Source: Opitutia bacterium
Lineage (GTDB): Bacteria > Verrucomicrobiota > Verrucomicrobiia > Opitutales > Opitutaceae
Reading direction: 5' to 3'
Length of the DNA stretch: 64,000 nucleotides
Assembly: GCA_016187925.1 (NCBI GenBank)
Contig: JACPIS010000009.1
Coordinates: 186,001 to 250,000 of the forward strand
Shown here: piece by piece, positions 1-64,000 of the stretch
Numbering within the stretch: the stretch's first letter is position 1
Layout of the letters: every line of letters begins with the position of its first letter
Notes under the pieces: generated by a model
Told to the model about the DNA's origin: nothing
Database searches by the model: none
Seen by the model: the letters and a program-made list of their open reading frames with translations, nothing else
Translations under genes and position numbers: made by a program

Positions 1-994
1 GCGATAACCACGGCCAGAGCCAGAGTGCGAAAATCCAACGGTACGCATAGCTGCTCCCGATCAGAAAACAGCCCGCAAGCAGCAACGCTCCCAAGGCAAA
101 AGTGAGTCTTGCGCGAAATGTCTCCGGCGGTCCGTCCGCCAGTCCCTTGGTCCAACCGCGCCAAGCCAAGAACAGCGCCCCCGTCGCCAAGAGCAGCAGG
201 TTGGCTAGCGTCAACCATTCTCCCTCCATATTCCAATTGCTCCACCATACGCGCGCCCCGAAAACATAAAGAGAACCGGGCAGGCGGAACATGGCTCGGA
301 CTATTTCCGTCCGCTCCAGCCACAGCACAGCCATGGCCGCAAGCACCGTCAGGAGACCGGTTCCTAACCAGTGTCGCAGCGGTCGCCCGATCAGCGCAAA
401 AACCAGCACGCCGACAACCGGGTAGTACTTCAGACCCGTGCCAAGCACGATCATCAGACCCAGCCATGCCCGCGCCCACCCGCCGCCATTTGACCTCTGG
501 GGCATCAATCCGGAGCCCAAGAGAATGAAGATGATGAGGTCATTGTTCGCCCGGTTGATCGCCAGAAGCATTGGCGGGGAAAGCAGCAGCGCCGCGGTGC
601 ACAGTGCCTCGACATAAGAGCGCGGCTTATTTGCGATCAGCGCAATAATGAGGAAGCCCAGCACACAGACTCCTCCAAAATAGAAATTATGCTCCCGCGT
701 GAGGCCGAGTCGTCCCAACAACAGCCACCAGTCGGAATACACATGAGACCGCATCAGCGCATCAAGCGGATTGGCCGCGTAAGGATTCATGCCGGCCCGG
801 ACCGCGTCGTTGGCCGCGAGGACTGCATACGAATCGAGGAACCAGTGGCCGTAGTCGGGCAACCCGAGCAGCATGAGGATGCGGGGAAACAGGACTACCG
901 CGGATAGACCCGCGACAACCAGGCCGATTAGCACGTAGCGTGGCGTTATCAGTCGCGGAATCCGGTTCAACGAACTGGAGGCGGGATGCTCCAT
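1..994 (-). CDS. Polytopic membrane protein, GT87-like glycosyltransferase (3' end outside window)
   Basis: Reading the minus strand from the ATG at 994 gives 331 uninterrupted codons that run off the left edge, so the C-terminus is missing. The product starts with a short basic N-terminus and a first membrane segment near residues 14-35. It then has a soluble loop with DSYAVLAANDAVRAGMNPY, followed by many hydrophobic helices. The loop resembles the first periplasmic loop of GT-C / DUF2029 (GT87) mannosyltransferase-like proteins, which carry an acidic residue there; this is a family-level inference. The ATG lies one base after the stop codon of the upstream membrane protein gene, so it is the distal gene of a packed minus-strand operon. 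Exact donor and acceptor are unknown. Confidence 0.7.
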   Translation of the reverse strand, partial: MEHPASSSLNRIPRLITPRYVLIGLVVAGLSAVVLFPRILMLLGLPDYGHWFLDSYAVLAANDAVRAGMNPYAANPLDALMRSHVYSDWWLLLGRLGLTREHNFYFGGVCVLGFLIIALIANKPRSYVEALCTAALLLSPPMLLAINRANNDLIIFILLGSGLMPQRSNGGGWARAWLGLMIVLGTGLKYYPVVGVLVFALIGRPLRHWLGTGLLTVLAAMAVLWLERTEIVRAMFRLPGSLYVFGARVWWSNWNMEGEWLTLANLLLLATGALFLAWRGWTKGLADGPPETFRARLTFALGALLLAGCFLIGSSYAYRWIFALWLWPWLS

Positions 995-995
995 G

Positions 996-2813
996 CTATT
1001 TCGCATCCTGCGATGGCTCCAAAGCGAACAGGAGGTAGGTGTCGTTGGTACGCACGGTTTTCAGGTTTCCCTTCAATCGACCGGCTGCGCCCGTACGGAT
1101 CAAGAAATCAAAGCTGATCGAAGATCTTTTCAGCAAGAGGTGAGAATAACCCAGAGCCCGCAAGCGCTCGACCGCATTCTCGCCGGGGTTGGAATCGAAA
1201 AGAAAAGCGACTTCCGGGCTCCACAAAGGAACAAGCTCCCGGCCCGCCTTCCGAAAAATCCCCTGTGCTCCCGCCGAATCGGAGAGCACCTTCCCGGTAG
1301 GCAGCGCAGCTACCGCCGCAAGAAATGGCTTTTCGTTCTCGGCAAAATCCCTCTGCAAATCATATCCCGCCCGGGGCCACTCGTGCAGGGCAATACGATA
1401 AGGATTGGCAGGCAGCGTCCAGGCCCGGAGCGCCGCGTCCATTCCCCAAAGAGACAAGCCTGCGATCAGCAAGATTCTCCCGCGTCGCTGCTCGATTCTT
1501 GCGACCAGCCAAGCTCCACCCCAGGCGCAACCGAGCACGAGGAGCGGGCCAAGCACGCGCATCGCGTAGAACAAGCCGCCTCCGGTGTATGGGACCGAAG
1601 TCAGCCAGCAATAGGCGGCCAAGGCAGCAACCACCAAGGTGCCCAGCCAACCGGGCCGGCCACGAAAGCCCACGACACCCGCTAGCAAACCCAACAAAGC
1701 CGGCAGCGCACTGATTCCCAACAACCGCACGATCTCAATCCAGCCACCCCAATGACGCAATGCCACGCCGTAGGTTCGGACGTGGCCGTCCAGCCACTCG
1801 GCAAAGACCGCGTTCACTGGGAACAATCCACCCAAATCGAGCGGATAGAGCGGATTCCCTGTTCGGCTAAGATTCCGCAGATACCAGAGTCCTGGCAGCG
1901 CCAGCGCCATCAGCGCGAAAACGAGCGCCCGGCCCGGTTGGCGACGGATTACCCCCACCCAAGCGGCTCCAGCGAGGGTGAAACCCATTCCATATTCACG
2001 CGCGCATCCCACAAGAGCGGCACAACAAGCTGCCGCAACCAGAAGCGTTCCCCGCTCCTCCTGCTCCCATTGCACCAGATAATACACCATCCCGACCGCC
2101 CCCAAGGTGACGAAGCCGGTTTCTTGGCCGATATTGAACGCAAATTGCAGAAGAAAAGTTGCCCCGGCCAATGCGCAGGCCATCCAGCCGCCCGCTGGGT
2201 TGCTCCAGCCTGCGCCAACTGCGCGTAAAAGCACGATTACCCCCGCTAACTGCAAAAAGACCGGCAACATCGTCCAGTGTCGATCCATGCTCCCTGCGGC
2301 CAAATAGGTCCATGCATACTGGCTGGAGACGAGCGGAGCGATACCGTCCGCCCAAAAATACTGCTGAAAGTCGATCGCTCGGTACGGCGGATAAAAATCA
2401 AGCCCACCCGACTGCACCACAAGCTCGGCCAGATAATTCCATCGAAAGTCGACATCGGGCCCCGACAGAGGCTGCAGAATTGCACGCCAAACAGCCACGG
2501 CGGTGCCCGGCACCATTGGCAACGCCAGCCACCAATCTTGATCCGAGGGACTCGGGATGTGCGGTTCGCCGCGTGGCTGCCTCCAACGGAAAACCTGCCC
2601 GGAAAGCGCGACCAAACCCAGCCAGAGGGACATGGATAGTACATGAACCTCGATGCCCATGACTGAGAAACCCACCACTCCGACAAAGATAGCCAGCGCC
2701 GATATCACTCCCGCCGCAAAGACCGGAATCGGCCAACGCGCTCCGAACGCCCACCCCATTCCCGGCAACAAAAGTCCGGCAAGAACCAGCACCGCGCCGA
2801 TGGTGTCATGCAT
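996..2813 (-). CDS. GT-C-like polytopic membrane protein
   Basis: A protein of about 605 residues with roughly a dozen hydrophobic segments and a soluble C-terminal tail of about 150 residues. The first large loop reads LSGPDVDFRWNYLAELVVQS and resembles the acidic catalytic loop of lipid-linked-sugar glycosyltransferases with the GT-C fold; no specific family is recognised. A GTG at 2816 and an ATG at 2813 are adjacent possible starts. The ATG overlaps the stop of the small upstream frame as TGATG, typical of translational coupling, so I use 2813. It sits between two other membrane proteins of the operon, so transfer of a sugar to pili or another surface product is a reasonable but unproven role. 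Confidence 0.7.
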   Translation of the reverse strand: MHDTIGAVLVLAGLLLPGMGWAFGARWPIPVFAAGVISALAIFVGVVGFSVMGIEVHVLSMSLWLGLVALSGQVFRWRQPRGEPHIPSPSDQDWWLALPMVPGTAVAVWRAILQPLSGPDVDFRWNYLAELVVQSGGLDFYPPYRAIDFQQYFWADGIAPLVSSQYAWTYLAAGSMDRHWTMLPVFLQLAGVIVLLRAVGAGWSNPAGGWMACALAGATFLLQFAFNIGQETGFVTLGAVGMVYYLVQWEQEERGTLLVAAACCAALVGCAREYGMGFTLAGAAWVGVIRRQPGRALVFALMALALPGLWYLRNLSRTGNPLYPLDLGGLFPVNAVFAEWLDGHVRTYGVALRHWGGWIEIVRLLGISALPALLGLLAGVVGFRGRPGWLGTLVVAALAAYCWLTSVPYTGGGLFYAMRVLGPLLVLGCAWGGAWLVARIEQRRGRILLIAGLSLWGMDAALRAWTLPANPYRIALHEWPRAGYDLQRDFAENEKPFLAAVAALPTGKVLSDSAGAQGIFRKAGRELVPLWSPEVAFLFDSNPGENAVERLRALGYSHLLLKRSSISFDFLIRTGAAGRLKGNLKTVRTNDTYLLFALEPSQDAK

Positions 2814-3034
2814 CACGTTTTTGCGCGGAGAAGCGTCACGTTCCAGTGATCGAACTCCATTATCTTCCGAAGCGCGCAGCCGTGGCTAGGGCGGGAGACT
2901 TTCGTCTCTTCCTCTGTGCCATCTGTACCTCGGGCTGCCAAATCGCTCAACTGGGCACAAAAATCCCGCCGCGTGCGCCGGGCGACCGCGTCATGGATCG
3001 ACGCTCTATCGGGAGATTCTGGAATATCCGTCAT
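2813..3034 (-). CDS. Small coupled ORF of unknown function, 73 residues
   Basis: This 73-codon frame begins with an ATG that overlaps the stop of the preceding 610-residue gene as TGATG, and ends with a TGA that overlaps the next start the same way. Perfect overlaps at both ends are hard to explain unless the frame is, or recently was, translated. The product (MTDIPESPDRASIHDAVARR...) is charged, has no membrane segment or signal peptide, and is not recognised. It could be a small regulatory or accessory protein, or the relic of a longer gene whose reading frame still couples its neighbours. No codon-use test was possible here. Confidence 0.4.
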   Translation of the reverse strand: MTDIPESPDRASIHDAVARRTRRDFCAQLSDLAARGTDGTEEETKVSRPSHGCALRKIMEFDHWNVTLLRAKT

Positions 3035-4866
3035 CAGTCGTGCGTCGGGTGAGTTGAGGCCGCTGCAGGCACGGGTCCCGGGATCGGAGGCAGGGCGGAC
3101 TCATCGATGGAGACTAGCTGGCTGATGCGGACGAGCTTCGACCCAAAACGGCGTTCGGCCAACAACGTCAGGTGGAAGCCAAGCAGTTGCTCCTCTGGAA
3201 TCACGGCATGATCGCCCTCGATTGAACCTGGGGGCAGGGTTTGCAAGACAATGATCCGGGAGAAGTTCACATCCGTAAGCTGGTAGCGCAGGCGGTCTGC
3301 CACCAAGCGTGCCCGCGAGATCAGGATGGAGGGTCTCTTCTCGATCAACCAAGGCAGGGTCGATCGGTTGCTTATGATCAAACTTGGGCCGGAACCCGTC
3401 GGCAGAGAGTTCACGTAGCGGCGTGTCCATTCGATTTCGTCGATGCCGACATGCGAATAATAGTGATGAGCAAACCGGGTGGTACTCACCCCGACGGCGT
3501 ACGCGCCCACCACCACCAGCAACACCCGCGAGACCGGGCCGCGCACATCCCAAACGGCCGCAAACAACACGGCGCAAAAAGTCAGCAGAAGACACAACGG
3601 CAGGGCTAGCCGGGAGGCCATGCGATCGGAAAAATTCGACCAATAATAGCAGAACACCAGCAGCGTATTGATCAGGATGATCAGGCCAAATCCAGCAAGA
3701 GACAGCGCCGCGGGAGAAGCTGTCCGCCAGGCCGGACGCCGCCGAATGACGACCACCAGCAATCCGAGCAGTCCCGCAAGACCCGCCCATGAAAGCAGGC
3801 CCGAATTGGCCAGCTCGGAGGTATTGTTGAACAGAAAGTCGACCGCTCCCGCGAGGTTGCCGGAGAGATAGTCCAAAGAGAACCGTGTGCTGGCTTGCTG
3901 CGTCAGCTCCCACAGGATCGGGGTGTGGGAAACCACCTTGTTCTGCAGTGCGCAGGGCGCTAGCAGCAACGGAGCCAGCAACGCCTGCCACGGTAGGATC
4001 ACCCGCTGTACCCGAAGCCATCCGAGCAAGCCGATCAGCGCGGCCGCACCGACGTAGAGCGCTGATTCGTACCGGGCTTGGGTGAGCAAAACCACAGCCA
4101 GTAGGAACGCGGCAAACGACTCGTCACCCGGGTTGCGCAGATAGACGGTACCAAGGGTCAGACTCACCAGGATCATGACGACATTCAAGAGCTCCATGCC
4201 CGATCCGGTCGCGTTTTGCCCGAGCAGCGGCAGCGAACCCAACAGCAGGACCGCCAGCAGCCCCCCGCGCCAGTGGGTGAGCAATCGTCCGAATTGAAAC
4301 GCGAGGAACAGCGCCAACGGATATAGTCCGGCGTTAACCAAGAATGCGTTCAACGGCCGGTAGCCCGTGAGATCGTGCAGGAGCGAAACAACAAACGGAT
4401 AAAGGTAAGGCCGCTTGTCCATGTAATTGTCGGTCGAGAGGAACACGCCTTGGATGTCGTAACCGCGCACCATGGTCGCTACGTCGCGAAAAAAGTGCAT
4501 GTTGAACGCCGTCGATTGCAGCACGAATTCGTCGTTCAGGATTTTGCTCTGGAATGGCTCGGCGGCAATGGCCACCGCCGACAGCAGGCCGATCACGGTC
4601 CCCACCAGCCAAACCTGCTTCCGCGTCAAAGGCGGTACGGACTCCCCGGGTGCGGTTTTGCGCAGTTGCCAGAGGGCGTGCAAAAACAGCCCGAAGGCGG
4701 CCAGCATCACATAGTATCCGCCGCGCTTCACGAATTCCTCCGCGGTCGCGACCGGGATGGCCAGAAATCCGAGATAAACGGCCCCCACGCCCGAAAGTCC
4801 AAACAGGCAGAGACGCACTTCCGAGCGCCGCCACCATGAAAGGATGCTGGATTGGATCGGTTCCAA
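3034..4866 (-). CDS. GT-C-like polytopic membrane protein (paralogue of next gene)
   Basis: A 610-residue protein with about twelve hydrophobic segments and a soluble tail. After the third segment it has KILNDEFVLQSTAFNMHFFRD and, further on, KRPYLYPFVVSLLHDLTGYRP. Both are shared with the neighbouring 622-residue gene (KILMDEVML..., KRPLFQPFLVSTLHDLTGYRP), so the two are tandem paralogues. The DE pair in the first outer loop is placed like the catalytic acids of ArnT/PMT-type GT-C glycosyltransferases; the substrate is inferred only from context. The frame opens with TTG, 10 bases after the upstream stop, and no nearby ATG gives a sensible start. The stop overlaps the small downstream ORF. 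Confidence 0.75.
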   Translation of the reverse strand: MEPIQSSILSWWRRSEVRLCLFGLSGVGAVYLGFLAIPVATAEEFVKRGGYYVMLAAFGLFLHALWQLRKTAPGESVPPLTRKQVWLVGTVIGLLSAVAIAAEPFQSKILNDEFVLQSTAFNMHFFRDVATMVRGYDIQGVFLSTDNYMDKRPYLYPFVVSLLHDLTGYRPLNAFLVNAGLYPLALFLAFQFGRLLTHWRGGLLAVLLLGSLPLLGQNATGSGMELLNVVMILVSLTLGTVYLRNPGDESFAAFLLAVVLLTQARYESALYVGAAALIGLLGWLRVQRVILPWQALLAPLLLAPCALQNKVVSHTPILWELTQQASTRFSLDYLSGNLAGAVDFLFNNTSELANSGLLSWAGLAGLLGLLVVVIRRRPAWRTASPAALSLAGFGLIILINTLLVFCYYWSNFSDRMASRLALPLCLLLTFCAVLFAAVWDVRGPVSRVLLVVVGAYAVGVSTTRFAHHYYSHVGIDEIEWTRRYVNSLPTGSGPSLIISNRSTLPWLIEKRPSILISRARLVADRLRYQLTDVNFSRIIVLQTLPPGSIEGDHAVIPEEQLLGFHLTLLAERRFGSKLVRISQLVSIDESALPPIPGPVPAAASTHPTHD

Positions 4867-4876
4867 GAGAAAAATC

Positions 4877-6745
4877 TCAGGGCAATCGCTGAATGAACTT
4901 CTTGAAGTATTCGTCGCGTACTTTCTCCAACTGCGCGGGCGTGAGTTTCTCCAGCGAAGACGAAGACTTGCTCGGCATCACCACCGGGCCCTCCCGGATG
5001 GATACCACCCTGCTGATCCGGCTCACCGTCAGCGGCGTGAAACGACGTTCCCACACCGTCTCCAACTGATAATCCGGCCCAAGATCGTCTGAGGACTGGA
5101 CGAAGCACTTCCCGCTCGCGGCATCCACGTCCAAGCGTTGGAACGCATAAATAGCCGTGAACGTGTGGTTGCGGAAATGATAGACAATATTCTCCTTGTG
5201 CTGCAGCGCCTGCAGCATGGGGGTCGCTGACACGAGATGCGTGACCCAAGTAATCGCGCTATTATCGATGAAGAGGTAGTCGCGTTCGGGATGCGTGGTA
5301 ATGAACTCGCGCCGCCACTCCGTCTCGCGGCCGACATAATACTCCAGCGAGTAGTCATGTCGGGCCATTGCTGGAAGCGAATGAGAGAAAATCCCTCCCA
5401 GCGCCACGAGCAAAAGAACCTGCCAGTTCCAGAGCCGCTCCCGTCCCAACTCCGCTGCCACCAGTACGACAGCCAAGACCAGACACAGGTTAAGCGGCAG
5501 ACTGAGGCGCCGGATTACCGGATCGTCGAACTTACCCCAAAAGTAGCACATCAACAGCAGGGTGTGCGCCGCAAAACCCAAGCCATACAAGGCGAGCGCG
5601 AGTCTTGCCGGCAGCTGCTTCCGGGCTTCCCGGAGCGCCTTATAGGCCCACAGCGCGAAGAACGGCAGGGCGAGGAAACCCAGCACGGAAAGGACGAGGG
5701 AGTTGGACTGCTCGCCGGTGGTATTGAAAAAGAAATTCAGGGCGTGCCCAAGGTTCTCCGGCACATAGGCAAGGGCGAAGGGCCTGTCGTAGCCGGGCTG
5801 GCTGGCCAGTTCCCAAGATGATGTCCGAACACTGAATACTTTGTTGTGCAGCGCGTAAATGACGAGGAACAGCGGGGAGAAAACGAAAATCCAACTCAGG
5901 ACGGGACGCCTCTCGGTCCACCAAACCCAACCGATGATCAAGGCCACGGGCAGGAGAAACAGGACGGACTCATATCGCGTGAGAGCCAACAGTATTCCGG
6001 ACAGCAAAAATGCGTCGAGCGAATCCTGATTGCGCCACTCAAGGAAGATCATGCCGAGCAACAACGTCAGCAGGATCATCACGAGATTCAGCAACTCGAA
6101 GCCTCCTCCGGTCGCATTTTGCGCCAGCAGCGGCAGGCTGGTGAGCAACAGCACCGCCACCGCGCCCGCACTACGACCGGCTAATCGGCGGCCGACTTGG
6201 TAGGCGAGCCCGAGCAACCCGAAGGTCAAAACCGTATTCAGGGCAAAGACATTCTCTGGACGATAACCGGTCAGATCATGCAGTGTTGAAACCAGAAACG
6301 GTTGGAAGAGCGGCCGCTTGTCGAGTTGCCCGTTCAGTAACTGGAAGGCCCCCTGGATATCATTCCCTCGCATCGGCACCAGTGCCGCTTTTTCAAAATG
6401 CATGCTCATCGAGGTGCCGAGCAACATGACTTCATCCATCAGAATCTTGAAGCCATAGGCTTCGTGGACCAACAGGACCATCCCGCAGACCAAAACCAGG
6501 GCCGCTGGCCACCGCGGAGCGGAGTAGAGGGCACCCCACCCTGACAACTGAGTACGGACAACCCGAATGAGCGACCAGGCAAACAACACAGTTAACAACA
6601 GTATCACCCAGTATCCGCCAAAAATCACCGCTCGCATCGCTTGGTCGGATGTGAGCGTGAAGAAACCTAACACCAAGGCCAACAGTGCACAAAGCGCCCA
6701 CAAAATGAGTCGGCGGTCATAGTCCCGAAATGAGAATCTCATCAT
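4877..6745 (-). CDS. GT-C-like polytopic membrane protein, first gene of the operon
   Basis: A protein of about 622 residues when started at the paired ATG codons 6745/6742. It has roughly a dozen membrane helices, a loop with KILMDEVMLLGTSMSMHF, and a soluble C-terminus of about 170 residues. It is paralogous to the next gene. An in-frame ATG at 6892 would add 49 basic residues lying over a terminator hairpin and the end of a pilin fragment, so I reject it. The chosen ATG directly follows the U-run of that terminator, leaving no clear Shine-Dalgarno sequence. Position beside pilin sequences suggests a glycosyltransferase acting on pili or surface sugars; this is inference. Confidence 0.75.
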   Translation of the reverse strand: MMRFSFRDYDRRLILWALCALLALVLGFFTLTSDQAMRAVIFGGYWVILLLTVLFAWSLIRVVRTQLSGWGALYSAPRWPAALVLVCGMVLLVHEAYGFKILMDEVMLLGTSMSMHFEKAALVPMRGNDIQGAFQLLNGQLDKRPLFQPFLVSTLHDLTGYRPENVFALNTVLTFGLLGLAYQVGRRLAGRSAGAVAVLLLTSLPLLAQNATGGGFELLNLVMILLTLLLGMIFLEWRNQDSLDAFLLSGILLALTRYESVLFLLPVALIIGWVWWTERRPVLSWIFVFSPLFLVIYALHNKVFSVRTSSWELASQPGYDRPFALAYVPENLGHALNFFFNTTGEQSNSLVLSVLGFLALPFFALWAYKALREARKQLPARLALALYGLGFAAHTLLLMCYFWGKFDDPVIRRLSLPLNLCLVLAVVLVAAELGRERLWNWQVLLLVALGGIFSHSLPAMARHDYSLEYYVGRETEWRREFITTHPERDYLFIDNSAITWVTHLVSATPMLQALQHKENIVYHFRNHTFTAIYAFQRLDVDAASGKCFVQSSDDLGPDYQLETVWERRFTPLTVSRISRVVSIREGPVVMPSKSSSSLEKLTPAQLEKVRDEYFKKFIQRLP

Positions 6746-6775
6746 AAAAAAGCCGTCCATCTGACGATGGACGGC
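6746..6775 (-). terminator. Rho-independent terminator after pilin cassette 1
   Basis: A perfect 10-bp stem (GCCGTCCATC / GATGGACGGC, 6752-6761 with 6766-6775) closes a four-base loop. On the minus strand it is followed by six T residues. It ends transcripts coming from the pilin fragment at 6804-7064. The run of T stops immediately before the ATG of the following membrane protein gene. Confidence 0.85.
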
Positions 6776-6803
6776 CTGATTAAAAACTAAAGCCTTGTTT
6801 ACG

Positions 6804-7064
6804 TTAAGGCGCGTAGGTGATGGTGCGCGCGCCTGCGACACCGAGGATCGTGATCGTCTGACCCTGGGTGTAACCCGTGGGATAGGTTTCACCAGCGACC
6901 GTGTTGACGGCCTTCACGTAGTTCGTGGCGCCAACCAAGTTCGCGGAGATAACGGAGGAGACGCCGTTCTCCAGAAAATATTGGTCAGACGCTGCGGACA
7001 GCTGGCGCGCGTTGTTCAACACGGCCTTGTCCTGCGATGACTGGCGGACCTTCTGGAACGCCAT
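6804..7064 (-). pseudogene. Type IV pilin C-terminal cassette 1 (no N-terminal helix)
   Basis: The frame encodes 86 residues, starting MAFQKVRQSSQDKAVLNNAR and ending in GVAGARTITYAP. This is the globular part of a small type IV pilin. The prepilin leader and the hydrophobic alpha-1 helix (G/F-T-L-V-E pattern) are absent. The codon just before the ATG is TGA, and nothing upstream in any minus-strand frame encodes a pilin helix. Homology to the second copy starts exactly at the AFQKVR codons, the point just after the conserved IP in intact pilins. The block ends with its own terminator. It may be a silent cassette or simply a decayed duplicate; as written it cannot make an assembly-competent pilin. 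Confidence 0.75.
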
Positions 7065-7164
7065 TCATGGGTATGTTTGTTATTATTTTTGAAGCTCGAA
7101 TGAGCTTCTTTAGTAGAGTCTTTTTGCCAATGGGAGGCAAGAGCCGATTCGCCGTGCGCCAAAC

Positions 7165-7194
7165 AAAAAAGCCAACAGCGATGCTGTTGGCTTT
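7165..7194 (-). terminator. Rho-independent terminator after pilin cassette 2
   Basis: A perfect 9-bp stem (GCCAACAGC at 7171-7179 with GCTGTTGGC at 7183-7191) and a three-base loop are followed on the minus strand by six T residues (7165-7170). It lies just past the stop codon of the second pilin fragment. The stem differs from that of the first terminator, so the two are not one duplicated unit. Confidence 0.85.
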
Positions 7195-7215
7195 GCTCAT
7201 TCCAAGATATTGGTA

Positions 7216-7473
7216 TTAAGGCGCGTAGGTGATGGTACGCGCACCCGCGACACCGAGAATTGTGACCGTTTCACCTTGAGTATAACCTGCGGGATAGGTT
7301 TCACCAGCGACCGTGTTGACGGCCTTCACGTAATTCGTGGCGCCAACCAAGTTCGCGGAGATAACGGAGGAGACGCCGTTCTCCAGAAAATATTGGTCAG
7401 ACGCTGCGGACAGCTGGCGCGCGTTGTTCAACACGGCCTTGTCCTGCGATGACTGGCGGACCTTCTGGAACGC
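7216..7473 (-). pseudogene. Type IV pilin C-terminal cassette 2
   Basis: A second copy aligns without gaps to 6804-7061 at an offset of 412 bases. From the AFQKVR codons through GETYP the two copies are almost identical at DNA level. The last 28 or so codons differ at about ten bases, changing TGYTQGQTITI to AGYTQGETVTI. The codon before the first pilin codon is TAG, and there is no start in place; the first in-frame ATG (7434) falls inside the pilin sequence. Leader peptide and membrane helix are missing, so this is a fragment or donor cassette, not a working gene. Confidence 0.75.
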
Positions 7474-7642
7474 CTACAATTCTGTACGCGTGTATGCGCT
7501 GGGCTGAACAAAACTCTATCAACCAAAGGAGGCAAGAGACTATTTGTCAGCAGAAAGTTAAACCTAATACACACGCCTCTCTACCAGGCTCTTGATTCAC
7601 GCTCCAAACGCGTGCGCCGGGCATTCAATCCCTCCGCCCGCC

Positions 7643-8101
7643 TTAAAGCAGTCCGCTCACCGGCACCTCGTCCGCATCCTTCCAAAGCAGATCCAGCCGA
7701 TATTTTTCGCGGTTCTCGTTGGTGAAAAGGTGCACCATCACATCAAAGGCATCAACCACAGTCCAACCGCTGCCTTGGCTGGTATCGATCCCTAGGATCT
7801 TCACTTTCTCGGCGTCGATCACTTTCTCCAGCTCGACACGCAGGGCGCGCAGATGCGGATCGGAAGTCGCGGTACCGATCACCAGGTAGTCGGTGATGCT
7901 TGAAAGCCGGCCAACGTGATAAATCCGCACATCGCCCGCCTTCTTTTCGTCGAGCGCCCGCACCACGAGCTGGAGCAACCGATTGGTCGGAGCCTTCGCC
8001 CGTTTCGCCGGTTTGGCAGTCTTGACGGCTTTTACCTTGAGGGAGCCGGCGGCCGCGCGGCGTGGCGTGGTGGTTTTTTGGGGAGCGGAGGCTTTCTTCA
8101 T
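7643..8101 (-). CDS. rsfS: Ribosomal silencing factor RsfS
   Basis: The last 110 residues are a clear RsfS/Iojap domain (ITDYLVIGTATSDPHLRAL, GWTVVDAFDVMVHLF). RsfS binds ribosomal protein L14 on the large subunit and blocks joining of the subunits when nutrients are short. The start at 8101 gives 152 residues with a Lys/Ala/Pro-rich basic N-terminal tail of about 40 residues that is longer than in most homologues. A frame extension to 8131 would overlap nadD and is unlikely. The gene directly follows nadD, a very common bacterial arrangement. Confidence 0.93.
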   Translation of the reverse strand: MKKASAPQKTTTPRRAAAGSLKVKAVKTAKPAKRAKAPTNRLLQLVVRALDEKKAGDVRIYHVGRLSSITDYLVIGTATSDPHLRALRVELEKVIDAEKVKILGIDTSQGSGWTVVDAFDVMVHLFTNENREKYRLDLLWKDADEVPVSGLL

Positions 8102-8105
8102 CGAC

Positions 8106-8684
8106 TCAACGATACAGCCGCTTCGCCTCAATGTAGGCGATAACTTTTTGCGGACAGAAATAATTCAACGACAACCCCGCCTGCACTCGTCGCCGCAGCT
8201 CGCTCGAGCTGATCTCGATCAAGTGACCGTCGCAACGGTGCAGCACCAACCCTGGAATCTCGGGGTGCGGCTTGGTCGGATGCTTCGGGCGTTCGAGGAA
8301 GATGAACTCAATCATTTTGGCCAGCTCGCCGATGTCCTTCCACTTATGCAGCAAGGGCAGCTGATCGCCGCCGATGATCCACCGAAGCTCGTCTTTCGGG
8401 AACGTCGCCTTGAAATGCCGCACCGAGTCGATCGTGTAGCTGATGCCACCCTTGTTCAGTTCGTAATCGGAAATCTCCAACCGGTGGTCCCACTCGATGG
8501 CCGCCTGCAACATCGCTAGGCGGTCCTCGCGAGTCGATTGCACGTCGTTCGGTTTCAGCGGTGCCTGCGCCGCCGGCACAAGGATGAGACGGTCGAGTTG
8601 GCATTGCTCCAGCACATCCTGCGCCGCGATCAAATGACCGAAGTGCACGGGGTCGAAACTGCCGCCCAGAAAACCGATTCTCAT
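8106..8684 (-). CDS. nadD: Nicotinate-nucleotide adenylyltransferase
   Basis: A 192-residue protein starting MRIGFLGGSFDPVHFGHL, which holds the nucleotidyltransferase GGxFDPxHxGH signature. IGGDQL and the C-terminal SSSELRRRV motif typical of NadD are also present. It adenylates nicotinate mononucleotide in NAD synthesis. The frame is open up to 8849, but that part is antisense-free read-through of the tRNA-Leu gene, so the ATG at 8684 is the true start. It is followed four bases later by rsfS and is probably cotranscribed with it. Confidence 0.95.
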   Translation of the reverse strand: MRIGFLGGSFDPVHFGHLIAAQDVLEQCQLDRLILVPAAQAPLKPNDVQSTREDRLAMLQAAIEWDHRLEISDYELNKGGISYTIDSVRHFKATFPKDELRWIIGGDQLPLLHKWKDIGELAKMIEFIFLERPKHPTKPHPEIPGLVLHRCDGHLIEISSSELRRRVQAGLSLNYFCPQKVIAYIEAKRLYR

Positions 8685-8780
8685 GGAGGGGCTACCTCTG
8701 CGCAGGACTCGCCCGCGGCGCAAGGCCATTCCCGGCACCGCACAGCCCTCGTACACTCGTTGTCCATTCGCCGCGCGGAA

Positions 8781-8863
8781 TGCCCGGGGTGGGACTCGAA
8801 CCCACACTTCCTTGCGGAAAGGGGATTTTAAGTCCCCAGCGTCTACCATTCCGCCACCCGGGC
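8781..8863 (-). tRNA. tRNA-Leu (anticodon UAA)
   Basis: The minus strand folds into an 83-nt class II tRNA. The acceptor stem is GCCCGGG/CCCGGGC with discriminator A. The D arm contains GGCGGAATGGTAGACGC, the anticodon loop is CTTAAAA with anticodon TAA flanked by the GGGGA/TCCCC stem, the variable arm is long, and the T loop is GGTTCGAGTCC. A long variable arm and this anticodon identify leucine. CCA is not encoded. It lies about 100 bases upstream of nadD on the same strand. Confidence 0.97.
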
Positions 8864-9044
8864 GCAGCGCTCTCCCTTAGATGCGCGTCCGCCGTCGCGA
8901 CGCGAGCCAAACCTGCGCGGCCGCCGCCTGCTTCGCCTGGTCTCGCCCGGCCGTCAACGTCCGCTGGCGCAACCCATCCCGCCCGCCGCGCGTTTGGTCG
9001 ACGCCTTGTTGGCATTTTTCGCGCGTCCGCATATCTTCCCACCC

Positions 9045-9827
9045 ATGCCAAGGGTGAGGCTCGCTCTCTTGCTCGCACTGCTGACGGGGTCGCTCCACGC
9101 CTCGCTGAACGAGGTGCTCTACGCCCGGCAATTGCTGAATCACATCACCCCGGCGCGGGTCGTCCGCTTCGAGCTCGCTGATGACTCTGGAGACTCCCCG
9201 CCGCCCGTTTACTCACTGGTCTTCGACTTCGATCACATCCTCTGGGCCTACTTGCCTGCGGGCGGCTCCGTCCCCCTCGGGCCGCTGGATGACTCGGCCC
9301 GTTTCACTCCCGAACTCATTGCCCGGCGCTTGGGCGACGCCGACACGCGCATCCGCAATGTCGTCGTCTACGACAACGACGTTTCCCGCCTGCGCCTCCT
9401 GCCCCGCGCCTTGGACAACGGCTGTTTCCTCGGCTGCATTCTGGAACTCGTCAATCAACTCGAGAGCGGCGAAAGCATCCAGGAGGCAGGCATCGTGTTT
9501 CTCACGGGCAACCAACCGCCGCCCGGTGCGCCCGTTCCCGCTTCGCGCCTGTTTGCTCATCAGGGCCACGCGCTGCTGGTTTACCGGACCGCGCATTACT
9601 GGGTCGGCTACGACCCCAACGCCTCGGGCCAGTCAATCGACCTCTCGGCCATCTACTTGGGAGCAGCCGCCGACCCGCTGTTGCTCCGCCATGCCGCCCG
9701 TCTGAACTACCCGGCAAATCGCGCCCGCTATCTGCCCGTCTCCGCCGACGTGCTCACGCATCTCGGCAACGATACCCTCTGGCTCCGCCGGCTGGAAAGG
9801 CGCGATACCGAGGCGCTCATCTTCTAG
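9045..9827 (+). CDS. Secreted protein of unknown function, possible papain-like fold
   Basis: From the ATG at 9045 the product has 260 residues and begins with a clear signal peptide (MPRVRLALLLALLTGSLHAS). An upstream in-frame ATG at 8994 would spoil that signal. The mature part carries DNGCFLGCILEL (Cys127, Cys131), GHALLVYRTAHYWVGYDPN (His175, Asp190) and conserved aromatic residues. A Cys early, then a His in a beta strand, then Asp/Asn recalls cysteine peptidases of the C39/papain type, but this is only a pattern seen by eye. No family is recognised. It stands alone, downstream of a divergent tRNA gene. Confidence 0.65.
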   Translation: MPRVRLALLLALLTGSLHASLNEVLYARQLLNHITPARVVRFELADDSGDSPPPVYSLVFDFDHILWAYLPAGGSVPLGPLDDSARFTPELIARRLGDADTRIRNVVVYDNDVSRLRLLPRALDNGCFLGCILELVNQLESGESIQEAGIVFLTGNQPPPGAPVPASRLFAHQGHALLVYRTAHYWVGYDPNASGQSIDLSAIYLGAAADPLLLRHAARLNYPANRARYLPVSADVLTHLGNDTLWLRRLERRDTEALIF

Positions 9828-9834
9828 CGCGGCT

Positions 9835-9857
9835 GCCGGAGGGCAAACTCCTCCGGC
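9835..9857. other. Hairpin just after the secreted-protein gene
   Basis: A perfect 8-bp stem (GCCGGAGG / CCTCCGGC) with a seven-base loop begins eight bases after the stop codon. No T-run follows on the plus strand, so it may stabilise a 3' end or be a weak terminator. The rest of the 220-base gap up to prpB is C-rich and shows no clear promoter. Confidence 0.4.
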
Positions 9858-10047
9858 TCCGCGGCACCCGATACGCGCCACTCAGGCGTTTTCCCAAGTC
9901 GCGCAGGGATGCTTGTGCCTAGCCGGGTCGTTAGTTGCCGCACGCCCTGCATGAATTCTCCAACTACCCAAGACACGGACCGCACCCAACCTCGACACCA
10001 CCCCGCCGCCTGCCTTAGACCTCCGCCTTCCCCACCCACGCCACCCG

Positions 10048-10884
10048 ATGACCCCCGGTGCCAAATTCCGTGCCGCCATCCAAGCCGAGCATCCGCTCCA
10101 GATCGCCGGCGCGATCAACGCCTACGCCGCCCTCCTCGCCGAGCGCGCCGGCTTCCACGCCCTCTACCTCTCCGGTGCCGGCGTCGCCAACCACTCCTAC
10201 GGCCTGCCCGACATCGGCCAAACCGAACTCGCCGACGTCCTGATTGACGCCCGCCGCATCACGGGCCGCGTGAGCCTCCCGCTGCTCGTCGACATCGACA
10301 CCGGTTGGGACGACCCCGCCGCCGCCGTCCGCGAGCTGGCCCGCGCCGGCGTCGCCGCCGTGCACATCGAGGACCAGGTGCCCGCCAAGGTCTGCGGCCA
10401 CCTGCCCGGCAAGCACCTCGTCTCCACCGCCGACATGGTCGCGCGCGTGCAGTCCGCCGCCGCCGGCAAACCCGACCCGAGCTTCGTCGTCATGGCGCGC
10501 ACCGATGCCGCCGCCAACGAAGGCGTCGCCGGCGCCATCGCTCGCGCCGAAGCCTACGTCGCCGCCGGGGCCGACATGATCTTCGCCGAGGCGCTGCACA
10601 CGCTCGACGACTACCGCGCGTTCACCACCGCGATCAAAGCGCCCGTCCTCGCCAACCTCACCGAGTTCGGCAAAACGCCCTTCTTCACCGTCGACGAGCT
10701 CCGCTCCGCCGGCATCGCGATGGTGCTCTACCCGCTCAGCGCCTCGCGCGCCGCCTCCGCCGCGTCGCTTGCCGTCTACCAAGCCATCCGCCACGACGGC
10801 ACCCAGAGAAACGTCGTCGACCGCATGCAATCCCGCACCGACCTCTACGCTACCCTCGGCTACATCCCGCCGAAGGAGAAGTGA
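10048..10884 (+). CDS. prpB: 2-methylisocitrate lyase
   Basis: A 278-residue protein of the isocitrate lyase/PEP mutase superfamily. It splits 2-methylisocitrate into pyruvate and succinate in the methylcitrate cycle. Visible motifs are LYLSGAGVANHSYGLPD, the metal-binding DIDTGWD, VHIEDQ, and the catalytic loop KVCGH. PrpB normally reads KRCGH, so the Arg is Val here; the catalytic Cys is kept. VMARTDA and the C-terminal LYATLGYI match the family. It is the first gene of prpBCD; the 60-base gap to prpC is a C/T-rich tract without a Shine-Dalgarno sequence. Confidence 0.93.
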   Translation: MTPGAKFRAAIQAEHPLQIAGAINAYAALLAERAGFHALYLSGAGVANHSYGLPDIGQTELADVLIDARRITGRVSLPLLVDIDTGWDDPAAAVRELARAGVAAVHIEDQVPAKVCGHLPGKHLVSTADMVARVQSAAAGKPDPSFVVMARTDAAANEGVAGAIARAEAYVAAGADMIFAEALHTLDDYRAFTTAIKAPVLANLTEFGKTPFFTVDELRSAGIAMVLYPLSASRAASAASLAVYQAIRHDGTQRNVVDRMQSRTDLYATLGYIPPKEK

Positions 10885-10944
10885 CCCGCCTCCTGTCCCC
10901 CGTCTTCTGTTCTCTGTCCTCTGTTCTCTGTTCTCAGTCACCCC

Positions 10945-12120
10945 ATGTCCGACCCCACGCCCCAATCCTCCGCGCCCAAAGTCAAAAAATCCGTCGCGTT
11001 GTCCGGCGTCGCCGCCGGCAACACCGCCCTCTGCACCGTCGGTCACTCGGGCAACGACCTGCATTACCGCGGCTACGACATTGCCGAGATCGCCGCACAG
11101 GCCACCTATGAGGAGGTCGCCCACCTGCTCGTGCACGAGCGCCTGCCAAACCGCGCCGAACTCGACGCCTATCGTGCGCGCCTCATGAAGCTCCGCGGCC
11201 TGCCCGCCGCGCTCCGCGCCGTGCTCGAGCAGATTCCGCGGGACGCGCATCCGATGGACGTCCTCCGCACCGGCTGCTCCATGCTAGGCAATCTCGAACA
11301 CGAGAAACTCCCCGCCGCCGGCGGCAACGCCTCCACGGCCGACGGGGCGCGCGCCATCGCGGACCGCCTGCTGGCCTGCTTTCCGTCGATGCTGCTCTAC
11401 TGGCACCACTTCGCCACCACCGGCAAACGCATCACCGTCGAGACCGACGATCCGTCCATCGCCGCGCACTTCCTGCACCTGCTGCACCAGAAGCCGCCCG
11501 CCGCCTCGCACGTCCGCGCGCTCGACCGTTCGCTCATCCTCTACGCCGAGCACGAGTTCAACGCCTCGACGTTCACCTGCCGCGTCATCGCCGGCACGGG
11601 TTCCGACATCTACTCGTGCATCACCGGCGGCATCGGCGCGCTGCGCGGCCCGAAGCACGGCGGGGCCAACGAGGTCGCTCTCGACATCCAGCTGCGCTAC
11701 GCCACGCCCGAGGAGGCCGAGGCCGACATCCGCGCCCGCATGGCCCGCAAGGAGATCGTCATCGGTTTCGGCCATCCGGTCTACACCATCGGCGACCCGC
11801 GCAACCCGATCATCAAGGAGATCGCCCGCGGCCTCAGCACCGAACAGGGCGACCTGAAACTCTTCAACGTCGCCGAGCGCATCGAGACGCTCATGTGGAC
11901 CGAGAAAAAAATGTTTCCCAACCTCGATTGGTACAGCGCCGTCGCCTATCATCGCATGGGCGTGCCGATGCTGCTGTTCACGCCGCTCTTCGTCATGGCG
12001 CGCACCGCCGGCTGGGCCGCGCACGTCATCGAGCAGCGCATCGACGGCAAGATCATCCGCCCCGGCGCGAATTACACCGGCCCGGCGAACCGCCCCTTCG
12101 TGCCGATCACGCAGCGATAA
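10945..12120 (+). CDS. prpC: 2-methylcitrate synthase
   Basis: A 391-residue citrate-synthase-family enzyme that condenses propionyl-CoA with oxaloacetate. [15 protein letters not shown]-like sequence (here [16 protein letters not shown]), [14 protein letters not shown] and [10 protein letters not shown] carry the His, His and Asp of the active site. The length and the PrpC-type YRGYDI start region favour methylcitrate synthase over citrate synthase, as does its place between prpB and prpD. The start is preceded by a pure pyrimidine-rich stretch instead of a ribosome binding site. Confidence 0.93.
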
Positions 12121-12183
12121 GCGGTAAGCTCAAAGCTCTGAATCGTTCGCTTATCGCTTACAGCCTAAAGCCTACAGCTCTTC

Positions 12184-13662
12184 ATGTCCTCCCACATCTC
12201 GAACGTCCGTCCCGCTCCCGACCAATTGCTCGTCGACCTCGCCGACTACGCGCTCAACGCCAGGATCGCGAGCGACGAGGCCTACGACACCGCGCGCTGG
12301 TGCCTCGCCGACACGCTCGCGTGCGGCATCATGGCCCTCGCCTACCCGGCCTGCACCAAGCTCCTCGGGCCCGTCGTCCCCGGCACCTCCATCAAGCACG
12401 GCGCACGCGTCCCCGGCACCAGCTACGAGCTCGATCCCGTGCAGGCCGCGTTCAACGTCGGCGCGATCATCCGCTGGCTCGACTTCAACGACACCTGGCT
12501 CGCCGCCGAGTGGGGCCACCCGTCCGACAACCTCGGCGCCATCCTGGTCACCGCCGACTGGCTCTCTCGCAACGCTGCCGCGGGCACCACGCCCGCCGCC
12601 TTCAGCTCTCGCCTCTCGCCTCTCAACTCTCAACTGAAGGTCAGGGATCTCCTGACCTTCATGATCAAGGCTCACGAAATCCAAGGCGTTCTCGCTCTCG
12701 CCAACTCCTTCAACCGCGTCGGCCTCGATCACGTGCTGCTCGTCCGCGTGGCCTCGACCGCCGTCACCACGGCCATGCTCGGCGGCACGCGCGAGCAGGT
12801 CATCAACGCCATCTCGCACGCGTGGCTCGATGGCTCCGCGCTGCGCACCTACCGCCACGCGCCCAACACCGGCTCGCGCAAATCCTGGGCCGCCGGCGAC
12901 GCCACCAGCCGCGCCGTCCGCCTCGCCCTCATCGCGATGACCGGCGAGATGGGCTACCCGTCCGTGCTCACCGCCAAGACCTGGGGCTTCCAGGACGTCT
13001 CCTTCAAGGGCAACCCGCTCAAGCTCGCCCGCCCGCTCGACAGCTACGTGATGGAAAACGTGCTCTTCAAGATCTCCTTCCCCGCCGAATTCCACGCGCA
13101 GACCGCCGTCGAATGCGCCATGAAGCTCCACCCGCTCGTGCAGGGCCGCCTCGACCAGATCGCGCGCGTCGAGCTCACCACCCACGAGTCGGCCATCCGC
13201 ATCATCGACAAGTCCGGCCCGCTGCACAACCCGGCCGACCGCGACCATTGCCTGCAATACATGACGGCCATCGGGATGATCTTCGGCGCGCTCACCGCCG
13301 ATCACTACGAGGACAAGGTCGCCGCCGACCCGCGCATCGACGCCCTCCGCGCCAAGATGACCGTCGCCGAGGACAAGTCCTACTCGAAGGACTACCTCGA
13401 CCCCGAGAAACGCTCCATCGCCAACGCTGTGCAGGTCTTCTTCAGCGACGGCTCCCAGACCGACAAGATCGAAGTCCACTTCCCCATCGGCCACCGCCGC
13501 CGCCGGAGCGAAGGCATCCCCGTCCTCCAGCAAAAAGCCCACGCCGCCTTCGCCGCCCACTACGGCTCCGAGAAAGCCGCTGCACTCATGTCCCTCTTCA
13601 CCGGCCGTGCGAATCTGGAGACGATGCCCGTGCACGAGTTCGTGAGCGCGTTCGTGAAGTGA
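12184..13662 (+). CDS. prpD: 2-methylcitrate dehydratase
   Basis: A 492-residue MmgE/PrpD-family protein that dehydrates 2-methylcitrate. It shows [37 protein letters not shown] and [17 protein letters not shown], all close to enterobacterial PrpD. Residues about 138-152 ([15 protein letters not shown]) interrupt the conserved run between the LSRN helix and [13 protein letters not shown]. They are encoded by a C/T-rich tract at 12602-12635 that resembles the spacers before prpC and the mutase gene, so this looks like a repeat inserted in-frame. The gene closes the prpBCD operon. Confidence 0.93.
12602..12635 (+). repeat. C/T-rich repeat tract inside prpD
   Basis: A 34-base run built from CTCTCGC and CTCTCAACT units lies in-frame within prpD, in a loop not present in typical PrpD. 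Similar tracts occur at 10892-10943, 39014-39060 and 43050-43103, the last also inside a coding gene. Confidence 0.6.
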
Positions 13663-13705
13663 GCCTCACGCACAACTCTCCACTCCCCCCAAGGCGCGGC
13701 TATGC

Positions 13706-13722
13706 GGTCACGACTTGTGATC
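13706..13722. promoter_or_regulatory. Operator-like palindrome upstream of the ORF6N gene
   Basis: GGTCACGACTTGTGATC matches the 17-base palindrome GGTCACAA-N-TTGTGACC at all but two of the 16 fixed positions. Two perfect copies of that palindrome lie inside the downstream ORF6N gene. This copy lies 64 bases before its ATG, a suitable place for autoregulation. The function is inferred. Confidence 0.45.
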
Positions 13723-13785
13723 GCATCGCTGACTCGACGCTCCGACTGATTTCTGCATCGTTCGCGTCACGGGCCGCCACTCCTT

Positions 13786-14430
13786 ATGTGCGCCCGTCTT
13801 CGCTCCACTTTGCCGCGGCAAGCCCGCCCACCCTCCTCCGCTCTCACCTCGGTTGAGAGCGTCATTCACACGATCCGCGGTGAACGCGTGGTCCTCGACG
13901 CCGACCTCGCCAAGCTCTACGGCGTCGAGACGAAGGCCCTCAATCAAGCCGTCCGCCGTAACCGCGAGAAATTCCCACCGGACTTCATGCTCGAACTCAC
14001 ACTCGCTGAAGCAGAGCAACTTAGGCGTTCAAGGTCACAATTTGTGACCGCATCCTCGGGCCGCTCTTTGAGGTCACAAATTGTGACCTCAAACGTCGGG
14101 CGCGGCGGTCGCCGTTACCTCCCCTTTGCCTTCACCGAACACGGCGCGATCATGGCCGCGAATATCCTGAATTCCCCGCAAGCCGTCTCGATGAGCGTCT
14201 TCGTCGTCCGTGCGTTCGTGAAGATGCGCAGCCTGCTCACTGACACGCGCGGGCTGGCGAAGAAACTCGCGTCCTTGGAAAAGGAGCTGACCTCGCGGCT
14301 CGACTCGCACGAAACCGCCATTTTCGACGTGCTGCAGCGCATCATGCTCCTGCTCGAGCCACCGGCCGCGTCCGGTGTGCCGGACAAGGAAATGGGCTTT
14401 CACACCACGCTTAAACCCGGACGGAAATAG
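13786..14430 (+). CDS. ORF6N domain DNA-binding protein
   Basis: A 214-residue protein. The ORF6N domain spans about residues 24-130 (IRGERVVLDADLAKLYGVET, NREKFPPDFMLELT, YLPFAFTEHGAIMAANIL). It is followed by a helical region and a short C-terminal tail. ORF6N/KilA-N proteins bind DNA and are common in phages and as isolated chromosomal genes; target and role are unknown. Inside the domain, SQFVTASSGRSLRSQIVTS looks like a short duplication of the SQ(F/I)VT segment, and both halves are encoded by a 17-base palindrome. The true start could be a little downstream; the first 22 residues are low-complexity and outside the domain. No other phage genes are near. Confidence 0.75.
   Translation: MCARLRSTLPRQARPPSSALTSVESVIHTIRGERVVLDADLAKLYGVETKALNQAVRRNREKFPPDFMLELTLAEAEQLRRSRSQFVTASSGRSLRSQIVTSNVGRGGRRYLPFAFTEHGAIMAANILNSPQAVSMSVFVVRAFVKMRSLLTDTRGLAKKLASLEKELTSRLDSHETAIFDVLQRIMLLLEPPAASGVPDKEMGFHTTLKPGRK
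14033..14049. repeat. 17-bp palindrome, copy a, inside ORF6N gene
   Basis: GGTCACAATTTGTGACC has perfect 8-base arms around one central base. It encodes the SQFVT residues of the ORF6N domain. A second copy lies 39 bases downstream, and a near match lies in the promoter region. Confidence 0.7.
14070..14090. repeat. 17-bp palindrome, copy b (21 bp with extended arms)
   Basis: The core GGTCACAAATTGTGACC is extended by two more pairs to GAGGTCACAA / TTGTGACCTC around one central A. It encodes RSQIVTS. Together with the other copies it could be a binding site for the encoded protein. Confidence 0.7.
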
Positions 14431-14490
14431 CCCGGGCTCACATCCGCGCCCTCCGTGAAATCCGTGGTCGCATTTCCGATCTGAAGCCGC

Positions 14491-14883
14491 CTACCCGATC
14501 TCCCGCTCGATCAGCTTCGCCAGCAGGAACCGGTGACACTCCTTGGCGTCCTCGGCGCAGTGGCAGAGGAGCGTGACGTTCTGCTTCTCCGCCAGCTTCG
14601 CCACCAGCCGGAGCGTGAACTTCTGGCCGTGGTTCTTGATCGTGGCGTTGTCGGCATCGACCGCCGCCGGGGCGAAGAGCTCGTCGCGGTAGCGTTTGCC
14701 GAATTCTTTCCAAGGGATTTCTCCCGCCAGCACGGATTTCAACAGCGTTTCGCTCGGGCCGAGGTTGGCCATCCACACATCGTAGCGGTCCACCGGCAGG
14801 CCGCGTCCGCGGAAGCGCGCCACGAGCAGCCGCCATCCATCCGCCGGCTCGATCGGCGAGTGCACTGACTTCGTCTTCAGCAT
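14491..14883 (-). CDS. DUF488 family protein
   Basis: A 130-residue protein with the DUF488 pattern: RFRGRGLPVDRYDVWMANLG, an acidic WKEFGKRYRDEL region, and the C-terminal VTLLCHCAEDAKECHRFLL with Cys and His residues. DUF488 proteins are widespread and their biochemical role is not settled. Length is normal. It is convergent with the ORF6N gene, with 60 bases between the two stops, and lies downstream of mgsA on the same strand. Confidence 0.85.
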   Translation of the reverse strand: MLKTKSVHSPIEPADGWRLLVARFRGRGLPVDRYDVWMANLGPSETLLKSVLAGEIPWKEFGKRYRDELFAPAAVDADNATIKNHGQKFTLRLVAKLAEKQNVTLLCHCAEDAKECHRFLLAKLIEREIG

Positions 14884-14950
14884 GCGTGCACGTTAGCACG
14901 GCCGGCCCGGCGCGCAACTTCGCCCTCGCCCTTCGGCCATGGCGCGGGCG

Positions 14951-15454
14951 TCACGCCTTCGCCTTGGCGCTGCGTGCGGGCTTCGCCTCGCCGGGCAGCG
15001 AGCGCTGGCGATAGGTCTCGTAGTCGGGCACGAGCCGCTCGTAGGCGCCGTGCATCAGCGGCGAGGAAATCATGAAGTCCGCCGTGGCGCGGTCGCACGC
15101 GGTCGGGATGTTCCAGACCACGGCCATGCGCAGCAGCGCCTTCACGTCGGGGTCGTGCGGCTGCGGCTCGAGCGGGTCCCAGAAGAAGATGAGGAAGTCG
15201 ATCTTGCCCTCGACGATCAGGGCGCCGATCTGCTGGTCGCCGCCGAGCGGGCCGCTCTGGAGCTTGGACACGGGGAAGCCGAGCGTTTTCTCCATCATGG
15301 CGCCGGTGGTGCCGGTGGCCCAGATTTCGTGCACCGAGAGGGTGTTGCGGTTGAACTTCGCCCACTCGACGAGGTTCTGCTTCTGGCCGTCGTGCGCGAC
15401 CAGCGCGATGCGCTTCCGCGCGGTCATGGTTACTGGCTTGTAGGTCATCGGCAT
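14951..15454 (-). CDS. mgsA: Methylglyoxal synthase
   Basis: A 167-residue protein that converts dihydroxyacetone phosphate to methylglyoxal plus phosphate, a bypass of lower glycolysis. It shows the conserved IALVAHDGQK phosphate-binding start, ATGTTGAMM, GPLGGDQQIGALI with the catalytic Asp, and DFLIFFWDPLEPQPHDPDVK. A basic Lys/Ala-rich tail of about 15 residues is added at the C-terminus. Starting at 15454 or at the second Met nine codons later gives the same domain. No Shine-Dalgarno sequence is evident. Confidence 0.93.
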   Translation of the reverse strand: MPMTYKPVTMTARKRIALVAHDGQKQNLVEWAKFNRNTLSVHEIWATGTTGAMMEKTLGFPVSKLQSGPLGGDQQIGALIVEGKIDFLIFFWDPLEPQPHDPDVKALLRMAVVWNIPTACDRATADFMISSPLMHGAYERLVPDYETYRQRSLPGEAKPARSAKAKA

Positions 15455-15811
15455 GAGAGGAAGGGATGGAACCCGAGGCTACGGCTGCAGCGCGGGCGCC
15501 GCAAGGTCGCAGGCGCACGTATGACGAGCGCCCGCGCGGGGCAGCAACCCCACCCGGCCGTGAGGTTATACCAATCCCCGGTAGCATTTGGACTTTGGCG
15601 CGGCAGCGCCGGTAGGGACGGACCGCCGGGCCGTCCGCGAATGTCCTTACGGCGCGCCCAGCGGTCGCGCCCTACCTCGTCGAACCTAGTCCGATAGTTT
15701 ACTTCCTACGTGCGCCTGGTATTACTCCGGCGTTGACGGCCCGGCTCGCCGGCGCGGTAGTTTGGACTTCCGCAACGGCCATCCCGGCGGTTGCGCCTCC
15801 TCCTGCTCCCC
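15455..15811. other. Gene-free region with one palindromic repeat
   Basis: This divergent gap between mgsA and the Dabb gene holds one family A palindromic element (15612-15675). The remainder is GC-rich without a credible coding frame or recognisable RNA. Both neighbouring promoters must lie here, but no clear -35/-10 pair was identified. Confidence 0.5.
15612..15675. repeat. Family A palindromic element, copy A1
   Basis: A 64-base imperfect palindrome starting GTAGGGACGGACCG and ending GCGGTCGCGCCCTAC. Its middle, CGCGAATGTCC and GGCGCGCCCAGCGGTCGCG, is shared with copy A2 inside the mutase GTPase gene. This intergenic copy shows that the sequence in A2 is mobile and not native to that gene. 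Confidence 0.8.
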
Positions 15812-16183
15812 ATGAAAAAGCTCCTCCTCTCCCTCCTCGTCACCGCCGCGTACCTGCTGGGCGCCGCGCCCGCCTCGGCCGCCGACACCGCACCGAAGTC
15901 CGTCATCCACGTCGTCACCGTCACCTGGAAGGCCGGCACCACGCCCGAGCAGATCCAGGCCGCGCTCGACGGCGCCCAGGCCCTGCCCGCCCAGTACGCC
16001 GGCATCACCCGCGTGTGGACCCGGACGCTCAAGGCCCAGGGCGAGCGCACGCACGCGATCGTCATGGAGTTCGCCGACGAAGACGCGCTCAAGAACTACA
16101 CGAAGAGCCCGGCGCAGGAGACTTGGTACAAAGTCTATCTGCCCATCCGCGACCACAGCACGACGTTCGACATCACGAACTGA
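15812..16183 (+). CDS. Secreted Dabb (stress-responsive A/B barrel) domain protein
   Basis: A 123-residue protein from the ATG at 15812 with a signal peptide (MKKLLLSLLVTAAYLLGAAP) and then a single Dabb domain (VIHVVTVTWKAGTTPEQI, MEFADEDALKNYTKSP, KVYLPIRDHSTTFDITN). Dabb domains form dimeric alpha/beta barrels; function in bacteria is mostly unknown. An ATG seven codons upstream would lengthen the signal only slightly. It lies upstream of the TetR gene but is separated by a gap with its own operator. Confidence 0.8.
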   Translation: MKKLLLSLLVTAAYLLGAAPASAADTAPKSVIHVVTVTWKAGTTPEQIQAALDGAQALPAQYAGITRVWTRTLKAQGERTHAIVMEFADEDALKNYTKSPAQETWYKVYLPIRDHSTTFDITN

Positions 16184-16297
16184 GCCGCGCCGCACGCGCA
16201 CCGATCCCCGGGCCGCCGCGAGGCGGCCCTTTTGTTTGGCCCGGCCACCAGCGGGGGCGGCACCCGGCACGCCGCAGAAAAGCCGCTTGACGTTTCC

Positions 16298-16311
16298 AGA
16301 ACACTCGTTCC
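16298..16311. promoter_or_regulatory. Operator-like site before the TetR gene
   Basis: AGAAC-ACTC-GTTCC is an imperfect palindrome with half sites separated by four bases, ending 10 bases before the TetR ATG. On the opposite strand it reads GGAACGAGTGTTCT and matches 12 of 14 bases of the site before the SDR gene. Confidence 0.55.
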
Positions 16312-16321
16312 AGTAAGCGTC

Positions 16322-16900
16322 ATGCCCCGCGCCAAAGAGTTCGATGAAGCCGAAGTGCTCGACCAAGCACTGGAGCTGTTCCGCGCGCGCGGGTTCAAGC
16401 ACACGTCCTTCGCCGATCTCGTCGACGAGCTCGGCGTCAGCCGCCAGAGCCTTTACGACACCTACGGCGACAAGCAGGCGCTCTACCACACCGCGCTGAA
16501 GCGCTACCTCGACCGCGGCACCGATTTCATCCGCCGCAAGCTCGAGGAGCCCGCTCCGGTCCGCAAGACGCTGACCGATCTTTTCGAGGACATGATCTCC
16601 GCCAACTGCGAGTGCGGATCGCCCGGTTGCCTGATGGTCAACTCCATGGTCGAGCTCTCCCCGCACGACGACGCCACGCGCGCCCTCGTGCTGGAACACG
16701 CCCGCACCTTTGAAAACCTCTTCGCCTCGCGGCTCAGCGCGGCGCAGCGCAAGGGCGAGATCGCCAAGGCCAAGGACCCCGTCGCGCTTGCCCAGTTCCT
16801 CTATCACACCGTGCTCGGCCTCGCCGTCGCCTCGCGCGCCCTCGGCGACCAGGCGAGCCTCCGCCAGACCGCCCGCCTGGCCTTGCAGGTGCTCGACTGA
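16322..16900 (+). CDS. TetR family transcriptional regulator
   Basis: A 192-residue protein with an N-terminal helix-turn-helix (residues 10-55: LELFRARGFKHTSFADLVDE, VSRQSLYDTYGDKQALY) and a helical ligand-binding domain. It contains CECGSPGCLMVN, the Cys-containing segment common in TetR proteins that control small oxidoreductase genes. The ATG at 16322 fits the usual TetR start. It is followed by an SDR gene on the same strand, and the same operator-like motif precedes both, so it probably represses itself and the SDR gene. Confidence 0.9.
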   Translation: MPRAKEFDEAEVLDQALELFRARGFKHTSFADLVDELGVSRQSLYDTYGDKQALYHTALKRYLDRGTDFIRRKLEEPAPVRKTLTDLFEDMISANCECGSPGCLMVNSMVELSPHDDATRALVLEHARTFENLFASRLSAAQRKGEIAKAKDPVALAQFLYHTVLGLAVASRALGDQASLRQTARLALQVLD

Positions 16901-16918
16901 ATTTCTTTCGCTCGATAT

Positions 16919-16932
16919 GGAACGTCTGTTCT
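16919..16932. promoter_or_regulatory. Operator-like site before the SDR gene
   Basis: GGAACGTCTGTTCT has half sites GGAAC and GTTCT spaced by four bases, 40 bases before the SDR start. It is the partner of the site at 16298-16311. Confidence 0.55.
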
Positions 16933-16972
16933 ATTAAAGCATCCCACCCCGTCTCCCCTCCATTTCCCCTCC

Positions 16973-17713
16973 ATGATCAATCAAACCTATCTCGTCACAG
17001 GCGGCACGACCGGCATCGGTCTGGCCACCGCCCAACTCCTGAGCGCCGAGGGCGCGAAGGTCATCGTCACGGGCCGCAATCCCGCGACGCTCGCCGCCGC
17101 GCGCCAGCAGCTGCCCGCGGGCACCGTCGTCCTGCGCTCCGACTCGGGCTCGCTCACCGACGCGCAGGCGCTCGGCACCGAGGTGCAGAAACACGCCGGC
17201 CGGCTCGCTGGCGCGTTCCTCAACGCGGGGACCGCGCAGTTCGGGCCGTTCGAAACGATGACGCCGCAGCATTACGACGACCTGTTCAACGTGAACGTCC
17301 GCGGCCTGTTCTTCCAATTGCAGTCGCTCCTGCCGCTGCTCGCCAACCCGAGCACCGTCGTGCTCAACGCCTCGATCGCCGCCGAGCTGGGCTTCCCCGC
17401 CACCAGCCTCTACTCGGCCACCAAGGCCGCGGTGGTTTCGCTCGGCAAATCGCTCGCCGTGGAACTCGCGCCGCGCGGCATCCGGCTCAACACGCTCAGC
17501 CCCGGCCCGATCAAGACGCCCATCTACGCCAAGCTCGGCCTCCCCGCCGAGGCGCAACCGGGCTTCGAGGAGCACATGGCGTCGCAATCGCTCTTCAAGC
17601 GCTTCGGCGAACCGGGCGAGGTCGCCCGGCTCGCGCGCTTCCTGCTCTCGGCGGATTCCAGCTACATCATCGGCGAAAACCTCACCATCGACGGCGGCGC
17701 CCGCCTGACCTGA
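16973..17713 (+). CDS. SDR family oxidoreductase
   Basis: A 246-residue classical short-chain dehydrogenase. The NAD(P)-binding TGGTTGIG is at residues 9-16, NAGTA near 82, the Ser of the SIAAELGF segment and YSATK supply the catalytic Ser-Tyr-Lys, and LSPGPIKTP follows. VIVTGRN with Arg at the end of beta-2 suggests NADP preference. The substrate is unknown. It is probably regulated by the preceding TetR protein and could act on an aldehyde or ketone that is the inducer. Confidence 0.92.
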   Translation: MINQTYLVTGGTTGIGLATAQLLSAEGAKVIVTGRNPATLAAARQQLPAGTVVLRSDSGSLTDAQALGTEVQKHAGRLAGAFLNAGTAQFGPFETMTPQHYDDLFNVNVRGLFFQLQSLLPLLANPSTVVLNASIAAELGFPATSLYSATKAAVVSLGKSLAVELAPRGIRLNTLSPGPIKTPIYAKLGLPAEAQPGFEEHMASQSLFKRFGEPGEVARLARFLLSADSSYIIGENLTIDGGARLT

Positions 17714-17751
17714 GCCGCCGCTGCACCCCTCCGCTCCCGGCAATTTTCCCC

Positions 17752-18657
17752 ATGCCCTCCCCATTCCCTCAAAGTCTGCGCGCTGCGCTGCTCGGCAACG
17801 CCGCGTTCTCGCTGCTGTCCGGTGTGTCGTTCGTGATCTTCGCGGCTCCGCTCGCGGCGTTCGTCAGTGCCGCAAGCCAACCCGCCGTCTTCCGTCTGGT
17901 CGGTCTCGGCTTGCTCGTGTTCGCCGGACTGGTCGGCGCGCTCGGCCGGCGCGCCCGACCCGATCCGTGGCTCGCACTGGGGGTCAGTTTTGCTGACTTG
18001 GTGTGGGTGCTCGGCAGCGCCGTGCTGCTCGCACTCGCGTGGAGTCAGCTCACCGCCGGCGGCGCCGCGCTCACCGCCGGGATTGCGGCAGCCGTGCTCG
18101 GCATCGCGCTCGCGCAACTTCGAGGCATCGCACAGACGTATGCCGCAGACGCCAGCGGGCGTTCGCTGGTTTGCCTGGAAATTCACAGTGCCGGCCGGCC
18201 GGACGTCATCTGGCGCAACCTGTCCGATCTGGGCAGCATAGCGCGCTTCGCTCCGTCGCTGAGCTTCTCGCGGCTGCGCGACCCGGCGGTCACGCGCGTC
18301 GGCGCTGTCCGCGAATGCGGGGACCACGGCGGCCGCGAGTGGGCCGAACTCTGCAAGAGGTTCGACGCGGCTGCGCGCGAGATCGAGGCCGACTTTCTGG
18401 TCGACGAACCCGGTTTCCCGTTTCCGTTCGCCGCGCTGGAGGGCGGCTGGAGCGTCCGAGCGGGTGAGGCCGGCGGCTCGGTCGTGCGGGTGTGGCTGCG
18501 CGGCAGGCCGAAGCCGCGGCTGCTGACGCCGCTCATCTTGCCGTTGCTCGAGTGGCAAAGCCGCCGGACGTTCGGTCCCACCGTTCAGCGCCTCGCGCAG
18601 GAGCCCGGCGCTCCGGCGTCCCCGGACCTCGCAAGATGGGCGATCATACCCTGCTGA
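17752..18657 (+). CDS. Membrane-anchored SRPBCC (polyketide cyclase-like) protein
   Basis: A 301-residue two-part protein. Residues 1-130 hold four hydrophobic segments typical of small DoxX-like or unknown membrane domains. Residues about 140-290 look like an SRPBCC fold (VCLEIHSAGRPDVIWRNLSD, VGAVRECGDHGG, LIDEPG-like FLVDEPGFPF, C-terminal long helix WQSRRTFGPTVQRLAQE). SRPBCC domains bind hydrophobic ligands; no enzyme activity can be named. The gene starts 38 bases after the SDR stop and may be cotranscribed with it. Confidence 0.7.
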   Translation: MPSPFPQSLRAALLGNAAFSLLSGVSFVIFAAPLAAFVSAASQPAVFRLVGLGLLVFAGLVGALGRRARPDPWLALGVSFADLVWVLGSAVLLALAWSQLTAGGAALTAGIAAAVLGIALAQLRGIAQTYAADASGRSLVCLEIHSAGRPDVIWRNLSDLGSIARFAPSLSFSRLRDPAVTRVGAVRECGDHGGREWAELCKRFDAAAREIEADFLVDEPGFPFPFAALEGGWSVRAGEAGGSVVRVWLRGRPKPRLLTPLILPLLEWQSRRTFGPTVQRLAQEPGAPASPDLARWAIIPC

Positions 18658-19059
18658 CTCCGCGTCATGATTTCCGTCGTCATCGTTCTCGCCGCGCTGT
18701 GCCTGCTGGTGGCCACCGATACCGGTGGTTCCTCGGGGTAGCGCCGGCCGGTGTCTGGTGCAGTATCGAGGCGCGGTCCCCAGGGGTGTGGGCCGCGCCT
18801 CGTTATTTTCCCGCCGCCCCCCGGCGATCACCCTCCGCGCCGGCCGAAGGGAAAGCCGAAAGGCCCGGGCCGATCCGCCCTCGATTTCATGCGCACTGAA
18901 CGGCAAGACGCGCGCACTGTTGGAGTTTGTATCGCCCGCGGCCGGGGATAGCCTGTCAACCTGAGCCGGGATGGCGGCATTCCGACCACGCTGGCACAAC
19001 TTCCACGACCATGAACTCGCTCCCTCCCGTCGCCGGCCGCCGCCGGGGATTCCGGTCCG
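18658..19059. other. Gene-free region before the hybrid kinase
   Basis: It holds a 24-codon frame at 18667-18741 (MISVVIVLAALCLLVATDTG...) that is hydrophobic but lacks any supporting signal, the terminator hairpin at 18767, and otherwise nothing recognisable. Longer frames here on either strand are shadows of GC-rich DNA. Confidence 0.45.
18767..18809 (+). terminator. Probable terminator after the SRPBCC gene
   Basis: CGAGGCGCGG pairs perfectly with CCGCGCCTCG (18767-18776 with 18793-18802), and the arms extend with CCC/GGG. TTATTTT follows on the plus strand. Confidence 0.65.
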
Positions 19060-22000
19060 ATGACGACTGACGTCCAGACCACCCCTTGGTCGCACCACGA
19101 GGGACCGGCTCCCGCGGCCGGCCGGTGGTTCCGGCAGATCGCTGCCGTCGCCGGGATCATCGTCGCACTAATCGGGCTGGGCACGCTTGTGCTGCAGCTT
19201 ACGACCCTCTCCGCGGTCGGATCGGCGCCGGCCGCGAGCATCAACATGAAGACGAACACCGCGGTCGGCCTGGCATTGGCGGGCGGTGTGCTGTTCCTGC
19301 TGGCCTGCTGCCGCCAGCGGCGCCGGGTGCGGGTGGTGGCGCAGATCGGCGCGGTGATCGTGGCGTTGCTCGGCTTGCTGACGTTGGGTGAGCACCTGTT
19401 CGGCTGGCATCTCGGCATCGACGAGTTGCTGGACCGCGAGCTGCCCGGCGCACTGGCCCCGTTCGGCCCCAACCGCATGGTGCCGGCCACTGCGCTGTGT
19501 TTCCTGCTGATCGGCAGCGCGCTGCTGTTGACCCAGTTGCGTTCCGCTGCCGCCAATCTCCCGGCCATAGCCGCGCTGGCGCTGGCCTACACGACCGCGA
19601 TGGGCTATCTCTATGGCTCAGCCTCGTTCGAGGGCATCGCTGTCTATGTCCAGATGGCTGCCTCCACGGGCATAGCATTTCTGTTGCTCGGACTGGGCAC
19701 CTTGGCGCTGCGGCCGGATCGCGGCCTCGTGGGGTTCCTGACTGGCGGGACCGCCGACGGTAAGCTCGCGCTGCGGCTGCTGCTGGCGATCCTGGCGTTC
19801 CTGCCGATGCTCGGTGGCGTGCTGCTGCGCGGCTATCAGGAGGGCCAGTACTCCGTGGAGTTCGGCGCGGCGCTGTTCGTCACCGTCGGCGGCCTGATCG
19901 TCGGGGGCTTGGTGCTGTGGAATTCCCGTGCGTTCGTCCGGCTGGAGGAAGCGCGCCAGCTGGCGACCCATCAGACCGCAGAGCTGGCGGCCATCGTGGA
20001 ATTCTCAGCCGATGCGATCATCGGCAAGGACCGGGATGGCCGGATCACCAGCTGGAACAACGGCGCCACGCGCCTCTTCGGCTACACGCGCGATGAGATG
20101 GTCGGCCAGTTGGTGGACCGCCTGATCCCGGCGGACCGGTCGGACGAGGAGGCGCGCATCCAGGAGCTTTTCGAACAGGGCGTGCCCGTGACGGATTACG
20201 TGACCCGGCGGCTGGCACGGGATGGTCGCGCCCTCGATGTCTCGATCACGCTCTCGGCGATCAAGAACGCATCGGGCGCCGTCATCGGCACCTCCAAGAT
20301 CGTGCGCGATGTCACCAGCCACAAGGCCGTCGAGGGAAAAGTCCGGCGGCTCACCCGGCTCTACGCGGCGTTGAGCGCATGCAACAAGGCCATCGTGCGC
20401 TGCTCCGACGAGAAGAAGCTCTTCCCGGAAATCTGCCGCGCCGCGGTCACATTCGGCGGCATGAAGATGGCGTGGATCGGCCTCATCGACGAGAGCAGCC
20501 GGCAGGTGACGCCCGTCGCCTCCCAGGGCGAGGGCGCGGAATATCTGCGCGACATCCATGTCTCCATCGATGCCAACGACCCCTTCGGCCTCAGCCCCAC
20601 CGGCATCGCCATCCGGGAAGACCGGCCCGTCTGGTGCCAGGATTTCCAGCACGACCCCTGCACGGAGCCATGGCATGACAGTAGCGTCAAGTACGGCTGG
20701 GGCAGCTCGGCCGCGCTACCCTTGCGCTGCAACGATGCCGTTATCGGCGCCTTCACCCTTTACTCGGGGGAACCGCAGGCGTTCGACGACGACATCCGCA
20801 ACCTGCTCGGGGAGATGACGGCCGACATCCGTTTCGCCCTGGAGAACTTCGCGCATGAGAAAAAGCGCCAGCAGGCCGAGGCGGACCTGCATCTCCAGAG
20901 CGCCGCCCTGTCGGCCACCATCAACTCCGTCGTTATCACCGACCCCCAAGGCAACATCGAGTGGGTCAACCCCGCCTTCACCCGGATCACCGGCTACCAG
21001 GCGGCGGAAGTCATCGGCCAGAACCCTCGCCTCCTGAAATCCGGCCAGCAATCCGACGCCTATTACGCGAACCTGTGGCAGACCATCACGAGCGGCCGGA
21101 GCTGGTCGGGCGAATTCATCAATGTCCGGAAGGACGGCGGCCTCTACACCGAGGAGGTCACGATCACGCCCGTCCGCGACCAGACCCGCGCCATCGCGCA
21201 CTTCGTGGCGGTGAAGCAGGACGTCACGGAAAAAAAGTCGCTGGAAAGACAGCTGTTCCAGACGCAGCGGCTCGAGGGCATCGGCCTGCTGGCCAGCGGC
21301 ATCGCCCATGACCTCAACAACGTGCTGGCGCCCATCGCGCTCTCCATCGAGCTCCTGCGCCTGCAGTTTCCCGGCTCGGGCAAACGGCTGGACCTCATCG
21401 AAGAATCCTGCCGGCGCGGCTCCGACATCATCCGCCAGGTCCTGACCTTCGCCCGCGGCGTCGAAGGCGAACGAGGCGCCCTGCAGGTCGGCCGGCTGGT
21501 GAAGGAGATGTCGCGGCTCATCACCGAGACCTTCCCGCGCAACATCGAGGTGGTCTACCACCTGGCCGCGGGCGACGACCAGGTCCGCGGCGACCCGACC
21601 CAAATCCATCAGGTATTGCTCAACCTCGCCGTGAATGCCCGCGACGCCATGCCCAACGGCGGCCACCTCACGCTCCTCGTGGAGCGAAAGATCCTCGACG
21701 AGTTCGCGGCCAGCCAGATCCCGGGGGCACGCCCGGGCGAGTTCGTGATGCTGGTCGTCCGCGACACCGGCACCGGCATTCCGCCGGAGAATCTGCCGCA
21801 TATCTTCGAACCGTTCTTCACCACCAAGCCGCGCGGCCAGGGCACCGGACTCGGCCTCTCCACGGTGCACGGCATCGTGCGCAGCCACCAAGGCTTCGTG
21901 CACGTGCGCAGCGAGCTGGGCGTCGGCACAGAATTCCAGGTGTACCTGCCCGCCCTCCCGCCGACGGAACTCACCGAAGCCCGGGCCCGAACCGCCACCC

Positions 22001-22395
22001 CGTTCCCTGTCGGCCACGGCGAATTGGTCCTCGTGGCCGACGACGAGGCCACCATCCGCGAAATCACGCGACTCGTGCTGGAGGAGCACGGCTTCGCCCC
22101 GCTGCTCGCCGAGAACGGCAAGGAGGCGTTGGAGCTGTTTCACGCCCACCGCGAGCGGATCAAGCTCGTCATCCTCGACCGCATGATGCCCGGGATGAGC
22201 GGCGAAGAGGTCGCCCGGAAAATCCACCAGCTCGCGCCCCAGTTGCCGATCTTCCTGTCCACCGGCCTGCTCATGGAAGGCAACGAGCCCGCGAAGGAAG
22301 AAGCGCTCAAGGCCGTCGGCGTCACCGCCATCCTGCACAAGCCCTACACCGAGGCCGTGCTGCTGAAGGCCCTGCGCCAGCACCTGCGCGTTTGA
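19060..22395 (+). CDS. Hybrid sensor histidine kinase/response regulator
   Basis: A 1111-residue membrane sensor. Eight or so hydrophobic helices fill residues 25-290. They are followed by a PAS domain (310-430), a GAF-like domain (about 440-600), a second PAS/PAC (about 610-725), a HisKA dimerisation domain with His750 in SGIAHDLNNVLAP, an HATPase_c domain (NARDAMPNGG, DTGTGIPPENLPHIFEPFFTT, GLGLSTVHGI) and a receiver domain with Asp1040 in VILDRMMPGMSG. The ligand is unknown. It has no response-regulator partner next door, so output may go through the fused receiver and an unlinked phosphotransfer protein. The next gene starts about 110 bases later. Confidence 0.93.
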   Translation: MTTDVQTTPWSHHEGPAPAAGRWFRQIAAVAGIIVALIGLGTLVLQLTTLSAVGSAPAASINMKTNTAVGLALAGGVLFLLACCRQRRRVRVVAQIGAVIVALLGLLTLGEHLFGWHLGIDELLDRELPGALAPFGPNRMVPATALCFLLIGSALLLTQLRSAAANLPAIAALALAYTTAMGYLYGSASFEGIAVYVQMAASTGIAFLLLGLGTLALRPDRGLVGFLTGGTADGKLALRLLLAILAFLPMLGGVLLRGYQEGQYSVEFGAALFVTVGGLIVGGLVLWNSRAFVRLEEARQLATHQTAELAAIVEFSADAIIGKDRDGRITSWNNGATRLFGYTRDEMVGQLVDRLIPADRSDEEARIQELFEQGVPVTDYVTRRLARDGRALDVSITLSAIKNASGAVIGTSKIVRDVTSHKAVEGKVRRLTRLYAALSACNKAIVRCSDEKKLFPEICRAAVTFGGMKMAWIGLIDESSRQVTPVASQGEGAEYLRDIHVSIDANDPFGLSPTGIAIREDRPVWCQDFQHDPCTEPWHDSSVKYGWGSSAALPLRCNDAVIGAFTLYSGEPQAFDDDIRNLLGEMTADIRFALENFAHEKKRQQAEADLHLQSAALSATINSVVITDPQGNIEWVNPAFTRITGYQAAEVIGQNPRLLKSGQQSDAYYANLWQTITSGRSWSGEFINVRKDGGLYTEEVTITPVRDQTRAIAHFVAVKQDVTEKKSLERQLFQTQRLEGIGLLASGIAHDLNNVLAPIALSIELLRLQFPGSGKRLDLIEESCRRGSDIIRQVLTFARGVEGERGALQVGRLVKEMSRLITETFPRNIEVVYHLAAGDDQVRGDPTQIHQVLLNLAVNARDAMPNGGHLTLLVERKILDEFAASQIPGARPGEFVMLVVRDTGTGIPPENLPHIFEPFFTTKPRGQGTGLGLSTVHGIVRSHQGFVHVRSELGVGTEFQVYLPALPPTELTEARARTATPFPVGHGELVLVADDEATIREITRLVLEEHGFAPLLAENGKEALELFHAHRERIKLVILDRMMPGMSGEEVARKIHQLAPQLPIFLSTGLLMEGNEPAKEEALKAVGVTAILHKPYTEAVLLKALRQHLRV

Positions 22396-22505
22396 GCGGC
22401 CGCTTGACCGCGGGCCAATTGTGCCGGTGCGCGCACCGGGGCGCTGATTGGGTGCGGGAAAAATTCCTTTTGTCGTCAGGGCATTCCCGGTTACCCGTTT
22501 TGCCC

Positions 22506-24326
22506 ATGCGCTCCCACGCCATCCCCTGTCTTGCCCTGTTCTCGTTTATCGCCGCGCAGACCCTCTGCGCGACCGTGACTGCGCCGGCCGACCTCCTGCC
22601 ACCCGCCCCCGCCTGGCACGGCGCCAGCGAGGCGCTCGTCGCCAAGGCCGACAATCCGTGGATCACCCCCGCGGAAAAAATGCAGCTGCTCGACTCGCCC
22701 AACTACGCCGACACCATCGCCTGGCTGCGCCAGCTGGCCGACGCCTCGCCGCTGATCGACCTGCAGGAATTCGGCCGCACGCCCCAGGGCCGGCCGCTCT
22801 ACGTCGTCGTCGCGACCAAGGAAAAATTTCCCACCCCCCCGGCCCTCCGCACCAGCGGCAAGCCCACCCTCCTCGCCCAGGGCGGCATCCACTCCGGCGA
22901 GATCGACGGCAAGGACGCCGGCCTGATGCTCCTCCGCGACATCGCGTTCGGCGGCAAGGACGCGCTGCTCGACCACGCCAACTTCCTTTTCGTGCCCGTC
23001 TTCAACGCCGACGGCCACGAGCGCAGCTCCGAGTGGAACCGCCCCAACCAGCGCGGCCCCGTGCACCAGGGCTGGCGCACCACCGCGCAGAACCTGAACC
23101 TCAACCGCGACTACGTGAAGGCCGACTCGCCCGAGATGCGCGCCATGCTACGCCTCATCCAGACCTGGGCGCCCTCGCTCTACCTCGACCTGCACGTCAC
23201 CGACGGCATCGATTACCAATACGACATCACCTACGGGTACAACGGCTGGAACGGCTTCACCTCGTGGTCGCCGCAGGGCAGCACGTGGCTCGAAAAATAT
23301 TTCCGCCCGGCCGTCGATGGCGCGTTGCAGCAGTCCGGTCACATCCCCGGTCCGTTGATCATGGCGATCAACAATCGCGATCTCACCGCCGGCATCGTCG
23401 GCGGCAACGGCGACCCGCGCTTCTCCACCGGCTACGGCGATCTCCGCCATCTGCCGTCCGTCCTCCTCGAAAACCATTCGCTCAAGCCCTACCCGCAGCG
23501 CGTGCTCGGCACCTACATTTTCATCGAGTCGGCACTGGCCGCCGTCGGCGCGCATGCGGCCGAGCTCACCGCCGCCATCGCAGCCGACAATACCGCCCGC
23601 CCCGCCGAAATCCCCGCCAACTGGGGCGACGGCGGCGGCCCGGTCACCAAGATGGATTTCCTCGGCATCGCCTACGAAGAGTTCGTCTCGCCCGCCTCCG
23701 GCGTGAAGGAGGTCCGCTGGCTCGGCACGCCCAAGCTCTACAAGGATCTCCCCATCATCGGCGACAAGCCCGGCGTCATCCTGCAGCGCCCGAAGGCCTA
23801 CTACGTGCCCGCCACCGAGTCCGACGTCATCGCCGTGCTCGCCGCGCATGGCGTGCGGATGGAGACCCTCGCGGAGCCGCGCACGGTCGAGGCGGAGTTT
23901 TACCGCCTCACCGACGTCAAGACCGCCACCGAACCGTTCGAGGGCCACTACACCCTGACCGCCGACGTGAAGCCCGAGCGCCGCACCGAGACCTTCCCCG
24001 CCGGCTCCGTCCGCATCACCACCGACCAGCCGCTCGGCGAACTCGCCGTCGTCATGCTCGAGCCGCAGAGCCGCGACTCGCTCCTCGCGTGGGGCTTCTT
24101 CAACGAAGTCCTCCAGCGCACCGAGTACATCGAGGGCTACGTCGTCGCGCCCATGGCGGAAAAAATGCTCGCCGACAGCCCGCCACTGAAAGCCGAGTTC
24201 GAGGCCAAGCTCGCCGCCGACGAGAAATTCGCGAAAGACCCGACCGCCCGGCTGCAATGGTTCTACGCCCGCTCAAAGTTCTACGACGAGCGCTACCTCC
24301 TCTACCCCGTCGGCCTCGAGCGTTGA
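22506..24326 (+). CDS. Secreted M14 family zinc carboxypeptidase
   Basis: A 606-residue protein with a signal peptide (residues 1-21). The M14 zinc site is visible as IHSGEIDGKDAG (His129, Glu132) and a later His in LYLDLHVTDG. GRTPQGRPLY at the domain start and LNLNRDYVKAD also fit M14 peptidases. The C-terminal 250 residues form an extra domain. The last ten codons (YLLYPVGLER) and the stop lie in a 35-base sequence that is repeated exactly at 29084-29118, marking the edge of a possible inserted block. A frame beginning at 22392 is read-through from the kinase gene. Confidence 0.88.
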   Translation: MRSHAIPCLALFSFIAAQTLCATVTAPADLLPPAPAWHGASEALVAKADNPWITPAEKMQLLDSPNYADTIAWLRQLADASPLIDLQEFGRTPQGRPLYVVVATKEKFPTPPALRTSGKPTLLAQGGIHSGEIDGKDAGLMLLRDIAFGGKDALLDHANFLFVPVFNADGHERSSEWNRPNQRGPVHQGWRTTAQNLNLNRDYVKADSPEMRAMLRLIQTWAPSLYLDLHVTDGIDYQYDITYGYNGWNGFTSWSPQGSTWLEKYFRPAVDGALQQSGHIPGPLIMAINNRDLTAGIVGGNGDPRFSTGYGDLRHLPSVLLENHSLKPYPQRVLGTYIFIESALAAVGAHAAELTAAIAADNTARPAEIPANWGDGGGPVTKMDFLGIAYEEFVSPASGVKEVRWLGTPKLYKDLPIIGDKPGVILQRPKAYYVPATESDVIAVLAAHGVRMETLAEPRTVEAEFYRLTDVKTATEPFEGHYTLTADVKPERRTETFPAGSVRITTDQPLGELAVVMLEPQSRDSLLAWGFFNEVLQRTEYIEGYVVAPMAEKMLADSPPLKAEFEAKLAADEKFAKDPTARLQWFYARSKFYDERYLLYPVGLER

Positions 24327-24328
24327 GC
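24294..24328. repeat. Left 35-bp direct repeat (3' end of peptidase gene)
   Basis: This 35-base stretch, from the TAC codon of the last YLL of the peptidase to two bases past its TGA, recurs without mismatch at 29084-29118 in the same orientation. Flanks differ on both sides. It looks like a target duplication or attachment site at a gene's 3' end. Confidence 0.9.
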
Positions 24329-24329
24329 T

Positions 24330-25424
24330 TCAGCGCGGCGCGAGTCCGGCGGCCACCGCCGCCGCTTCAGGCGCCGTGCCACTGGCCATCTGCACCCGCG
24401 CCGCAATGACCGCGTCGAGCGGGGGTTCGAGCAATGCGTGGAGTTTCTCCAACTCCCCGGCGGCCAGACCCTCGATCGTGCGATAGCGCCCGTCGACCCG
24501 GCGGATTTCGAGCCCGACCAGCGCCGGGGTGCCGGCGGCACCCCAGCCAAAGGTACTCGCGAACGTTTGCGGTCGCACAAACTGAATGTCGGTCCAGGCA
24601 ATGACCCGAAGCGAATCCGGCGACGATCCCAGCGCCAGACCGTCGCCGCGCAATTCCACGATGCGGTTGCCGCGAGCCCGCCGCCACCTGCTTCCGGCGG
24701 CGAGCGCGCCCAGCCCGCACATGATCGCGATCACGCCCGACCATTCGTCCGACAACCCGGCCAGCGGCCCGCCCCACCCGGCCAAGCCGGCGCCAGCCAA
24801 AGCCAGCGGCGCCACCCAGAACGGCATGACGGAGAACTGCAGCCGCAGCGGCTGCTGCCAGCGCTGGCGCTGGAGGTCGGGCAGGTTCGCCTCGGCGCGC
24901 TTCGGCCCGCGAAAAAGCTCGTCCACGTAGTCAAGGATGTGGCGCTGGATGCGCGCCACGTTCGGACTGAACACATCCCAGCCGAATGCGACCACCCCTC
25001 CCGGTGTCTGGATGCGCAGCTCCTGCTCCAACGGGACGCCGTTCACGCGGTAAGTAAACGCCTCCGTCTGGCCGAAGTCCGCCCAGGGAATCCCGTGCTC
25101 GCGCACAAGATAATACGGCAGGAAGAAACCCGCGAATCCCGTCCCGCGCCAGCAGCGGAGCCTGATGCCTTCGGGGTCCAAGGCCAGGGAAGGCGGCCGA
25201 AGCAAGGCATGGACATTGCGGCAGCCGGCGAGAGCGAAGCCGAGCGCCACCGCACCAAACCCAGCCCCGAATCCGAGCTGGACGCCTTGCTCCTGCATCC
25301 GCTCGTCCAGAAAGCCGAATTGCACGGCCAGAAAGCCCAGGAATGCCGCCAGACTGAAGTGCAACAGACCCTTGAGCACATGGTTGATGACTGCGGGGCG
25401 AATGCTGCTTACGGGGGAGTTCAT
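24330..25424 (-). CDS. Membrane protein with PH-like segment, unknown function
   Basis: A protein of 364 residues from the ATG at 25424. It has two hydrophobic segments near residues 15-65, a soluble part with GIPWADFGQTEAFTYRVNG, a second membrane pair around 195-240, and another beta-rich part with IAWTDIQFVRP. The W-x-DI pattern after a short strand resembles bacterial PH-like domains of the YcxB type, present twice; this is a visual guess. It is the last gene of the four-gene block and ends one base past the left direct repeat. A longer start at 25460 would overlap the upstream gene and seems less likely. Confidence 0.6.
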   Translation of the reverse strand: MNSPVSSIRPAVINHVLKGLLHFSLAAFLGFLAVQFGFLDERMQEQGVQLGFGAGFGAVALGFALAGCRNVHALLRPPSLALDPEGIRLRCWRGTGFAGFFLPYYLVREHGIPWADFGQTEAFTYRVNGVPLEQELRIQTPGGVVAFGWDVFSPNVARIQRHILDYVDELFRGPKRAEANLPDLQRQRWQQPLRLQFSVMPFWVAPLALAGAGLAGWGGPLAGLSDEWSGVIAIMCGLGALAAGSRWRRARGNRIVELRGDGLALGSSPDSLRVIAWTDIQFVRPQTFASTFGWGAAGTPALVGLEIRRVDGRYRTIEGLAAGELEKLHALLEPPLDAVIAARVQMASGTAPEAAAVAAGLAPR

Positions 25425-25437
25425 AAGGTCGGGTGGA

Positions 25438-26460
25438 TTAATCCGGCAGCAGCCTGGCATAGCTCGCTTTGTCGGCCGTGCGCTGGTCGACGAGATTCTT
25501 TATCCGAAGGACAACGATTTTTTGCGCGGCGAGCTGCTGCTCAGTCACATCGTTCAGGTGGTCGATGCCTTCGTTCAGGATGTAGATCGTCGCGCCGGCC
25601 TCGCCTACGTCGTATATCCCGCTCGCCACGGCGCTGAGTTCCTTCAGGTACGGATGATCGATGAGCATTGATGCCAGGGTGAGCACCGCTTCCTGCCGGC
25701 CGGCGACGGTCTCCGTGTCCGTCTCCGCCAGCTTGAACAGCTTCTCCTCGTATTTCAGGCAGGCGATTGCCTCCTTGGCCCCTTGCACGAGCACGGCGCG
25801 GGGCGCCTTTTCCGAAAAGGAGCGCAGCCACATCTGCAGGTCGTGGTCCTTCAATCCCGCCTGGCTGAGCTTCTCGGCCAGTCGGTTCACGTCCTTCCGT
25901 TTCATGGTGCGGATTTTCTCCAGGAACCGCTCCTGCATCGCCGCCTCGGCCTTGGCGGTCACCAGCGCCTGCACCCGCGAGGTGAGCTGGGCGATCATGT
26001 GGTCGCGCGCCTGGCCGGCCAGTCCGCCGTAGCGCACGAGTTCCGCCTCGCGCTGCTTGAAACCCCAGCCGCGCAGCTGCTCATTCATTTCGGCGATCTG
26101 CCGGCTCGCGTCCTGGATTTTCACCGCCAGGCCCAGCGCCTGAGTGTAAGTGTCCGCCTGGTCGACGATGCCGTCGGCCTCGCCTTGCAGGGTCGCCTTG
26201 GTTGCCACCGCCTCGCCGGCACGCGGGCTGTCTTCGGTGACGCCTTCAAATTCCTTCAGGAACGCCGCGTATTTTTCGGCGAACCGCGTTTGCTGCCGCT
26301 GGATGCGCGTGCGCAGCTTGCCCAGCTTCACCCGGTCAGCGGCTTGCAGTGTCGCCGGCACCGGCGGCAACGTCCCGCCCACGGGCTCTTCCGCCCGCAA
26401 CCCGAGGGCGGCAAACAGGAGGAAGAAAACCAGTCCGAGTCGACATAGATGGGATTTCAT
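25438..26460 (-). CDS. Secreted coiled-coil protein of unknown function
   Basis: From the ATG at 26460 the product has 340 residues with a signal peptide (MKSHLCRLGLVFFLLFAALG...). The remainder is almost entirely helical and charged (KLRTRIQRQQTRFAEKYAAF, AEKLSQAGLKDHDLQMWLRS), suggesting coiled coils and no enzyme motif. It is not recognised. It lies four bases after the previous gene's stop and 13 before the next start, so it is part of one operon. A structural or scaffolding role in the periplasm together with the other secreted coiled-coil protein is a guess. Confidence 0.65.
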   Translation of the reverse strand: MKSHLCRLGLVFFLLFAALGLRAEEPVGGTLPPVPATLQAADRVKLGKLRTRIQRQQTRFAEKYAAFLKEFEGVTEDSPRAGEAVATKATLQGEADGIVDQADTYTQALGLAVKIQDASRQIAEMNEQLRGWGFKQREAELVRYGGLAGQARDHMIAQLTSRVQALVTAKAEAAMQERFLEKIRTMKRKDVNRLAEKLSQAGLKDHDLQMWLRSFSEKAPRAVLVQGAKEAIACLKYEEKLFKLAETDTETVAGRQEAVLTLASMLIDHPYLKELSAVASGIYDVGEAGATIYILNEGIDHLNDVTEQQLAAQKIVVLRIKNLVDQRTADKASYARLLPD

Positions 26461-26464
26461 AAAA

Positions 26465-27865
26465 TCATGGAGACGGCGTTCCCGACGGCGGCACGACAAT
26501 GTCAGTCGTGCTCCGGGACTTGGGTCGGATGGTCAGATCCACGGCCTTGGAGCCGGCCGACAGGCGCTTGGTCCCCTCGGTGAAATTGATCTGCGCCTGC
26601 GTCGCGGAAATCTGATTCACCACCCGGGTCCAGTCCTGGGCGCTGGCCGCCGGGCCCTGTTGCGCCAGCTGCTTCCGCTCGGCGTAGAGTTTTTCCAGCG
26701 CATCGAACTGTCGGGTTTGCTCCTGCTCGGCCTGTTGCAACCGCGGGCTGGCCTTGATCTCGGCGGGCGCGCCGGGCTGCTGCGTGGGGCTGGGCGCCAG
26801 CACGAGCGGCACCGCCGCCGGTTCCGGGGCGGGCATATCGACCGGGACTCCCTCCGGTGCAGCCACCGCGGGCAGATCCACGGGCGGCAGGCCTTGCTTG
26901 GTGTCGAACTGGTAGCCGCTCACCATGCTAGTGGTGACCGGCCCCACGCCCAAGCGGTCGTCCCGGGTATCGGCCGCCGTGTTGGACGTGGCGGTGACGA
27001 TCCGCAATTGGTCGAGGGCGCGGGGCGTCACACCGGCGCCGATCGGGGCAGGCCGGGCGAGCGTGCCCGCCTGACCGGCGGGCACCGAGTTGCCACCGAA
27101 CGGCGTGGTGACGACCGTCGCCTCCGGCTGGTTTTCGATGTCCTGCAACCGGCCCGCCAACGGGTCTCTGATCGCGGCATAGAGCCCCGCCACCTCGCCG
27201 AACTCCGTCGCCAGCCGCCCGTGCTTCGCTCCGGTCTCGGACATTTCCTGCTGCACCTTGGCCACCGCCTCCACGGCCTGTTCGAACGCCTGTTGCGTCT
27301 CGGCCATGATCCGGTCGCGTTCTGCGCGCAGCGTCTCCTGCCGGCTCGCCAGCCTGGCCGCTTCATTGTCGTAGGCCGCGTGAGCCGCCGCCTGCTCCTT
27401 GGTGAAGACATGCGGCTTGGCGTTGTGGACCTTGATTTCCCGATCGAGCGACCTGAGCCGGCTGACGACCGATTCGAGCCGCTGCTCCCCCAGCAACCGC
27501 ACCCGTTCCACCTCGCGCATCTTCGGCTCCACCTCGAAATTCTTCAGATAGTGCAGCCGGCTTTCCGTCGCGTCGATCTGTTCGCCCAGATCCTGCATAT
27601 TTTCCACGACCCGCTTCAACCGCTCGATCTGGTCCTGCAACGCGGCCCAGATGTCCTCGCCTCCGGCCTGGCGGCGGACACGGTATTTGGTCGGCAGCAT
27701 CTTGCCGCTCAGAAAACGCACGTCGTCCTTGAAGCGCTGCACGCTGTCCGCGCCCTGGCCGCCCGGCATCGGCGCCGGCAGCAGGCCGAGCAGCAGAGCC
27801 AGCGTGGCGCCCGACGAGAACCGGCCGCACCGGCGGAACGGAAAATTGTGCGCCGGATTTTTCAT
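26465..27865 (-). CDS. Secreted coiled-coil protein with Pro/Ala-rich tail
   Basis: A 466-residue product with a signal-like hydrophobic stretch at residues 20-36 (ATLALLLGLLPAPMPGGQ). A long helical region runs to about residue 240 (heptad-like KRVVENMQDLGEQIDATESR, ERDRIMAETQQAFEQAVEAV). A Pro/Ala/Val-rich linker and a final short coiled coil (QLAQQGPAASAQDWTRVVNQ) follow. No family is recognised. Its ATG overlaps the stop of the upstream Sel1-repeat gene by four bases, showing coupling. Composition resembles its partner at 25438, and the two may interact. Confidence 0.65.
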   Translation of the reverse strand: MKNPAHNFPFRRCGRFSSGATLALLLGLLPAPMPGGQGADSVQRFKDDVRFLSGKMLPTKYRVRRQAGGEDIWAALQDQIERLKRVVENMQDLGEQIDATESRLHYLKNFEVEPKMREVERVRLLGEQRLESVVSRLRSLDREIKVHNAKPHVFTKEQAAAHAAYDNEAARLASRQETLRAERDRIMAETQQAFEQAVEAVAKVQQEMSETGAKHGRLATEFGEVAGLYAAIRDPLAGRLQDIENQPEATVVTTPFGGNSVPAGQAGTLARPAPIGAGVTPRALDQLRIVTATSNTAADTRDDRLGVGPVTTSMVSGYQFDTKQGLPPVDLPAVAAPEGVPVDMPAPEPAAVPLVLAPSPTQQPGAPAEIKASPRLQQAEQEQTRQFDALEKLYAERKQLAQQGPAASAQDWTRVVNQISATQAQINFTEGTKRLSAGSKAVDLTIRPKSRSTTDIVVPPSGTPSP

Positions 27866-28977
27866 GTGGCGGCGGGTTCCCCTTCCAATTGTCGGTAGAC
27901 CTCGTCCGCCACGCGCTCGAAGTCGGCTTCATCCAACGTCGCCCACACGTGCTCGATCATGCCTTGGATCGGCTCGACGCCCAGCCGGCGGCCGCGCTCG
28001 AGATGTACCAGGGCGTTGATGATGTTCTCCTCCCCCTCTCCGCGACGTTGCAGATAGGCCGAGCCCAGCAGGTGCTCCCCCCAGCCATCGTGGAGGGTCG
28101 CGGCGCGTTGCCAGAATTCCATCGCCCGTGCTGCGTCGCCGTCGTCGTTCTGGGCCATCAGCCCCAGCATGGTCAGAGCGGGGGCGTAATCGTGGTCCGC
28201 CGCGGCCTGCAGATGCTGCCGGGCGTCACCCACATCGGAAGTCACCCCCAAACCGTAGTACTCCAGTACCGCGAGATCGTAGTGGGCGCGCATCACGCCG
28301 TTCCTGGACGCACGGCCCAACCAATAGGCTGCTTTCTCAAAATTCTGTCGCGGGCCATCGCCTTCGCGGTAACGCCACGCCAGCACCAGTTGCGCGTCGC
28401 CCGCGCCGAGGTACGCGCGCCACTGCTCGCGCAGGCGCGTGCCGCCGGAACCGCCGAACAGGTAGCTGGCCGCGCCACCCAGCAGGACAATGAGCAGCAA
28501 GGCCCCACCCGCCGCCACCGGCCAGCGGCGGCGTGTCTTGGGCGGTAGAGCGGGTAACGGCGGCGGATCCACCGGCGAAGACCGGGGTGCAGGCGTCGCC
28601 TCGGCCCGCCTTTCCTCTGTCTCGGCCGGAGTCCCGCCGGGACGTGCGGGCGAATCCGTCTCCGGCCCGGTCTTCGCTTTTACCGGCCCGTCACCGCTCA
28701 TGACCAAGGCCGTGGCGAGCACGGTCGGGATTATCACCCACCACGCCGCCCAATCCCGCGGCCACCACACAAAGAAAACAAAACCCGCGCCCAACATCGT
28801 CGCGCCATACGTCACCGCCGCCGCCCACGCCAGCCCGCGCCGGCGGGCCACCAGCCCCCAGATATCCTTCCATTGCGAGAACCAACCGAAGGTGAGCAGC
28901 AGGAAGCCGCCGGCGTTTTTGTTGGCGGGCGAAGGCTCCATATCCTTGAAGGTGTCGAAGCACAGGATCGCAAACAC
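27862..28977 (-). CDS. Membrane-anchored Sel1/TPR repeat protein, start uncertain
   Basis: The frame from a GTG at 28977 gives 371 residues. It contains hydrophobic segments at about 45-92, a Pro-rich linker, another membrane segment near 152-172, and four or five Sel1-like repeats in the C-terminal half (AAYWLGRASRNGVMRAHYDL, ARQHLQAAADHDYAPALTML, EFWQRAATLHDGWGEHLLGS). Sel1 repeats mediate protein contacts. The frame stays open upstream and encodes another hydrophobic stretch (KALLLFFERLLLCLGPAVFA), but there the likely initiating codon reads ACG, so the original start may be mutated or cut off near the right direct repeat. It is the first gene of the four-gene block. Confidence 0.6.
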   Translation of the reverse strand: MFAILCFDTFKDMEPSPANKNAGGFLLLTFGWFSQWKDIWGLVARRRGLAWAAAVTYGATMLGAGFVFFVWWPRDWAAWWVIIPTVLATALVMSGDGPVKAKTGPETDSPARPGGTPAETEERRAEATPAPRSSPVDPPPLPALPPKTRRRWPVAAGGALLLIVLLGGAASYLFGGSGGTRLREQWRAYLGAGDAQLVLAWRYREGDGPRQNFEKAAYWLGRASRNGVMRAHYDLAVLEYYGLGVTSDVGDARQHLQAAADHDYAPALTMLGLMAQNDDGDAARAMEFWQRAATLHDGWGEHLLGSAYLQRRGEGEENIINALVHLERGRRLGVEPIQGMIEHVWATLDEADFERVADEVYRQLEGEPAAT

Positions 28978-29083
28978 CGCCGGGCCAAGGCAGAGCAGCA
29001 GGCGTTCGAAAAATAAGAGGAGCGCTTTCGTGACGCAGGGGGCTGGCCCTTGCTATCACCCCTCGCCTCACCCGCAATATCAA

Positions 29084-29118
29084 TACCTCCTCTACCCCGT
29101 CGGCCTCGAGCGTTGAGC
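29084..29118. repeat. Right 35-bp direct repeat
   Basis: An exact copy of 24294-24328. It would encode YLLYPVGLER plus stop, but here no peptidase sequence precedes it. The 4.8 kb between the repeats contain exactly four genes, all on the minus strand. Confidence 0.9.
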
Positions 29119-29219
29119 GGCGGAACTTTCGGCTTTCCCCGACTGCCCGGCTGGTTAGGGTGTCCGCCAACGGGCCGCCACTCTTCCCACAGTCGCAGCA
29201 AGTAAGCCCGGGAACTTTG

Positions 29220-30953
29220 CTACGCTTGGCGGCTGACCGCGAGCCGGTCCTTGCCTCCGTACGAGGCGGGAGCTTCCGGGAGTTCGACGATGAAGGTCGC
29301 GCCGCGGCCGAGCTCCGTCTCGCAGCGGATGCGGCCGCCCATGCCCTCGACCAGTTGGTGCACGATGGAGAGCCCGAGGCCGACGGAGGTTTCCCCCGCC
29401 GTGGGGCGCGCGCCGAGGCATCCGTATTTGGTGAAGAGCCGGGGCACATCCGCGGGCGAGATGCCCGGACCTTCGTCGCGCACGAGCAGGCGCACGAGCG
29501 GTTCGCCCGGCTGCAGCCCGATCCAGACCGTGCCGCCGATGGGGGAATACTTGAGCGCGTTGGAGAGGAGATTGTCGACCACCTGGCGCAGCGCGCGCGC
29601 ATCGGCGCGCATCCGGCAGGGGCGGACCGGCGGGGCGATGTTCACCAGGATGCGCTTGCGGGCGGCGGCAAACCGGTTTTCGCGCACCATCTCGTCCACC
29701 ACCGCGCCGGCGTCGACCGGTTCGAGGTGATACACGCGGCTGCCGTTCTCCAGCATCTGCACGTCGAGCAGGTCGCCGATCAACTGCACCATGTGCCGCG
29801 TGAGCACGGCCACCTCGCCGAGCACGCGGCGGCGCTCGGCCCGGTCATCGGTGTCGACGGCCTCGAGCGAGAGCATGACGCCGGTGAGCGGATTGCGCAG
29901 GTCGTGCGCGGCCATGTCGAGCAGGCGGGTCTTCTCGCCGTTCAGCTCTTCCAGCCGGTCGCGGGCGGCCCGAAGCTCGGCCTCGACGCGGCGGCGCTCG
30001 GTCAGTTCGCGGCGCAACCGGTGGTTGTGCCAGTAGAAAGCAGCCACGACGAGCAGCACCACACCGGTGGCGATGACGAGCGCGCGCCAGACTTTGTCCC
30101 AGCGCACCACGTCGGCATAGTCGACGCGCACCCAGCGGTCGACGATGGCCTGCTTCTCCGCGTCGTCGAGCGAGGCGATCACGGCGTCGAGGATGGCGGC
30201 GAGCTCGGGCCAGTCGCGCCGCACGGCGAAATGCAACTCGAAGCGGTAGTCGGCGATACCCGCGATCTTCAGGTTCATCAGCCCGCGCGTCTTGATGATG
30301 TAGCTGGCGTTGACGAGATCGGTGAGCGCCACGTCGGCCTCGCCCGACGAGACGAGCCGGAGGGCCTGGTCGGTGTTGGCCGCCGGCACGAACCGCGCGC
30401 CGGGCTGGTCGTGGCGCAGTTTTTCTGTCACGGCATGATCGGGCACGACGGCGATGCGACGGCCACCGAGTTGCGAGAGCGTGGCGAGAAACGGCTCGTC
30501 GGCCCGCGTGATGATGCCGAACGACTGGTTCAGGTAGGACGTGGTGAAAATGAAGTCCCGCCCGCGGCTGGGCGTGGGTGCGACGCCGCTGAGCACGTCG
30601 ATCTCCCGCGCCTTGGCCTTGGCGAGGACCGTGCTCCAGTCGCCGGGCGCCACGTGTTGAAAGCTCAAGCCGGCGCGCCGCTCGACCAGCGCGGTCAGGT
30701 CCACATCGAGTCCCGTCAGCCGGCCCTGTGCGCCGCCGAAGCTGAACGGCGGCCAGTCCGGGTCACAAGCGATCCGGATCACCGGATGCTGCGTCAGCCA
30801 GCGGGTCTGCTCCGGCGTGAGCACCAGCAGGTTGGGCGGCGGGGCCGGCACCGGCTGCGACCGGACCGCGACCAGCAGCCCGCCCAGTCCGCCCAGGCAG
30901 AGCAGGCCGGCACGCCAGCCGAACGAAAACAGGGAAGATGACCGCACGGCCAT
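29220..30953 (-). CDS. Sensor histidine kinase with solute-binding (SBP_bac_3) sensor domain
   Basis: A 577-residue protein with an N-terminal signal or anchor (15-31). A periplasmic SBP family 3 domain spans about 45-280 (IRIACDPDWPPFSF, VDVLSGVAPTPSR-type, VALTDLVNASYII), then a membrane helix (288-308), HisKA with His350 in DMAAHDLRNPLTG, and HATPase_c (NLLSNALKYSP, DEGPGISPADVPRLF, GLGLSIVHQLV). The SBP domain suggests it senses an amino acid or similar small molecule directly. No receiver gene is adjacent. It is a close paralogue of the kinase at 47410-49092. Confidence 0.92.
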   Translation of the reverse strand: MAVRSSSLFSFGWRAGLLCLGGLGGLLVAVRSQPVPAPPPNLLVLTPEQTRWLTQHPVIRIACDPDWPPFSFGGAQGRLTGLDVDLTALVERRAGLSFQHVAPGDWSTVLAKAKAREIDVLSGVAPTPSRGRDFIFTTSYLNQSFGIITRADEPFLATLSQLGGRRIAVVPDHAVTEKLRHDQPGARFVPAANTDQALRLVSSGEADVALTDLVNASYIIKTRGLMNLKIAGIADYRFELHFAVRRDWPELAAILDAVIASLDDAEKQAIVDRWVRVDYADVVRWDKVWRALVIATGVVLLVVAAFYWHNHRLRRELTERRRVEAELRAARDRLEELNGEKTRLLDMAAHDLRNPLTGVMLSLEAVDTDDRAERRRVLGEVAVLTRHMVQLIGDLLDVQMLENGSRVYHLEPVDAGAVVDEMVRENRFAAARKRILVNIAPPVRPCRMRADARALRQVVDNLLSNALKYSPIGGTVWIGLQPGEPLVRLLVRDEGPGISPADVPRLFTKYGCLGARPTAGETSVGLGLSIVHQLVEGMGGRIRCETELGRGATFIVELPEAPASYGGKDRLAVSRQA

Positions 30954-31020
30954 GGGAACGCGCGACCGCCCCGCCTATTCCGGCCGCCCGCCCGTTTTTT
31001 ATTCCCGGAATGATCTACGC

Positions 31021-31506
31021 CTATCGGCCCCCCGTCGCCAACCCCACCGCCGGCCGACGCTCTTCCCGCAGCAGGCCGGCCAGGATAAGCCCTTGCACCA
31101 GCGCTCCGGCCAGCAACAGCAGCAGCTCAAGACCGCACAGCGCCAGCGGCTCACCGATCAGCGTGTGGTAGATGAACCACTCCTGCGGCAGCCAATACAT
31201 CAGCCAGATCGCCAGCCCCCAGAAGAGGCCGCGGCCGCGCCACGTGCGGCCCGGCATGGCCGCCTGCAGCCGCACGAACAGCCACGCGAGCGGCACCGAC
31301 AGCGCCACGAGCCCGAGCACTGACACCGGCACGTTGCGCTGCGCGGCCAGCTCGATGAACCGCGGGCTTTGCCACGCCGGATTGAACAGCACCGCCTTGA
31401 CCGGCGGACTCGTGAACAACAGGCCGAGCAGCGCGTTGCCGCCCAAGCCGGCCAGCAGGCCGGCCCATGTGATCCGTACGGGAGAAACAGTCGTTTTTTC
31501 GTTCAT
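31021..31506 (-). CDS. Small polytopic membrane protein, unknown
   Basis: A 161-residue product with four hydrophobic segments (GLLAGLGGNALLGLLF; NVPVSVLGLVALSVPLAWLF; GLFWGLAIWLMYWLP; LELLLLLAGALVQGLILAGL). It is not recognised. It ends 67 bases upstream of the kinase gene and starts 34 bases after the sigma factor stop, all on one strand. It could be a membrane partner of that sigma factor, but it lacks the cytoplasmic N-terminal zinc motif of ZAS anti-sigma factors. Confidence 0.65.
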   Translation of the reverse strand: MNEKTTVSPVRITWAGLLAGLGGNALLGLLFTSPPVKAVLFNPAWQSPRFIELAAQRNVPVSVLGLVALSVPLAWLFVRLQAAMPGRTWRGRGLFWGLAIWLMYWLPQEWFIYHTLIGEPLALCGLELLLLLAGALVQGLILAGLLREERRPAVGLATGGR

Positions 31507-31540
31507 GCCGTATCTTTGACGACTCCGCCCGGAAAAACGA

Positions 31541-32386
31541 TCAGCCCCGCCGGCGCGCGACGGCCCGGTGCACCAGCCGCATGATGGCGTCCTGCAGATC
31601 GGCGCCGGGGCCCTGCAGGGGATCGACCTCCCGCACCAAGGCGGCGCGCAGCCGCAGGAGCCGTTCCTCGCCGCCCCGCGTCAGCGCGCGCTGCAAAGCC
31701 GCCACCCTCGCCTGCTCGCGCGACTGGTCGCCGTTGAAAAATCCGTTCAGCTCGCTGCACTGGTGGCAGGCCCCCGTCTTGCCCACCAGCGCGCACCGCT
31801 GCGCGAAAACGCGGTTCATGGTCGCACGGGCGGCGTGGAGCAGATGCTTCAGCCGCGCGAGCGACACGCCCATGACATCGGCCGCCTCGCGGTCCTTGAA
31901 ACCGTGGACTTCCACCAGCAGCAACGCCACGTGCTGCGCCAGCGGCAGCGTCTTCATCACGCAGGTGAAGCAGAAGCCGACATGCTCGCGCAATTCGTAG
32001 CGCCCGCGCGGCGACCCGGCCGCGACCTGGCGCAGCCCCTCCGGCGCGCCGGGCGTGGACTCCGCGAGGGCCCGCGCCTGGTCCTGCGCATCCTCCCGCC
32101 AGCGGCGGCGCGCCCGCCAGTGGTCGCGCGCGAGGTTGGTGGCGATCGCAAACAGCCACGTGCGGAACGCCGCCCGTCCATCGAACGCCTTGAGGCGCCG
32201 CTGCACGCGCAACCAGGTTTCCTGCGCCAGGTCGTCGGCATCGGCCCGGTGTGCGGTGAGCCGGTGCAGGTAGGCGCGCAGTGCGGCATCGTGCCGCGTC
32301 ACGAGCGCACCGAACGCGGTCCGCCCGCCGGCTCGTGCCCGGGCGAGGAGGCGTTTTTCGTCGGTCTCGTCCGAGGGCGGGGGCAT
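31541..32386 (-). CDS. ECF-like sigma-70 family factor with cysteine motifs
   Basis: From the ATG at 32386 the protein has 281 residues. Region 2 ([38 protein letters not shown]) and region 4 ([32 protein letters not shown]) are clear. Between and after them are CFTC and [13 protein letters not shown], a set of cysteines typical of ECF groups whose own sequence binds metal or senses redox state. A C-terminal extension of about 70 residues follows. AAGGA sits eight bases before this ATG, which favours it over upstream starts. It is divergent from asnS and may be cotranscribed with the small membrane protein downstream. Confidence 0.88.
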
Positions 32387-32510
32387 CGCGCGCATCCTTG
32401 CGGGCGCGCCCCCGGCGTCAACGCCGCAGCGCCCGGCGGCGGGTTTGGCGCGACGGCGTTTCCTGATTTGCGTCCGCCCGGGCAATCCGCTTCGTTCGCC
32501 GCCAAAAATC

Positions 32511-33911
<1,401 letters not shown>

Positions 33912-33938
33912 GCGACCCGCTGTCTTCGCATGTTTGCC

Positions 33939-34009
33939 GTAGGGCCTGACCTCGCGTCAGGCCTTTTGCGCCCGGCGACGGCTAGGCTCGACGCGAGGTC
34001 GAGCCCTAC
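33939..34009 (+). repeat. Family B palindromic element B1, acting as terminator
   Basis: A 71-base element that starts GTAGGGCCTGACCTCGCGTC and ends CGACGCGAGGTCGAGCCCTAC. Its first half is a hairpin (GGCCTGAC/GTCAGGCC) followed by TTTT, so on the plus strand it works as a Rho-independent terminator for asnS. Near-identical units occur at 35618 and 35776. Confidence 0.8.
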
Positions 34010-34037
34010 AGTTACGGCCCCGGCGGAGGCCGCCGGC

Positions 34038-35462
34038 TCAGGCGGTCGCGAGGGCGCCGATGCCGGCTTCCATGCGGCTGGCGGCGGTCTCGATCTCGCG
34101 CGCGATGTCGGGTGTCTCCTCGGCGAGCGACTCGAGCTGGTCGAGCGCATCGCTGAGTTCGCCCAATTCCTGGTGCGTGCTGTCGATCTGCCGCCGGATG
34201 TTGGCGAAGACCGCCTCGAACCCGTCCTGCCGCACCAGCCGCGCGCTCTCGACGCGGCCGCCGAGCTGGGCGACCTGCAGGCCGATCATCTGGCGGCCGA
34301 GGCTGTGCGAGGTGGCGTTGAGGCCGTGCGTGTTGCTCTCCAGCTCGTGCAGCGCATGGCTGGCCCGGGAGAGCGTGCTGTTGAACGCCGTGTGCAACGT
34401 GTGGATCAGCTGGTGCCGGCTCGGCCCGGCATCGCCCGTGTCCGCCGCGGTGAGCAGCTCGTGCATGAAGGCCATCACCATCTCGATCTGCAGGCGGGCC
34501 GCCGCGAGATTGAAGATTACGGCGCGCAGCCGCGCGGACACGGTGGCGATGCCGCCGACCAGTTGGTGGACGGCGCCGGCAATCTCGCCCGAGGCGCCGC
34601 CCATGTACTGCGAGATGACGCCGAGGCCGAGCCCCTCGCTGCCGAGCCGGCTCGAGGCCAGCGCGACGTTCATCGCGGCGAGGCGGAGCTCGCCCGTGAG
34701 GTTGTTCACGAAGGCGGATTTCTTCTCCAGCGCGTGGTGCAGGGCCACAAAATCATCGAGCCGGTGGAAAAGCTGGTTGAGATGGCCGTAGGCCCGGCTG
34801 CCCTCGCCGTAGAGCGCGGCCAGGCGGGCGGCGAGGGCAGGGCGCCTCGGCGTGGACTCCGCCGTGTCCGGCAACGGCCGGAGGATCGTGCGGCCCTCCA
34901 CGGCCAGCGTCGCGTCGCGGCTCTTCAGCTCCTCGCAGAGCATCACGCGCATGAAGGTGTCGTAGTCGGCGTAGCCGGCCGCGCGCAGGCCCGCGAGCAG
35001 CACGCGCTCGCCGGCGTCCATCGCGGCGTCCTCGCCGGCGCCCGCCGCGCGCACGCGGCGCTCCTCCGCCAGCATCTGCGCGTAGAGCTCAGCCGCGACG
35101 GCACGGAGCGGACCGGTGGGCTTGAAACGCACCGAGAGAAACGCGCCGTCGGCCGTCGGTACGATCAGGGCCACGACCCAGTAGTGGCGGCCGTCCTTCG
35201 CGCGGTTCTTCACCAGCGCGGCCACCGGCTTGCCCGCCCGCAGGTAGCCCCAAACGAGGCGGAAAGCCGCGCGGGGCATGTCCGGATGCCGGATGATATT
35301 GTGCGCCCGGCCGAGCAGCTCGCCGGTGTCGTAGCCGCTGATGCGGACGAACACCTCATTGCCGGAGGTGATCACGCCACGGCCATCGGTCGTGGAAAAG
35401 AATATTTCGTCGGCCGCGAACGCGCGCGGCTCGTCGCACAGCACCACCGGAGAGGGTTTCAT
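34038..35462 (-). CDS. Aer-like PAS protein with helical C-terminus
   Basis: A protein of 474 residues from the ATG at 35462. Residues 15-130 form a PAS domain of the Aer type (VFVRISGYDTGELLGRAHNI then IRHPDMPRAAF, VKNRAKDGRHYWV). The remainder is helical. No membrane segment and no classical chemoreceptor hairpin tip could be seen. Such PAS domains can bind FAD and sense redox or oxygen; here that is inference. The upstream frame extension to 35741 is read through a repeat and is rejected. The next gene upstream is a paralogue. Confidence 0.75.
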   Translation of the reverse strand: MKPSPVVLCDEPRAFAADEIFFSTTDGRGVITSGNEVFVRISGYDTGELLGRAHNIIRHPDMPRAAFRLVWGYLRAGKPVAALVKNRAKDGRHYWVVALIVPTADGAFLSVRFKPTGPLRAVAAELYAQMLAEERRVRAAGAGEDAAMDAGERVLLAGLRAAGYADYDTFMRVMLCEELKSRDATLAVEGRTILRPLPDTAESTPRRPALAARLAALYGEGSRAYGHLNQLFHRLDDFVALHHALEKKSAFVNNLTGELRLAAMNVALASSRLGSEGLGLGVISQYMGGASGEIAGAVHQLVGGIATVSARLRAVIFNLAAARLQIEMVMAFMHELLTAADTGDAGPSRHQLIHTLHTAFNSTLSRASHALHELESNTHGLNATSHSLGRQMIGLQVAQLGGRVESARLVRQDGFEAVFANIRRQIDSTHQELGELSDALDQLESLAEETPDIAREIETAASRMEAGIGALATA

Positions 35463-35617
35463 GCAAAAAATCGAAGACAGGCCCCTAATATCGCCCGGCC
35501 GGCGGCCCGCTTGACGAAATTCTTTGCGACAAAATGCTTCCGTGTTTCCCGTGCGGCTTCCACACGGCCGAAATCCGGTGGATTTGGCGCCGCCAGGCTG
35601 GTCGAGCCCTGCGAACC

Positions 35618-35689
35618 GTAGGGCCTGACCTCGCGTCAGGCCTTTTTTCTCATCACGGGGGGAAGGCTCGACACAAGGTCGAGCCCTAC
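35618..35689 (+). repeat. Family B palindromic element B2
   Basis: It starts GTAGGGCCTGACCTCGCGTC and ends AGGTCGAGCCCTAC, with a longer T-run (TTTTTT) after the first hairpin than in B1 or B3. The middle differs from B1, so the arms are conserved more than the centre. Confidence 0.8.
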
Positions 35690-35775
35690 GAGTCAGGCCG
35701 TGGCTTGCGTTCTGTCCGACGGCCGCGGCGGACCCGGCCACGGCGGAATTCTGAGCTGCGCGTCGTCCTTAAACC

Positions 35776-35846
35776 GTAGGGCCTGACCTCGCGTCAGGCC
35801 TTTTGCGCCGGGCGACAGCCAGGCTCGACGCAAGGTCGAGCCCTAC
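35776..35846 (+). repeat. Family B palindromic element B3
   Basis: A 71-base copy almost identical to B1 over its whole length, including the centre TTTTGCGCC-GGCGAC. It lies 30 bases past the end of the 35877 gene, between convergent transcripts and B2. Confidence 0.8.
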
Positions 35847-35876
35847 GGCTGCTCCCAAAAGTCCCGCGCGGCGGCG

Positions 35877-37370
35877 TCAGGCTGGCGCAATCGCCTCGAC
35901 CGGCTCGGGCGCGGCTGCGGGTTCGGCGGTCGCGGCGGATTCTCCTGTCGCGGGGCGGAGGCCGGCCAGTTGCCGCCCGTCGGTCTGCAGCTGCGCCGTG
36001 GCCTTCCGGAGGATGCCGCCGATGACCGGCGCCTCGCGCGCCATGCTTTGCAGCCGCGCGATGATGTCCTCGAGGTCGCTGAGTTCCTTCTTGGTGCCTT
36101 CGATCTGCGTGCGCACCTCGGCGAAGATCGTGCCGAACGCATCGTCCGCCGAGAGTCGGCTCGCCTCCACGAGGCCGCCGACCTGCGCGACCTGCAGCGC
36201 CGTCATGATGCGATCGAGCTCCTCCGAGTGGGAGCCGAGCCCGCCGAGTTCGCGCGCGAGGGATTCGAGCCCCTGCCGGGCGCGGGCGCCGGTCTCCTCG
36301 AAGGCGGTGCGCAGGCGCTGCATCATGTCGAGCCGCACGTCGAATTGCGCCGGGCGCAGCCCACGGCCCTCGGCGCCGAGTTCGCCCGTCACCTCGTGGT
36401 AATATATGACCGCCATCTCGAGCTGCAACCGCGACCAGGCGAGATCGAAGATGACGCCGCCGATCTTGTCCGACACGCCGGAGATGCGCTGCACGATGGC
36501 GCGCACCACGCCGCCGATCTGCGCCGAGGATTCGTTGAGATGGCCGGCGATGACGGCGATGCCCTGGCCCTCATGCCCGAGCTTGCTGGCCTTGAGCGCG
36601 ACGTTGAAAGCCACGATGCCGAAATCCGCCGTGAGGCTGAGGATGCGTTGCGAGATCGCCGTCAGCCCGCGGTTGACCTCCGCCAGATCGTTGACCCGGG
36701 CGTAGTGCGACCGGAGCTCCTCGTGGGTCCGGCGGCCGGTGACGCAGGCCGTGTGCAGGGCGGCGGCCAGCGGGTCGGTGCCCGGCGCGGGCAGGCTGGC
36801 GAACAGGCTCAGCTGCTCGTGCTGCAGCGCGGCGTCGCGCTCGTTCAGCTCCTCGCGCAGGAGCGACAGGCGCATGAAGGCGGCGTAGTCGGCGTAACCG
36901 AGCTTGCGCAGCGCCTGCTGCAGGTGCGCGGTCGCGGCGGCCATGCCGGCCTTTTCGTCCGCGTGCGCCGCCTCGAGGGCGACCATCTCGCGGTAGAGCG
37001 ACTCGATCACCGGCAGCAGCCGGCCGGCGGGCTTGAAACGGACCGAGAGAAACCCGCCTTGCGCCGGGCTGATCAGCGCGAGCACCCAGTAATAGCGGCC
37101 GTCCTTCGCCATGTTTTTCACGCAGGCGGCGATAGGGTGGCCTTGCAGCAGGTTCTCCCACAACAGCTGGAACACCGCCCGCGGCATGTCGGGGTGGCGG
37201 ATGATGTTGTGCGGCTGGCCGATGAGCTCGGCCTCGGCGTAGCCGCTCACGCGGGTGAATACGGCGTTGCCTGCCTGGATGATGCCGCGTAGATCCGTGC
37301 AGGAGAAAAACGCTTCGTTGACCCGAAAATCGCACGGAGCGTCCCGGGGTGTGGTGTGGGGCTTGCGCAT
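35877..37370 (-). CDS. Aer-like PAS protein, paralogue
   Basis: A protein of 497 residues from the ATG at 37370, which has GGAGGG about ten bases upstream, one of the few clear ribosome binding sites here. The PAS domain (residues 15-130) contains VFTRVSGYAEAELIGQPHNI, IRHPDMPRAVFQLLW and VKNMAKDGRYYWVLALI. The helical rest matches its neighbour at 34038 in layout (FGIVAFNVALKASKLG versus LRLAAMNVALASSRLG). It ends in an Ala/Pro/Glu-rich tail. The pair probably arose by tandem duplication. Partner and output are unknown. Confidence 0.75.
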   Translation of the reverse strand: MRKPHTTPRDAPCDFRVNEAFFSCTDLRGIIQAGNAVFTRVSGYAEAELIGQPHNIIRHPDMPRAVFQLLWENLLQGHPIAACVKNMAKDGRYYWVLALISPAQGGFLSVRFKPAGRLLPVIESLYREMVALEAAHADEKAGMAAATAHLQQALRKLGYADYAAFMRLSLLREELNERDAALQHEQLSLFASLPAPGTDPLAAALHTACVTGRRTHEELRSHYARVNDLAEVNRGLTAISQRILSLTADFGIVAFNVALKASKLGHEGQGIAVIAGHLNESSAQIGGVVRAIVQRISGVSDKIGGVIFDLAWSRLQLEMAVIYYHEVTGELGAEGRGLRPAQFDVRLDMMQRLRTAFEETGARARQGLESLARELGGLGSHSEELDRIMTALQVAQVGGLVEASRLSADDAFGTIFAEVRTQIEGTKKELSDLEDIIARLQSMAREAPVIGGILRKATAQLQTDGRQLAGLRPATGESAATAEPAAAPEPVEAIAPA

Positions 37371-37562
37371 GAAGTGACCACCCTCCCTATCGGCCGGCCG
37401 GGAAAATACTGTAACCCAAACTCTTCCCCTGCGGCCGCGCGCCAAGCTAGCCACGAAAACATCAGCCGGAACACGGACAGCATAAGCACGGCTGCACTGT
37501 GCGGGGGCGGATGCGAAGACAGGTTGCACCGCGCCCCGTCCCGCCTATGTCATAAGCATCCT

Positions 37563-38891
37563 ATGGCTGCCGCTACCCCTCGCCGCGCTGCCGTCGCCGC
37601 CCCGCTCCGCATCCTCACTGCGGTGCCGGTCTGCGACGGACACGACAGCGCCGTCACCACCATCAACATCGAGCTCGCCCGCCACGGCATCGAGGTCATC
37701 TACCTCGGCTACCACCAGACGGCCTCGGCCATCGTCCGCGCCGCCCTCCAGGAGGACGTCAACGTCGTCGGCCTCTCCTCCTACAACGGCGGCCACCTCG
37801 TGTTCTTCAAGGAAGTCGCCGGCCAGTTGAAGAAAAAGGGCGCGGGCGACATCCCGGTCTTCGGCGGTGGCGGCGGCACGATCACGCCGGCCGACGAGCG
37901 CGTGATGAAGCGCCAGGGCACCGACCGCATCTTTTTCGCCGGCACGCCGCTCGACGACATGATGGCGCTCATCAAGCGCGAGTATGCCCGCGCCGCGAAA
38001 CCCAACGCCAAGTTCAAGGGCGACCGCGCCCTCGCCCGCGCCATCACGCTGGCGGAAGACGCCGCCTTCCAAGGTAGGGCGGGACCGCTGGGCCCGCCGC
38101 GAATGTCCAAAACGGCGCGCCCAGCGGTCGCGCCCCACCCCAAGGCACAGCGCCGCGGATTCGTCCTCGGCATCGCCGGCCCCGGCGGCGCGGGCAAGTC
38201 CACCCTCATCGACGAGCTGACCTCGCGCTTCCTGCGCAAGAACCCCGCCGGCCGCATCGCCATCCTCGCCAACGACCCCTCGCATCCCGACACCGGCGGC
38301 GCCGGGTCTGCGGGCTCACGGGTCGGCGGCGCCGAGTCCGCAGGCTTGCGGGTCGGCGGCGCCATCCTCGGCGACCGCGTGTCCGCCATCTACTCGCAGG
38401 ACGACCGCGTGTTCTTCCGCTCCATGGCCACGCGCGGCAGCCTCACCGGCCTCTCCGCCGCGGCGCCCGCCGCCATCGATATTCTCAAAAAATCCGGCGA
38501 GTTCGACCTCATCCTCGTCGAATCCGTCGGCGTCGGCCAGGAGAGCGACCCCTTCGGCATCTTCGGCCGCGGCCCGCGCCTCGTCGACGCCACGCTGTTC
38601 GTGCTCGCGCCCTACTACGGCGGCCGCATCCAGCTGCAGAAGATCGCCCTGCTCAACGGCGCCGACCTCGTCGCCATCAACAAGTGCGACCACCCGATGG
38701 CGCACACCGCCCGCGCCGAGATCCAGGCGCGCCTCGACCAGAACGGCAAGGGCCAGACGCTCCACGCCACCACCGCCGCCAAGCACTTCGATCCCGGCGT
38801 GGACGCACTCTTCGACGCCATCGCCGCCCACGCCGGCCTCCCGCTCTCCACCGGCGGCGAGAAGGCCTGCCAGCTGGAGGTCTCGCCATGA
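37563..38891 (+). CDS. B12-binding and MeaB-like GTPase half of a split IcmF-type mutase
   Basis: A 443-residue protein from the ATG at 37563. Residues 14-150 form a cobalamin-binding domain with DGHDSA (Asp25, His27, the base-off ligand motif) and LSSYNGGH. Residues about 195-430 form a G3E-type P-loop GTPase (GIAGPGGAGKSTLIDEL, SHPDTGGA, VESVGVGQESDP, NKCDHP). This is exactly the N-terminal half of IcmF, in which B12 domain and MeaI chaperone precede the catalytic barrel. Two insertions are seen: a family A palindrome in the linker (38074-38138) and two 30-base tandem units in the TGGAILGD loop (38295-38354). The catalytic partner follows at 39062. Confidence 0.88.
   Translation: MAAATPRRAAVAAPLRILTAVPVCDGHDSAVTTINIELARHGIEVIYLGYHQTASAIVRAALQEDVNVVGLSSYNGGHLVFFKEVAGQLKKKGAGDIPVFGGGGGTITPADERVMKRQGTDRIFFAGTPLDDMMALIKREYARAAKPNAKFKGDRALARAITLAEDAAFQGRAGPLGPPRMSKTARPAVAPHPKAQRRGFVLGIAGPGGAGKSTLIDELTSRFLRKNPAGRIAILANDPSHPDTGGAGSAGSRVGGAESAGLRVGGAILGDRVSAIYSQDDRVFFRSMATRGSLTGLSAAAPAAIDILKKSGEFDLILVESVGVGQESDPFGIFGRGPRLVDATLFVLAPYYGGRIQLQKIALLNGADLVAINKCDHPMAHTARAEIQARLDQNGKGQTLHATTAAKHFDPGVDALFDAIAAHAGLPLSTGGEKACQLEVSP
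38074..38138. repeat. Family A palindromic element A2, in-frame in the mutase GTPase gene
   Basis: A 65-base imperfect palindrome; the outer 25 bases of each arm pair at 22 positions. It is translated as GRAGPLGPPRMSKTARPAVA... between the two domains. The same core occurs in the intergenic copy A1. Confidence 0.85.
38295..38354 (+). repeat. Two tandem 30-base units in the GTPase loop
   Basis: Each unit starts GGCGGCGCCG and ends GCGGGTC or ACGGGTC, giving GGAGSAGSRV and GGAESAGLRV. They precede the native GGAILGD. The expansion keeps frame and lies in a conserved nucleotide-switch segment of MeaB-type GTPases. Confidence 0.8.
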
Positions 38892-38911
38892 ACCGACGTG
38901 CGCAGCGTGAG

Positions 38912-39000
38912 GTAGGGCGGGACCGGGCCGAGTGCATCCGCCTCGGCCGCTGGGCCCGCCGCGAACGGCACTACCGGCCGGCCCAGCGGTCCGGCCCTAC
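38912..39000. repeat. Family A palindromic element A3 between mutase genes
   Basis: An 89-base palindrome from GTAGGGCGGGACCG to CGGTCCGGCCCTAC with a longer centre than A1/A2. It is followed by a C/T-rich tract (39014-39060) that ends at the ATG of the next gene. Confidence 0.8.
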
Positions 39001-39061
39001 CTAAGAAGCCGCGCCCTTCGTCTTCTCTCAACTCTCATCCCTCAGCCCTCAACTTTCCCCC

Positions 39062-40930
39062 ATGTCCTCCCTCGGTCGCATCGCCGACTCCGTCGACTCC
39101 TACAACGCCCACGTTCGCGCCGAAGTGCAGCGCGCGCGCACCGACCCGAAATTCGCCGCCGAGCTGCGCGAGAAGTGGGCCCAGATCCGCGCCTCGGTCG
39201 ACTGGACCAAGTCGCCCACCGGCACGCCGCTCCCGCGCCTCGCGCTGCCCGACACCGACGAGCCCGGCGCCATCGCCGATTATCTCTTCGGCCAGGGCCT
39301 GCCCGGCCAGTTCCCCTACGCCAACGCCGCCTACCGCGAGATGTATCTCGACCGCGGGGTGGAGCGCGTTGACCCCAACGCGCTCAAAGCTGCACCTGCA
39401 AGCGAGAGTTCCACGCGCGTTGAGGTCAACGCGCGCCACCCCAAGGCATCCGCCTCCTCCGCTCCCACGCCCGCTCCCACCGCCCCCGTCAACGAAGAGC
39501 CGATGCGCCTGTTCGCCGGCCTCGGTCTCGCCGAGGACACCAACGCGCGTTTCAAATACCTCAACCGAAACCAGAAGAGCCTGCGCCTCTCCACCGCGTT
39601 CGACGGCCCCACGCTCTACGGCCTCGACTCCGACCACGAGGGCGTGCTCGGCAAGGTCGGCGAGGGCGGCGTCGCCATCGACACCGTCGAGGACATGCAG
39701 CGGCTCTTCGCCGGCTTCGACCTCACGCGCAAGGACGCCTCCGTCTCCATGACGATGAACGCGCCCGCGCCGGTCATCCTCGCCATGTTCATCGCCGCCG
39801 CGAAGCGCCGCTTCGGCCCCGAGTGCGTGCCCAATCTCCGCGGCACCATCCAGGCCGACATGCTCAAGGAAGTGCAGGCGCAGAACGAGGTCATCTTCCC
39901 CGTCGACGCTTCGCTGCGCTTCCTCTGCGACATGATCGAGTGGTGCGTGCCCAACATGCCCCGCTGGTATCCCGTCTCCATCTCCGGCTACCACATCGCC
40001 GAGGCCGGCGCCACGCCGGTGCAGCAGGCCGCGTTCACGCTCTCCAACGGCTTCACCTACGCCGAGCTGCTCCGCCAGCGCGGCGCCGACGTCAACGCCT
40101 TCGGCCCGCGCCTGTCCTTCTTCCTCGATTGCGGCCTCGACGTTGAATACCTCGTGCTCGGCCGCGTCGCCCGCCGCATCTGGGCCATCGGCATGCGCGA
40201 CGTTTTCGGCGCCGACCGCAAGGCGCAGATGCTCAAGCTGCACACGCAGACCTCCGGCCGCTCGCTCATCGCCGCCGAGTTCCAGAACAACCTCACGCGC
40301 ACGGCGGTCGAGCTGATGCTGGCCTACATGAATTACAGCAACTCGTGCCACTCCAACTCCGCCGACGAGCCGTTCACCACGCCCACCGAGAAATACGCGC
40401 TCCTCGCCTCGCACGGCCAGTCGATCATTTTGGAGGAGTCCGGCGTGTTTAAGCACATGATGAACATGTTCGGCGGCGCGCCCGGCCTGCTCGCGCTCGA
40501 GCGCTCGGTCGAGAAGGGCATCCTCGAAGCCTTCCGCGAGATGGACACGCTCGGCGGCGTCATCCCCGCGATGGAACAGCGTTATCAGCGCAGCAAGATA
40601 CAGGAAGCCGGCCACGCCTACGAGAAACAGGTCTACGCGCACGAGCGCCCCATCATCGGCCTCAACAAATACGTCTCCGACGAGTCGCACCCCAACGTCC
40701 CCCTCGCCCGCACGCCCCCGCGCAAGCAGCTCCTGCAAGTCGAGCGCCTCAAGGCCTTCAAGAAGAAGCACGCCAAGAAAGCCCCCGACGCCCTGCAGCG
40801 CCTCGAAAACGTCGCCCGCAACGGCGGCAACGTTTTTGGGGAACTCGTGAACACGGTCGAAGTTTGCACGCTGGGGCAGATTACGGCATGCCTTACCGGC
40901 GTGGTCGGAAAATTTCGGCCGATGGTGTGA
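39062..40930 (+). CDS. Catalytic subunit of an IcmF-type acyl-CoA mutase (isobutyryl-CoA mutase-like)
   Basis: A 622-residue protein equal to the C-terminal half of IcmF. Diagnostic stretches are MRLFAGLGLAEDTNARFKYL, SVSMTMNAPAPVILAMFIAA, IQADMLKEVQAQN, SVSISGYHIAEAGATPVQQA and AMEQRYQRSKIQEAG. At the substrate-selecting positions it has Phe (RLFAG) and Gln (QAQN), as in isobutyryl-CoA mutases, where methylmalonyl-CoA mutase has Tyr and Arg; the assignment is by eye. Residues about 99-127 are an 87-base palindromic repeat translated in-frame. It needs the B12/GTPase protein upstream, with which it should form a complex interconverting isobutyryl-CoA and butyryl-CoA. Confidence 0.88.
   Translation: MSSLGRIADSVDSYNAHVRAEVQRARTDPKFAAELREKWAQIRASVDWTKSPTGTPLPRLALPDTDEPGAIADYLFGQGLPGQFPYANAAYREMYLDRGVERVDPNALKAAPASESSTRVEVNARHPKASASSAPTPAPTAPVNEEPMRLFAGLGLAEDTNARFKYLNRNQKSLRLSTAFDGPTLYGLDSDHEGVLGKVGEGGVAIDTVEDMQRLFAGFDLTRKDASVSMTMNAPAPVILAMFIAAAKRRFGPECVPNLRGTIQADMLKEVQAQNEVIFPVDASLRFLCDMIEWCVPNMPRWYPVSISGYHIAEAGATPVQQAAFTLSNGFTYAELLRQRGADVNAFGPRLSFFLDCGLDVEYLVLGRVARRIWAIGMRDVFGADRKAQMLKLHTQTSGRSLIAAEFQNNLTRTAVELMLAYMNYSNSCHSNSADEPFTTPTEKYALLASHGQSIILEESGVFKHMMNMFGGAPGLLALERSVEKGILEAFREMDTLGGVIPAMEQRYQRSKIQEAGHAYEKQVYAHERPIIGLNKYVSDESHPNVPLARTPPRKQLLQVERLKAFKKKHAKKAPDALQRLENVARNGGNVFGELVNTVEVCTLGQITACLTGVVGKFRPMV
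39356..39442. repeat. Palindromic element E, in-frame in the mutase catalytic gene
   Basis: An 87-base (29-codon) element. Its arms GGGGTGGAGCGCGTTGACC and the complement of GGTCAACGCGCGCCACCCC pair at nearly all positions. It separates YREMYLDR from the conserved EEPMRLFAG, where homologues have only a short linker. Confidence 0.85.
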
Positions 40931-40938
40931 GACCATCT

Positions 40939-41361
40939 ATGAACAAGGGCGACCTTATCAGCGAATGGTCTACCGCTGCAAAAAGCGGAACTCTCCTAAT
41001 CGGGAAACATGACCCAACAGGACTAGCTATAACTTGGTCTAAGCCGCGCTCCGTACTGACTCCGGACCTGGCCCAAAATTTGGAGGGCTTTATCCAATCC
41101 GGCCAATATGGAATTAACGTCTACTCTGATACTCGGTATCCGCACGGTTCCGGCTATTTTGAAGTGATCCCCAATTATGGGTGTGATTTCACAGTTGCAG
41201 GATCAGGTATTCCTTCCGGATCACATACACCGAATGATCAACTCGACCGACTGATAATGGTCTACGGACCAGTGCTCAAATGGCATGCCCATGCCGAGTC
41301 CGGAAAATTTGTTCAGGACAGCACTTCAGGTGGTCGCTTCACACTTCGAGCTAGTTTCTAG
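40939..41361 (+). CDS. Orphan protein of unknown function, lower GC
   Basis: A 140-residue frame starting MNKGDLISEWSTAAKSGTLL, eight bases after the mutase stop. The DNA is visibly poorer in G+C than everything around it and uses AT-ending codons, so recent transfer is likely. The protein is soluble, with GSGYFEVIPNYGCDFTVAGS and HAHAESGKF near the end. No family is recognised and no signal peptide is seen. It may have arrived with the toxin-antitoxin genes that follow. Confidence 0.6.
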   Translation: MNKGDLISEWSTAAKSGTLLIGKHDPTGLAITWSKPRSVLTPDLAQNLEGFIQSGQYGINVYSDTRYPHGSGYFEVIPNYGCDFTVAGSGIPSGSHTPNDQLDRLIMVYGPVLKWHAHAESGKFVQDSTSGGRFTLRASF

Positions 41362-41369
41362 AATTTCGC

Positions 41370-41562
41370 ATGAAACCCACCACCCCATCTCCCACTCCCG
41401 CTCTCCTCGACCGCTGCAATGAAGACTTGCCGGGCCGGAGCTTTGCGCGAAGGCCGGTCGCGCAGCAGGAAGCCACGCTGCGCGAAGGCGTCCGCCTTCA
41501 CCGAGGCTTCGGCGGAGAACGCGGCGCGGCCAGCCAGGAGCGTCGACACAAGCTCGGGCGCC
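41370..41562 (+). pseudogene. Broken copy of the carboxylase 5' end
   Basis: From ATGAAACCCACCACCCC through the CTCGGGCGCC of HKLGR this segment repeats the first 38 codons of the intact carboxylase gene at 42194. Two extra palindromic stretches are inserted (around 41424-41460 and 41483-41518; the second reads GTCCGCCTTCACCGAGGCTT and onward). After 41562 similarity stops, although the frame stays open to 41660. It is a partial duplicate that lost the rest of the gene. Confidence 0.75.
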
Positions 41563-41650
41563 GTATCCCCAAACGTCCGGTCGGCTATTTCAAATTCGAC
41601 GATGAGCTTTCAGCTCTCGCCAATCGCGCAAAGCCATCGTTCACCCCGGT

Positions 41651-41917
41651 TCAGCGATAAACTTCCCGCCGATGCCGCACGCGATTCACGCGCACGATGC
41701 GAATGGTGTCCGCAATCTCGTAGAGCACGCGGTAGTCGCCGACGCGGACGCGGACGCGGACGCGCCAGTCGTTCTGCCCGCCGACCAGCTTGCGGCAGCC
41801 CGGCGGCCGAGGATTCGTTGCGAGCCCCTTGATCGTGTCGATCACCCGGTCATGCACCTCGGCCGACAGTCGCTTCAAGTCGCGCTCGGCCGACCGTTCG
41901 AGCAGGACCTGATACAT
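41651..41917 (-). CDS. RelE/ParE family toxin
   Basis: An 88-residue RelE-superfamily protein (MYQVLLERSAERDLKRLSAE, IKGLATNPRPPGCRKLVGGQ, GDYRVLYEI, VRHRREVYR). Such toxins cut mRNA on the ribosome. The strand before GDYRVLYEI reads DWRVRVRVRV because of four GACGCG hexamers (41741-41764), two Val-Arg pairs more than the usual DWR(I/V)RVGDYR. It starts three bases after the stop of the antitoxin gene, the normal order. Position between a broken and an intact carboxylase start suggests that the module was inserted there. Confidence 0.88.
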   Translation of the reverse strand: MYQVLLERSAERDLKRLSAEVHDRVIDTIKGLATNPRPPGCRKLVGGQNDWRVRVRVRVGDYRVLYEIADTIRIVRVNRVRHRREVYR

Positions 41918-41920
41918 GGC

Positions 41921-42139
41921 TCAACGCCCGCTGCGGTCCGCCAAGTAAGCGGCCAACGGGCGGTAGCTCTGCGGCTTCTTGCGCGCGCGCTTCAGCCACG
42001 CCAGGTCCGCGGCATCCTCCACCCGCTCGAGCAATTCCTGATAGCGCTTGAGCGGCAGCACCACCGACACGGGCTTGCCGCGACGAGTGATGATCTCAGG
42101 CTCGGGGAATGCGCTTTTCATGATGGATGCGGACACCAT
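41921..42139 (-). CDS. Phd/YefM-like antitoxin, apparently short at the N-terminus
   Basis: From the ATG at 42139 the product has 72 residues; a second ATG at 42121 would give 66. It contains IITRRGKPVSVVLPLKRYQE, the conserved core of Phd/YefM antitoxins, and a basic C-terminal toxin-binding tail. In typical family members about 20 more residues of the DNA-binding region precede this core; here only MVSASIMKSAFPEPE is left. It may bind the toxin but bind DNA poorly. It is encoded just upstream of the RelE-like toxin. Confidence 0.75.
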   Translation of the reverse strand: MVSASIMKSAFPEPEIITRRGKPVSVVLPLKRYQELLERVEDAADLAWLKRARKKPQSYRPLAAYLADRSGR

Positions 42140-42193
42140 AGCGCTTTTGCCTCCGCCGGCTAGCGGAATTTTCCCCGCCCTCTCCTCTTGAAC

Positions 42194-43912
42194 GTGAAAC
42201 CCACCACCCCATCCCCCACTCCCGCGCTCCTCGACCGCTGCAATGAAATCGCCCAGCAGGAGGCCGCGCTCCGCGAGGGCGGCGGCGCGGCCGGGCAGGA
42301 GCGCCAGCACAAGCTCGGGCGCCTCTTCGTCCGCGAGCGCATCGCCGCGCTGATCGACTCGCCCGACTCGTTCCTCGAGGTCGGCCTCTGGGCCGCGCAC
42401 GGCATGTATCGCGAGTGGGGTGCGTTCCCCGGTGCGGGTGTCGTCACCGGCATCGGCGACATCGCCGGCCACCCGTGCATGATCGTCGCCAACGACGCCA
42501 CCGTGAAGGCCGGCGCGTTCGTCCCCATGACGTGCAAGAAGGTCCTCCGCGCCCAGCGCATCGCCTTCGAGTGCAACCTGCCGCTCGTCTACCTCGTCGA
42601 CTCCGCCGGCGTGTTCCTGCCGATGCAGGACGAGATTTTCCCCGACGAGGACGACTTCGGCCGCATTTTCCGCAACAACGCCGTCATCTCCGCCGCCGGC
42701 ATCCCGCAATACGCCGCCATCATGGGCAACTGCGTCGCGGGCGGCGCGTATCTGCCCGTGCTCTGCGACAAGATCCTCATGACCGAGGGCAGCGGCCTCT
42801 ACCTCGCCGGCCCGCAACTCGTGAAGGCCGCCATCGGCCAGGAGACGGACACCGAGACGCTCGGCGGCGCCGCCATGCACGCGGAGATTTCCGGCACGGT
42901 GGATTTCAAGGAGAAGGACGACCCCGCCTGCTTGAAGCGGCTGCGCAGCTTGATCGGACTCTTGCCTGCCGAGGTAGGGCGAGTTGTCCCCAACGAGCCG
43001 TCGCGCGCCGTAGATTCAACGCGGCTCACCGGGGACGGTTCGCCCTACCCTCAATCCTCCGCCTCTGGCTCTCAGCCCTCAGCCCTCAGCTCTCAGCTCT
43101 CGCCGGAGTATCCGGCGAGTCGCATCTACGAACTCGTCTCCGTCGACGGCCGCAAGGAATACGACGTGCGCGATGTCATCCGCTGCCTCGTCGACGCCGG
43201 CTCGCTCGACGAATACAAGGCCGACTACGGCAAGAGCATCGTCTGCGCGTTAGCGCGGCTCGGAGGCCGGCCGATCGGCATCGTCGCCAACCAGCGCATG
43301 CGCGTGCAGTCGAAGGCCGCCGGCGCCGCGGGCCTGCAGATGCCGGGCGTCATCTACGCCGACAGCGCCGACAAGGGCGCGCGCTTCATCATGGACTGCA
43401 ACCAGACGCGCGTACCGCTGCTGTTCCTGCAGGACGTGTCGGGCTTCATGGTCGGCAAGGACGCCGAGCAGAGCGGCATTATCCGCTCCGGCGCGAAGAT
43501 GGTGAACGCGCTCAGTAATTCGACGGTGCCGAAGATCACCGTCGTCACCGGCGGCTCGTTCGGCGCCGGCAACTACGCGATGTGCGGCAAGGCCTTCGAC
43601 CCGCGCTTCATCTTCTCGTGGCCGCACGGCAAATACGCCGTCATGGGCGCCGCGCAGGCGAGCGACGTCGTGTTCAACATCCTCGCGAAATCCTCGAAGC
43701 AGGAGCGCACAAAGGAGGAACTCGCCGCACTGCGCGAGCAGGTGAAGCAGGGCTACGTCGAGCAGACCGACATCCGCTACGGCGCCGCGCGCGGCTGGGT
43801 CGACGGGCTCATCCAGCCGCACCAGACCCGCGACGTGCTGCTCCGCGCCTTCGACCTCGCCTGCCGCCCCGTGCCCAGCGCGCACTTCCACACCGGCGTG
43901 CTGCAGGTGTGA
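42194..43912 (+). CDS. Acyl-CoA carboxylase beta (carboxyltransferase) subunit
   Basis: A 572-residue member of the carboxyltransferase family, closest in look to methylcrotonyl-/propionyl-CoA carboxylase beta subunits (GVVTGIGDIAGHPCMIVAND, LVDSAGVFLPMQDEIFPDED, MGNCVAGGAYLPVL, DVSGFMVGKDAEQSGIIRSG, GGSFGAGNYAMCGKAFDPRF). GTG at 42194 is chosen because the duplicate copy has ATG at the matching place. Residues about 261-303 between the N- and C-terminal crotonase-like domains come from a 75-base palindromic element plus a C/T-rich tract. No biotin-carrier subunit gene is nearby. Confidence 0.9.
   Translation: MKPTTPSPTPALLDRCNEIAQQEAALREGGGAAGQERQHKLGRLFVRERIAALIDSPDSFLEVGLWAAHGMYREWGAFPGAGVVTGIGDIAGHPCMIVANDATVKAGAFVPMTCKKVLRAQRIAFECNLPLVYLVDSAGVFLPMQDEIFPDEDDFGRIFRNNAVISAAGIPQYAAIMGNCVAGGAYLPVLCDKILMTEGSGLYLAGPQLVKAAIGQETDTETLGGAAMHAEISGTVDFKEKDDPACLKRLRSLIGLLPAEVGRVVPNEPSRAVDSTRLTGDGSPYPQSSASGSQPSALSSQLSPEYPASRIYELVSVDGRKEYDVRDVIRCLVDAGSLDEYKADYGKSIVCALARLGGRPIGIVANQRMRVQSKAAGAAGLQMPGVIYADSADKGARFIMDCNQTRVPLLFLQDVSGFMVGKDAEQSGIIRSGAKMVNALSNSTVPKITVVTGGSFGAGNYAMCGKAFDPRFIFSWPHGKYAVMGAAQASDVVFNILAKSSKQERTKEELAALREQVKQGYVEQTDIRYGAARGWVDGLIQPHQTRDVLLRAFDLACRPVPSAHFHTGVLQV
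42974..43048. repeat. Family A palindromic element A4, in-frame in the carboxylase gene
   Basis: A 75-base (25-codon) element with arms GTAGGGCGAGTTGTCCCC and GGGGACGGTTCGCCCTAC. A C/T-rich tract made of CTCAGCC and CTCAGCTCT units follows to 43103, also translated. Order palindrome then C/T tract is the same as at 38912-39060. Confidence 0.85.
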
Positions 43913-43930
43913 GAGTGAGTGCGGCGGCGT

Positions 43931-43961
43931 GCGTTGAGGCGCGAGCAAGCTCGCTGCCTAC
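43931..43961. repeat. RAYT-associated REP unit C1
   Basis: GCGTTGAGGCGCGAGCAAGC followed by TCGCTGCCTAC; the core GCGAGC-AA-GCTCGC is a perfect hairpin. An identical 31-base copy overlaps the stop codon of the transposase gene at 44542-44572. Confidence 0.85.
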
Positions 43962-43990
43962 CCTGCAACGGCCGCCGTTTCCCGTCTCGC

Positions 43991-44016
43991 GTAGGCAGCG
44001 AGCTTGCTCGCGCCCC
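43991..44016. repeat. RAYT-associated REP unit C2, inverted
   Basis: GTAGGCAGCGAGCTTGCTCG and onward, the reverse complement of C1, 29 bases away. C1 and C2 together form a BIME-like inverted pair 22 bases before the transposase start. Confidence 0.85.
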
Positions 44017-44038
44017 TTTGCGTCCCTATCTCCCTGCC

Positions 44039-44548
44039 ATGTCCCTGAGCCGCGGCCACGAAGCGCTCCGTCGACACCGGATTTCCCTGTCGGGCGCGAC
44101 TTACTTCCTGACGCTGTGCACGCAGGAGCGAAAACCGCGCCTCACTTGCGATCCCGTCGCCGGTGCCATTCGCACGGAGGTCGCAGACATTGAAACATCC
44201 GGCCATTGGACGCCGCGCGGCGCGGTCATCATGCCTGACCACTTCCATGTGCTCGTGACTCTCGGTCGAACCCTGCCGCTCGGCCAGGTTATCGCCCGCT
44301 TTAAGACGAAAACCCGCGCCGCCCTGGCTGGCGTTGGCGCGCGATGGCAGGACAACTACTACGAGCATCGGCTCAGGCCGGATGAGCCCGTCGAGAACGT
44401 TCTGCATTATTTGTACCTGAACCCCTATCGCAACAGGCTGCTGCCCGCGCACGAAGTCTATCCGCTGTTCTGGCTGGGAGCTGAAGAAGCCAACTGGTTC
44501 ACACCGCTGTTGGATGACGGGCGTCCATTTGCCGAGTGGCTGCGTTGA
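44039..44548 (+). CDS. REP-associated tyrosine transposase (RAYT, Y1 family)
   Basis: A 169-residue Y1 transposase-like protein. GATYFLTLCTQERKPRL is the family's N-terminal strand. GAVIMPDHFHVLVTLG carries the HuH metal-binding pair. WQDNYYEHRL holds the candidate catalytic Tyr, and VLHYLYLNPYRNRLL is the typical C-terminal YIxxNPxR motif. RAYTs act on hairpin REP sequences as single strands. Here REP pairs C1/C2 lie directly upstream, and C3 overlaps the stop codon, so gene and substrate form one unit. An upstream in-frame start at 43919 would run through the REPs and is rejected. Confidence 0.93.
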   Translation: MSLSRGHEALRRHRISLSGATYFLTLCTQERKPRLTCDPVAGAIRTEVADIETSGHWTPRGAVIMPDHFHVLVTLGRTLPLGQVIARFKTKTRAALAGVGARWQDNYYEHRLRPDEPVENVLHYLYLNPYRNRLLPAHEVYPLFWLGAEEANWFTPLLDDGRPFAEWLR

Positions 44549-44572
44549 GGCGCGAGCAAGCTCGCTGCCTAC
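44542..44572. repeat. RAYT-associated REP unit C3
   Basis: Identical to C1 over 31 bases and in the same orientation. The TGA of the transposase gene is inside it, so the gene's end and the repeat are fused. Confidence 0.85.
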
Positions 44573-44961
44573 GGGTTAATATGCCCGGCCGTGCTTTGCG
44601 TGAGCTCCCGTTGGGCCGCGGCCCGACAGGAGACGGGCCCTCCAGAGCGCTGCCAAAAAAATGGCCCCCGCCCGCCCCGGCCGCAGTTCACTTGAACTGC
44701 TGAGCACAACCGGAACGAACGGGGGCGCCCCAGAAAGTGGATCAGGCGGAGGATGACGGGGCGTGCTTCATGCCCTTAGTATCGGTCAAATCGCGCCGCG
44801 CGTGTATTGGGAGAATCCCGTAATCCGGCCTACGGGATTCCGCTAAGGTATTCCGCCGGGGTGCCGTTATCCTGCTTATCCTCCAATCTCGGCGGACGCG
44901 CCCGCCCGTGGGCAAAAACGCTTCCGGGCCGCGCCGTCGTCCCCAACGCCAAACCATCCGC
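44573..44961. other. Gene-free region with palindromes
   Basis: About 390 bases without a credible gene. Two perfect palindromes stand out: GCAGTTCA-CT-TGAACTGC (44683-44700) and GAATCCCGTA / TACGGGATTC with an eight-base loop (44813-44840). Either might be an operator or a terminator-like structure for the following two-component genes. Confidence 0.5.
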
Positions 44962-46482
44962 ATGATCCGCGTGCTCTACGCCGAGGACGATCCGAACATT
45001 GCTGCCGTCGTCCGCAGCTACTTCGAGCATTTCGGCCGCGAATGCGCCCTCGAGGTCGTCGAGACCGGCCGTGCCTGCCTCGAACGCATGTCCGAGGGCG
45101 GCGTCGATGTGCTGCTGCTCGACCTCGTGCTGCCCGACATCGACGGTCTGAACATCCTCGGCGAGCTGGCCATGCGCCGCGACCGCACGCCCGTCGTGAT
45201 GCTGAGCGGCCACGGCCAGAACGAGCTGGCGGTGCGCGCGCTGCGGGCCGGCGCCGTCGACTGCATCGACAAGTCCACCGCCCAGTTCCTCCAAGTCGTC
45301 GACCTCGTGCAACGCGTGCACGCCCAGCACGCCACCACGCCCGCCGCGGCCGCGCCCCGGCCGGAGCGCCACGGACCGTTCCACGTGCTCCTGATCGAGG
45401 GCTCCGCGGACGTCGCCGGGCAGGTGCGCGACTTCATCCTGCGCGCCGCTCCGCAGGTGGCGCTCGACGTCGCAGCCACCGCAGCGGACTTCAACCGTTT
45501 CCTGCGCGAGGGCGCAGCCGCCGACGCGGTGATCGTCGGCCCCAATCCCTGGAGCGCCAAGCCGCTCGACCTCCTGCGTCAGCTGCATTCCGAGGCTCCG
45601 TGCGTGCCGGCGATCCTGCTCTCCGCCCGCAGCGACGGCGAGACCGCCGTGGCGGCCTTCAAGCTCGGCGCGCAGGACTACATCCTCCAGAAGCAGGACT
45701 ATCTGCCCGAGCTCGTTTTCTCGCTGAACAACGTCCTCCGCCGCGGCGACATCGAGCGGCAGAACGCCCGGCTCACGCGCGAGCTGGAGCAGCTCAACCG
45801 CTCGCTCGAGGCGCAGGTCATCGCCCGCACCGCCGAGTTGCAGGCGCTCTCGTCGCGCCTGTTGAAAATCCAGGAGGACGAGCGCCGCGCCATCGCGCGC
45901 GAGCTGCACGACGAGGTCGGCCAGCTGCTCACCGGCCTCAAGTTCCAGCTCGAGGCCGCCGCGGCCACGGCCGGCCCGGAAACGCAGGAGAAACTCACCG
46001 AATCCCTCGCCACCGCCACCGCGCTGATGAGCCACGTGCGCGCGCTGACCCAGCTCTACCGCCCGCGCGTGCTCGACGACCTCGGCCTGCAGCCTGCGCT
46101 CGAGTGGCACGCCGCCCAATTCCAGCGCCAGACCGGCATCGGCGTTTCGCTCGACCTCGCGTTGCCCGCCGCCCGCCTGCCCGGCGAACTGGAGACGGCC
46201 ATCTTCCGCATGACGCAGGAGGCGCTGACCAACGTCGCCCGGCACTCCGGCGGCAAGACCGCGAACGTCACCGTCACGCACGACGCCTCGCACCTCATCG
46301 TGGAAATCTCCGACCGCGGCTGCGGCTTCGACCTCGCGCCCGTGCTCGCGCGGCGCGACGCCGTCGGCCTCGCCGGCCTGCGCGAGCGCGTGAGCCTCGC
46401 GGGCGGGCGGCTCGAAATCTTCTCCCAACCCGGGCAGGGCACGCGGCTGCACGCCGAGTTTCCCCTGCCCGCCGCCGCATGA
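44962..46482 (+). CDS. NarX-type histidine kinase with two N-terminal receiver domains
   Basis: A 506-residue cytoplasmic protein from the ATG at 44962. Residues 1-120 are a receiver domain with Asp54 (LLLDLVLPDIDGL). Residues about 140-260 look like a second receiver lacking the usual phospho-acceptor context. After a coiled coil come HisKA_3 with His316 in ARELHDEVGQLLTGLKFQLE and an HATPase_c domain (ALTNVARHSGG, DRGCGFDL, GLAGLRERV). HisKA_3 kinases pair with NarL-type regulators, and such a gene follows with a four-base ATGA overlap, so the two form one system. The input must come through phosphorylation of the receivers. Confidence 0.9.
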   Translation: MIRVLYAEDDPNIAAVVRSYFEHFGRECALEVVETGRACLERMSEGGVDVLLLDLVLPDIDGLNILGELAMRRDRTPVVMLSGHGQNELAVRALRAGAVDCIDKSTAQFLQVVDLVQRVHAQHATTPAAAAPRPERHGPFHVLLIEGSADVAGQVRDFILRAAPQVALDVAATAADFNRFLREGAAADAVIVGPNPWSAKPLDLLRQLHSEAPCVPAILLSARSDGETAVAAFKLGAQDYILQKQDYLPELVFSLNNVLRRGDIERQNARLTRELEQLNRSLEAQVIARTAELQALSSRLLKIQEDERRAIARELHDEVGQLLTGLKFQLEAAAATAGPETQEKLTESLATATALMSHVRALTQLYRPRVLDDLGLQPALEWHAAQFQRQTGIGVSLDLALPAARLPGELETAIFRMTQEALTNVARHSGGKTANVTVTHDASHLIVEISDRGCGFDLAPVLARRDAVGLAGLRERVSLAGGRLEIFSQPGQGTRLHAEFPLPAAA

Positions 46483-47120
46483 CGACCGTGGTTTTAGCCG
46501 ACGACCACGAGATCGTCCGCCGCGGCGTGCGCAGCCTGTTGGAGGCGAACCAGCATTGCCAGATCGTCGCCGAAGCGGCCGACGGCCTCGCCGCCGCGCA
46601 GGCCGTGGCGAGGTTCAAGCCGGACCTCCTGTTTCTCGATCTCAACCTGCCGCGCCTGCACGGCCTCGAGGTGTTGAAGCAGACCCGCACCGCCAGCCCG
46701 GGCACCCGCACCATCGTGCTCTCGATGCACAGCGACGAGCCGTACGTGATCGAGGCGCTGCGCGCGGGTGCCGCCGCCTATGTACTGAAGGGCGCGGAGT
46801 CCGCCGAAATCACCGCCGCCCTCAAGGAGGTGCTGGCCGGCCGGCGTTATCTCAGCGCCGCGCTCTCCGAACGGGCGATCACCGCGCTCGCGACCCGCGC
46901 ACCCGACAGCAGCGACCCGTTGCACACGCTTTCTCCGCGCGAGCGCGAGGTCCTGCAACACGCCGCCGCGGGCGCCGCCAATCCGCAGATCGCCGAAAAG
47001 CTCTTCATCAGCGCCCGCACAGCCGAGACGCACCGCGCCAACCTCATGCGCAAGCTCGGCCTGCAGACGCAGACTGAACTCGTGCGCTTTGCCATCCGCC
47101 GCGGCCTGATCCAAGCTTAA
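46479..47120 (+). CDS. NarL/LuxR-family response regulator
   Basis: A 213-residue regulator. Receiver domain at residues 1-120 with phospho-acceptor Asp54 (LLFLDLNLPRLHG) and Lys in YVLKGAES. LuxR-type helix-turn-helix at about 150-210 (LSPREREVLQHAAAG, ISARTAETHRANLMRKLGLQ). Its ATG overlaps the stop of the kinase gene. Targets are unknown. Repeats A5 and D1 lie beyond the stop. Confidence 0.95.
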   Translation: MTTVVLADDHEIVRRGVRSLLEANQHCQIVAEAADGLAAAQAVARFKPDLLFLDLNLPRLHGLEVLKQTRTASPGTRTIVLSMHSDEPYVIEALRAGAAAYVLKGAESAEITAALKEVLAGRRYLSAALSERAITALATRAPDSSDPLHTLSPREREVLQHAAAGAANPQIAEKLFISARTAETHRANLMRKLGLQTQTELVRFAIRRGLIQA

Positions 47121-47159
47121 GAGCCTATCCGAATAACACTTGCTTTGGCGTGCGCCTGG

Positions 47160-47188
47160 GTAGGGCGGGGCGGGCCGGTGCGCCCTAC
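47160..47188. repeat. Family A short element A5
   Basis: GTAGGGCG and CGCCCTAC arms separated by a short GC-rich centre, 29 bases in all. It is a minimal version of the family A ends. Confidence 0.65.
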
Positions 47189-47287
47189 CGCGCAAAGTCG
47201 GCCGATATTCGGGTAGGCTCTAACCCGCGGGCTGGACGCTCTGCTCGCCAGCCGACTCGGACCCGACGGCCTGTTGCCGACTTCCTT

Positions 47288-47353
47288 GTGGGAGGGGCTT
47301 TATGCCCCGACGCATTCGACGCCGGCATGGTCGGGGCATAAAGCCCCTCTCAC
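47288..47353. repeat. Family D palindromic element D1
   Basis: A 66-base element. The arms, 24 bases each, contain GAGGGGCTTTATGCCCCGAC and pair at 23 of 24 positions. The same arm sequence is found in-frame inside the dehydrogenase fusion gene (D2). Confidence 0.85.
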
Positions 47354-47409
47354 ATTTTCAAGGAGTGCGCCCCGGCTCATCCTGCGTGCGGCGAAGACGC
47401 CGGTGGCCG

Positions 47410-49092
47410 CTACACGCCGGCCGGGCGGCGCGGCAGGGTGACGATGAACGTGGCGCCCCGGCCCGCCTCGCTCACGCACTGCACCTCCCCGTGCAGGCCG
47501 ACCACGACGCGTTGCACGATCCACAGGCCGAGGCCGGTGGATTTCTCGCCGCCGGTCGGCACGGCGTGGCCGCGCGCGTATTTCTGAAACAGTCTTTGCC
47601 GGTCCTCGCCGCTGATGCCCGGGCCTTGGTCGCGGACGTACAGGTGGTAACCCACGCCATTCCGGCGCAGCTCGACGAGCACCTCCGTGTGAGCCGGCGA
47701 ATACTTGATGGCGTTGGAAATGAGGTTGTCCGCCACTTGCCGCAGGGCCGAGGCGTCCGAGTGGATCAGCATCTCCGGCTCCTCCGCGAGCAACTGCAAC
47801 CGGATGAGCTTGCGCGCCGCGCGCTCGGACAGCGCGGTGACCGTCTCGTGCAGCAGCGCGCTGAAATCGACCTCGCCCCACTGGTAGACGCGCCGGCCAG
47901 CCTCGAGCGCGCTGACGTCGACGAGGTCGTTGGTCAGGCGGATCATCTGCTGCGCGGTGTTGCGCATCTGGTCGAGCGTGTCGTGGAAGATCTGCGGATC
48001 GCGCCCGCCGTCGGCCTTGAGCAGGTCGGTGCCGAGGATGACGCCGGTGAGCGGGCTGCGCAGGTCGTGCGCGACCATGCGGAGCAGCTCGGACTTCTCC
48101 TCGCTGACGCGCGCCAGCTGCATGTGCGCCTCCTCCAGCTCGCCCTGGATGCGGCGGCGCTCGGACAGTTCGCGCGAGAGCCGGCGGTTGTGGAGAAACA
48201 CCAGGAGGAAGATCAGCACGGCGGCCGTCGCCACGCCGGCGGCGATCTTGAAGGCGCGCGCCCACCAGTGGCTCTCTTCGTAATCGAGCGCGATCCAGCG
48301 GTCGTTGATGCGCTTGCGCTCGAGCGGCGTGAAGCTGGCGATGGCCTTGTCGAAGATGCTGACGAGTTCCGGCCAGTCCTTGCGGATGCCGAAAAAGATC
48401 TCGGAGGACTCCGAAATCACGCTGCCCAGCCGGAGATTGCTGAGCCGGTTCGACTTGATGAGGTAGGCGGCGTTGGCGACGTCGCCGACGGACGCGAAGA
48501 CCTCGCCGCGCGCGACGGCGCGGTAGCACTCGAGCGTGTTGTCGTATTCCACCATCCGGTGCCCCGGGGCGTGCTTGTTGAGGTCCTTGATCAGGCCGGC
48601 ATAACCGCGCGGCACACCGACGGTGCGGTCGGCGAGGTCGCGCAGGTCGAGCAGGTACGGGGCGTCGTTGCGCGTGATGATGACGTTCGGCGCCAGCGTG
48701 TAGGCGGTGGAATATGCCATGTAGGCGTCGCGCTCCGGGGAGGTGTCGACGCTCGGCAGCACGTCCACCTCGCGGGTTTGGAAAGCCTGCAGCATGACCG
48801 GCCAGCTGTCGCGGTTCTCGTTTTTGAAGCGCAGCCCGGTCCGCTGTGCGACCAGTTCCAGAAAATCCGGATCGATGCCCACGATCATGCCGCCCCGGTC
48901 CTGCAGCGAATACGGCGCGTATGTCACGTCATGGCCGGCGCGGATGACGGGATGCGCCTGAATCCACGCCTTTTCCGCCGCGGTCAGGCCGATGTCCAGC
49001 GGTGCGGCCGGCGCGGCCGCCGGCTCCTGTGCGTCCAGCCATCCGGCCAGAGCCGCGAGCAGGCAGACGATGCACGGGCGGCGGAGGCGCAT
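47410..49092 (-). CDS. Sensor histidine kinase with SBP_bac_3 sensor domain (paralogue)
   Basis: A 560-residue protein laid out like the kinase at 29220: signal peptide (MRLRRPCIVCLLAALAGWLD), SBP family 3 domain (VIRAGHDVTYAPYSL, GVPRGYAGLIKDL), a membrane helix around residue 270, HisKA (LLRMVAHDLRSPLTGVILGT) and HATPase_c (NLISNAIKYSPAHTE, DQGPGISGEDRQRLFQKY, GLGLWIVQRVV). The two share the IMVDRW-type ERKRINDRWI before the membrane segment. It is convergent with the NarL regulator gene but is not a HisKA_3 kinase, so that regulator is not its obvious partner. Confidence 0.92.
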   Translation of the reverse strand: MRLRRPCIVCLLAALAGWLDAQEPAAAPAAPLDIGLTAAEKAWIQAHPVIRAGHDVTYAPYSLQDRGGMIVGIDPDFLELVAQRTGLRFKNENRDSWPVMLQAFQTREVDVLPSVDTSPERDAYMAYSTAYTLAPNVIITRNDAPYLLDLRDLADRTVGVPRGYAGLIKDLNKHAPGHRMVEYDNTLECYRAVARGEVFASVGDVANAAYLIKSNRLSNLRLGSVISESSEIFFGIRKDWPELVSIFDKAIASFTPLERKRINDRWIALDYEESHWWARAFKIAAGVATAAVLIFLLVFLHNRRLSRELSERRRIQGELEEAHMQLARVSEEKSELLRMVAHDLRSPLTGVILGTDLLKADGGRDPQIFHDTLDQMRNTAQQMIRLTNDLVDVSALEAGRRVYQWGEVDFSALLHETVTALSERAARKLIRLQLLAEEPEMLIHSDASALRQVADNLISNAIKYSPAHTEVLVELRRNGVGYHLYVRDQGPGISGEDRQRLFQKYARGHAVPTGGEKSTGLGLWIVQRVVVGLHGEVQCVSEAGRGATFIVTLPRRPAGV

Positions 49093-49202
49093 GTGTTCAG
49101 GCTAGGCTTCGCGCCCGCGTAGGCCAGCCACTTTTCGGGCGGACCCGGTCATACCTAGGGCATTTTAGGCTGAAGTGCAGCCGAGGCAGACGGAGTTCGG
49201 CT

Positions 49203-49279
49203 GGATTCTTCACTGCGCTCAGAATGACAGAAATGGAATCTCTTCTTGTGCATGTCATCCTGAGCGCAGCGAAGGATCC
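49203..49279. repeat. Family H palindromic element
   Basis: A 77-base element with 27-base arms that pair at 24 positions (left arm contains CTGCGCTCAGAATGACA, right arm GTCATCCTGAGCGCAG). It lies between the kinase start and the end of the dehydrogenase fusion gene. Confidence 0.8.
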
Positions 49280-49337
49280 AATGCCTCGCTTAGCCCGGCT
49301 GCGGAATTCCCGAAATGATGCAGCCGCGCGGACGTTC

Positions 49338-52300
49338 TCAGCCCGGGAGCTTGAAGCCCTCGAATTCCTTCTTCACGTCCTGCATGAACGCGGCCACGCC
49401 GGCGCCGTTGACGACGCGGTGGTCGAAGGTGAGCGAGAGCGTGACGACCTCGGCGGGATAAACGACGCCGTCGTCGTTGACCATGCGCTCGTGCGCGGTG
49501 CCGATGAAGAGCGTGCCCATGGCGGGCGGCACGACAATCGGCCAGGCCTTCTCGATGCCGAACGCGCCGAGGCTGGTGATGTTCACCGGCGCGGCGACGT
49601 CGAGCACCTTGCCCTTGCGCGTCTCCTCGATCTCGCGGTTGTAGGTCGCGATGAAGTCGGCCCACGCGAGCTGGTTGGCGCGCGGGATGGCGGCGGTGGC
49701 GAGGCGGTCGCCCTCGAGGGCGACGGCGACGCCGAGGTCGAACTCGGGCTGCTCGAAGATCGAACCGTCCTTGCCCATGAGGCAGCGGAAGGCGGCATGC
49801 TTCTCCATCGCGCGCGTGACGCACCACGCCATCATGAGCGATGGCGACGGCGCGGCCTTGCCCATCGTCTTCTTGGCGGCCTCGCGCGCGTCGCGCAGCG
49901 CGGCGAATTTCGCGTCGAGCTCCATGTTGGCGTTCACGACGCCGTCGAGTCGCTTGGTGATGGCCGGGTGCAGGGCGGGCTGGCGTTGGATTCCCTTCAT
50001 GGTGACGGGGCCGGTCGAAGCCGGCGCGGGGGACGGAGGTTGCGGACGGGAAGAAGCAGACGGGGCGGCGGACGCGGCCTTGGCGGCGACCGGGACCGCG
50101 GGAGGGGCGGCCGGCTTGGGCGCGGCGGCGCCCTCGACGGGCAGCGCGTTCACGCTGGCGATGTCGCCGGTGACGAGCGCGATCTCCTGCCCGATGAGCA
50201 CGGTGTCCTCGAGCTTGATGCGCCACTCCTTGAACTTGCCGGAGAAGGACGCCTCGACGGGATAGACGGCTTTGTCGGTCTCGAGTTCGCAGAGCACGTC
50301 GTCGTGTTTCACGGCGTCGCCGGGCTGCTTGTTGAGGTTGACGACGCGGGCGGAGCGCAGGCCTTCACCCATGATCGGCACGCGGACGATGATGTCGTTC
50401 GTGCCCTTGATGACGGTGTTCTGCGGGCCGTGGGCGGAAGAAGAAGGCGCCGGCGCGGATGGTTCGGTGAGAGGAGGGGCTTTATGCCCCGACGAAGGAT
50501 TCGCGACTGTAACGTCGGAGCGTAAGGCCCCTCCCGCCAAAGCCGGAGCGGGCACCTCGCCGCGCGTGATGTTCATCCCCACAAGGTGCCAGATGGCATC
50601 GACGATGCGCGGCACGTCGGGCAGCGCGGCGTATTCGTAGATGGGATTGTAGCCGATCGGCACGTTGCCTTTGGTGACGAGCGTCGGCGGCGCCTTAAGC
50701 GTGGCAAAGATGTCGGTCCGGCCAGTGACATGCTGGATGATCATCTGGCCGACGGAACACGCCTCGGTGTCCTCCTGGATGACGAGGAGCCGGCCGGTCT
50801 TGCGGACGGAGGCCTCGATGGCGGCCTGATCCCACGGCATGATGGAGCGCAGGTCGATCAACTCGACGCTCACCTCGCCCTTGAGTTCGGCGATGGCCTC
50901 GCGGGCCTTCTCCATGGTGTTGCCCCAGGCGACGATGGTGAGGTCCTCGCCCTCGGTGCAGATGCGCGCGCGGCCCAGCGGGATGGAGGCGATGGGTTGC
51001 GCAGATTCCACCTCGGCCCAGAGCAGGTGTTTCGGCGCGAGGAAAAGCGTGATGTCCTCGCCGTGCATCGCGGTCCAGAGCAGGCCAGCCGCGTCCTCGG
51101 GCGTGGACGGGATGACGATGTTCAAGCCCGGGAAGTGCGCGAACGCCGCCTCGTTGGCCTGCGAGTGCCAGAGGCCGCCGCCGGGCAGGTAGGCGCCGTA
51201 GGGCGCGTAGAACACCGCGGGGACCTTCCACTCGCCATTCGAGCGCCAGCGCAGGTTGGCGAGGTTCGACACGAGCTGGTTGAAGCCGGGAAAACTGAAA
51301 TCGATGAACTGCAGCTCGAAGACCGGCCGGCGGCCGTAGAGCGCGAGCCCGCCGCCGACGCCGAAGATGGTCGACTCCGCCAGCGGCGAGTTGAACACCT
51401 GCTCGGGAAAATCCGTCGAGAGCTTCTGCGTGAGGCGGAACACACCGCCTTTCGGATCCTCGACGTCCTCGCCGAAGATCAGGCGGCCCGGGTCGGCATC
51501 GAGCCCGGCGCGCAGCGTGCGGTTGATGAGGTCGCCCATGCGGTACTTCCCGGGCTTGAAGAGTTCCTCGTGCAGGTCGGGCGACGCGCCGGTGACGTCG
51601 AGCAGCAGCTCGTCGGGGCGCGGGTTTTCGGCCTTCTCGGCGCGGGTGTATTCCGCGCGAACCTTCTCCTTGATCTCCTCGTCGAGCGCCGCGAACTCCC
51701 GCTCCGTGAGCTCGCCGGCCTGGATCATCCTCTCCCGGAGGATGCGGATGGGATCGGATTTCTCCATCGCCGCGATGTCCTCCTTCGAACGGTAGAGCGT
51801 GTGGTCGTCGGAGCTGGTGTGGCTGGAGAGCCGCTCGACCTTGGCCCAAAGGAACACGGGCCCCTCGCCGCCGCGCAGCCGGGCGATGGCCTGCTGCGAC
51901 TCGGCGTGGACAATTTCCGGATCGGAACCGTCGATGACGCGCCACTGCGCCTGGTTGAGCACGTCGAGCGCGAGCGGGTTGGTCTTCCGCGTCGGCGTCG
52001 AGATGCCGTAGGCGTTGTCCTCGACGATGAACAGCACGGGTAGCTTCCGTTCGAGGGCGAAGCTCGCCGCCTCGTAGAAATCGCCCTGGCGTGTGGCGGC
52101 GTCGCCGATGCTCGTGACGACGATGCCGTCCTTCCCGTCGAGTTGCAGGCCCCACGCGATGCCGCACGCCGGCAGCAGCTGCGAGCCCAGCGGGGTCGGC
52201 ACGCTGAGGATGTTCAGTGCCCGGCAGGAAAAATGCGACGGCATCATGCGGCCGCGCGAGGCCGACTCGCGCTTGGCGAAATACTCGAGCGCGAGGTGCC

Positions 52301-52547
52301 GCGTCGTCAGCCCGCGCCCGAGGCACAGGCCGCGGCCGCGGTAGTAGCAGGCGAGGTAATCGCCGTCGCGCAGCTGGGCGCCGAGCGCGCTGAACGCCTC
52401 GTGGCCGCGGCCCGAGACGTGGAAATGCCCCTTGCCCTGCCGGTTCAGGCTCTCCTCGCGGAGATCGCCGTGGCGGCTCTCCAGCATGGTGCGCAGCAGA
52501 TGACGGCGCTGCTCCTTGTTCAGGGTCGTGGACGGGGCTTTGGCCAT
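49338..52547 (-). CDS. 2-oxoacid dehydrogenase E1alpha-E1beta-E2 triple fusion
   Basis: A 1069-residue fusion. Residues 1-340 are an E1 alpha part (GRGHEAFSALGAQL, thiamine-diphosphate site GDAATRQGDFYEAASFA). Residues about 345-670 are E1 beta (LIFGEDVEDPKGGVF, FNSPLAESTIFGVGGGLALY). Residues about 710-790 are a lipoyl domain with the lipoyl Lys in ELETDKAVYPVE. Residues about 860-1069 are the E2 acyltransferase core ending in LTFDHRVVNGAGVAAFM, where the usual DHRxxDG has Asn for Asp. No E3/E1-binding (PSBD) segment is seen between lipoyl and core. The order suggests branched-chain or pyruvate oxidation. Residues about 672-692 are a family D repeat. Confidence 0.92.
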   Translation of the reverse strand: MAKAPSTTLNKEQRRHLLRTMLESRHGDLREESLNRQGKGHFHVSGRGHEAFSALGAQLRDGDYLACYYRGRGLCLGRGLTTRHLALEYFAKRESASRGRMMPSHFSCRALNILSVPTPLGSQLLPACGIAWGLQLDGKDGIVVTSIGDAATRQGDFYEAASFALERKLPVLFIVEDNAYGISTPTRKTNPLALDVLNQAQWRVIDGSDPEIVHAESQQAIARLRGGEGPVFLWAKVERLSSHTSSDDHTLYRSKEDIAAMEKSDPIRILRERMIQAGELTEREFAALDEEIKEKVRAEYTRAEKAENPRPDELLLDVTGASPDLHEELFKPGKYRMGDLINRTLRAGLDADPGRLIFGEDVEDPKGGVFRLTQKLSTDFPEQVFNSPLAESTIFGVGGGLALYGRRPVFELQFIDFSFPGFNQLVSNLANLRWRSNGEWKVPAVFYAPYGAYLPGGGLWHSQANEAAFAHFPGLNIVIPSTPEDAAGLLWTAMHGEDITLFLAPKHLLWAEVESAQPIASIPLGRARICTEGEDLTIVAWGNTMEKAREAIAELKGEVSVELIDLRSIMPWDQAAIEASVRKTGRLLVIQEDTEACSVGQMIIQHVTGRTDIFATLKAPPTLVTKGNVPIGYNPIYEYAALPDVPRIVDAIWHLVGMNITRGEVPAPALAGGALRSDVTVANPSSGHKAPPLTEPSAPAPSSSAHGPQNTVIKGTNDIIVRVPIMGEGLRSARVVNLNKQPGDAVKHDDVLCELETDKAVYPVEASFSGKFKEWRIKLEDTVLIGQEIALVTGDIASVNALPVEGAAAPKPAAPPAVPVAAKAASAAPSASSRPQPPSPAPASTGPVTMKGIQRQPALHPAITKRLDGVVNANMELDAKFAALRDAREAAKKTMGKAAPSPSLMMAWCVTRAMEKHAAFRCLMGKDGSIFEQPEFDLGVAVALEGDRLATAAIPRANQLAWADFIATYNREIEETRKGKVLDVAAPVNITSLGAFGIEKAWPIVVPPAMGTLFIGTAHERMVNDDGVVYPAEVVTLSLTFDHRVVNGAGVAAFMQDVKKEFEGFKLPG
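50474..50533. repeat. Family D element D2, in-frame in the fusion gene
   Basis: Exactly 60 bases (20 codons) with arms GAGGGGCTTTATGCCCCGAC and GTCGGAGCGTAAGGCCCCTC that pair at 17 of 20 positions. It is translated as part of LAGGALRSDVTVANPSSGHK in the linker between E1beta and the lipoyl domain. Confidence 0.85.
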
Positions 52548-52656
52548 GAAAACGTGGGGTAAGGTCGGGCCGGAAACTCCTAAAAAACCACCCGCCAGGG
52601 CAACGCATTTCGGGCGCGCCCCGGACGGGTGTTAGCGGGCTTAATGCCGCGCCCGC

Positions 52657-54669
52657 TCAACCGTTGTAAAGCCCGGCGGCCTTCGCGTAGCGCATCAGGC
52701 CGCCGCGGAAGGCCGGGAAGCCCGCGCCCATCAGCAGCGCGAAGTCGGCGTCGTCCGCCGTCTTCAGCACGCCCTCGGCGAGCACGCGCTTCGTCTCGTC
52801 GATCATGACGCCGTTGAGGTGGTCCTGGATCGCCTTCGCGTCCATCGCCTTCGTCGCCGCGGGGGCGAATTTCGCCATGTCGGGATTCAGCGCCTCCTTG
52901 ACGCCGCCGTAGGCGTAGAAGCCGCTCGACGCGCCGTTCTTCCGGCCGCGCAGGCCGGCCGCGAGCATCCGGCTGCAGACCGTCGCGCCTTCGAACCGGC
53001 CGGCGTAATAATGCTTCATCTCGCCGTAGATGAAATCCGTCACGTCCACGCCGACCTCGTCGATCAGGCGCATCGGCCCCATCGGCCAGCCCCAGTCGCG
53101 CATGGCCCGGTCGATGACGTCGGTCGGCACGCCCTGCTCCCAGAGCCGGCAGGCGGCGTTGAGGTAGAAAAACAGCACGCGCGTGACGAGGAAGCCCGGC
53201 GCGGACCGGCAGATGACGGGCGATTTGCCGAGCTGCTTGGCGAACGCCAGCACGCGGTCCGCCGTCTCACGCGCCGTGTGCGGGCTGAGCACCATCTCGA
53301 TCAGCGGCATGCGGCTGACGGGATTGAAGAAATGGATGCCGATGGTGCGGCCGGGATTCGCGACGTGGGCGGCGATCTCCTCGATGGGCAGCGCCGAGGT
53401 GTTGGAAGCGAGGATGCAGTCGGGCCGCACGACCTTGGTCAGCTCGGTGAACAACTTCTGCTTCACCGTCACGTTTTCGACGACGGCCTCGATCACGAGG
53501 TCGCAGTCCTCGAAGTCGATCAGCTCGGTCGACATGGCGACCGCGCCCATGGCCTTGTGCGCGACGGCGTGGTCCATCTTGCCGCGCTTCACCGCGTCGG
53601 CGAAGAGCGAGCGCACGACCTCGACGCCGTTCTTCAGCGCCTCGACGTTCGTGTCGTTCATGATGACGCCGTAACCGCGGGCGGCGCACCACTGCGCGAT
53701 GCCCGAGCCCATGACGCCGGCGCCGATGACGCCGATGGTGCGGATCGGCTTGGACGCGGCGGCCTCGGCGGGCGGCGGGAACCAGGCGTCGACCGTGATC
53801 TTCTTCACCGCGTCCTTGAGAAAGAAAACATGCACGAGGTTCTTCGCGACCTCGCCGGCGGCGATGTCGCCGAACGCCGCGGCCTCGGTCTCGAGCGCCG
53901 ACGCGAGCATCTGGCCGGCGGACTTCTCGATGGTGTCGAGCACGGCGAGCGGCGCGGGCTGGCCGCGCATGCGCGCCGCGGCCGTCTTGCGCTGCTCGGC
54001 GAAGAAAGTCGCGTCGGCCGCGGCCGGCGCCGGGCGAGCGGGCCGGCCGGAGGCGGCGAGCTTGAGCGCGGCGGCCTTGGCGCGGGCCTTCAGCTCGGCG
54101 GCGGGCACGAGCTCGTCGACGAGCCCGGCCTGGTGCGCCTCGGCGGCCGGCACGAGCGCGGCCTTGAGGATGTGTTCGACGGCGGCCTTGGCGCCGACGA
54201 GGCGCGGCAGGCGGGCGCAACCGCCCCACCCCGGGATCAGGCCGAGGCCGACCTCGGGCAGGCCGATGACTGTCTCCTTCGCGTCACTGGCGAGACGCCA
54301 ATGGCAGGCGAGCGCGAGTTCGTAGCCGCCGCCCGCGCACGCGCCGTGGATGGCGCACACGACCGGCACCTTGAAATTGTCGAGCAGGCCGAACAAGGCC
54401 TGGCCGTCGCGCGAGGCCTGCGCCGCCGCCTGGGCGTCGGCCAGCCGGCCGAGCCACTTGAGATCGGCGCCCGCGATGAAGATTTTCTCCTTCGCGCTCA
54501 CGACCACCACGGCCTTCACCGGCTGGGCGGCGAGCGCTGCGACCGCGGCGCGCAGGGCGGCCTGCGTGGCGGGGTTGAAGACATTGGCGCGGGCCGCCGG
54601 GTCGTCGAAAGTGATCCAGCCGATGCCGTCGGCATCGACCGAGTGGGTAACCGAGACGGGATTGCTCAT
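52657..54669 (-). CDS. FadJ-like enoyl-CoA hydratase/3-hydroxyacyl-CoA dehydrogenase
   Basis: A 670-residue bifunctional beta-oxidation enzyme. N-terminal crotonase domain (residues 1-190: AGADLKWLG, IHGACAGGGYELALACHWRL, LPEVGLGLIPGWGGCARLPR) and 3-hydroxyacyl-CoA dehydrogenase domains (about 310-670: IGVIGAGVMGSGIAQWCAAR, LASNTSALPIEEIA, HFFNPVSRMPLIEMV, WGWPMGPMRLIDEVGVDV). It acts on fatty or branched acyl-CoA. It lies 110 bases upstream of the dehydrogenase fusion on the same strand and may be coexpressed with it. No thiolase gene is adjacent. Confidence 0.92.
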   Translation of the reverse strand: MSNPVSVTHSVDADGIGWITFDDPAARANVFNPATQAALRAAVAALAAQPVKAVVVVSAKEKIFIAGADLKWLGRLADAQAAAQASRDGQALFGLLDNFKVPVVCAIHGACAGGGYELALACHWRLASDAKETVIGLPEVGLGLIPGWGGCARLPRLVGAKAAVEHILKAALVPAAEAHQAGLVDELVPAAELKARAKAAALKLAASGRPARPAPAAADATFFAEQRKTAAARMRGQPAPLAVLDTIEKSAGQMLASALETEAAAFGDIAAGEVAKNLVHVFFLKDAVKKITVDAWFPPPAEAAASKPIRTIGVIGAGVMGSGIAQWCAARGYGVIMNDTNVEALKNGVEVVRSLFADAVKRGKMDHAVAHKAMGAVAMSTELIDFEDCDLVIEAVVENVTVKQKLFTELTKVVRPDCILASNTSALPIEEIAAHVANPGRTIGIHFFNPVSRMPLIEMVLSPHTARETADRVLAFAKQLGKSPVICRSAPGFLVTRVLFFYLNAACRLWEQGVPTDVIDRAMRDWGWPMGPMRLIDEVGVDVTDFIYGEMKHYYAGRFEGATVCSRMLAAGLRGRKNGASSGFYAYGGVKEALNPDMAKFAPAATKAMDAKAIQDHLNGVMIDETKRVLAEGVLKTADDADFALLMGAGFPAFRGGLMRYAKAAGLYNG

Positions 54670-54747
54670 GGGGTATGCGGGTTGGGCGGGATATCAACCG
54701 TAAGGCCCGGAACCTGACAACGGCAAGCCCGGCCGTGCGGGCAACTA

Positions 54748-55485
54748 TTAGCGGCGTTTCCCCGCGGGAGAAAACTTCCGCAGGTATTTCAGCGCGACCC
54801 CGAAGTCGTGCGGCAGCGGCGATGTGAGCGTCACCCGCTCGCGCGAGAGCGGGTGCGTGAACGTCAGCCCGCCCGCGTGCAACGCCAGCCGCGCGATGAG
54901 CGGGCGCTCGTCGGCGCGGCCCTTGTAGCCGCGCTTGAGGCCGGAGAGCAGCAGCACGGTGTCGTTGCCGTAGAACGGATCGTTGAGAATCGGCGTGCCG
55001 CTGGCGGAAAGATGGATGCGGATCTGATGCGTGCGGCCGGTCAGCGGATGACACTCGACGTGCGTGAACGCCCCGAAGCGCTCCCGCACCTTGAACTCCG
55101 TGACCGACGCCTTGCCGTGCTTCTTCACCACGCACATGCGGCCGGGCGCGGCCTCGTCCTCCTTCAGCACGAAGTCGACCGTGTAGGTGTCGAGCGGCGG
55201 TGCGCCGACGACGAGCGCGTGGTAGGTTTTTTCGACCGTCTTCGACTGGAACTGGCCGCTGAGGAAATCCAGCGCGGGCTTCGTCTTCGCGCACAGCACG
55301 AGGCCGCTCGTATCGGCGTCGATCCGGTGCACGTTGGCCACGCCGTGGCCCATCCGCTCGTGCACGAGGCCCATGAGGTTGACGCGCGACTTGTCCCAGC
55401 GGTCGGGCGCAATGAGCAGCCCGCTCGGCTTGTCGAACGCGATGATCGCCTCGTCCTCGAAAATGACTGGGGGCAGCGACGCCAT
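54748..55485 (-). CDS. RluA-family pseudouridine synthase
   Basis: A 245-residue protein without an S4 domain. The active site HRIDADTSGLVL contains the catalytic Asp56. FDKPSGLLIAP, TVEKTYHALVVG, HPLTGRTHQIRIHL and a C-terminal LTFTHPLSRERV are RluA/RluC/TruC-type motifs. It modifies uridine in rRNA or tRNA; the exact target cannot be named. It starts divergently from the GH3-like gene with 107 bases between the two starts. Confidence 0.92.
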   Translation of the reverse strand: MASLPPVIFEDEAIIAFDKPSGLLIAPDRWDKSRVNLMGLVHERMGHGVANVHRIDADTSGLVLCAKTKPALDFLSGQFQSKTVEKTYHALVVGAPPLDTYTVDFVLKEDEAAPGRMCVVKKHGKASVTEFKVRERFGAFTHVECHPLTGRTHQIRIHLSASGTPILNDPFYGNDTVLLLSGLKRGYKGRADERPLIARLALHAGGLTFTHPLSRERVTLTSPLPHDFGVALKYLRKFSPAGKRR

Positions 55486-55592
55486 GGTGCAGCGCAGTGT
55501 GCGGCCGGCCCCGCCGCAGGCAAACTTTACCGTTTTCGCACAAACTTGGGCTCGCGCGGGGCGGCGGCGGCGGCAGAATATACGCTCGCCCC

Positions 55593-57188
55593 ATGACTCT
55601 TGCGCCGCGTTTCCTCGTCAGCTTCTGGGCCGGCTACTGCGCGACCCGCTTTGCCCGTCGCTTGAAGGCTCTGGGGCGCGGCCTGGAGGCGCAGCAGGCG
55701 GCGCTGACGGCGCTGCTCACCCACTTTGCGCGGACGGAGTTCGGCCGGAAGCACGAACTGACGCCCGGTCTTTCCTACAACGAATTCCGGCAACGCACGC
55801 CGGTGCACGGCTACGATCATTTCGAGCCGCTGATCACCCGCATGGCCGCCGGCGAGCCCGATGTGCTCTGGCCCGGCCGCTGCCGTTTCTTCGTCGACAC
55901 CGCGGGCACGACCACCGGCACGCCGCGCCGGCTGCCGGTCACCGACGATCAGCTCGCCCACTACCGCGCGGGCCTCGGCGCCGCGCTGCTGCACTACGCG
56001 ATCCGCGCCGGACACCCGGGGATTTTTCTCGGCCGCCACCTGCACGTCGGCGCGAGCACGGCGTTGAGCGAGGGGAACGGCGCCTACGCGGGCAGTTTCG
56101 ACGCCATCGCGCACCTCGCGCTGACCTCGTGGGCCGAGGCCAATCTCTACTCGCCGCCGCGCGCGGTCGCCCAGCTGCCGGAAGGCGAGGAAAAGGCCGG
56201 CGCCATCGCCCGCGCCATGGTCGGCCGCGATGTCACGCTGGTCGGCGGCGCGCCCGCCGCCGTGCTCGCGCTGGCGACGGCGGCCCGCGCCCAGGCCAGC
56301 CGCGGCAAGGTGCGCATGACCCACCTGCAGGCGATGTGGCCGAACCTCGAGTGCTACGCGCACACCGGCGCCCCGCTCGGGCTGTTCGCCGACGAGCTGC
56401 GCGCCGCGCTCGGCCCGGCCGTGACCTTCCACGAAATCTACGCCGCCGCCGAGGGCTGGTTCGCCGTGCAGGACAGCGAGGCGTCGCTCGGCCTGCGGCT
56501 GCTGGCCGATGCGGGGATTTTCTTCGAGTTCGTCCCGCTGCGGGAGTTCGAGGAGGACAAGCTCGAGCGGCTCGGCCCGCGCTGCCTGCCGCTCGCGGCC
56601 GTGCAGCCGGGCGCCGACTACGCGCTCGTCGTCACGACGCCCGCGGGCCTCTGCCGCTACAGCACGGGCGACATCGTGCGCTTCCTCTCACTCGACCCGC
56701 CGCGCCTCCAGTTCTGCGGCCGGACCCGGCTGCAGCTCTCGATGTTTGGCGAACACGTGGGCGAGCGCGAGCTGACGGAATCCCTGCTCGAGGTGTGCGG
56801 CCGCAACGGCTGGACCGCGGTCAATTTCCACGTCGCGCCGCTCGTCAGCCGGGCCGGGCCGCTGCCGCGCGGCGGCCACGAGTGGTGGATCGAGTTGCGC
56901 TCCGGCACCATCAAGACCCCGACCGGTCCCCTGCTGGCGCCCGAGATCGACGCCGCCCTTGCCCAGCGCAACCCCGACTACGCCGCGCGCCGCCAGTCCG
57001 GCGGGATCGAGCCGCCTGTCGTGCGGCTCCTCATGCCCGGCGTGCTCGAACAGTGGGCGCGGACGTTCACGCCCCACGCCGGCACGAGCCGGCTGACGCG
57101 CTGCCGCCCCGACCGCCTGATCGCCGACCAGTTGATGGGCCTGGCCAAGTTCCATGCGACGGCCCCGGCGGCCCAGAACCGGATCTGA
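55593..57188 (+). CDS. GH3-family (auxin-responsive GH3-like) acyl-adenylating protein
   Basis: A 531-residue protein from the ATG at 55593. TAGTTTGTPRRLPVT is the phosphate-binding loop; YAAAEGWFAVQD and YSTGDIVRFLS are further adenylation motifs of the GH3 family, with FCGRTRLQLSMFGEHVGE in the C-terminal part. GH3 proteins activate acids as adenylates and join them to amino acids; substrates of bacterial members are unknown. The family is scattered in Bacteroidota, Cyanobacteria and Verrucomicrobiota. It is followed by a convergent hsp20 gene. Confidence 0.9.
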   Translation: MTLAPRFLVSFWAGYCATRFARRLKALGRGLEAQQAALTALLTHFARTEFGRKHELTPGLSYNEFRQRTPVHGYDHFEPLITRMAAGEPDVLWPGRCRFFVDTAGTTTGTPRRLPVTDDQLAHYRAGLGAALLHYAIRAGHPGIFLGRHLHVGASTALSEGNGAYAGSFDAIAHLALTSWAEANLYSPPRAVAQLPEGEEKAGAIARAMVGRDVTLVGGAPAAVLALATAARAQASRGKVRMTHLQAMWPNLECYAHTGAPLGLFADELRAALGPAVTFHEIYAAAEGWFAVQDSEASLGLRLLADAGIFFEFVPLREFEEDKLERLGPRCLPLAAVQPGADYALVVTTPAGLCRYSTGDIVRFLSLDPPRLQFCGRTRLQLSMFGEHVGERELTESLLEVCGRNGWTAVNFHVAPLVSRAGPLPRGGHEWWIELRSGTIKTPTGPLLAPEIDAALAQRNPDYAARRQSGGIEPPVVRLLMPGVLEQWARTFTPHAGTSRLTRCRPDRLIADQLMGLAKFHATAPAAQNRI

Positions 57189-57332
57189 CGCCCGCCGCCG
57201 GCTCCGCCCCGAAACGGGTCCGGGCGGCGGTTCTGAGGCCGTCGCCCGGTGATAACTCCCAATGCGTCCTTGTGACTTGCGCGCGCCTGGGACGCTCTCC
57301 TCGTGGCGCGCGTGCTACCCCGAAGGGACTGG

Positions 57333-57797
57333 TCAGGTGATTTTCACCTCCAGGACCCGCGGATGGGCCTTTTCGTTCTTCGGCAGGCGCAGGACAAGCA
57401 CGCCTTCCTTGAACTCGGCCGCAATCTTGGTCGCATCGGCGTTTTCCGGCAGCGAGAAGCTGCGGACGAAACGTCCGTGTTCGCGCTCGATGCGGTGGTA
57501 CTTGCGATTCTTCTCTTCCTTCTCGACCTTGCGCTCACCCGTGATGGTGAGGACGCCGTCCTCGAACGTGACGTGCACGTCTTCCTTCTTCATCTCGGGC
57601 AGGTCGGCCTTGATGAGATATTCCTTCTCGTCCTCGGTGATGTCCACCGAAGGCACCCAGTCGGTCGTCACGAGGTTTTCCTCACGATCCTGACTGGTGA
57701 TACGCAGCGGGCTCGACCCGAACAGGGTCGCCATGCGGTTTTCCATTTCTTCCATCTCGCGGAGGGGATTCCAACGGAGAATCGGAGCGGTTTTCAT
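57333..57797 (-). CDS. Hsp20/alpha-crystallin family small heat shock protein
   Basis: A 154-residue protein with N-terminal NPLREMEEMENRMATLF and an alpha-crystallin domain (residues 45-140: VPSVDITEDEKEYLIKADLP, GVLTITGERK, FVRSFSLPENAD, GVLVLRLPK). These ATP-independent holdases protect unfolding proteins. A strong GAGGAGG lies about five bases before the ATG, unlike most genes here. No CIRCE-like inverted repeat was seen upstream. The usual C-terminal I-x-I is reduced to VLEVKIT. Confidence 0.95.
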   Translation of the reverse strand: MKTAPILRWNPLREMEEMENRMATLFGSSPLRITSQDREENLVTTDWVPSVDITEDEKEYLIKADLPEMKKEDVHVTFEDGVLTITGERKVEKEEKNRKYHRIEREHGRFVRSFSLPENADATKIAAEFKEGVLVLRLPKNEKAHPRVLEVKIT

Positions 57798-57978
57798 GCT
57801 GCCTCCTCTTGGTTTGTTCTATTCTGCGCAGCTCGCGTGAGCTGCAGGAGCATTCTCGCACCGGCGGGGCGGATGCGCTCCGCCTTTCTTGCCAAATCAG
57901 GCAAAAACTTCCTTCGGCAATAAATGCGCAGAAGCCCGGGCGGACGGCCGCCGCCCCGTCGCCCCAACCCGCGGCGGC

Positions 57979-59601
57979 TCAGTCGGCCGCCGCTTCGTCG
58001 GACTTTTTGCGCGGACGGGACTTCTTGGCCGCCGCGGACTTGGACAACTTGGCGTTGAGCCAGAGTTCGTCCTTGGTGTTGCGGTTCAGCCAGAAAATCT
58101 CGCCGCCATGTTCGCCGAAGGTCGGCTTGGCCTTGGCGTCCTCGGGCACGTTGAGCCCGGCCGCGGTGAGCGCCGCGAGCAGTTTGTCCTCGGACTGGCC
58201 GAGCTGCGCCGCGACCTCGGGCACAAGCGCCGCGCAGCCCTCGCCGCGTTTCTTCGGCTGCAACAGCAGGCGGACGGCCGCCAGCGTGTTGGCCGGCGAC
58301 GGCGGTGGAAGCTCGGCCGGCTGGGCCGCGGCCGGAGCGGGTGATCCGGCAGACGCGGCGTCGCCACCCTCGTCTGCTCCCGTGTCGCCGTCCTCGGCCT
58401 GCAATTCGCCGTTCTCGGATTTGCGGGCCTTGCGGGCGTTAATCCAGATCTCGCCGCGCTGGTTTTTCTGCAACCAATAGAGGAACTCGCCCTCCTCGTG
58501 GAACGCGGGTTTCTGCTCGCCCTCGGGCTGGAGCTTCAGGCCCTGCTCGGCGAGTTGCGCGAGCAGGCCGGCCTCGTCGGTCTTCAGCGCCTTGGTGAGG
58601 AAGGGGAAGCTGCCGGACCAGCCGTGGCCGCGGCGGTTGCGGCGCATCATGCCGCGGATTTTCCCGAGGAAGGTCCGGGGCGCGGCCGGCGGCGCTTGCG
58701 GCGCCGGGGCGGATTCGCCGGCGCCGGACTCGGCCGGCACGGGCTGCGGCTGGGGCGCGCGACCGCGGTTTTCCTGACGGTCGTCGCGGCGGCGCTCCTC
58801 GGCGCGCGGGGCGGGCGGGTTCACCGGCACGTTCTCGGCCGCGGCCTCCTCGTCGCTGAGGCGCTTGCCTTGGACGATGCGGAAGACCGGCTCGGGCTTG
58901 TCGCGCAGGTTGATCCAGATCTCGCCGCGGCGGTTGATGTTCACCCAGAAAAGCTCGCCCTCGTACTCGACGTAGACCGGCTTGGCGTTCTCGTCGGCCG
59001 GGATCTGCAGGCCGCACTCGACGAGCGCGCCCTTGATGTCGGACTCCTCGAGCCGCCACTTCTTGGCGAGGAAATCGACGCCCACGCTCATGCCGGGGCC
59101 GCGCTGGTTGCGGCGCATGTGCGGACGGAGCGCGTCGAAGAACGTCGGCAGCTCGTCCTCGGCGGCGAGCTTGTCCCACTCGTCCTTCGGGGCGGACTCG
59201 TCCTCCGCGGCGTCGGGATCGTCGTCACGCGAGGTGTCGCGCAGGCGGCGCAGGGAGCCGTCGGCGTCGGTGCGCTCCTCGGCGAGGAAGGTCTCGGCCT
59301 TGTCCTCCTCGGCGGTCGCGGCGGCGCCGCTGGTGCCGGCCTTGAATTTCGCCTCGAACTCGGCGCGGAGCTTGTCCGCCTCGGCGCGCGCGGCGGCCGC
59401 GGCGGCGTCCTCCAGCGTCCAGTCGCGCTGCGTGGGGCGGCGCGCGAGGCCGGTGAAGGCGAGCGAATTGTCGGGCGCGGTCTGGAAGCCGATGATCTCC
59501 CACTGTTCCTGCCCGAGGTCGTTGATAAATTTTTCCATCAGCGCCGGCGACGCGAAGCCGCCCTTGCCGCTGCTGATGACTTTGTATTCCCAGTTGGCCA
59601 T
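57979..59601 (-). CDS. Protein with three repeated winged-helix-like domains, unknown function
   Basis: A 540-residue acidic protein. The start (MANWEYKVISSGKGGF...) resembles DUF4177-type small domains. Three copies of an unrecognised unit follow at about 150-235, 315-395 and 440-520. Each has a predicted helix-turn-helix part (FFDALRPHMRRNQRGPGMSV; AAVRLLLQPKKRGEGCAALV) and then a beta hairpin ending GELFWVNINRRGEIWINLR, GEFLYWLQKNQRGEIWINAR or GEIFWLNRNTKDELWLNAK. Linkers are Ala/Pro/Glu-rich. The C-terminal tail is Lys-rich. A nucleic-acid-binding role is guessed from the basic first halves. No homologue is named. Confidence 0.8.
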   Translation of the reverse strand: MANWEYKVISSGKGGFASPALMEKFINDLGQEQWEIIGFQTAPDNSLAFTGLARRPTQRDWTLEDAAAAAARAEADKLRAEFEAKFKAGTSGAAATAEEDKAETFLAEERTDADGSLRRLRDTSRDDDPDAAEDESAPKDEWDKLAAEDELPTFFDALRPHMRRNQRGPGMSVGVDFLAKKWRLEESDIKGALVECGLQIPADENAKPVYVEYEGELFWVNINRRGEIWINLRDKPEPVFRIVQGKRLSDEEAAAENVPVNPPAPRAEERRRDDRQENRGRAPQPQPVPAESGAGESAPAPQAPPAAPRTFLGKIRGMMRRNRRGHGWSGSFPFLTKALKTDEAGLLAQLAEQGLKLQPEGEQKPAFHEEGEFLYWLQKNQRGEIWINARKARKSENGELQAEDGDTGADEGGDAASAGSPAPAAAQPAELPPPSPANTLAAVRLLLQPKKRGEGCAALVPEVAAQLGQSEDKLLAALTAAGLNVPEDAKAKPTFGEHGGEIFWLNRNTKDELWLNAKLSKSAAAKKSRPRKKSDEAAAD

Positions 59602-59752
59602 AAGAGCGCGAAGGCATCCCGCAACCCGCCCGCCGAGGCGAGACTAAACTTGCGGCGGGCCGGCGCCACCGCGCGCGGCGGGCGCGGGCGGGCAACGATT
59701 AACCCGCGCGCGGCGTTGCCGGCGGTGCGTTTCGCGGCAGCGTGGTCCGTGC

Positions 59753-61432
59753 ATGCCCCGCCCCGCCCTCCTGCTGCTCGCCGGCGGCCTGTTGCCGCTG
59801 TCCGTCCTCGCCGCCCCGCCCGCCCCCGATGCCGACGACGGCGCGATCAACCTGCCGCCCGGCTTCCGCGCGCTCGTCGTCGCCGACAATCTCGTGGCCG
59901 GCCGCAAGGTGAACAACACGGTCGACAAGCTGCGCTTCATCACTGTGGCACCGAACGGCGACCTTTACGCGAAAACTTATTTCGGCGGCATCCTCGCGCT
60001 GCGCGACACCGACGGCGACGGCCGCTACGACGAGCGGCACGAGTTCGGCCGCGGCGGCGGCACGGGCATCGCGCTCCACGACGGCTGGCTCTACCACTCG
60101 ACCAACGACGACGTCTTCCGCTACCGGATCACACCCGGCGAGCTCGTGCCCTCCGGTCCGCCCGAGCTCGTCGTCGGCGGCCTGCCCAACGGCGGCAACC
60201 ACGCCGCCAAGGTTTTCGCGTTCGATGACGCCGGCCACCTGTTGGTCGAGATCGGTTCGCCGGCCAACGTCTACGCCGACGGCGACCGCACCGCGACCGC
60301 CAAGGGCAAGGACGCCACCGAATACCTGAAGACCCACGGCGGCTTCTGGCGCTTCGACGCCGACCGGTCCAACCAGACCTTCGCCGATGGCCGGCACATG
60401 ACGACCGGCCACCGCCACGTGCTCTCGCTCGCGTGGCAGCCCACGGCCCGCGCCTTCTATTTCGTGATGATGGGCCGCGACCGGCTGAGCATCGTCGCCC
60501 CCGAGTTCTACGACGACCTCGACAACGCCGAGCGCGTGGCCGAGGAGATGCACGAGCTGCGCGAGGGCCTGAACGTCGGCTGGCCCTACACCTACTGGGA
60601 CCCGATCAAGCAGGCCCGCATGGTCGCCCCGGAGTTCGGCGGCGACAACCGCAAGCGCGACGACAACCCGCTCTACGGCAAACCCGTCATCGCGTTTCCC
60701 GCGCACTGGGCGCCGTTGCAGATGACAACCTACACCGGCGCGCAATTCCCGGCGCACTACCGCGGCGGCTTCTTCGTCGCGCTCCACGGCTCGTGGAACC
60801 GCGCCCCGCGCTCGCAGGCCGGCTACAAGATCGTCTTCGTCCCGTGCGACGACGCCGGCCGGCCGACCGGCGCCTACGAGACGTTCGCCGACGGCTTCTC
60901 GGGGCTGGATGAGTTCACCGACCCCGGCGCCGCGCGCTTCCGTCCCGGCGGCGTCGCGGTCGGCCCCGACGGCTCGCTCTACGTGAGCGAGACCGAGAAA
61001 GGCCGCATCTGGCGCATCCTCTACACCGGCGAGACCAGCCCGGCCGGCGCGAATAAAACCCCCGGCGCCCCCGGCGCGCAGACCGTGCCGACCATCGGCG
61101 CCGACACTCCCGGCGGAAAAATCTACCTGCGGGTCTGCGCCGCGTGCCACATGCCCAACGGCGGCGGCGTGCCCTCCATGCAGCCTCCGCTCGCCGGCAG
61201 CCCCGTCGTCGCCGGCGACACCCGCCTCCTGCTCAACGTCATCCTCCAAGGCCCCGCCGCGGTGCTGCCCGCCGACCGGCCGAAGTTCGGCAACGTCATG
61301 CCGCCCTTCGGCGCCGTCTACACCGACGCCGAGATCGCGAGCCTCGCGAATTACCTCCGCGCCAATTTCGCCTCCGGCGCCCCCACCGTCACGCCCGACG
61401 AGGTCAAGGCCCTGCGCCCGCCGCAGCCCTAG
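59753..61432 (+). CDS. PQQ/sorbosone-dehydrogenase-like protein with C-terminal cytochrome c
   Basis: A 559-residue secreted protein with a signal peptide (1-20). A beta-propeller of the L-sorbosone/soluble glucose dehydrogenase type spans about 30-430 (LPPGFRALVVADNL, GHRHVLSLAWQPTARAFYF, HGSWNRAPRSQAGYKIVFVP, GVAVGPDGSLYVSE). A cytochrome c domain spans about 455-545 with haem motif CAACH and a Met in NVMPPFGAVY. It oxidises a sugar or similar compound in the periplasm and passes electrons to its own haem. Its stop overlaps that of the convergent esterase. Confidence 0.9.
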   Translation: MPRPALLLLAGGLLPLSVLAAPPAPDADDGAINLPPGFRALVVADNLVAGRKVNNTVDKLRFITVAPNGDLYAKTYFGGILALRDTDGDGRYDERHEFGRGGGTGIALHDGWLYHSTNDDVFRYRITPGELVPSGPPELVVGGLPNGGNHAAKVFAFDDAGHLLVEIGSPANVYADGDRTATAKGKDATEYLKTHGGFWRFDADRSNQTFADGRHMTTGHRHVLSLAWQPTARAFYFVMMGRDRLSIVAPEFYDDLDNAERVAEEMHELREGLNVGWPYTYWDPIKQARMVAPEFGGDNRKRDDNPLYGKPVIAFPAHWAPLQMTTYTGAQFPAHYRGGFFVALHGSWNRAPRSQAGYKIVFVPCDDAGRPTGAYETFADGFSGLDEFTDPGAARFRPGGVAVGPDGSLYVSETEKGRIWRILYTGETSPAGANKTPGAPGAQTVPTIGADTPGGKIYLRVCAACHMPNGGGVPSMQPPLAGSPVVAGDTRLLLNVILQGPAAVLPADRPKFGNVMPPFGAVYTDAEIASLANYLRANFASGAPTVTPDEVKALRPPQP

Positions 61433-62577
61433 TGCGGCACCGGCGCCACGGCCGCGAGGAAGCGCGCGATGGCGTAGTCGGCCAGCTGGCCGCCGGGGCC
61501 GTCGGGGTTGTAGTCGAAGCCGTGCGTGGCCCACGGCAGCTCGAGCAAGTAGTGCCGCACGCCCGCTTCCTGCAGGCGCGCGGCGAGCCGGCGGCTGTGG
61601 CGGTACCACACGAGCGTGTCGGGCCGGCCGTGCAACAGCAGCGTGGGCGGCGTGCGGCCGTCGACCATGAACTGCGCGCTGGCGGAGTCGTAGAGCGCGC
61701 GGCGCTCCGGCGTGTCCGGCGCGCCGCCGAAATAGCGGCGCATCAGCGCCACGGAATTGAGTGCGTCGTCCTCGCGCGACACCGACCAGGCGAATGGCAT
61801 GTCCTGCGGCGCGTAGAACGAGACGATGCCGACGATGTCCGGATCGCGCGCGCCGTAGCCGACGGCGGCGGCGATCTGGCCGCCGGCGGAGCGGCCGAGC
61901 AGCACGAGGCGGTGCGGATCGATGCCGAGCCGTCCCGCGTTTTGCTTCAGCCATGCGAGCGCCGCCTGCAGGTCGTCACGTTGCGCCGGCCAGATGGAGC
62001 GCGGCGCCAGCCGGTAATTCACCGCTGCCACGGCGTAACCGCGCGCGGCCCAGCGGGAATTCCATTCGGACAGCTGCGTGCTGTCGCCGCTGTCCCATCC
62101 CCCGCCATGGACAACGACGATGCACGGCGCGAGCGCGATGCGGGCGGAGCGGTAGAAATCGAGCGTCAGGTCGCGGCCGTCGGCGCGCGCGTAGGTTTCG
62201 GTTTTCCGCGGCACGGCGGGCAGCGCGTGCACGTAGAGCCGGTCGAACGCGAACGGCGCCGGCGTGCCGGCCGAGGTGCCCATCGCCACGGTCAATTGGC
62301 GCGGCAAGTCGGCGGCCATCCGCCAGGCGGTAAGCGCCGGCCGCAGGAGGCCCGCCGCCGCCACACCGCAGAGCACGAGCAACGCGGCCCGCCCCGGTCC
62401 CTCCGTCGAAATCCACGCGAGGGCGGCCAGGCCGAGCGGAAGGATCACGAGCAGGTGCCCGTATTCCGTGACCGCGACCGCCACCTTCCAGAGAAAGGTG
62501 GAATCAGGCGCGCGGACAAAGTTCAACAGGGCCGCCAGCGCCGAGACCGTCCCGAGGATGAGCAATAGCCATTTCAT
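61429..62577 (-). CDS. Membrane-anchored alpha/beta hydrolase (esterase/lipase)
   Basis: A 382-residue protein. Three or four hydrophobic segments lie in the first 115 residues, then an alpha/beta hydrolase domain with the oxyanion motif VVHGGGWDSGD, nucleophile motif GRSAGGQ, Asp in LLLHGRPDTLVWY and a His in WATHGFDYN. Substrate is unknown. The stop codon shares three bases with that of the oppositely oriented dehydrogenase gene (61429-61432). Confidence 0.87.
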   Translation of the reverse strand: MKWLLLILGTVSALAALLNFVRAPDSTFLWKVAVAVTEYGHLLVILPLGLAALAWISTEGPGRAALLVLCGVAAAGLLRPALTAWRMAADLPRQLTVAMGTSAGTPAPFAFDRLYVHALPAVPRKTETYARADGRDLTLDFYRSARIALAPCIVVVHGGGWDSGDSTQLSEWNSRWAARGYAVAAVNYRLAPRSIWPAQRDDLQAALAWLKQNAGRLGIDPHRLVLLGRSAGGQIAAAVGYGARDPDIVGIVSFYAPQDMPFAWSVSREDDALNSVALMRRYFGGAPDTPERRALYDSASAQFMVDGRTPPTLLLHGRPDTLVWYRHSRRLAARLQEAGVRHYLLELPWATHGFDYNPDGPGGQLADYAIARFLAAVAPVPH

Positions 62578-62634
62578 GCACCGGAAGGATACGAGCCGGG
62601 CCCGCCGGCGGGTGCAAGCGTCCGCGGGCCGCGG

Positions 62635-63435
62635 TCAGCGGTCGCTGTCGTTCACCTCGAAGAGAATCGGCACGCGCATGCGGGTGTTCACCTTGCGGCC
62701 GGTCTTGATGCCGGGGCGGAACCTCCAGCGGTTCACGCCCTCGATCGCCGCCTCGTTGAATCCGGCGTGGCTCGTGCTGACGATGAACGGATCCCGCACG
62801 TAGCCGTCGGAGTCGACAATGAACTCGACGACGACCTTCGCGCTCATCACATCGCGCTTCAGGTCGGCCGGGAAACGCGGCGCGGTCTGCGAAATCGGCT
62901 CGGGCACGCGGTCGAGCTGCGAGAGGTTGAAAATGTCCTTCAGTCCGCCGGAGGTGCGCGGCCCGTGCGCGATGTTGACGGGGATCGACGTGAGTTTCGC
63001 CGCGCCGAGGTTCGACTGGACGTTCGGCCGCACGTCGAGCGGCTGCACGAAGGCGACATTGAGATCCACGGCCGACGGCACATCGGCCAGCATCGGGACG
63101 TCGACGCTCGGCGCCGCCTCCGACTCGTCGGAGAGTTCCTTGGGCATGTCGTCTTTCTCGGGCTCCAGCGGGGGCATGGCCATCATCTCGACCAGCGGCT
63201 CGTCTGCGACGACGTGCCTCTTGACCGGCTTGGGTGCGTTGAAACCCAGCAGGAACCACGCATGGACCCCGGCCGACAGCACAATCGCGACCCAGGAGAT
63301 GCGCGGCAGCTTGGGCAGGCCGTAGTAGCGCCAGTTGCCCGGATTTTTCACGGGGCCACCGGGGGGCAAGCTTTCTTTCGGCCAAGCGAGCTTGCGCGCC
63401 GGCTTGGTGTGACGGAGGTACAGCGTGGTCTCCAT
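62635..63435 (-). CDS. TonB-family energy transducer
   Basis: A 266-residue protein from the ATG at 63435. It has one membrane anchor (ISWVAIVLSAGVHAWFLLGF, residues about 45-65), a Pro/acidic periplasmic linker, and a C-terminal TonB-like domain (VMSAKVVVEFIVDSDGYVRD, GFNEAAIEGVNRWRFRPGIK). TonB proteins transmit proton-motive force to outer-membrane receptors. No exbB/exbD gene is adjacent. The longer frame to 63672 lacks support. Confidence 0.88.
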   Translation of the reverse strand: METTLYLRHTKPARKLAWPKESLPPGGPVKNPGNWRYYGLPKLPRISWVAIVLSAGVHAWFLLGFNAPKPVKRHVVADEPLVEMMAMPPLEPEKDDMPKELSDESEAAPSVDVPMLADVPSAVDLNVAFVQPLDVRPNVQSNLGAAKLTSIPVNIAHGPRTSGGLKDIFNLSQLDRVPEPISQTAPRFPADLKRDVMSAKVVVEFIVDSDGYVRDPFIVSTSHAGFNEAAIEGVNRWRFRPGIKTGRKVNTRMRVPILFEVNDSDR

Positions 63436-63631
63436 GGCATTATTAAACTCCTCTCCGGCTTTCGACGCCCTGCAGCTATTGGCGGAACATGAGCGTCCGT
63501 TGTGGTGACCCAAACGCCCGCGGCGCGCACATCCGCTAATGGGTCGCTGCACAACCGGTAATGCCGGGCCTCCCACCCTCTCCCGCCGCACCCGGCGTCT
63601 AAAGGTTTGCCCCCGCGCCGGCGATTGACCC

Positions 63632-64000
63632 ATGAACAAACCCGTGCGCCGCCTCGACCAGCTCCTCGCCAACCTCGGCTATTGCTCCCGCCGCGAGGCG
63701 CGCGGCTGGATCGAGGCCGGCCGCGTGACCATCGCCGGCGAGCCCGCGGACGATTTCGGCCGGAAGGCCGATCCCGCCACTGTGCGCGTCGACGGCGAGC
63801 CGCTCGACCACCCCGACGGCCTGTTGCTGCTTTTACACAAGCCGCTCGGTCTCGTCTGCTCGCACGACGACCGCGAGGGCCCGCGCGTCTACGATCTGCT
63901 CCCGCCGCGCTGGCGCCAGCGCAACCCGCAGGTCACCTCCATCGGCCGGCTCGACAAGGACACCAGCGGCCTCCTGCTCCTCACCGACCAAAGCGAACTC
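63632..64000 (+). CDS. RsuA/RluB-family pseudouridine synthase (3' end outside window)
   Basis: The first 123 codons run off the right edge. An S4 RNA-binding domain (MNKPVRRLDQLLANLGYCSR, residues 1-60) is followed by LLHKPLGLVCSHDD and the catalytic motif IGRLDKDTSGLLLLT with Asp108. Such enzymes modify uridine 516 of 16S rRNA (RsuA) or 23S rRNA sites (RluB/E/F); which one cannot be told from this part. Confidence 0.93.
   Translation, partial: MNKPVRRLDQLLANLGYCSRREARGWIEAGRVTIAGEPADDFGRKADPATVRVDGEPLDHPDGLLLLLHKPLGLVCSHDDREGPRVYDLLPPRWRQRNPQVTSIGRLDKDTSGLLLLTDQSEL

What the first reader, a model, noticed from the sequence alone, without database searches (positions are those of the whole stretch)
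24294..29118. Four-gene block lying exactly between 35-bp direct repeats
The 3' end of the M14 peptidase gene (35 bases including the stop) is repeated without mismatch 4.8 kb away. Between the copies are four coupled minus-strand genes: a Sel1-repeat membrane protein, two secreted coiled-coil proteins and a PH-like membrane protein. Integration at a gene's 3' end that restores the end is typical of site-specific islands, but no integrase is present. The four genes look like parts of one envelope-associated assembly that I cannot match to a known system.
Basis: partly seen in the sequence, partly recalled or inferred. Interest (0 to 1): 0.82.

Follow-up and report, generated by a model that had tools for sequence, protein, structure and literature searches.

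The report
Recombination scar in a variable locus
A perfect 35-base copy of one gene's tail beside a four-gene operon is real, but it looks like the scar of an ordinary mis-joining between two versions of a much-shuffled stretch of a bacterial chromosome, not the footprint of a self-moving genomic island.

Summary
A perfect 35-bp direct repeat (24294-24328, 29084-29118) is the M14 peptidase gene's last 33 bases plus GC, found only twice in the genome. Four tightly coupled minus-strand genes lie between the copies.

The island reading is not supported. Of 14 relatives with a close M14 or its remnant, 12 have asparaginyl-tRNA synthetase (AsnRS) downstream on the same contig, with 110 to 7,930 bp and differing contents between: a gene-turnover hotspot. 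The same four genes (67-75% identical) lie in this interval without the repeat in G009, and a lone g4 in another genus (G176). None of the six other g1-g3 cassettes has flanking repeats. No tyrosine recombinase was found on this contig.

In G009 and G176 the operon's upstream flank runs on into AsnRS. In the window it is cut at AATACC, where the M14-tail copy begins (TACC microhomology). Best reading: one unequal, illegitimate crossover joined an 'M14-operon' arrangement to an 'M14-HK2-...-AsnRS' arrangement. Block insertion with target duplication is the main rival; which side was the newcomer is unresolved.

The four genes are a composite of a rare three-gene cassette and g4; their function is unknown.

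The parts
22392..24326 (+). M14 zinc carboxypeptidase gene, left flank of the hotspot; its last 33 bases are in copy 1
   Evidence: Pfam PF00246 2.6e-20; AsnRS downstream on the same contig in 11 relatives, plus G176 with only a 3' remnant
24294..24328 (+). 35-bp direct repeat, copy 1 (M14 3' end with stop, plus GC)
24330..25427 (-). g4, polytopic membrane protein; 'PH-like' not confirmed; stop codon 3 bp from the M14 stop
   Evidence: 13 of 252 Opitutaceae at E<=0.001, 8 of them at 94 bits or more; without g1-g3 beside AsnRS in G176 and G173; model pLDDT 35.6
25438..26460 (-). g3, helical protein with an N-terminal hydrophobic (signal-like) segment
   Evidence: 72% identical in G009; mostly helical low-confidence model; hydropathy
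26465..27865 (-). g2, long coiled-coil-like protein, probably exported (inferred)
   Evidence: 7 of 252 Opitutaceae genomes; alignment
27862..28977 (-). g1, membrane protein with Sel1 repeats
   Evidence: Pfam Sel1 2e-12; three hydrophobic segments
29074..29087 (+). operon upstream flank GCAATnnnAATRCC, shared with G009 and G176, cut here after AATACC (TACC = microhomology with the M14 end)
29084..29118 (+). 35-bp direct repeat, copy 2 (orphan M14 3' end)
29220..30953 (-). HK2, solute-binding-domain histidine kinase; a 62% identical gene lies between M14 and AsnRS in G006
31021..31506 (-). small membrane protein, weak DUF6789 match (E 0.0021, under cut-off)
31541..32485 (-). sigma-factor-like ORF (start uncertain); sigma label from reading the sequence, no family search run
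   Evidence: ORF list
32511..33911 (+). AsnRS, right flank of the hotspot
   Evidence: Pfam tRNA-synt_2 1.3e-63

Best explanation
The M14-AsnRS interval is an integrase-free gene-turnover hotspot in Opitutaceae. The four-gene operon is one of its alternative contents, as in G009; HK2 is another, as in G006. The 35-bp repeat is the scar of one unequal, illegitimate crossover between two versions of the interval: version 1, M14-g4-g3-g2-g1-upstream flank; version 2, M14-HK2-...-AsnRS. The left part of version 1 was joined at a TACC microhomology to version 2, starting inside M14's last 35 bases. This leaves M14's tail repeated between the two contents, and the repeat ends where the two versions begin to differ, 2 bases after the stop. 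Uptake of conspecific DNA with homologous pairing at one end and illegitimate joining at the other (homology-facilitated illegitimate recombination) would do this. Shown: hotspot, shared operon, cut flank, lone repeat. Inferred: the two versions in one species, and the route.
For: Of 14 relatives with a close M14 or its remnant, 12 have AsnRS downstream on the same contig, with intervals of 110 to 7,930 bp and differing contents; in four of the 12 no coding-like ORF of 80 codons lies there. The operon is in the same interval in G009 and g4 alone in G176, a different genus. HK2 (62%) lies between M14 and AsnRS in G006. The window holds both contents, with the orphan M14 tail exactly between. 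The operon's upstream flank matches G009 and G176 up to AATRCC, where those two continue AGYCC... into AsnRS and the window switches to the M14 tail; the junction shares TACC with the M14 end. No other g1-g3 cassette (0 of 6) has flanking repeats. The own genome has 3 tyrosine-recombinase hits, none on this contig. The window's M14 is not of its genus type: grouping with G001/G006/G007 is rejected, p-AU 0.00026, and with G009, p-AU 0.0064, which suggests exchange at the left flank. Precedents: hotspots lacking mobile elements with recombination at flanking core genes (PMC5635113, passages); homology-facilitated illegitimate recombination leaving displaced genes (PMC5361080, passages).
Against: No conspecific genome was available, so neither proposed version has been seen in this species. 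The M14-g4 junction is also unusual: 3 bp between the stops, against 73 bp in G176, with pnt between in G009. A single block insertion with a 31-35 bp target duplication would explain both junctions at once. A 4-bp microhomology alone is weak, and G009 has TGCC, not TACC, there. In G006 a lipoprotein-like ORF separates M14 from HK2, so the exact M14-HK2 joint of version 2 is not seen in any relative. The AsnRS tree is no clean contrast: it puts the window with G172 and G005 (90/88, not starred), does not reject grouping with G001/G006/G007 (p-AU 0.143) or G153 (0.272), and rejects G009 (0.0158), so the predicted left/right difference in ancestry is only half-tested. The sequence after copy 2 is not significantly like the M14 downstream tail of G001/G006/G007 (DNA: 4683 of 5000 random window segments as good; protein: 333 of 5000).
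Confidence: 0.55

Rival explanations
1. The four-gene block itself was inserted in one step into M14's 3' end of an M14-HK2-...-AsnRS chromosome, with a 31-35 bp staggered break filled in (target duplication). Captured chromosomal DNA, no dedicated enzyme.
For: Explains both unusual junctions and the 100% identity of the copies in one event. Without the block the window would read M14-HK2-...-AsnRS, much like G006, which has one more small ORF after M14. The block's third-position GC (0.80-0.86) is a little below that of six neighbours (0.87-0.95), weak evidence of other origin. The block's ends lie close to the ends of the homologous unit in G009 and G176.
Against: The block is already found in this very interval in G009, and g4 in G176, so a fresh capture landing in the same few kb would be a coincidence, unless helped by homology to the flanks.
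Confidence: 0.25
2. Site-specific island whose integrase was lost or acts in trans, using the M14 3' end as attachment site.
For: An exact duplicated gene 3' end restoring the ORF is the classic signature (recalled). The own genome encodes one weaker-scoring tyrosine recombinase besides two strong hits (that the two strong ones are XerC/XerD is inferred, not tested).
Against: No integrase in the block and no PF00589 hit on the contig. No repeats at the 6 other cassettes. Same operon in the same interval without repeats in G009. Five other cassettes sit beside unrelated genes.
Confidence: 0.1
3. Local rearrangement: the operon moved within the chromosome from beside AsnRS to the M14 end, or M14's tail was copied by replication template switching.
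For: The operon's upstream flank lies beside AsnRS in G009 and G176. A second orphan M14 3' end (28 codons) exists at this locus in G176.
Against: Needs excision plus reinsertion, or a coincidence of break points; HK2 and the sigma-like gene still need a separate explanation.
Confidence: 0.07
4. Assembly artefact.
For: Draft genome of 48 contigs; reads not available here.
Against: The 35-bp repeat is short for an assembler to stumble on (general knowledge), the contig is 365 kb, completeness is listed as 100%, and the operon and HK2 are each found in the same interval in a relative.
Confidence: 0.03

Closest known systems
[quoted passage not shown] 2017, PMC5635113; passages seen)
   Same: Conserved flanking genes, changing contents, no integrase found; the window's M14 has a history unlike its genus.
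   Different: Those hotspots are defined within species; here only different species and genera could be compared. The passages seen say nothing of a repeat scar.
Homology-facilitated illegitimate recombination leaving displaced remnants (Vibrio T6SS immunity arrays, PMC5361080; passages seen)
   Same: A new content joined in while the old one is kept; the junction has at most microhomology.
   Different: Here a gene tail is duplicated rather than an immunity gene retained; the process was not observed.
Integrative islands targeting gene 3' ends (recalled)
   Same: Duplicated gene 3' end flanking a gene block.
   Different: No integrase found, and no repeat at any of the six other copies of the cassette.
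Sel1-repeat / DUF805 membrane proteins
   Same: g1 has Sel1 repeats; g1 relatives in G006 and G189 pass Pfam's cut-offs for DUF805 and Sel1.
   Different: Window g1 has no DUF805 hit. g2 and g3 reach no Pfam cut-off, and the g2 profile finds no PDB sequence at E 0.1.

Membership tests
Site-specific genomic island at a gene 3' end | Integrase or recombinase carried by, or next to, the element | tested here: not met
   None of the four genes matches one; PF00589 hits lie on contigs C4, C44 and C40, not on C27. Serine recombinases and transposases were not searched for in the genome.
Site-specific genomic island at a gene 3' end | Exact direct repeats, one restoring the target gene's end | tested here: met
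   35-bp repeat, 2 copies in the genome
Site-specific genomic island at a gene 3' end | The same ends at other insertions of the element | tested here: not met
   0 of 6 other cassettes have flanking repeats; best exact direct matches near their ends 8-15 bases
Site-specific genomic island at a gene 3' end | Empty site with one repeat copy in near relatives | tested here: inconclusive
   G001, G006 and G007 lack the block there but their M14 tails and downstream sequence differ; no conspecific was held
Gene-turnover hotspot without mobile elements | Conserved flanking genes with changing contents | tested here: met
   12 of 14 relatives with a close M14 or its remnant have AsnRS downstream on the same contig, intervals 110-7,930 bp with different contents; the other two are G004 (split contigs) and G064 (no AsnRS in the stretch fetched)
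Gene-turnover hotspot without mobile elements | Raised homologous recombination in the flanking core genes | tested here: inconclusive
   M14 tree conflicts with the genus label (p-AU 0.00026); AsnRS not decisive
Gene-turnover hotspot without mobile elements | Turnover among strains of one species | not testable with these tools
   one genome per species held
Illegitimate (microhomology) joint | Short shared sequence at the breakpoint, judged against unbroken relatives | tested here: met
   AATACC in G176 and the window, AATGCC in G009; TACC shared with the M14 end
Transposon target duplication | Transposase and terminal inverted repeats | tested here: not met
   No transposase among the four genes; longest exact inverted match around the block's ends 10-12 bases

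The most novel reading that the evidence does not exclude
The operon is an integrase-less cassette with defined ends (right end GCAATnnnAATRCC, left end just past the g4 stop), shared by G176, G009 and the window and moved in trans by a host recombinase into the M14-AsnRS junction, copying the M14 tail on entry; its envelope proteins would be its cargo.
Probability: 0.07. Interest if true: 0.65.

Novelty: new member of a known kind. Interest (0 to 1): 0.3.

Why it matters
It shows how a textbook island signature, a duplicated gene tail around a gene block, can arise without any mobile element: two alternative contents of one hotspot joined in tandem. It also marks a hotspot between M14 and AsnRS in several Opitutaceae genera, and an uncharacterised, envelope-type three-gene cassette (Sel1 protein plus two probably exported proteins) whose g2 is found in 7 of 252 genomes of the family and which has been combined with g4. 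If moved in trans, it would be a new kind of cassette, but nothing here requires that.

Tried and rejected
Rejected: chance repeat. Dispersed repeat element. Shared 'tail' after copy 2 with the M14 C-terminal extensions of G001/G006/G007: by eye AAELSA resembled AAPLSA, but it was not significant. Flanking repeats at other cassettes (none). Defence-system membership: PADLOC gave only partial matches, g3 E 0.016 and g2 E 0.00071, over stretches of 51 and 72 residues. A cysteine-peptidase-like C-terminal part of g3 homologues in G189, G194 and G122 (invariant DCA and GAHE): best Peptidase_C70 E 0.039, under cut-off, in 1 of 3 members, and no meaningful PDB match, so it remains a lead.

Led nowhere: AlphaFold2 models of g4 and g3 from two-row alignments, pLDDT 35.6 and 47.8, so no fold search was run; PDB sequence searches for g2 and g4 (no hits); genome-contig scan, 1 locus, the G009 contig; paper searches for DUF805 with Sel1 and Opitutaceae with Sel1 repeat, 0 papers each; one for island, integrase, direct repeats, microhomology and illegitimate recombination, 1 paper, off the subject by its abstract.

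Dropped rows: M14 tree used 13 rows and left out G004 (gene split between frames), G176 (28-codon remnant) and the weak hits. The AsnRS tree used 15 of 16; G168 dropped because my extraction met an early stop. The AsnRS-upstream comparison missed G172 and G005 of 16. The interval table covers 12 relatives. G004 (locus on two contigs), G003 and G005 (no M14 found) and G064 (no AsnRS in the stretch fetched) are not in it.

Full report
WHAT IS THERE. The repeat is exact: 24294-24328 and 29084-29118, 35 bases, made of the last 33 bases of the M14 peptidase gene (stop included) plus GC. It occurs twice in the own genome at up to 3 mismatches. Chance gives about 3e-7 such pairs per 4 Mb. Of 218 coding-like ORF ends tested in the window and 18 relatives' stretches, only this one has a second copy within 6 mismatches in its own sequence. 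Between the copies lie four coupled minus-strand genes. g1 has Sel1 repeats and three hydrophobic segments. g2 is long and coiled-coil-like. g3 is helical with a signal-like start. g4 has hydrophobic segments and no family above cut-off. The stops of M14 and g4 are 3 bp apart and face each other.

THE NEIGHBOURHOOD IN RELATIVES. The genome shares its genus group with G009, which appears to be a Candidatus Didemnitutus MAG: the contig of G009 and the named record JAUXOH010000117.1 have the same length, and the same relative of g3 matches in both at 72%. Whole-genome searches found M14 in five of the other 12 same-genus genomes and AsnRS, at E<=1e-100, in seven of those 12. Over the family (252 genomes including the own), 13 other genomes have a close M14 (57-76% identity, G004's in two pieces) and G176 a remnant; the rest of the 33 matching genomes are distant M14 proteins. 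Of these 14, 12 have AsnRS downstream on the same contig and were laid out. G153, G160, G168 and G172: no coding-like ORF between, 110-269 bp. G001 and G007: a small lipoprotein-like ORF. G156: another ORF. G173: an acyltransferase-like ORF. G174: pnt transhydrogenase genes and a small lipoprotein-like ORF. G006: a lipoprotein-like ORF and HK2 (62% to the window's). G176: g4 alone (71%), with M14 reduced to its last 28 codons. G009: pnt genes and g4-g3-g2-g1. The window: g4-g3-g2-g1, orphan M14 tail, HK2, a small membrane protein and a sigma-like gene. Names such as lipoprotein-like, acyltransferase-like and pnt are read from the sequences, not from family searches. The other two of the 14: G004, with pnt next to AsnRS on one contig and M14 on another, its downstream sequence by eye like the pnt end seen in G009; and G064, with no AsnRS in the 11 kb fetched. 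This is a turnover hotspot between two conserved genes.

THE OPERON. G009's four genes are 67-75% identical to the window's, in the same order. At four-fold degenerate sites the two differ as much in the block (51.5-63.6% identity) as in M14 (54.3%), and more than in AsnRS (72.5%), so the blocks are old relatives, not a recent transfer from G009. The g2 family is in 7 of 252 Opitutaceae genomes and, in a sample of 387 genomes of the phylum, only in the window's own. Outside the window and G009 the cassette is g1-g2-g3 without g4 next to it, in five genomes (G006, G122, G123, G189, G194), with no M14 or AsnRS in the stretches of four of them and 400 kb from M14 in G006; G122's g1 is interrupted by an unread base and a frame change. 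In G006 and G189 g1 carries a DUF805 domain. g4 matches 13 of 252 genomes, five of them weakly; it lies beside AsnRS in G176 and, on AsnRS's far side, in G173. The four-gene block is therefore a composite: a sporadic three-gene cassette joined to g4, a gene also found near AsnRS without it.

THE JUNCTIONS. Upstream of g1 the window and G009 align through the promoter region as far as AATRCC. G176 has the same GCAATnnnAATACC upstream of its g4. In G009 and G176 the sequence continues AGYCC and on to AsnRS; in the window it changes to the M14 tail. TACC is shared by the operon flank and the M14 tail, so the M14-derived part proper is 31 to 35 bases. None of the other six g1-g3 cassettes shows flanking direct repeats. 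In the window the M14-g4 junction is also tight, 3 bp between stops, where G176 has 73 bp.

INTERPRETATION. The window holds two contents known singly from relatives, the operon (G009) and HK2 (G006), with a copy of the left flank's last bases exactly between them. An unequal crossover between two versions of the interval predicts this: the left flank's end is repeated at the joint, and the repeat ends where the versions diverge. Identity of the copies is expected if both versions came from one species. With 0 of 35 differences, divergence since the event is below about 8% (95% bound, own arithmetic). The window's M14 has a history unlike its genus: grouping with G001/G006/G007 is rejected (p-AU 0.00026), with G009 too (0.0064), and its nearest row is G153 from another genus (support 89/92, not starred). 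AsnRS is not decisive: nearest rows G172 and G005 (90/88, not starred), G001/G006/G007 not rejected (0.143), G009 rejected (0.0158). Homology-facilitated illegitimate recombination and mobile-element-free hotspots are documented (PMC5361080 and PMC5635113, passages only). Which side was the newcomer cannot be settled. A direct block insertion with a 31-35 bp target duplication is the main rival and explains the tight M14-g4 junction better.

AGAINST AN ISLAND. No integrase among the four genes and no PF00589 hit on the contig. The operon lies at the same locus in G009 without repeats. There are no flanking repeats at the other cassettes. What remains for it is the textbook look of the repeat.

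FUNCTION OF THE FOUR PROTEINS. Inference only: g1 as a membrane-anchored Sel1 scaffold, g2 and g3 as exported helical partners, g4 as a membrane accessory protein; an envelope-associated complex, confidence about 0.4. The g3 homologues of G189, G194 and G122 have a different C-terminal part with invariant Cys and His positions. A papain-like enzyme is a lead without statistical support. No PDB sequence relative was found for g2 or g4, and the two structure models were too poor to use.

Noticed in passing
L068 8132-8218 (G176): M14 is reduced to its last 28 codons, in frame and 79-81% identical to the window's M14, facing g4: a second orphan M14 3' end at the same locus.
   Followed up: partly
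window 32400-32510 and AsnRS upstream regions of L023, L068, L069, L101 and others: The sequence just upstream of AsnRS comes in several unlike types that cross genus lines: TTTCCTGATTTGC in the window and G173; ATTTCAGGCTTCTGCC in G009, G174 and G176; CGGTTTGCCAA or a close variant in seven others; 14 of 16 genomes read.
   Followed up: partly
window 33937-33967, 35616-35646, 35774-35804: Three copies of a 31-bp palindromic, REP-like sequence (CCTGACCTCGCGTCAGG).
   Followed up: no
window 43930-43961 and 44541-44572: A 32-bp direct repeat, with nearby inverted copies, around GCGAGCAAGCTCGC.
   Followed up: no
window 6879-7062 and 7291-7474: A 184-bp direct repeat (one mismatch) 412 bp apart, in a region of lower GC.
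   Followed up: no
L037 2163-3254, L038 5257-6342, L039 8187-9254: g3 homologues carry a C-terminal region with invariant DCAxFAL and GAHE that window g3 lacks; possible papain-like fold, not significant.
   Followed up: partly
L028 8892-10630 (G004): The M14 gene of G004 is split between two overlapping frames, either a frameshift or an assembly error.
   Followed up: no
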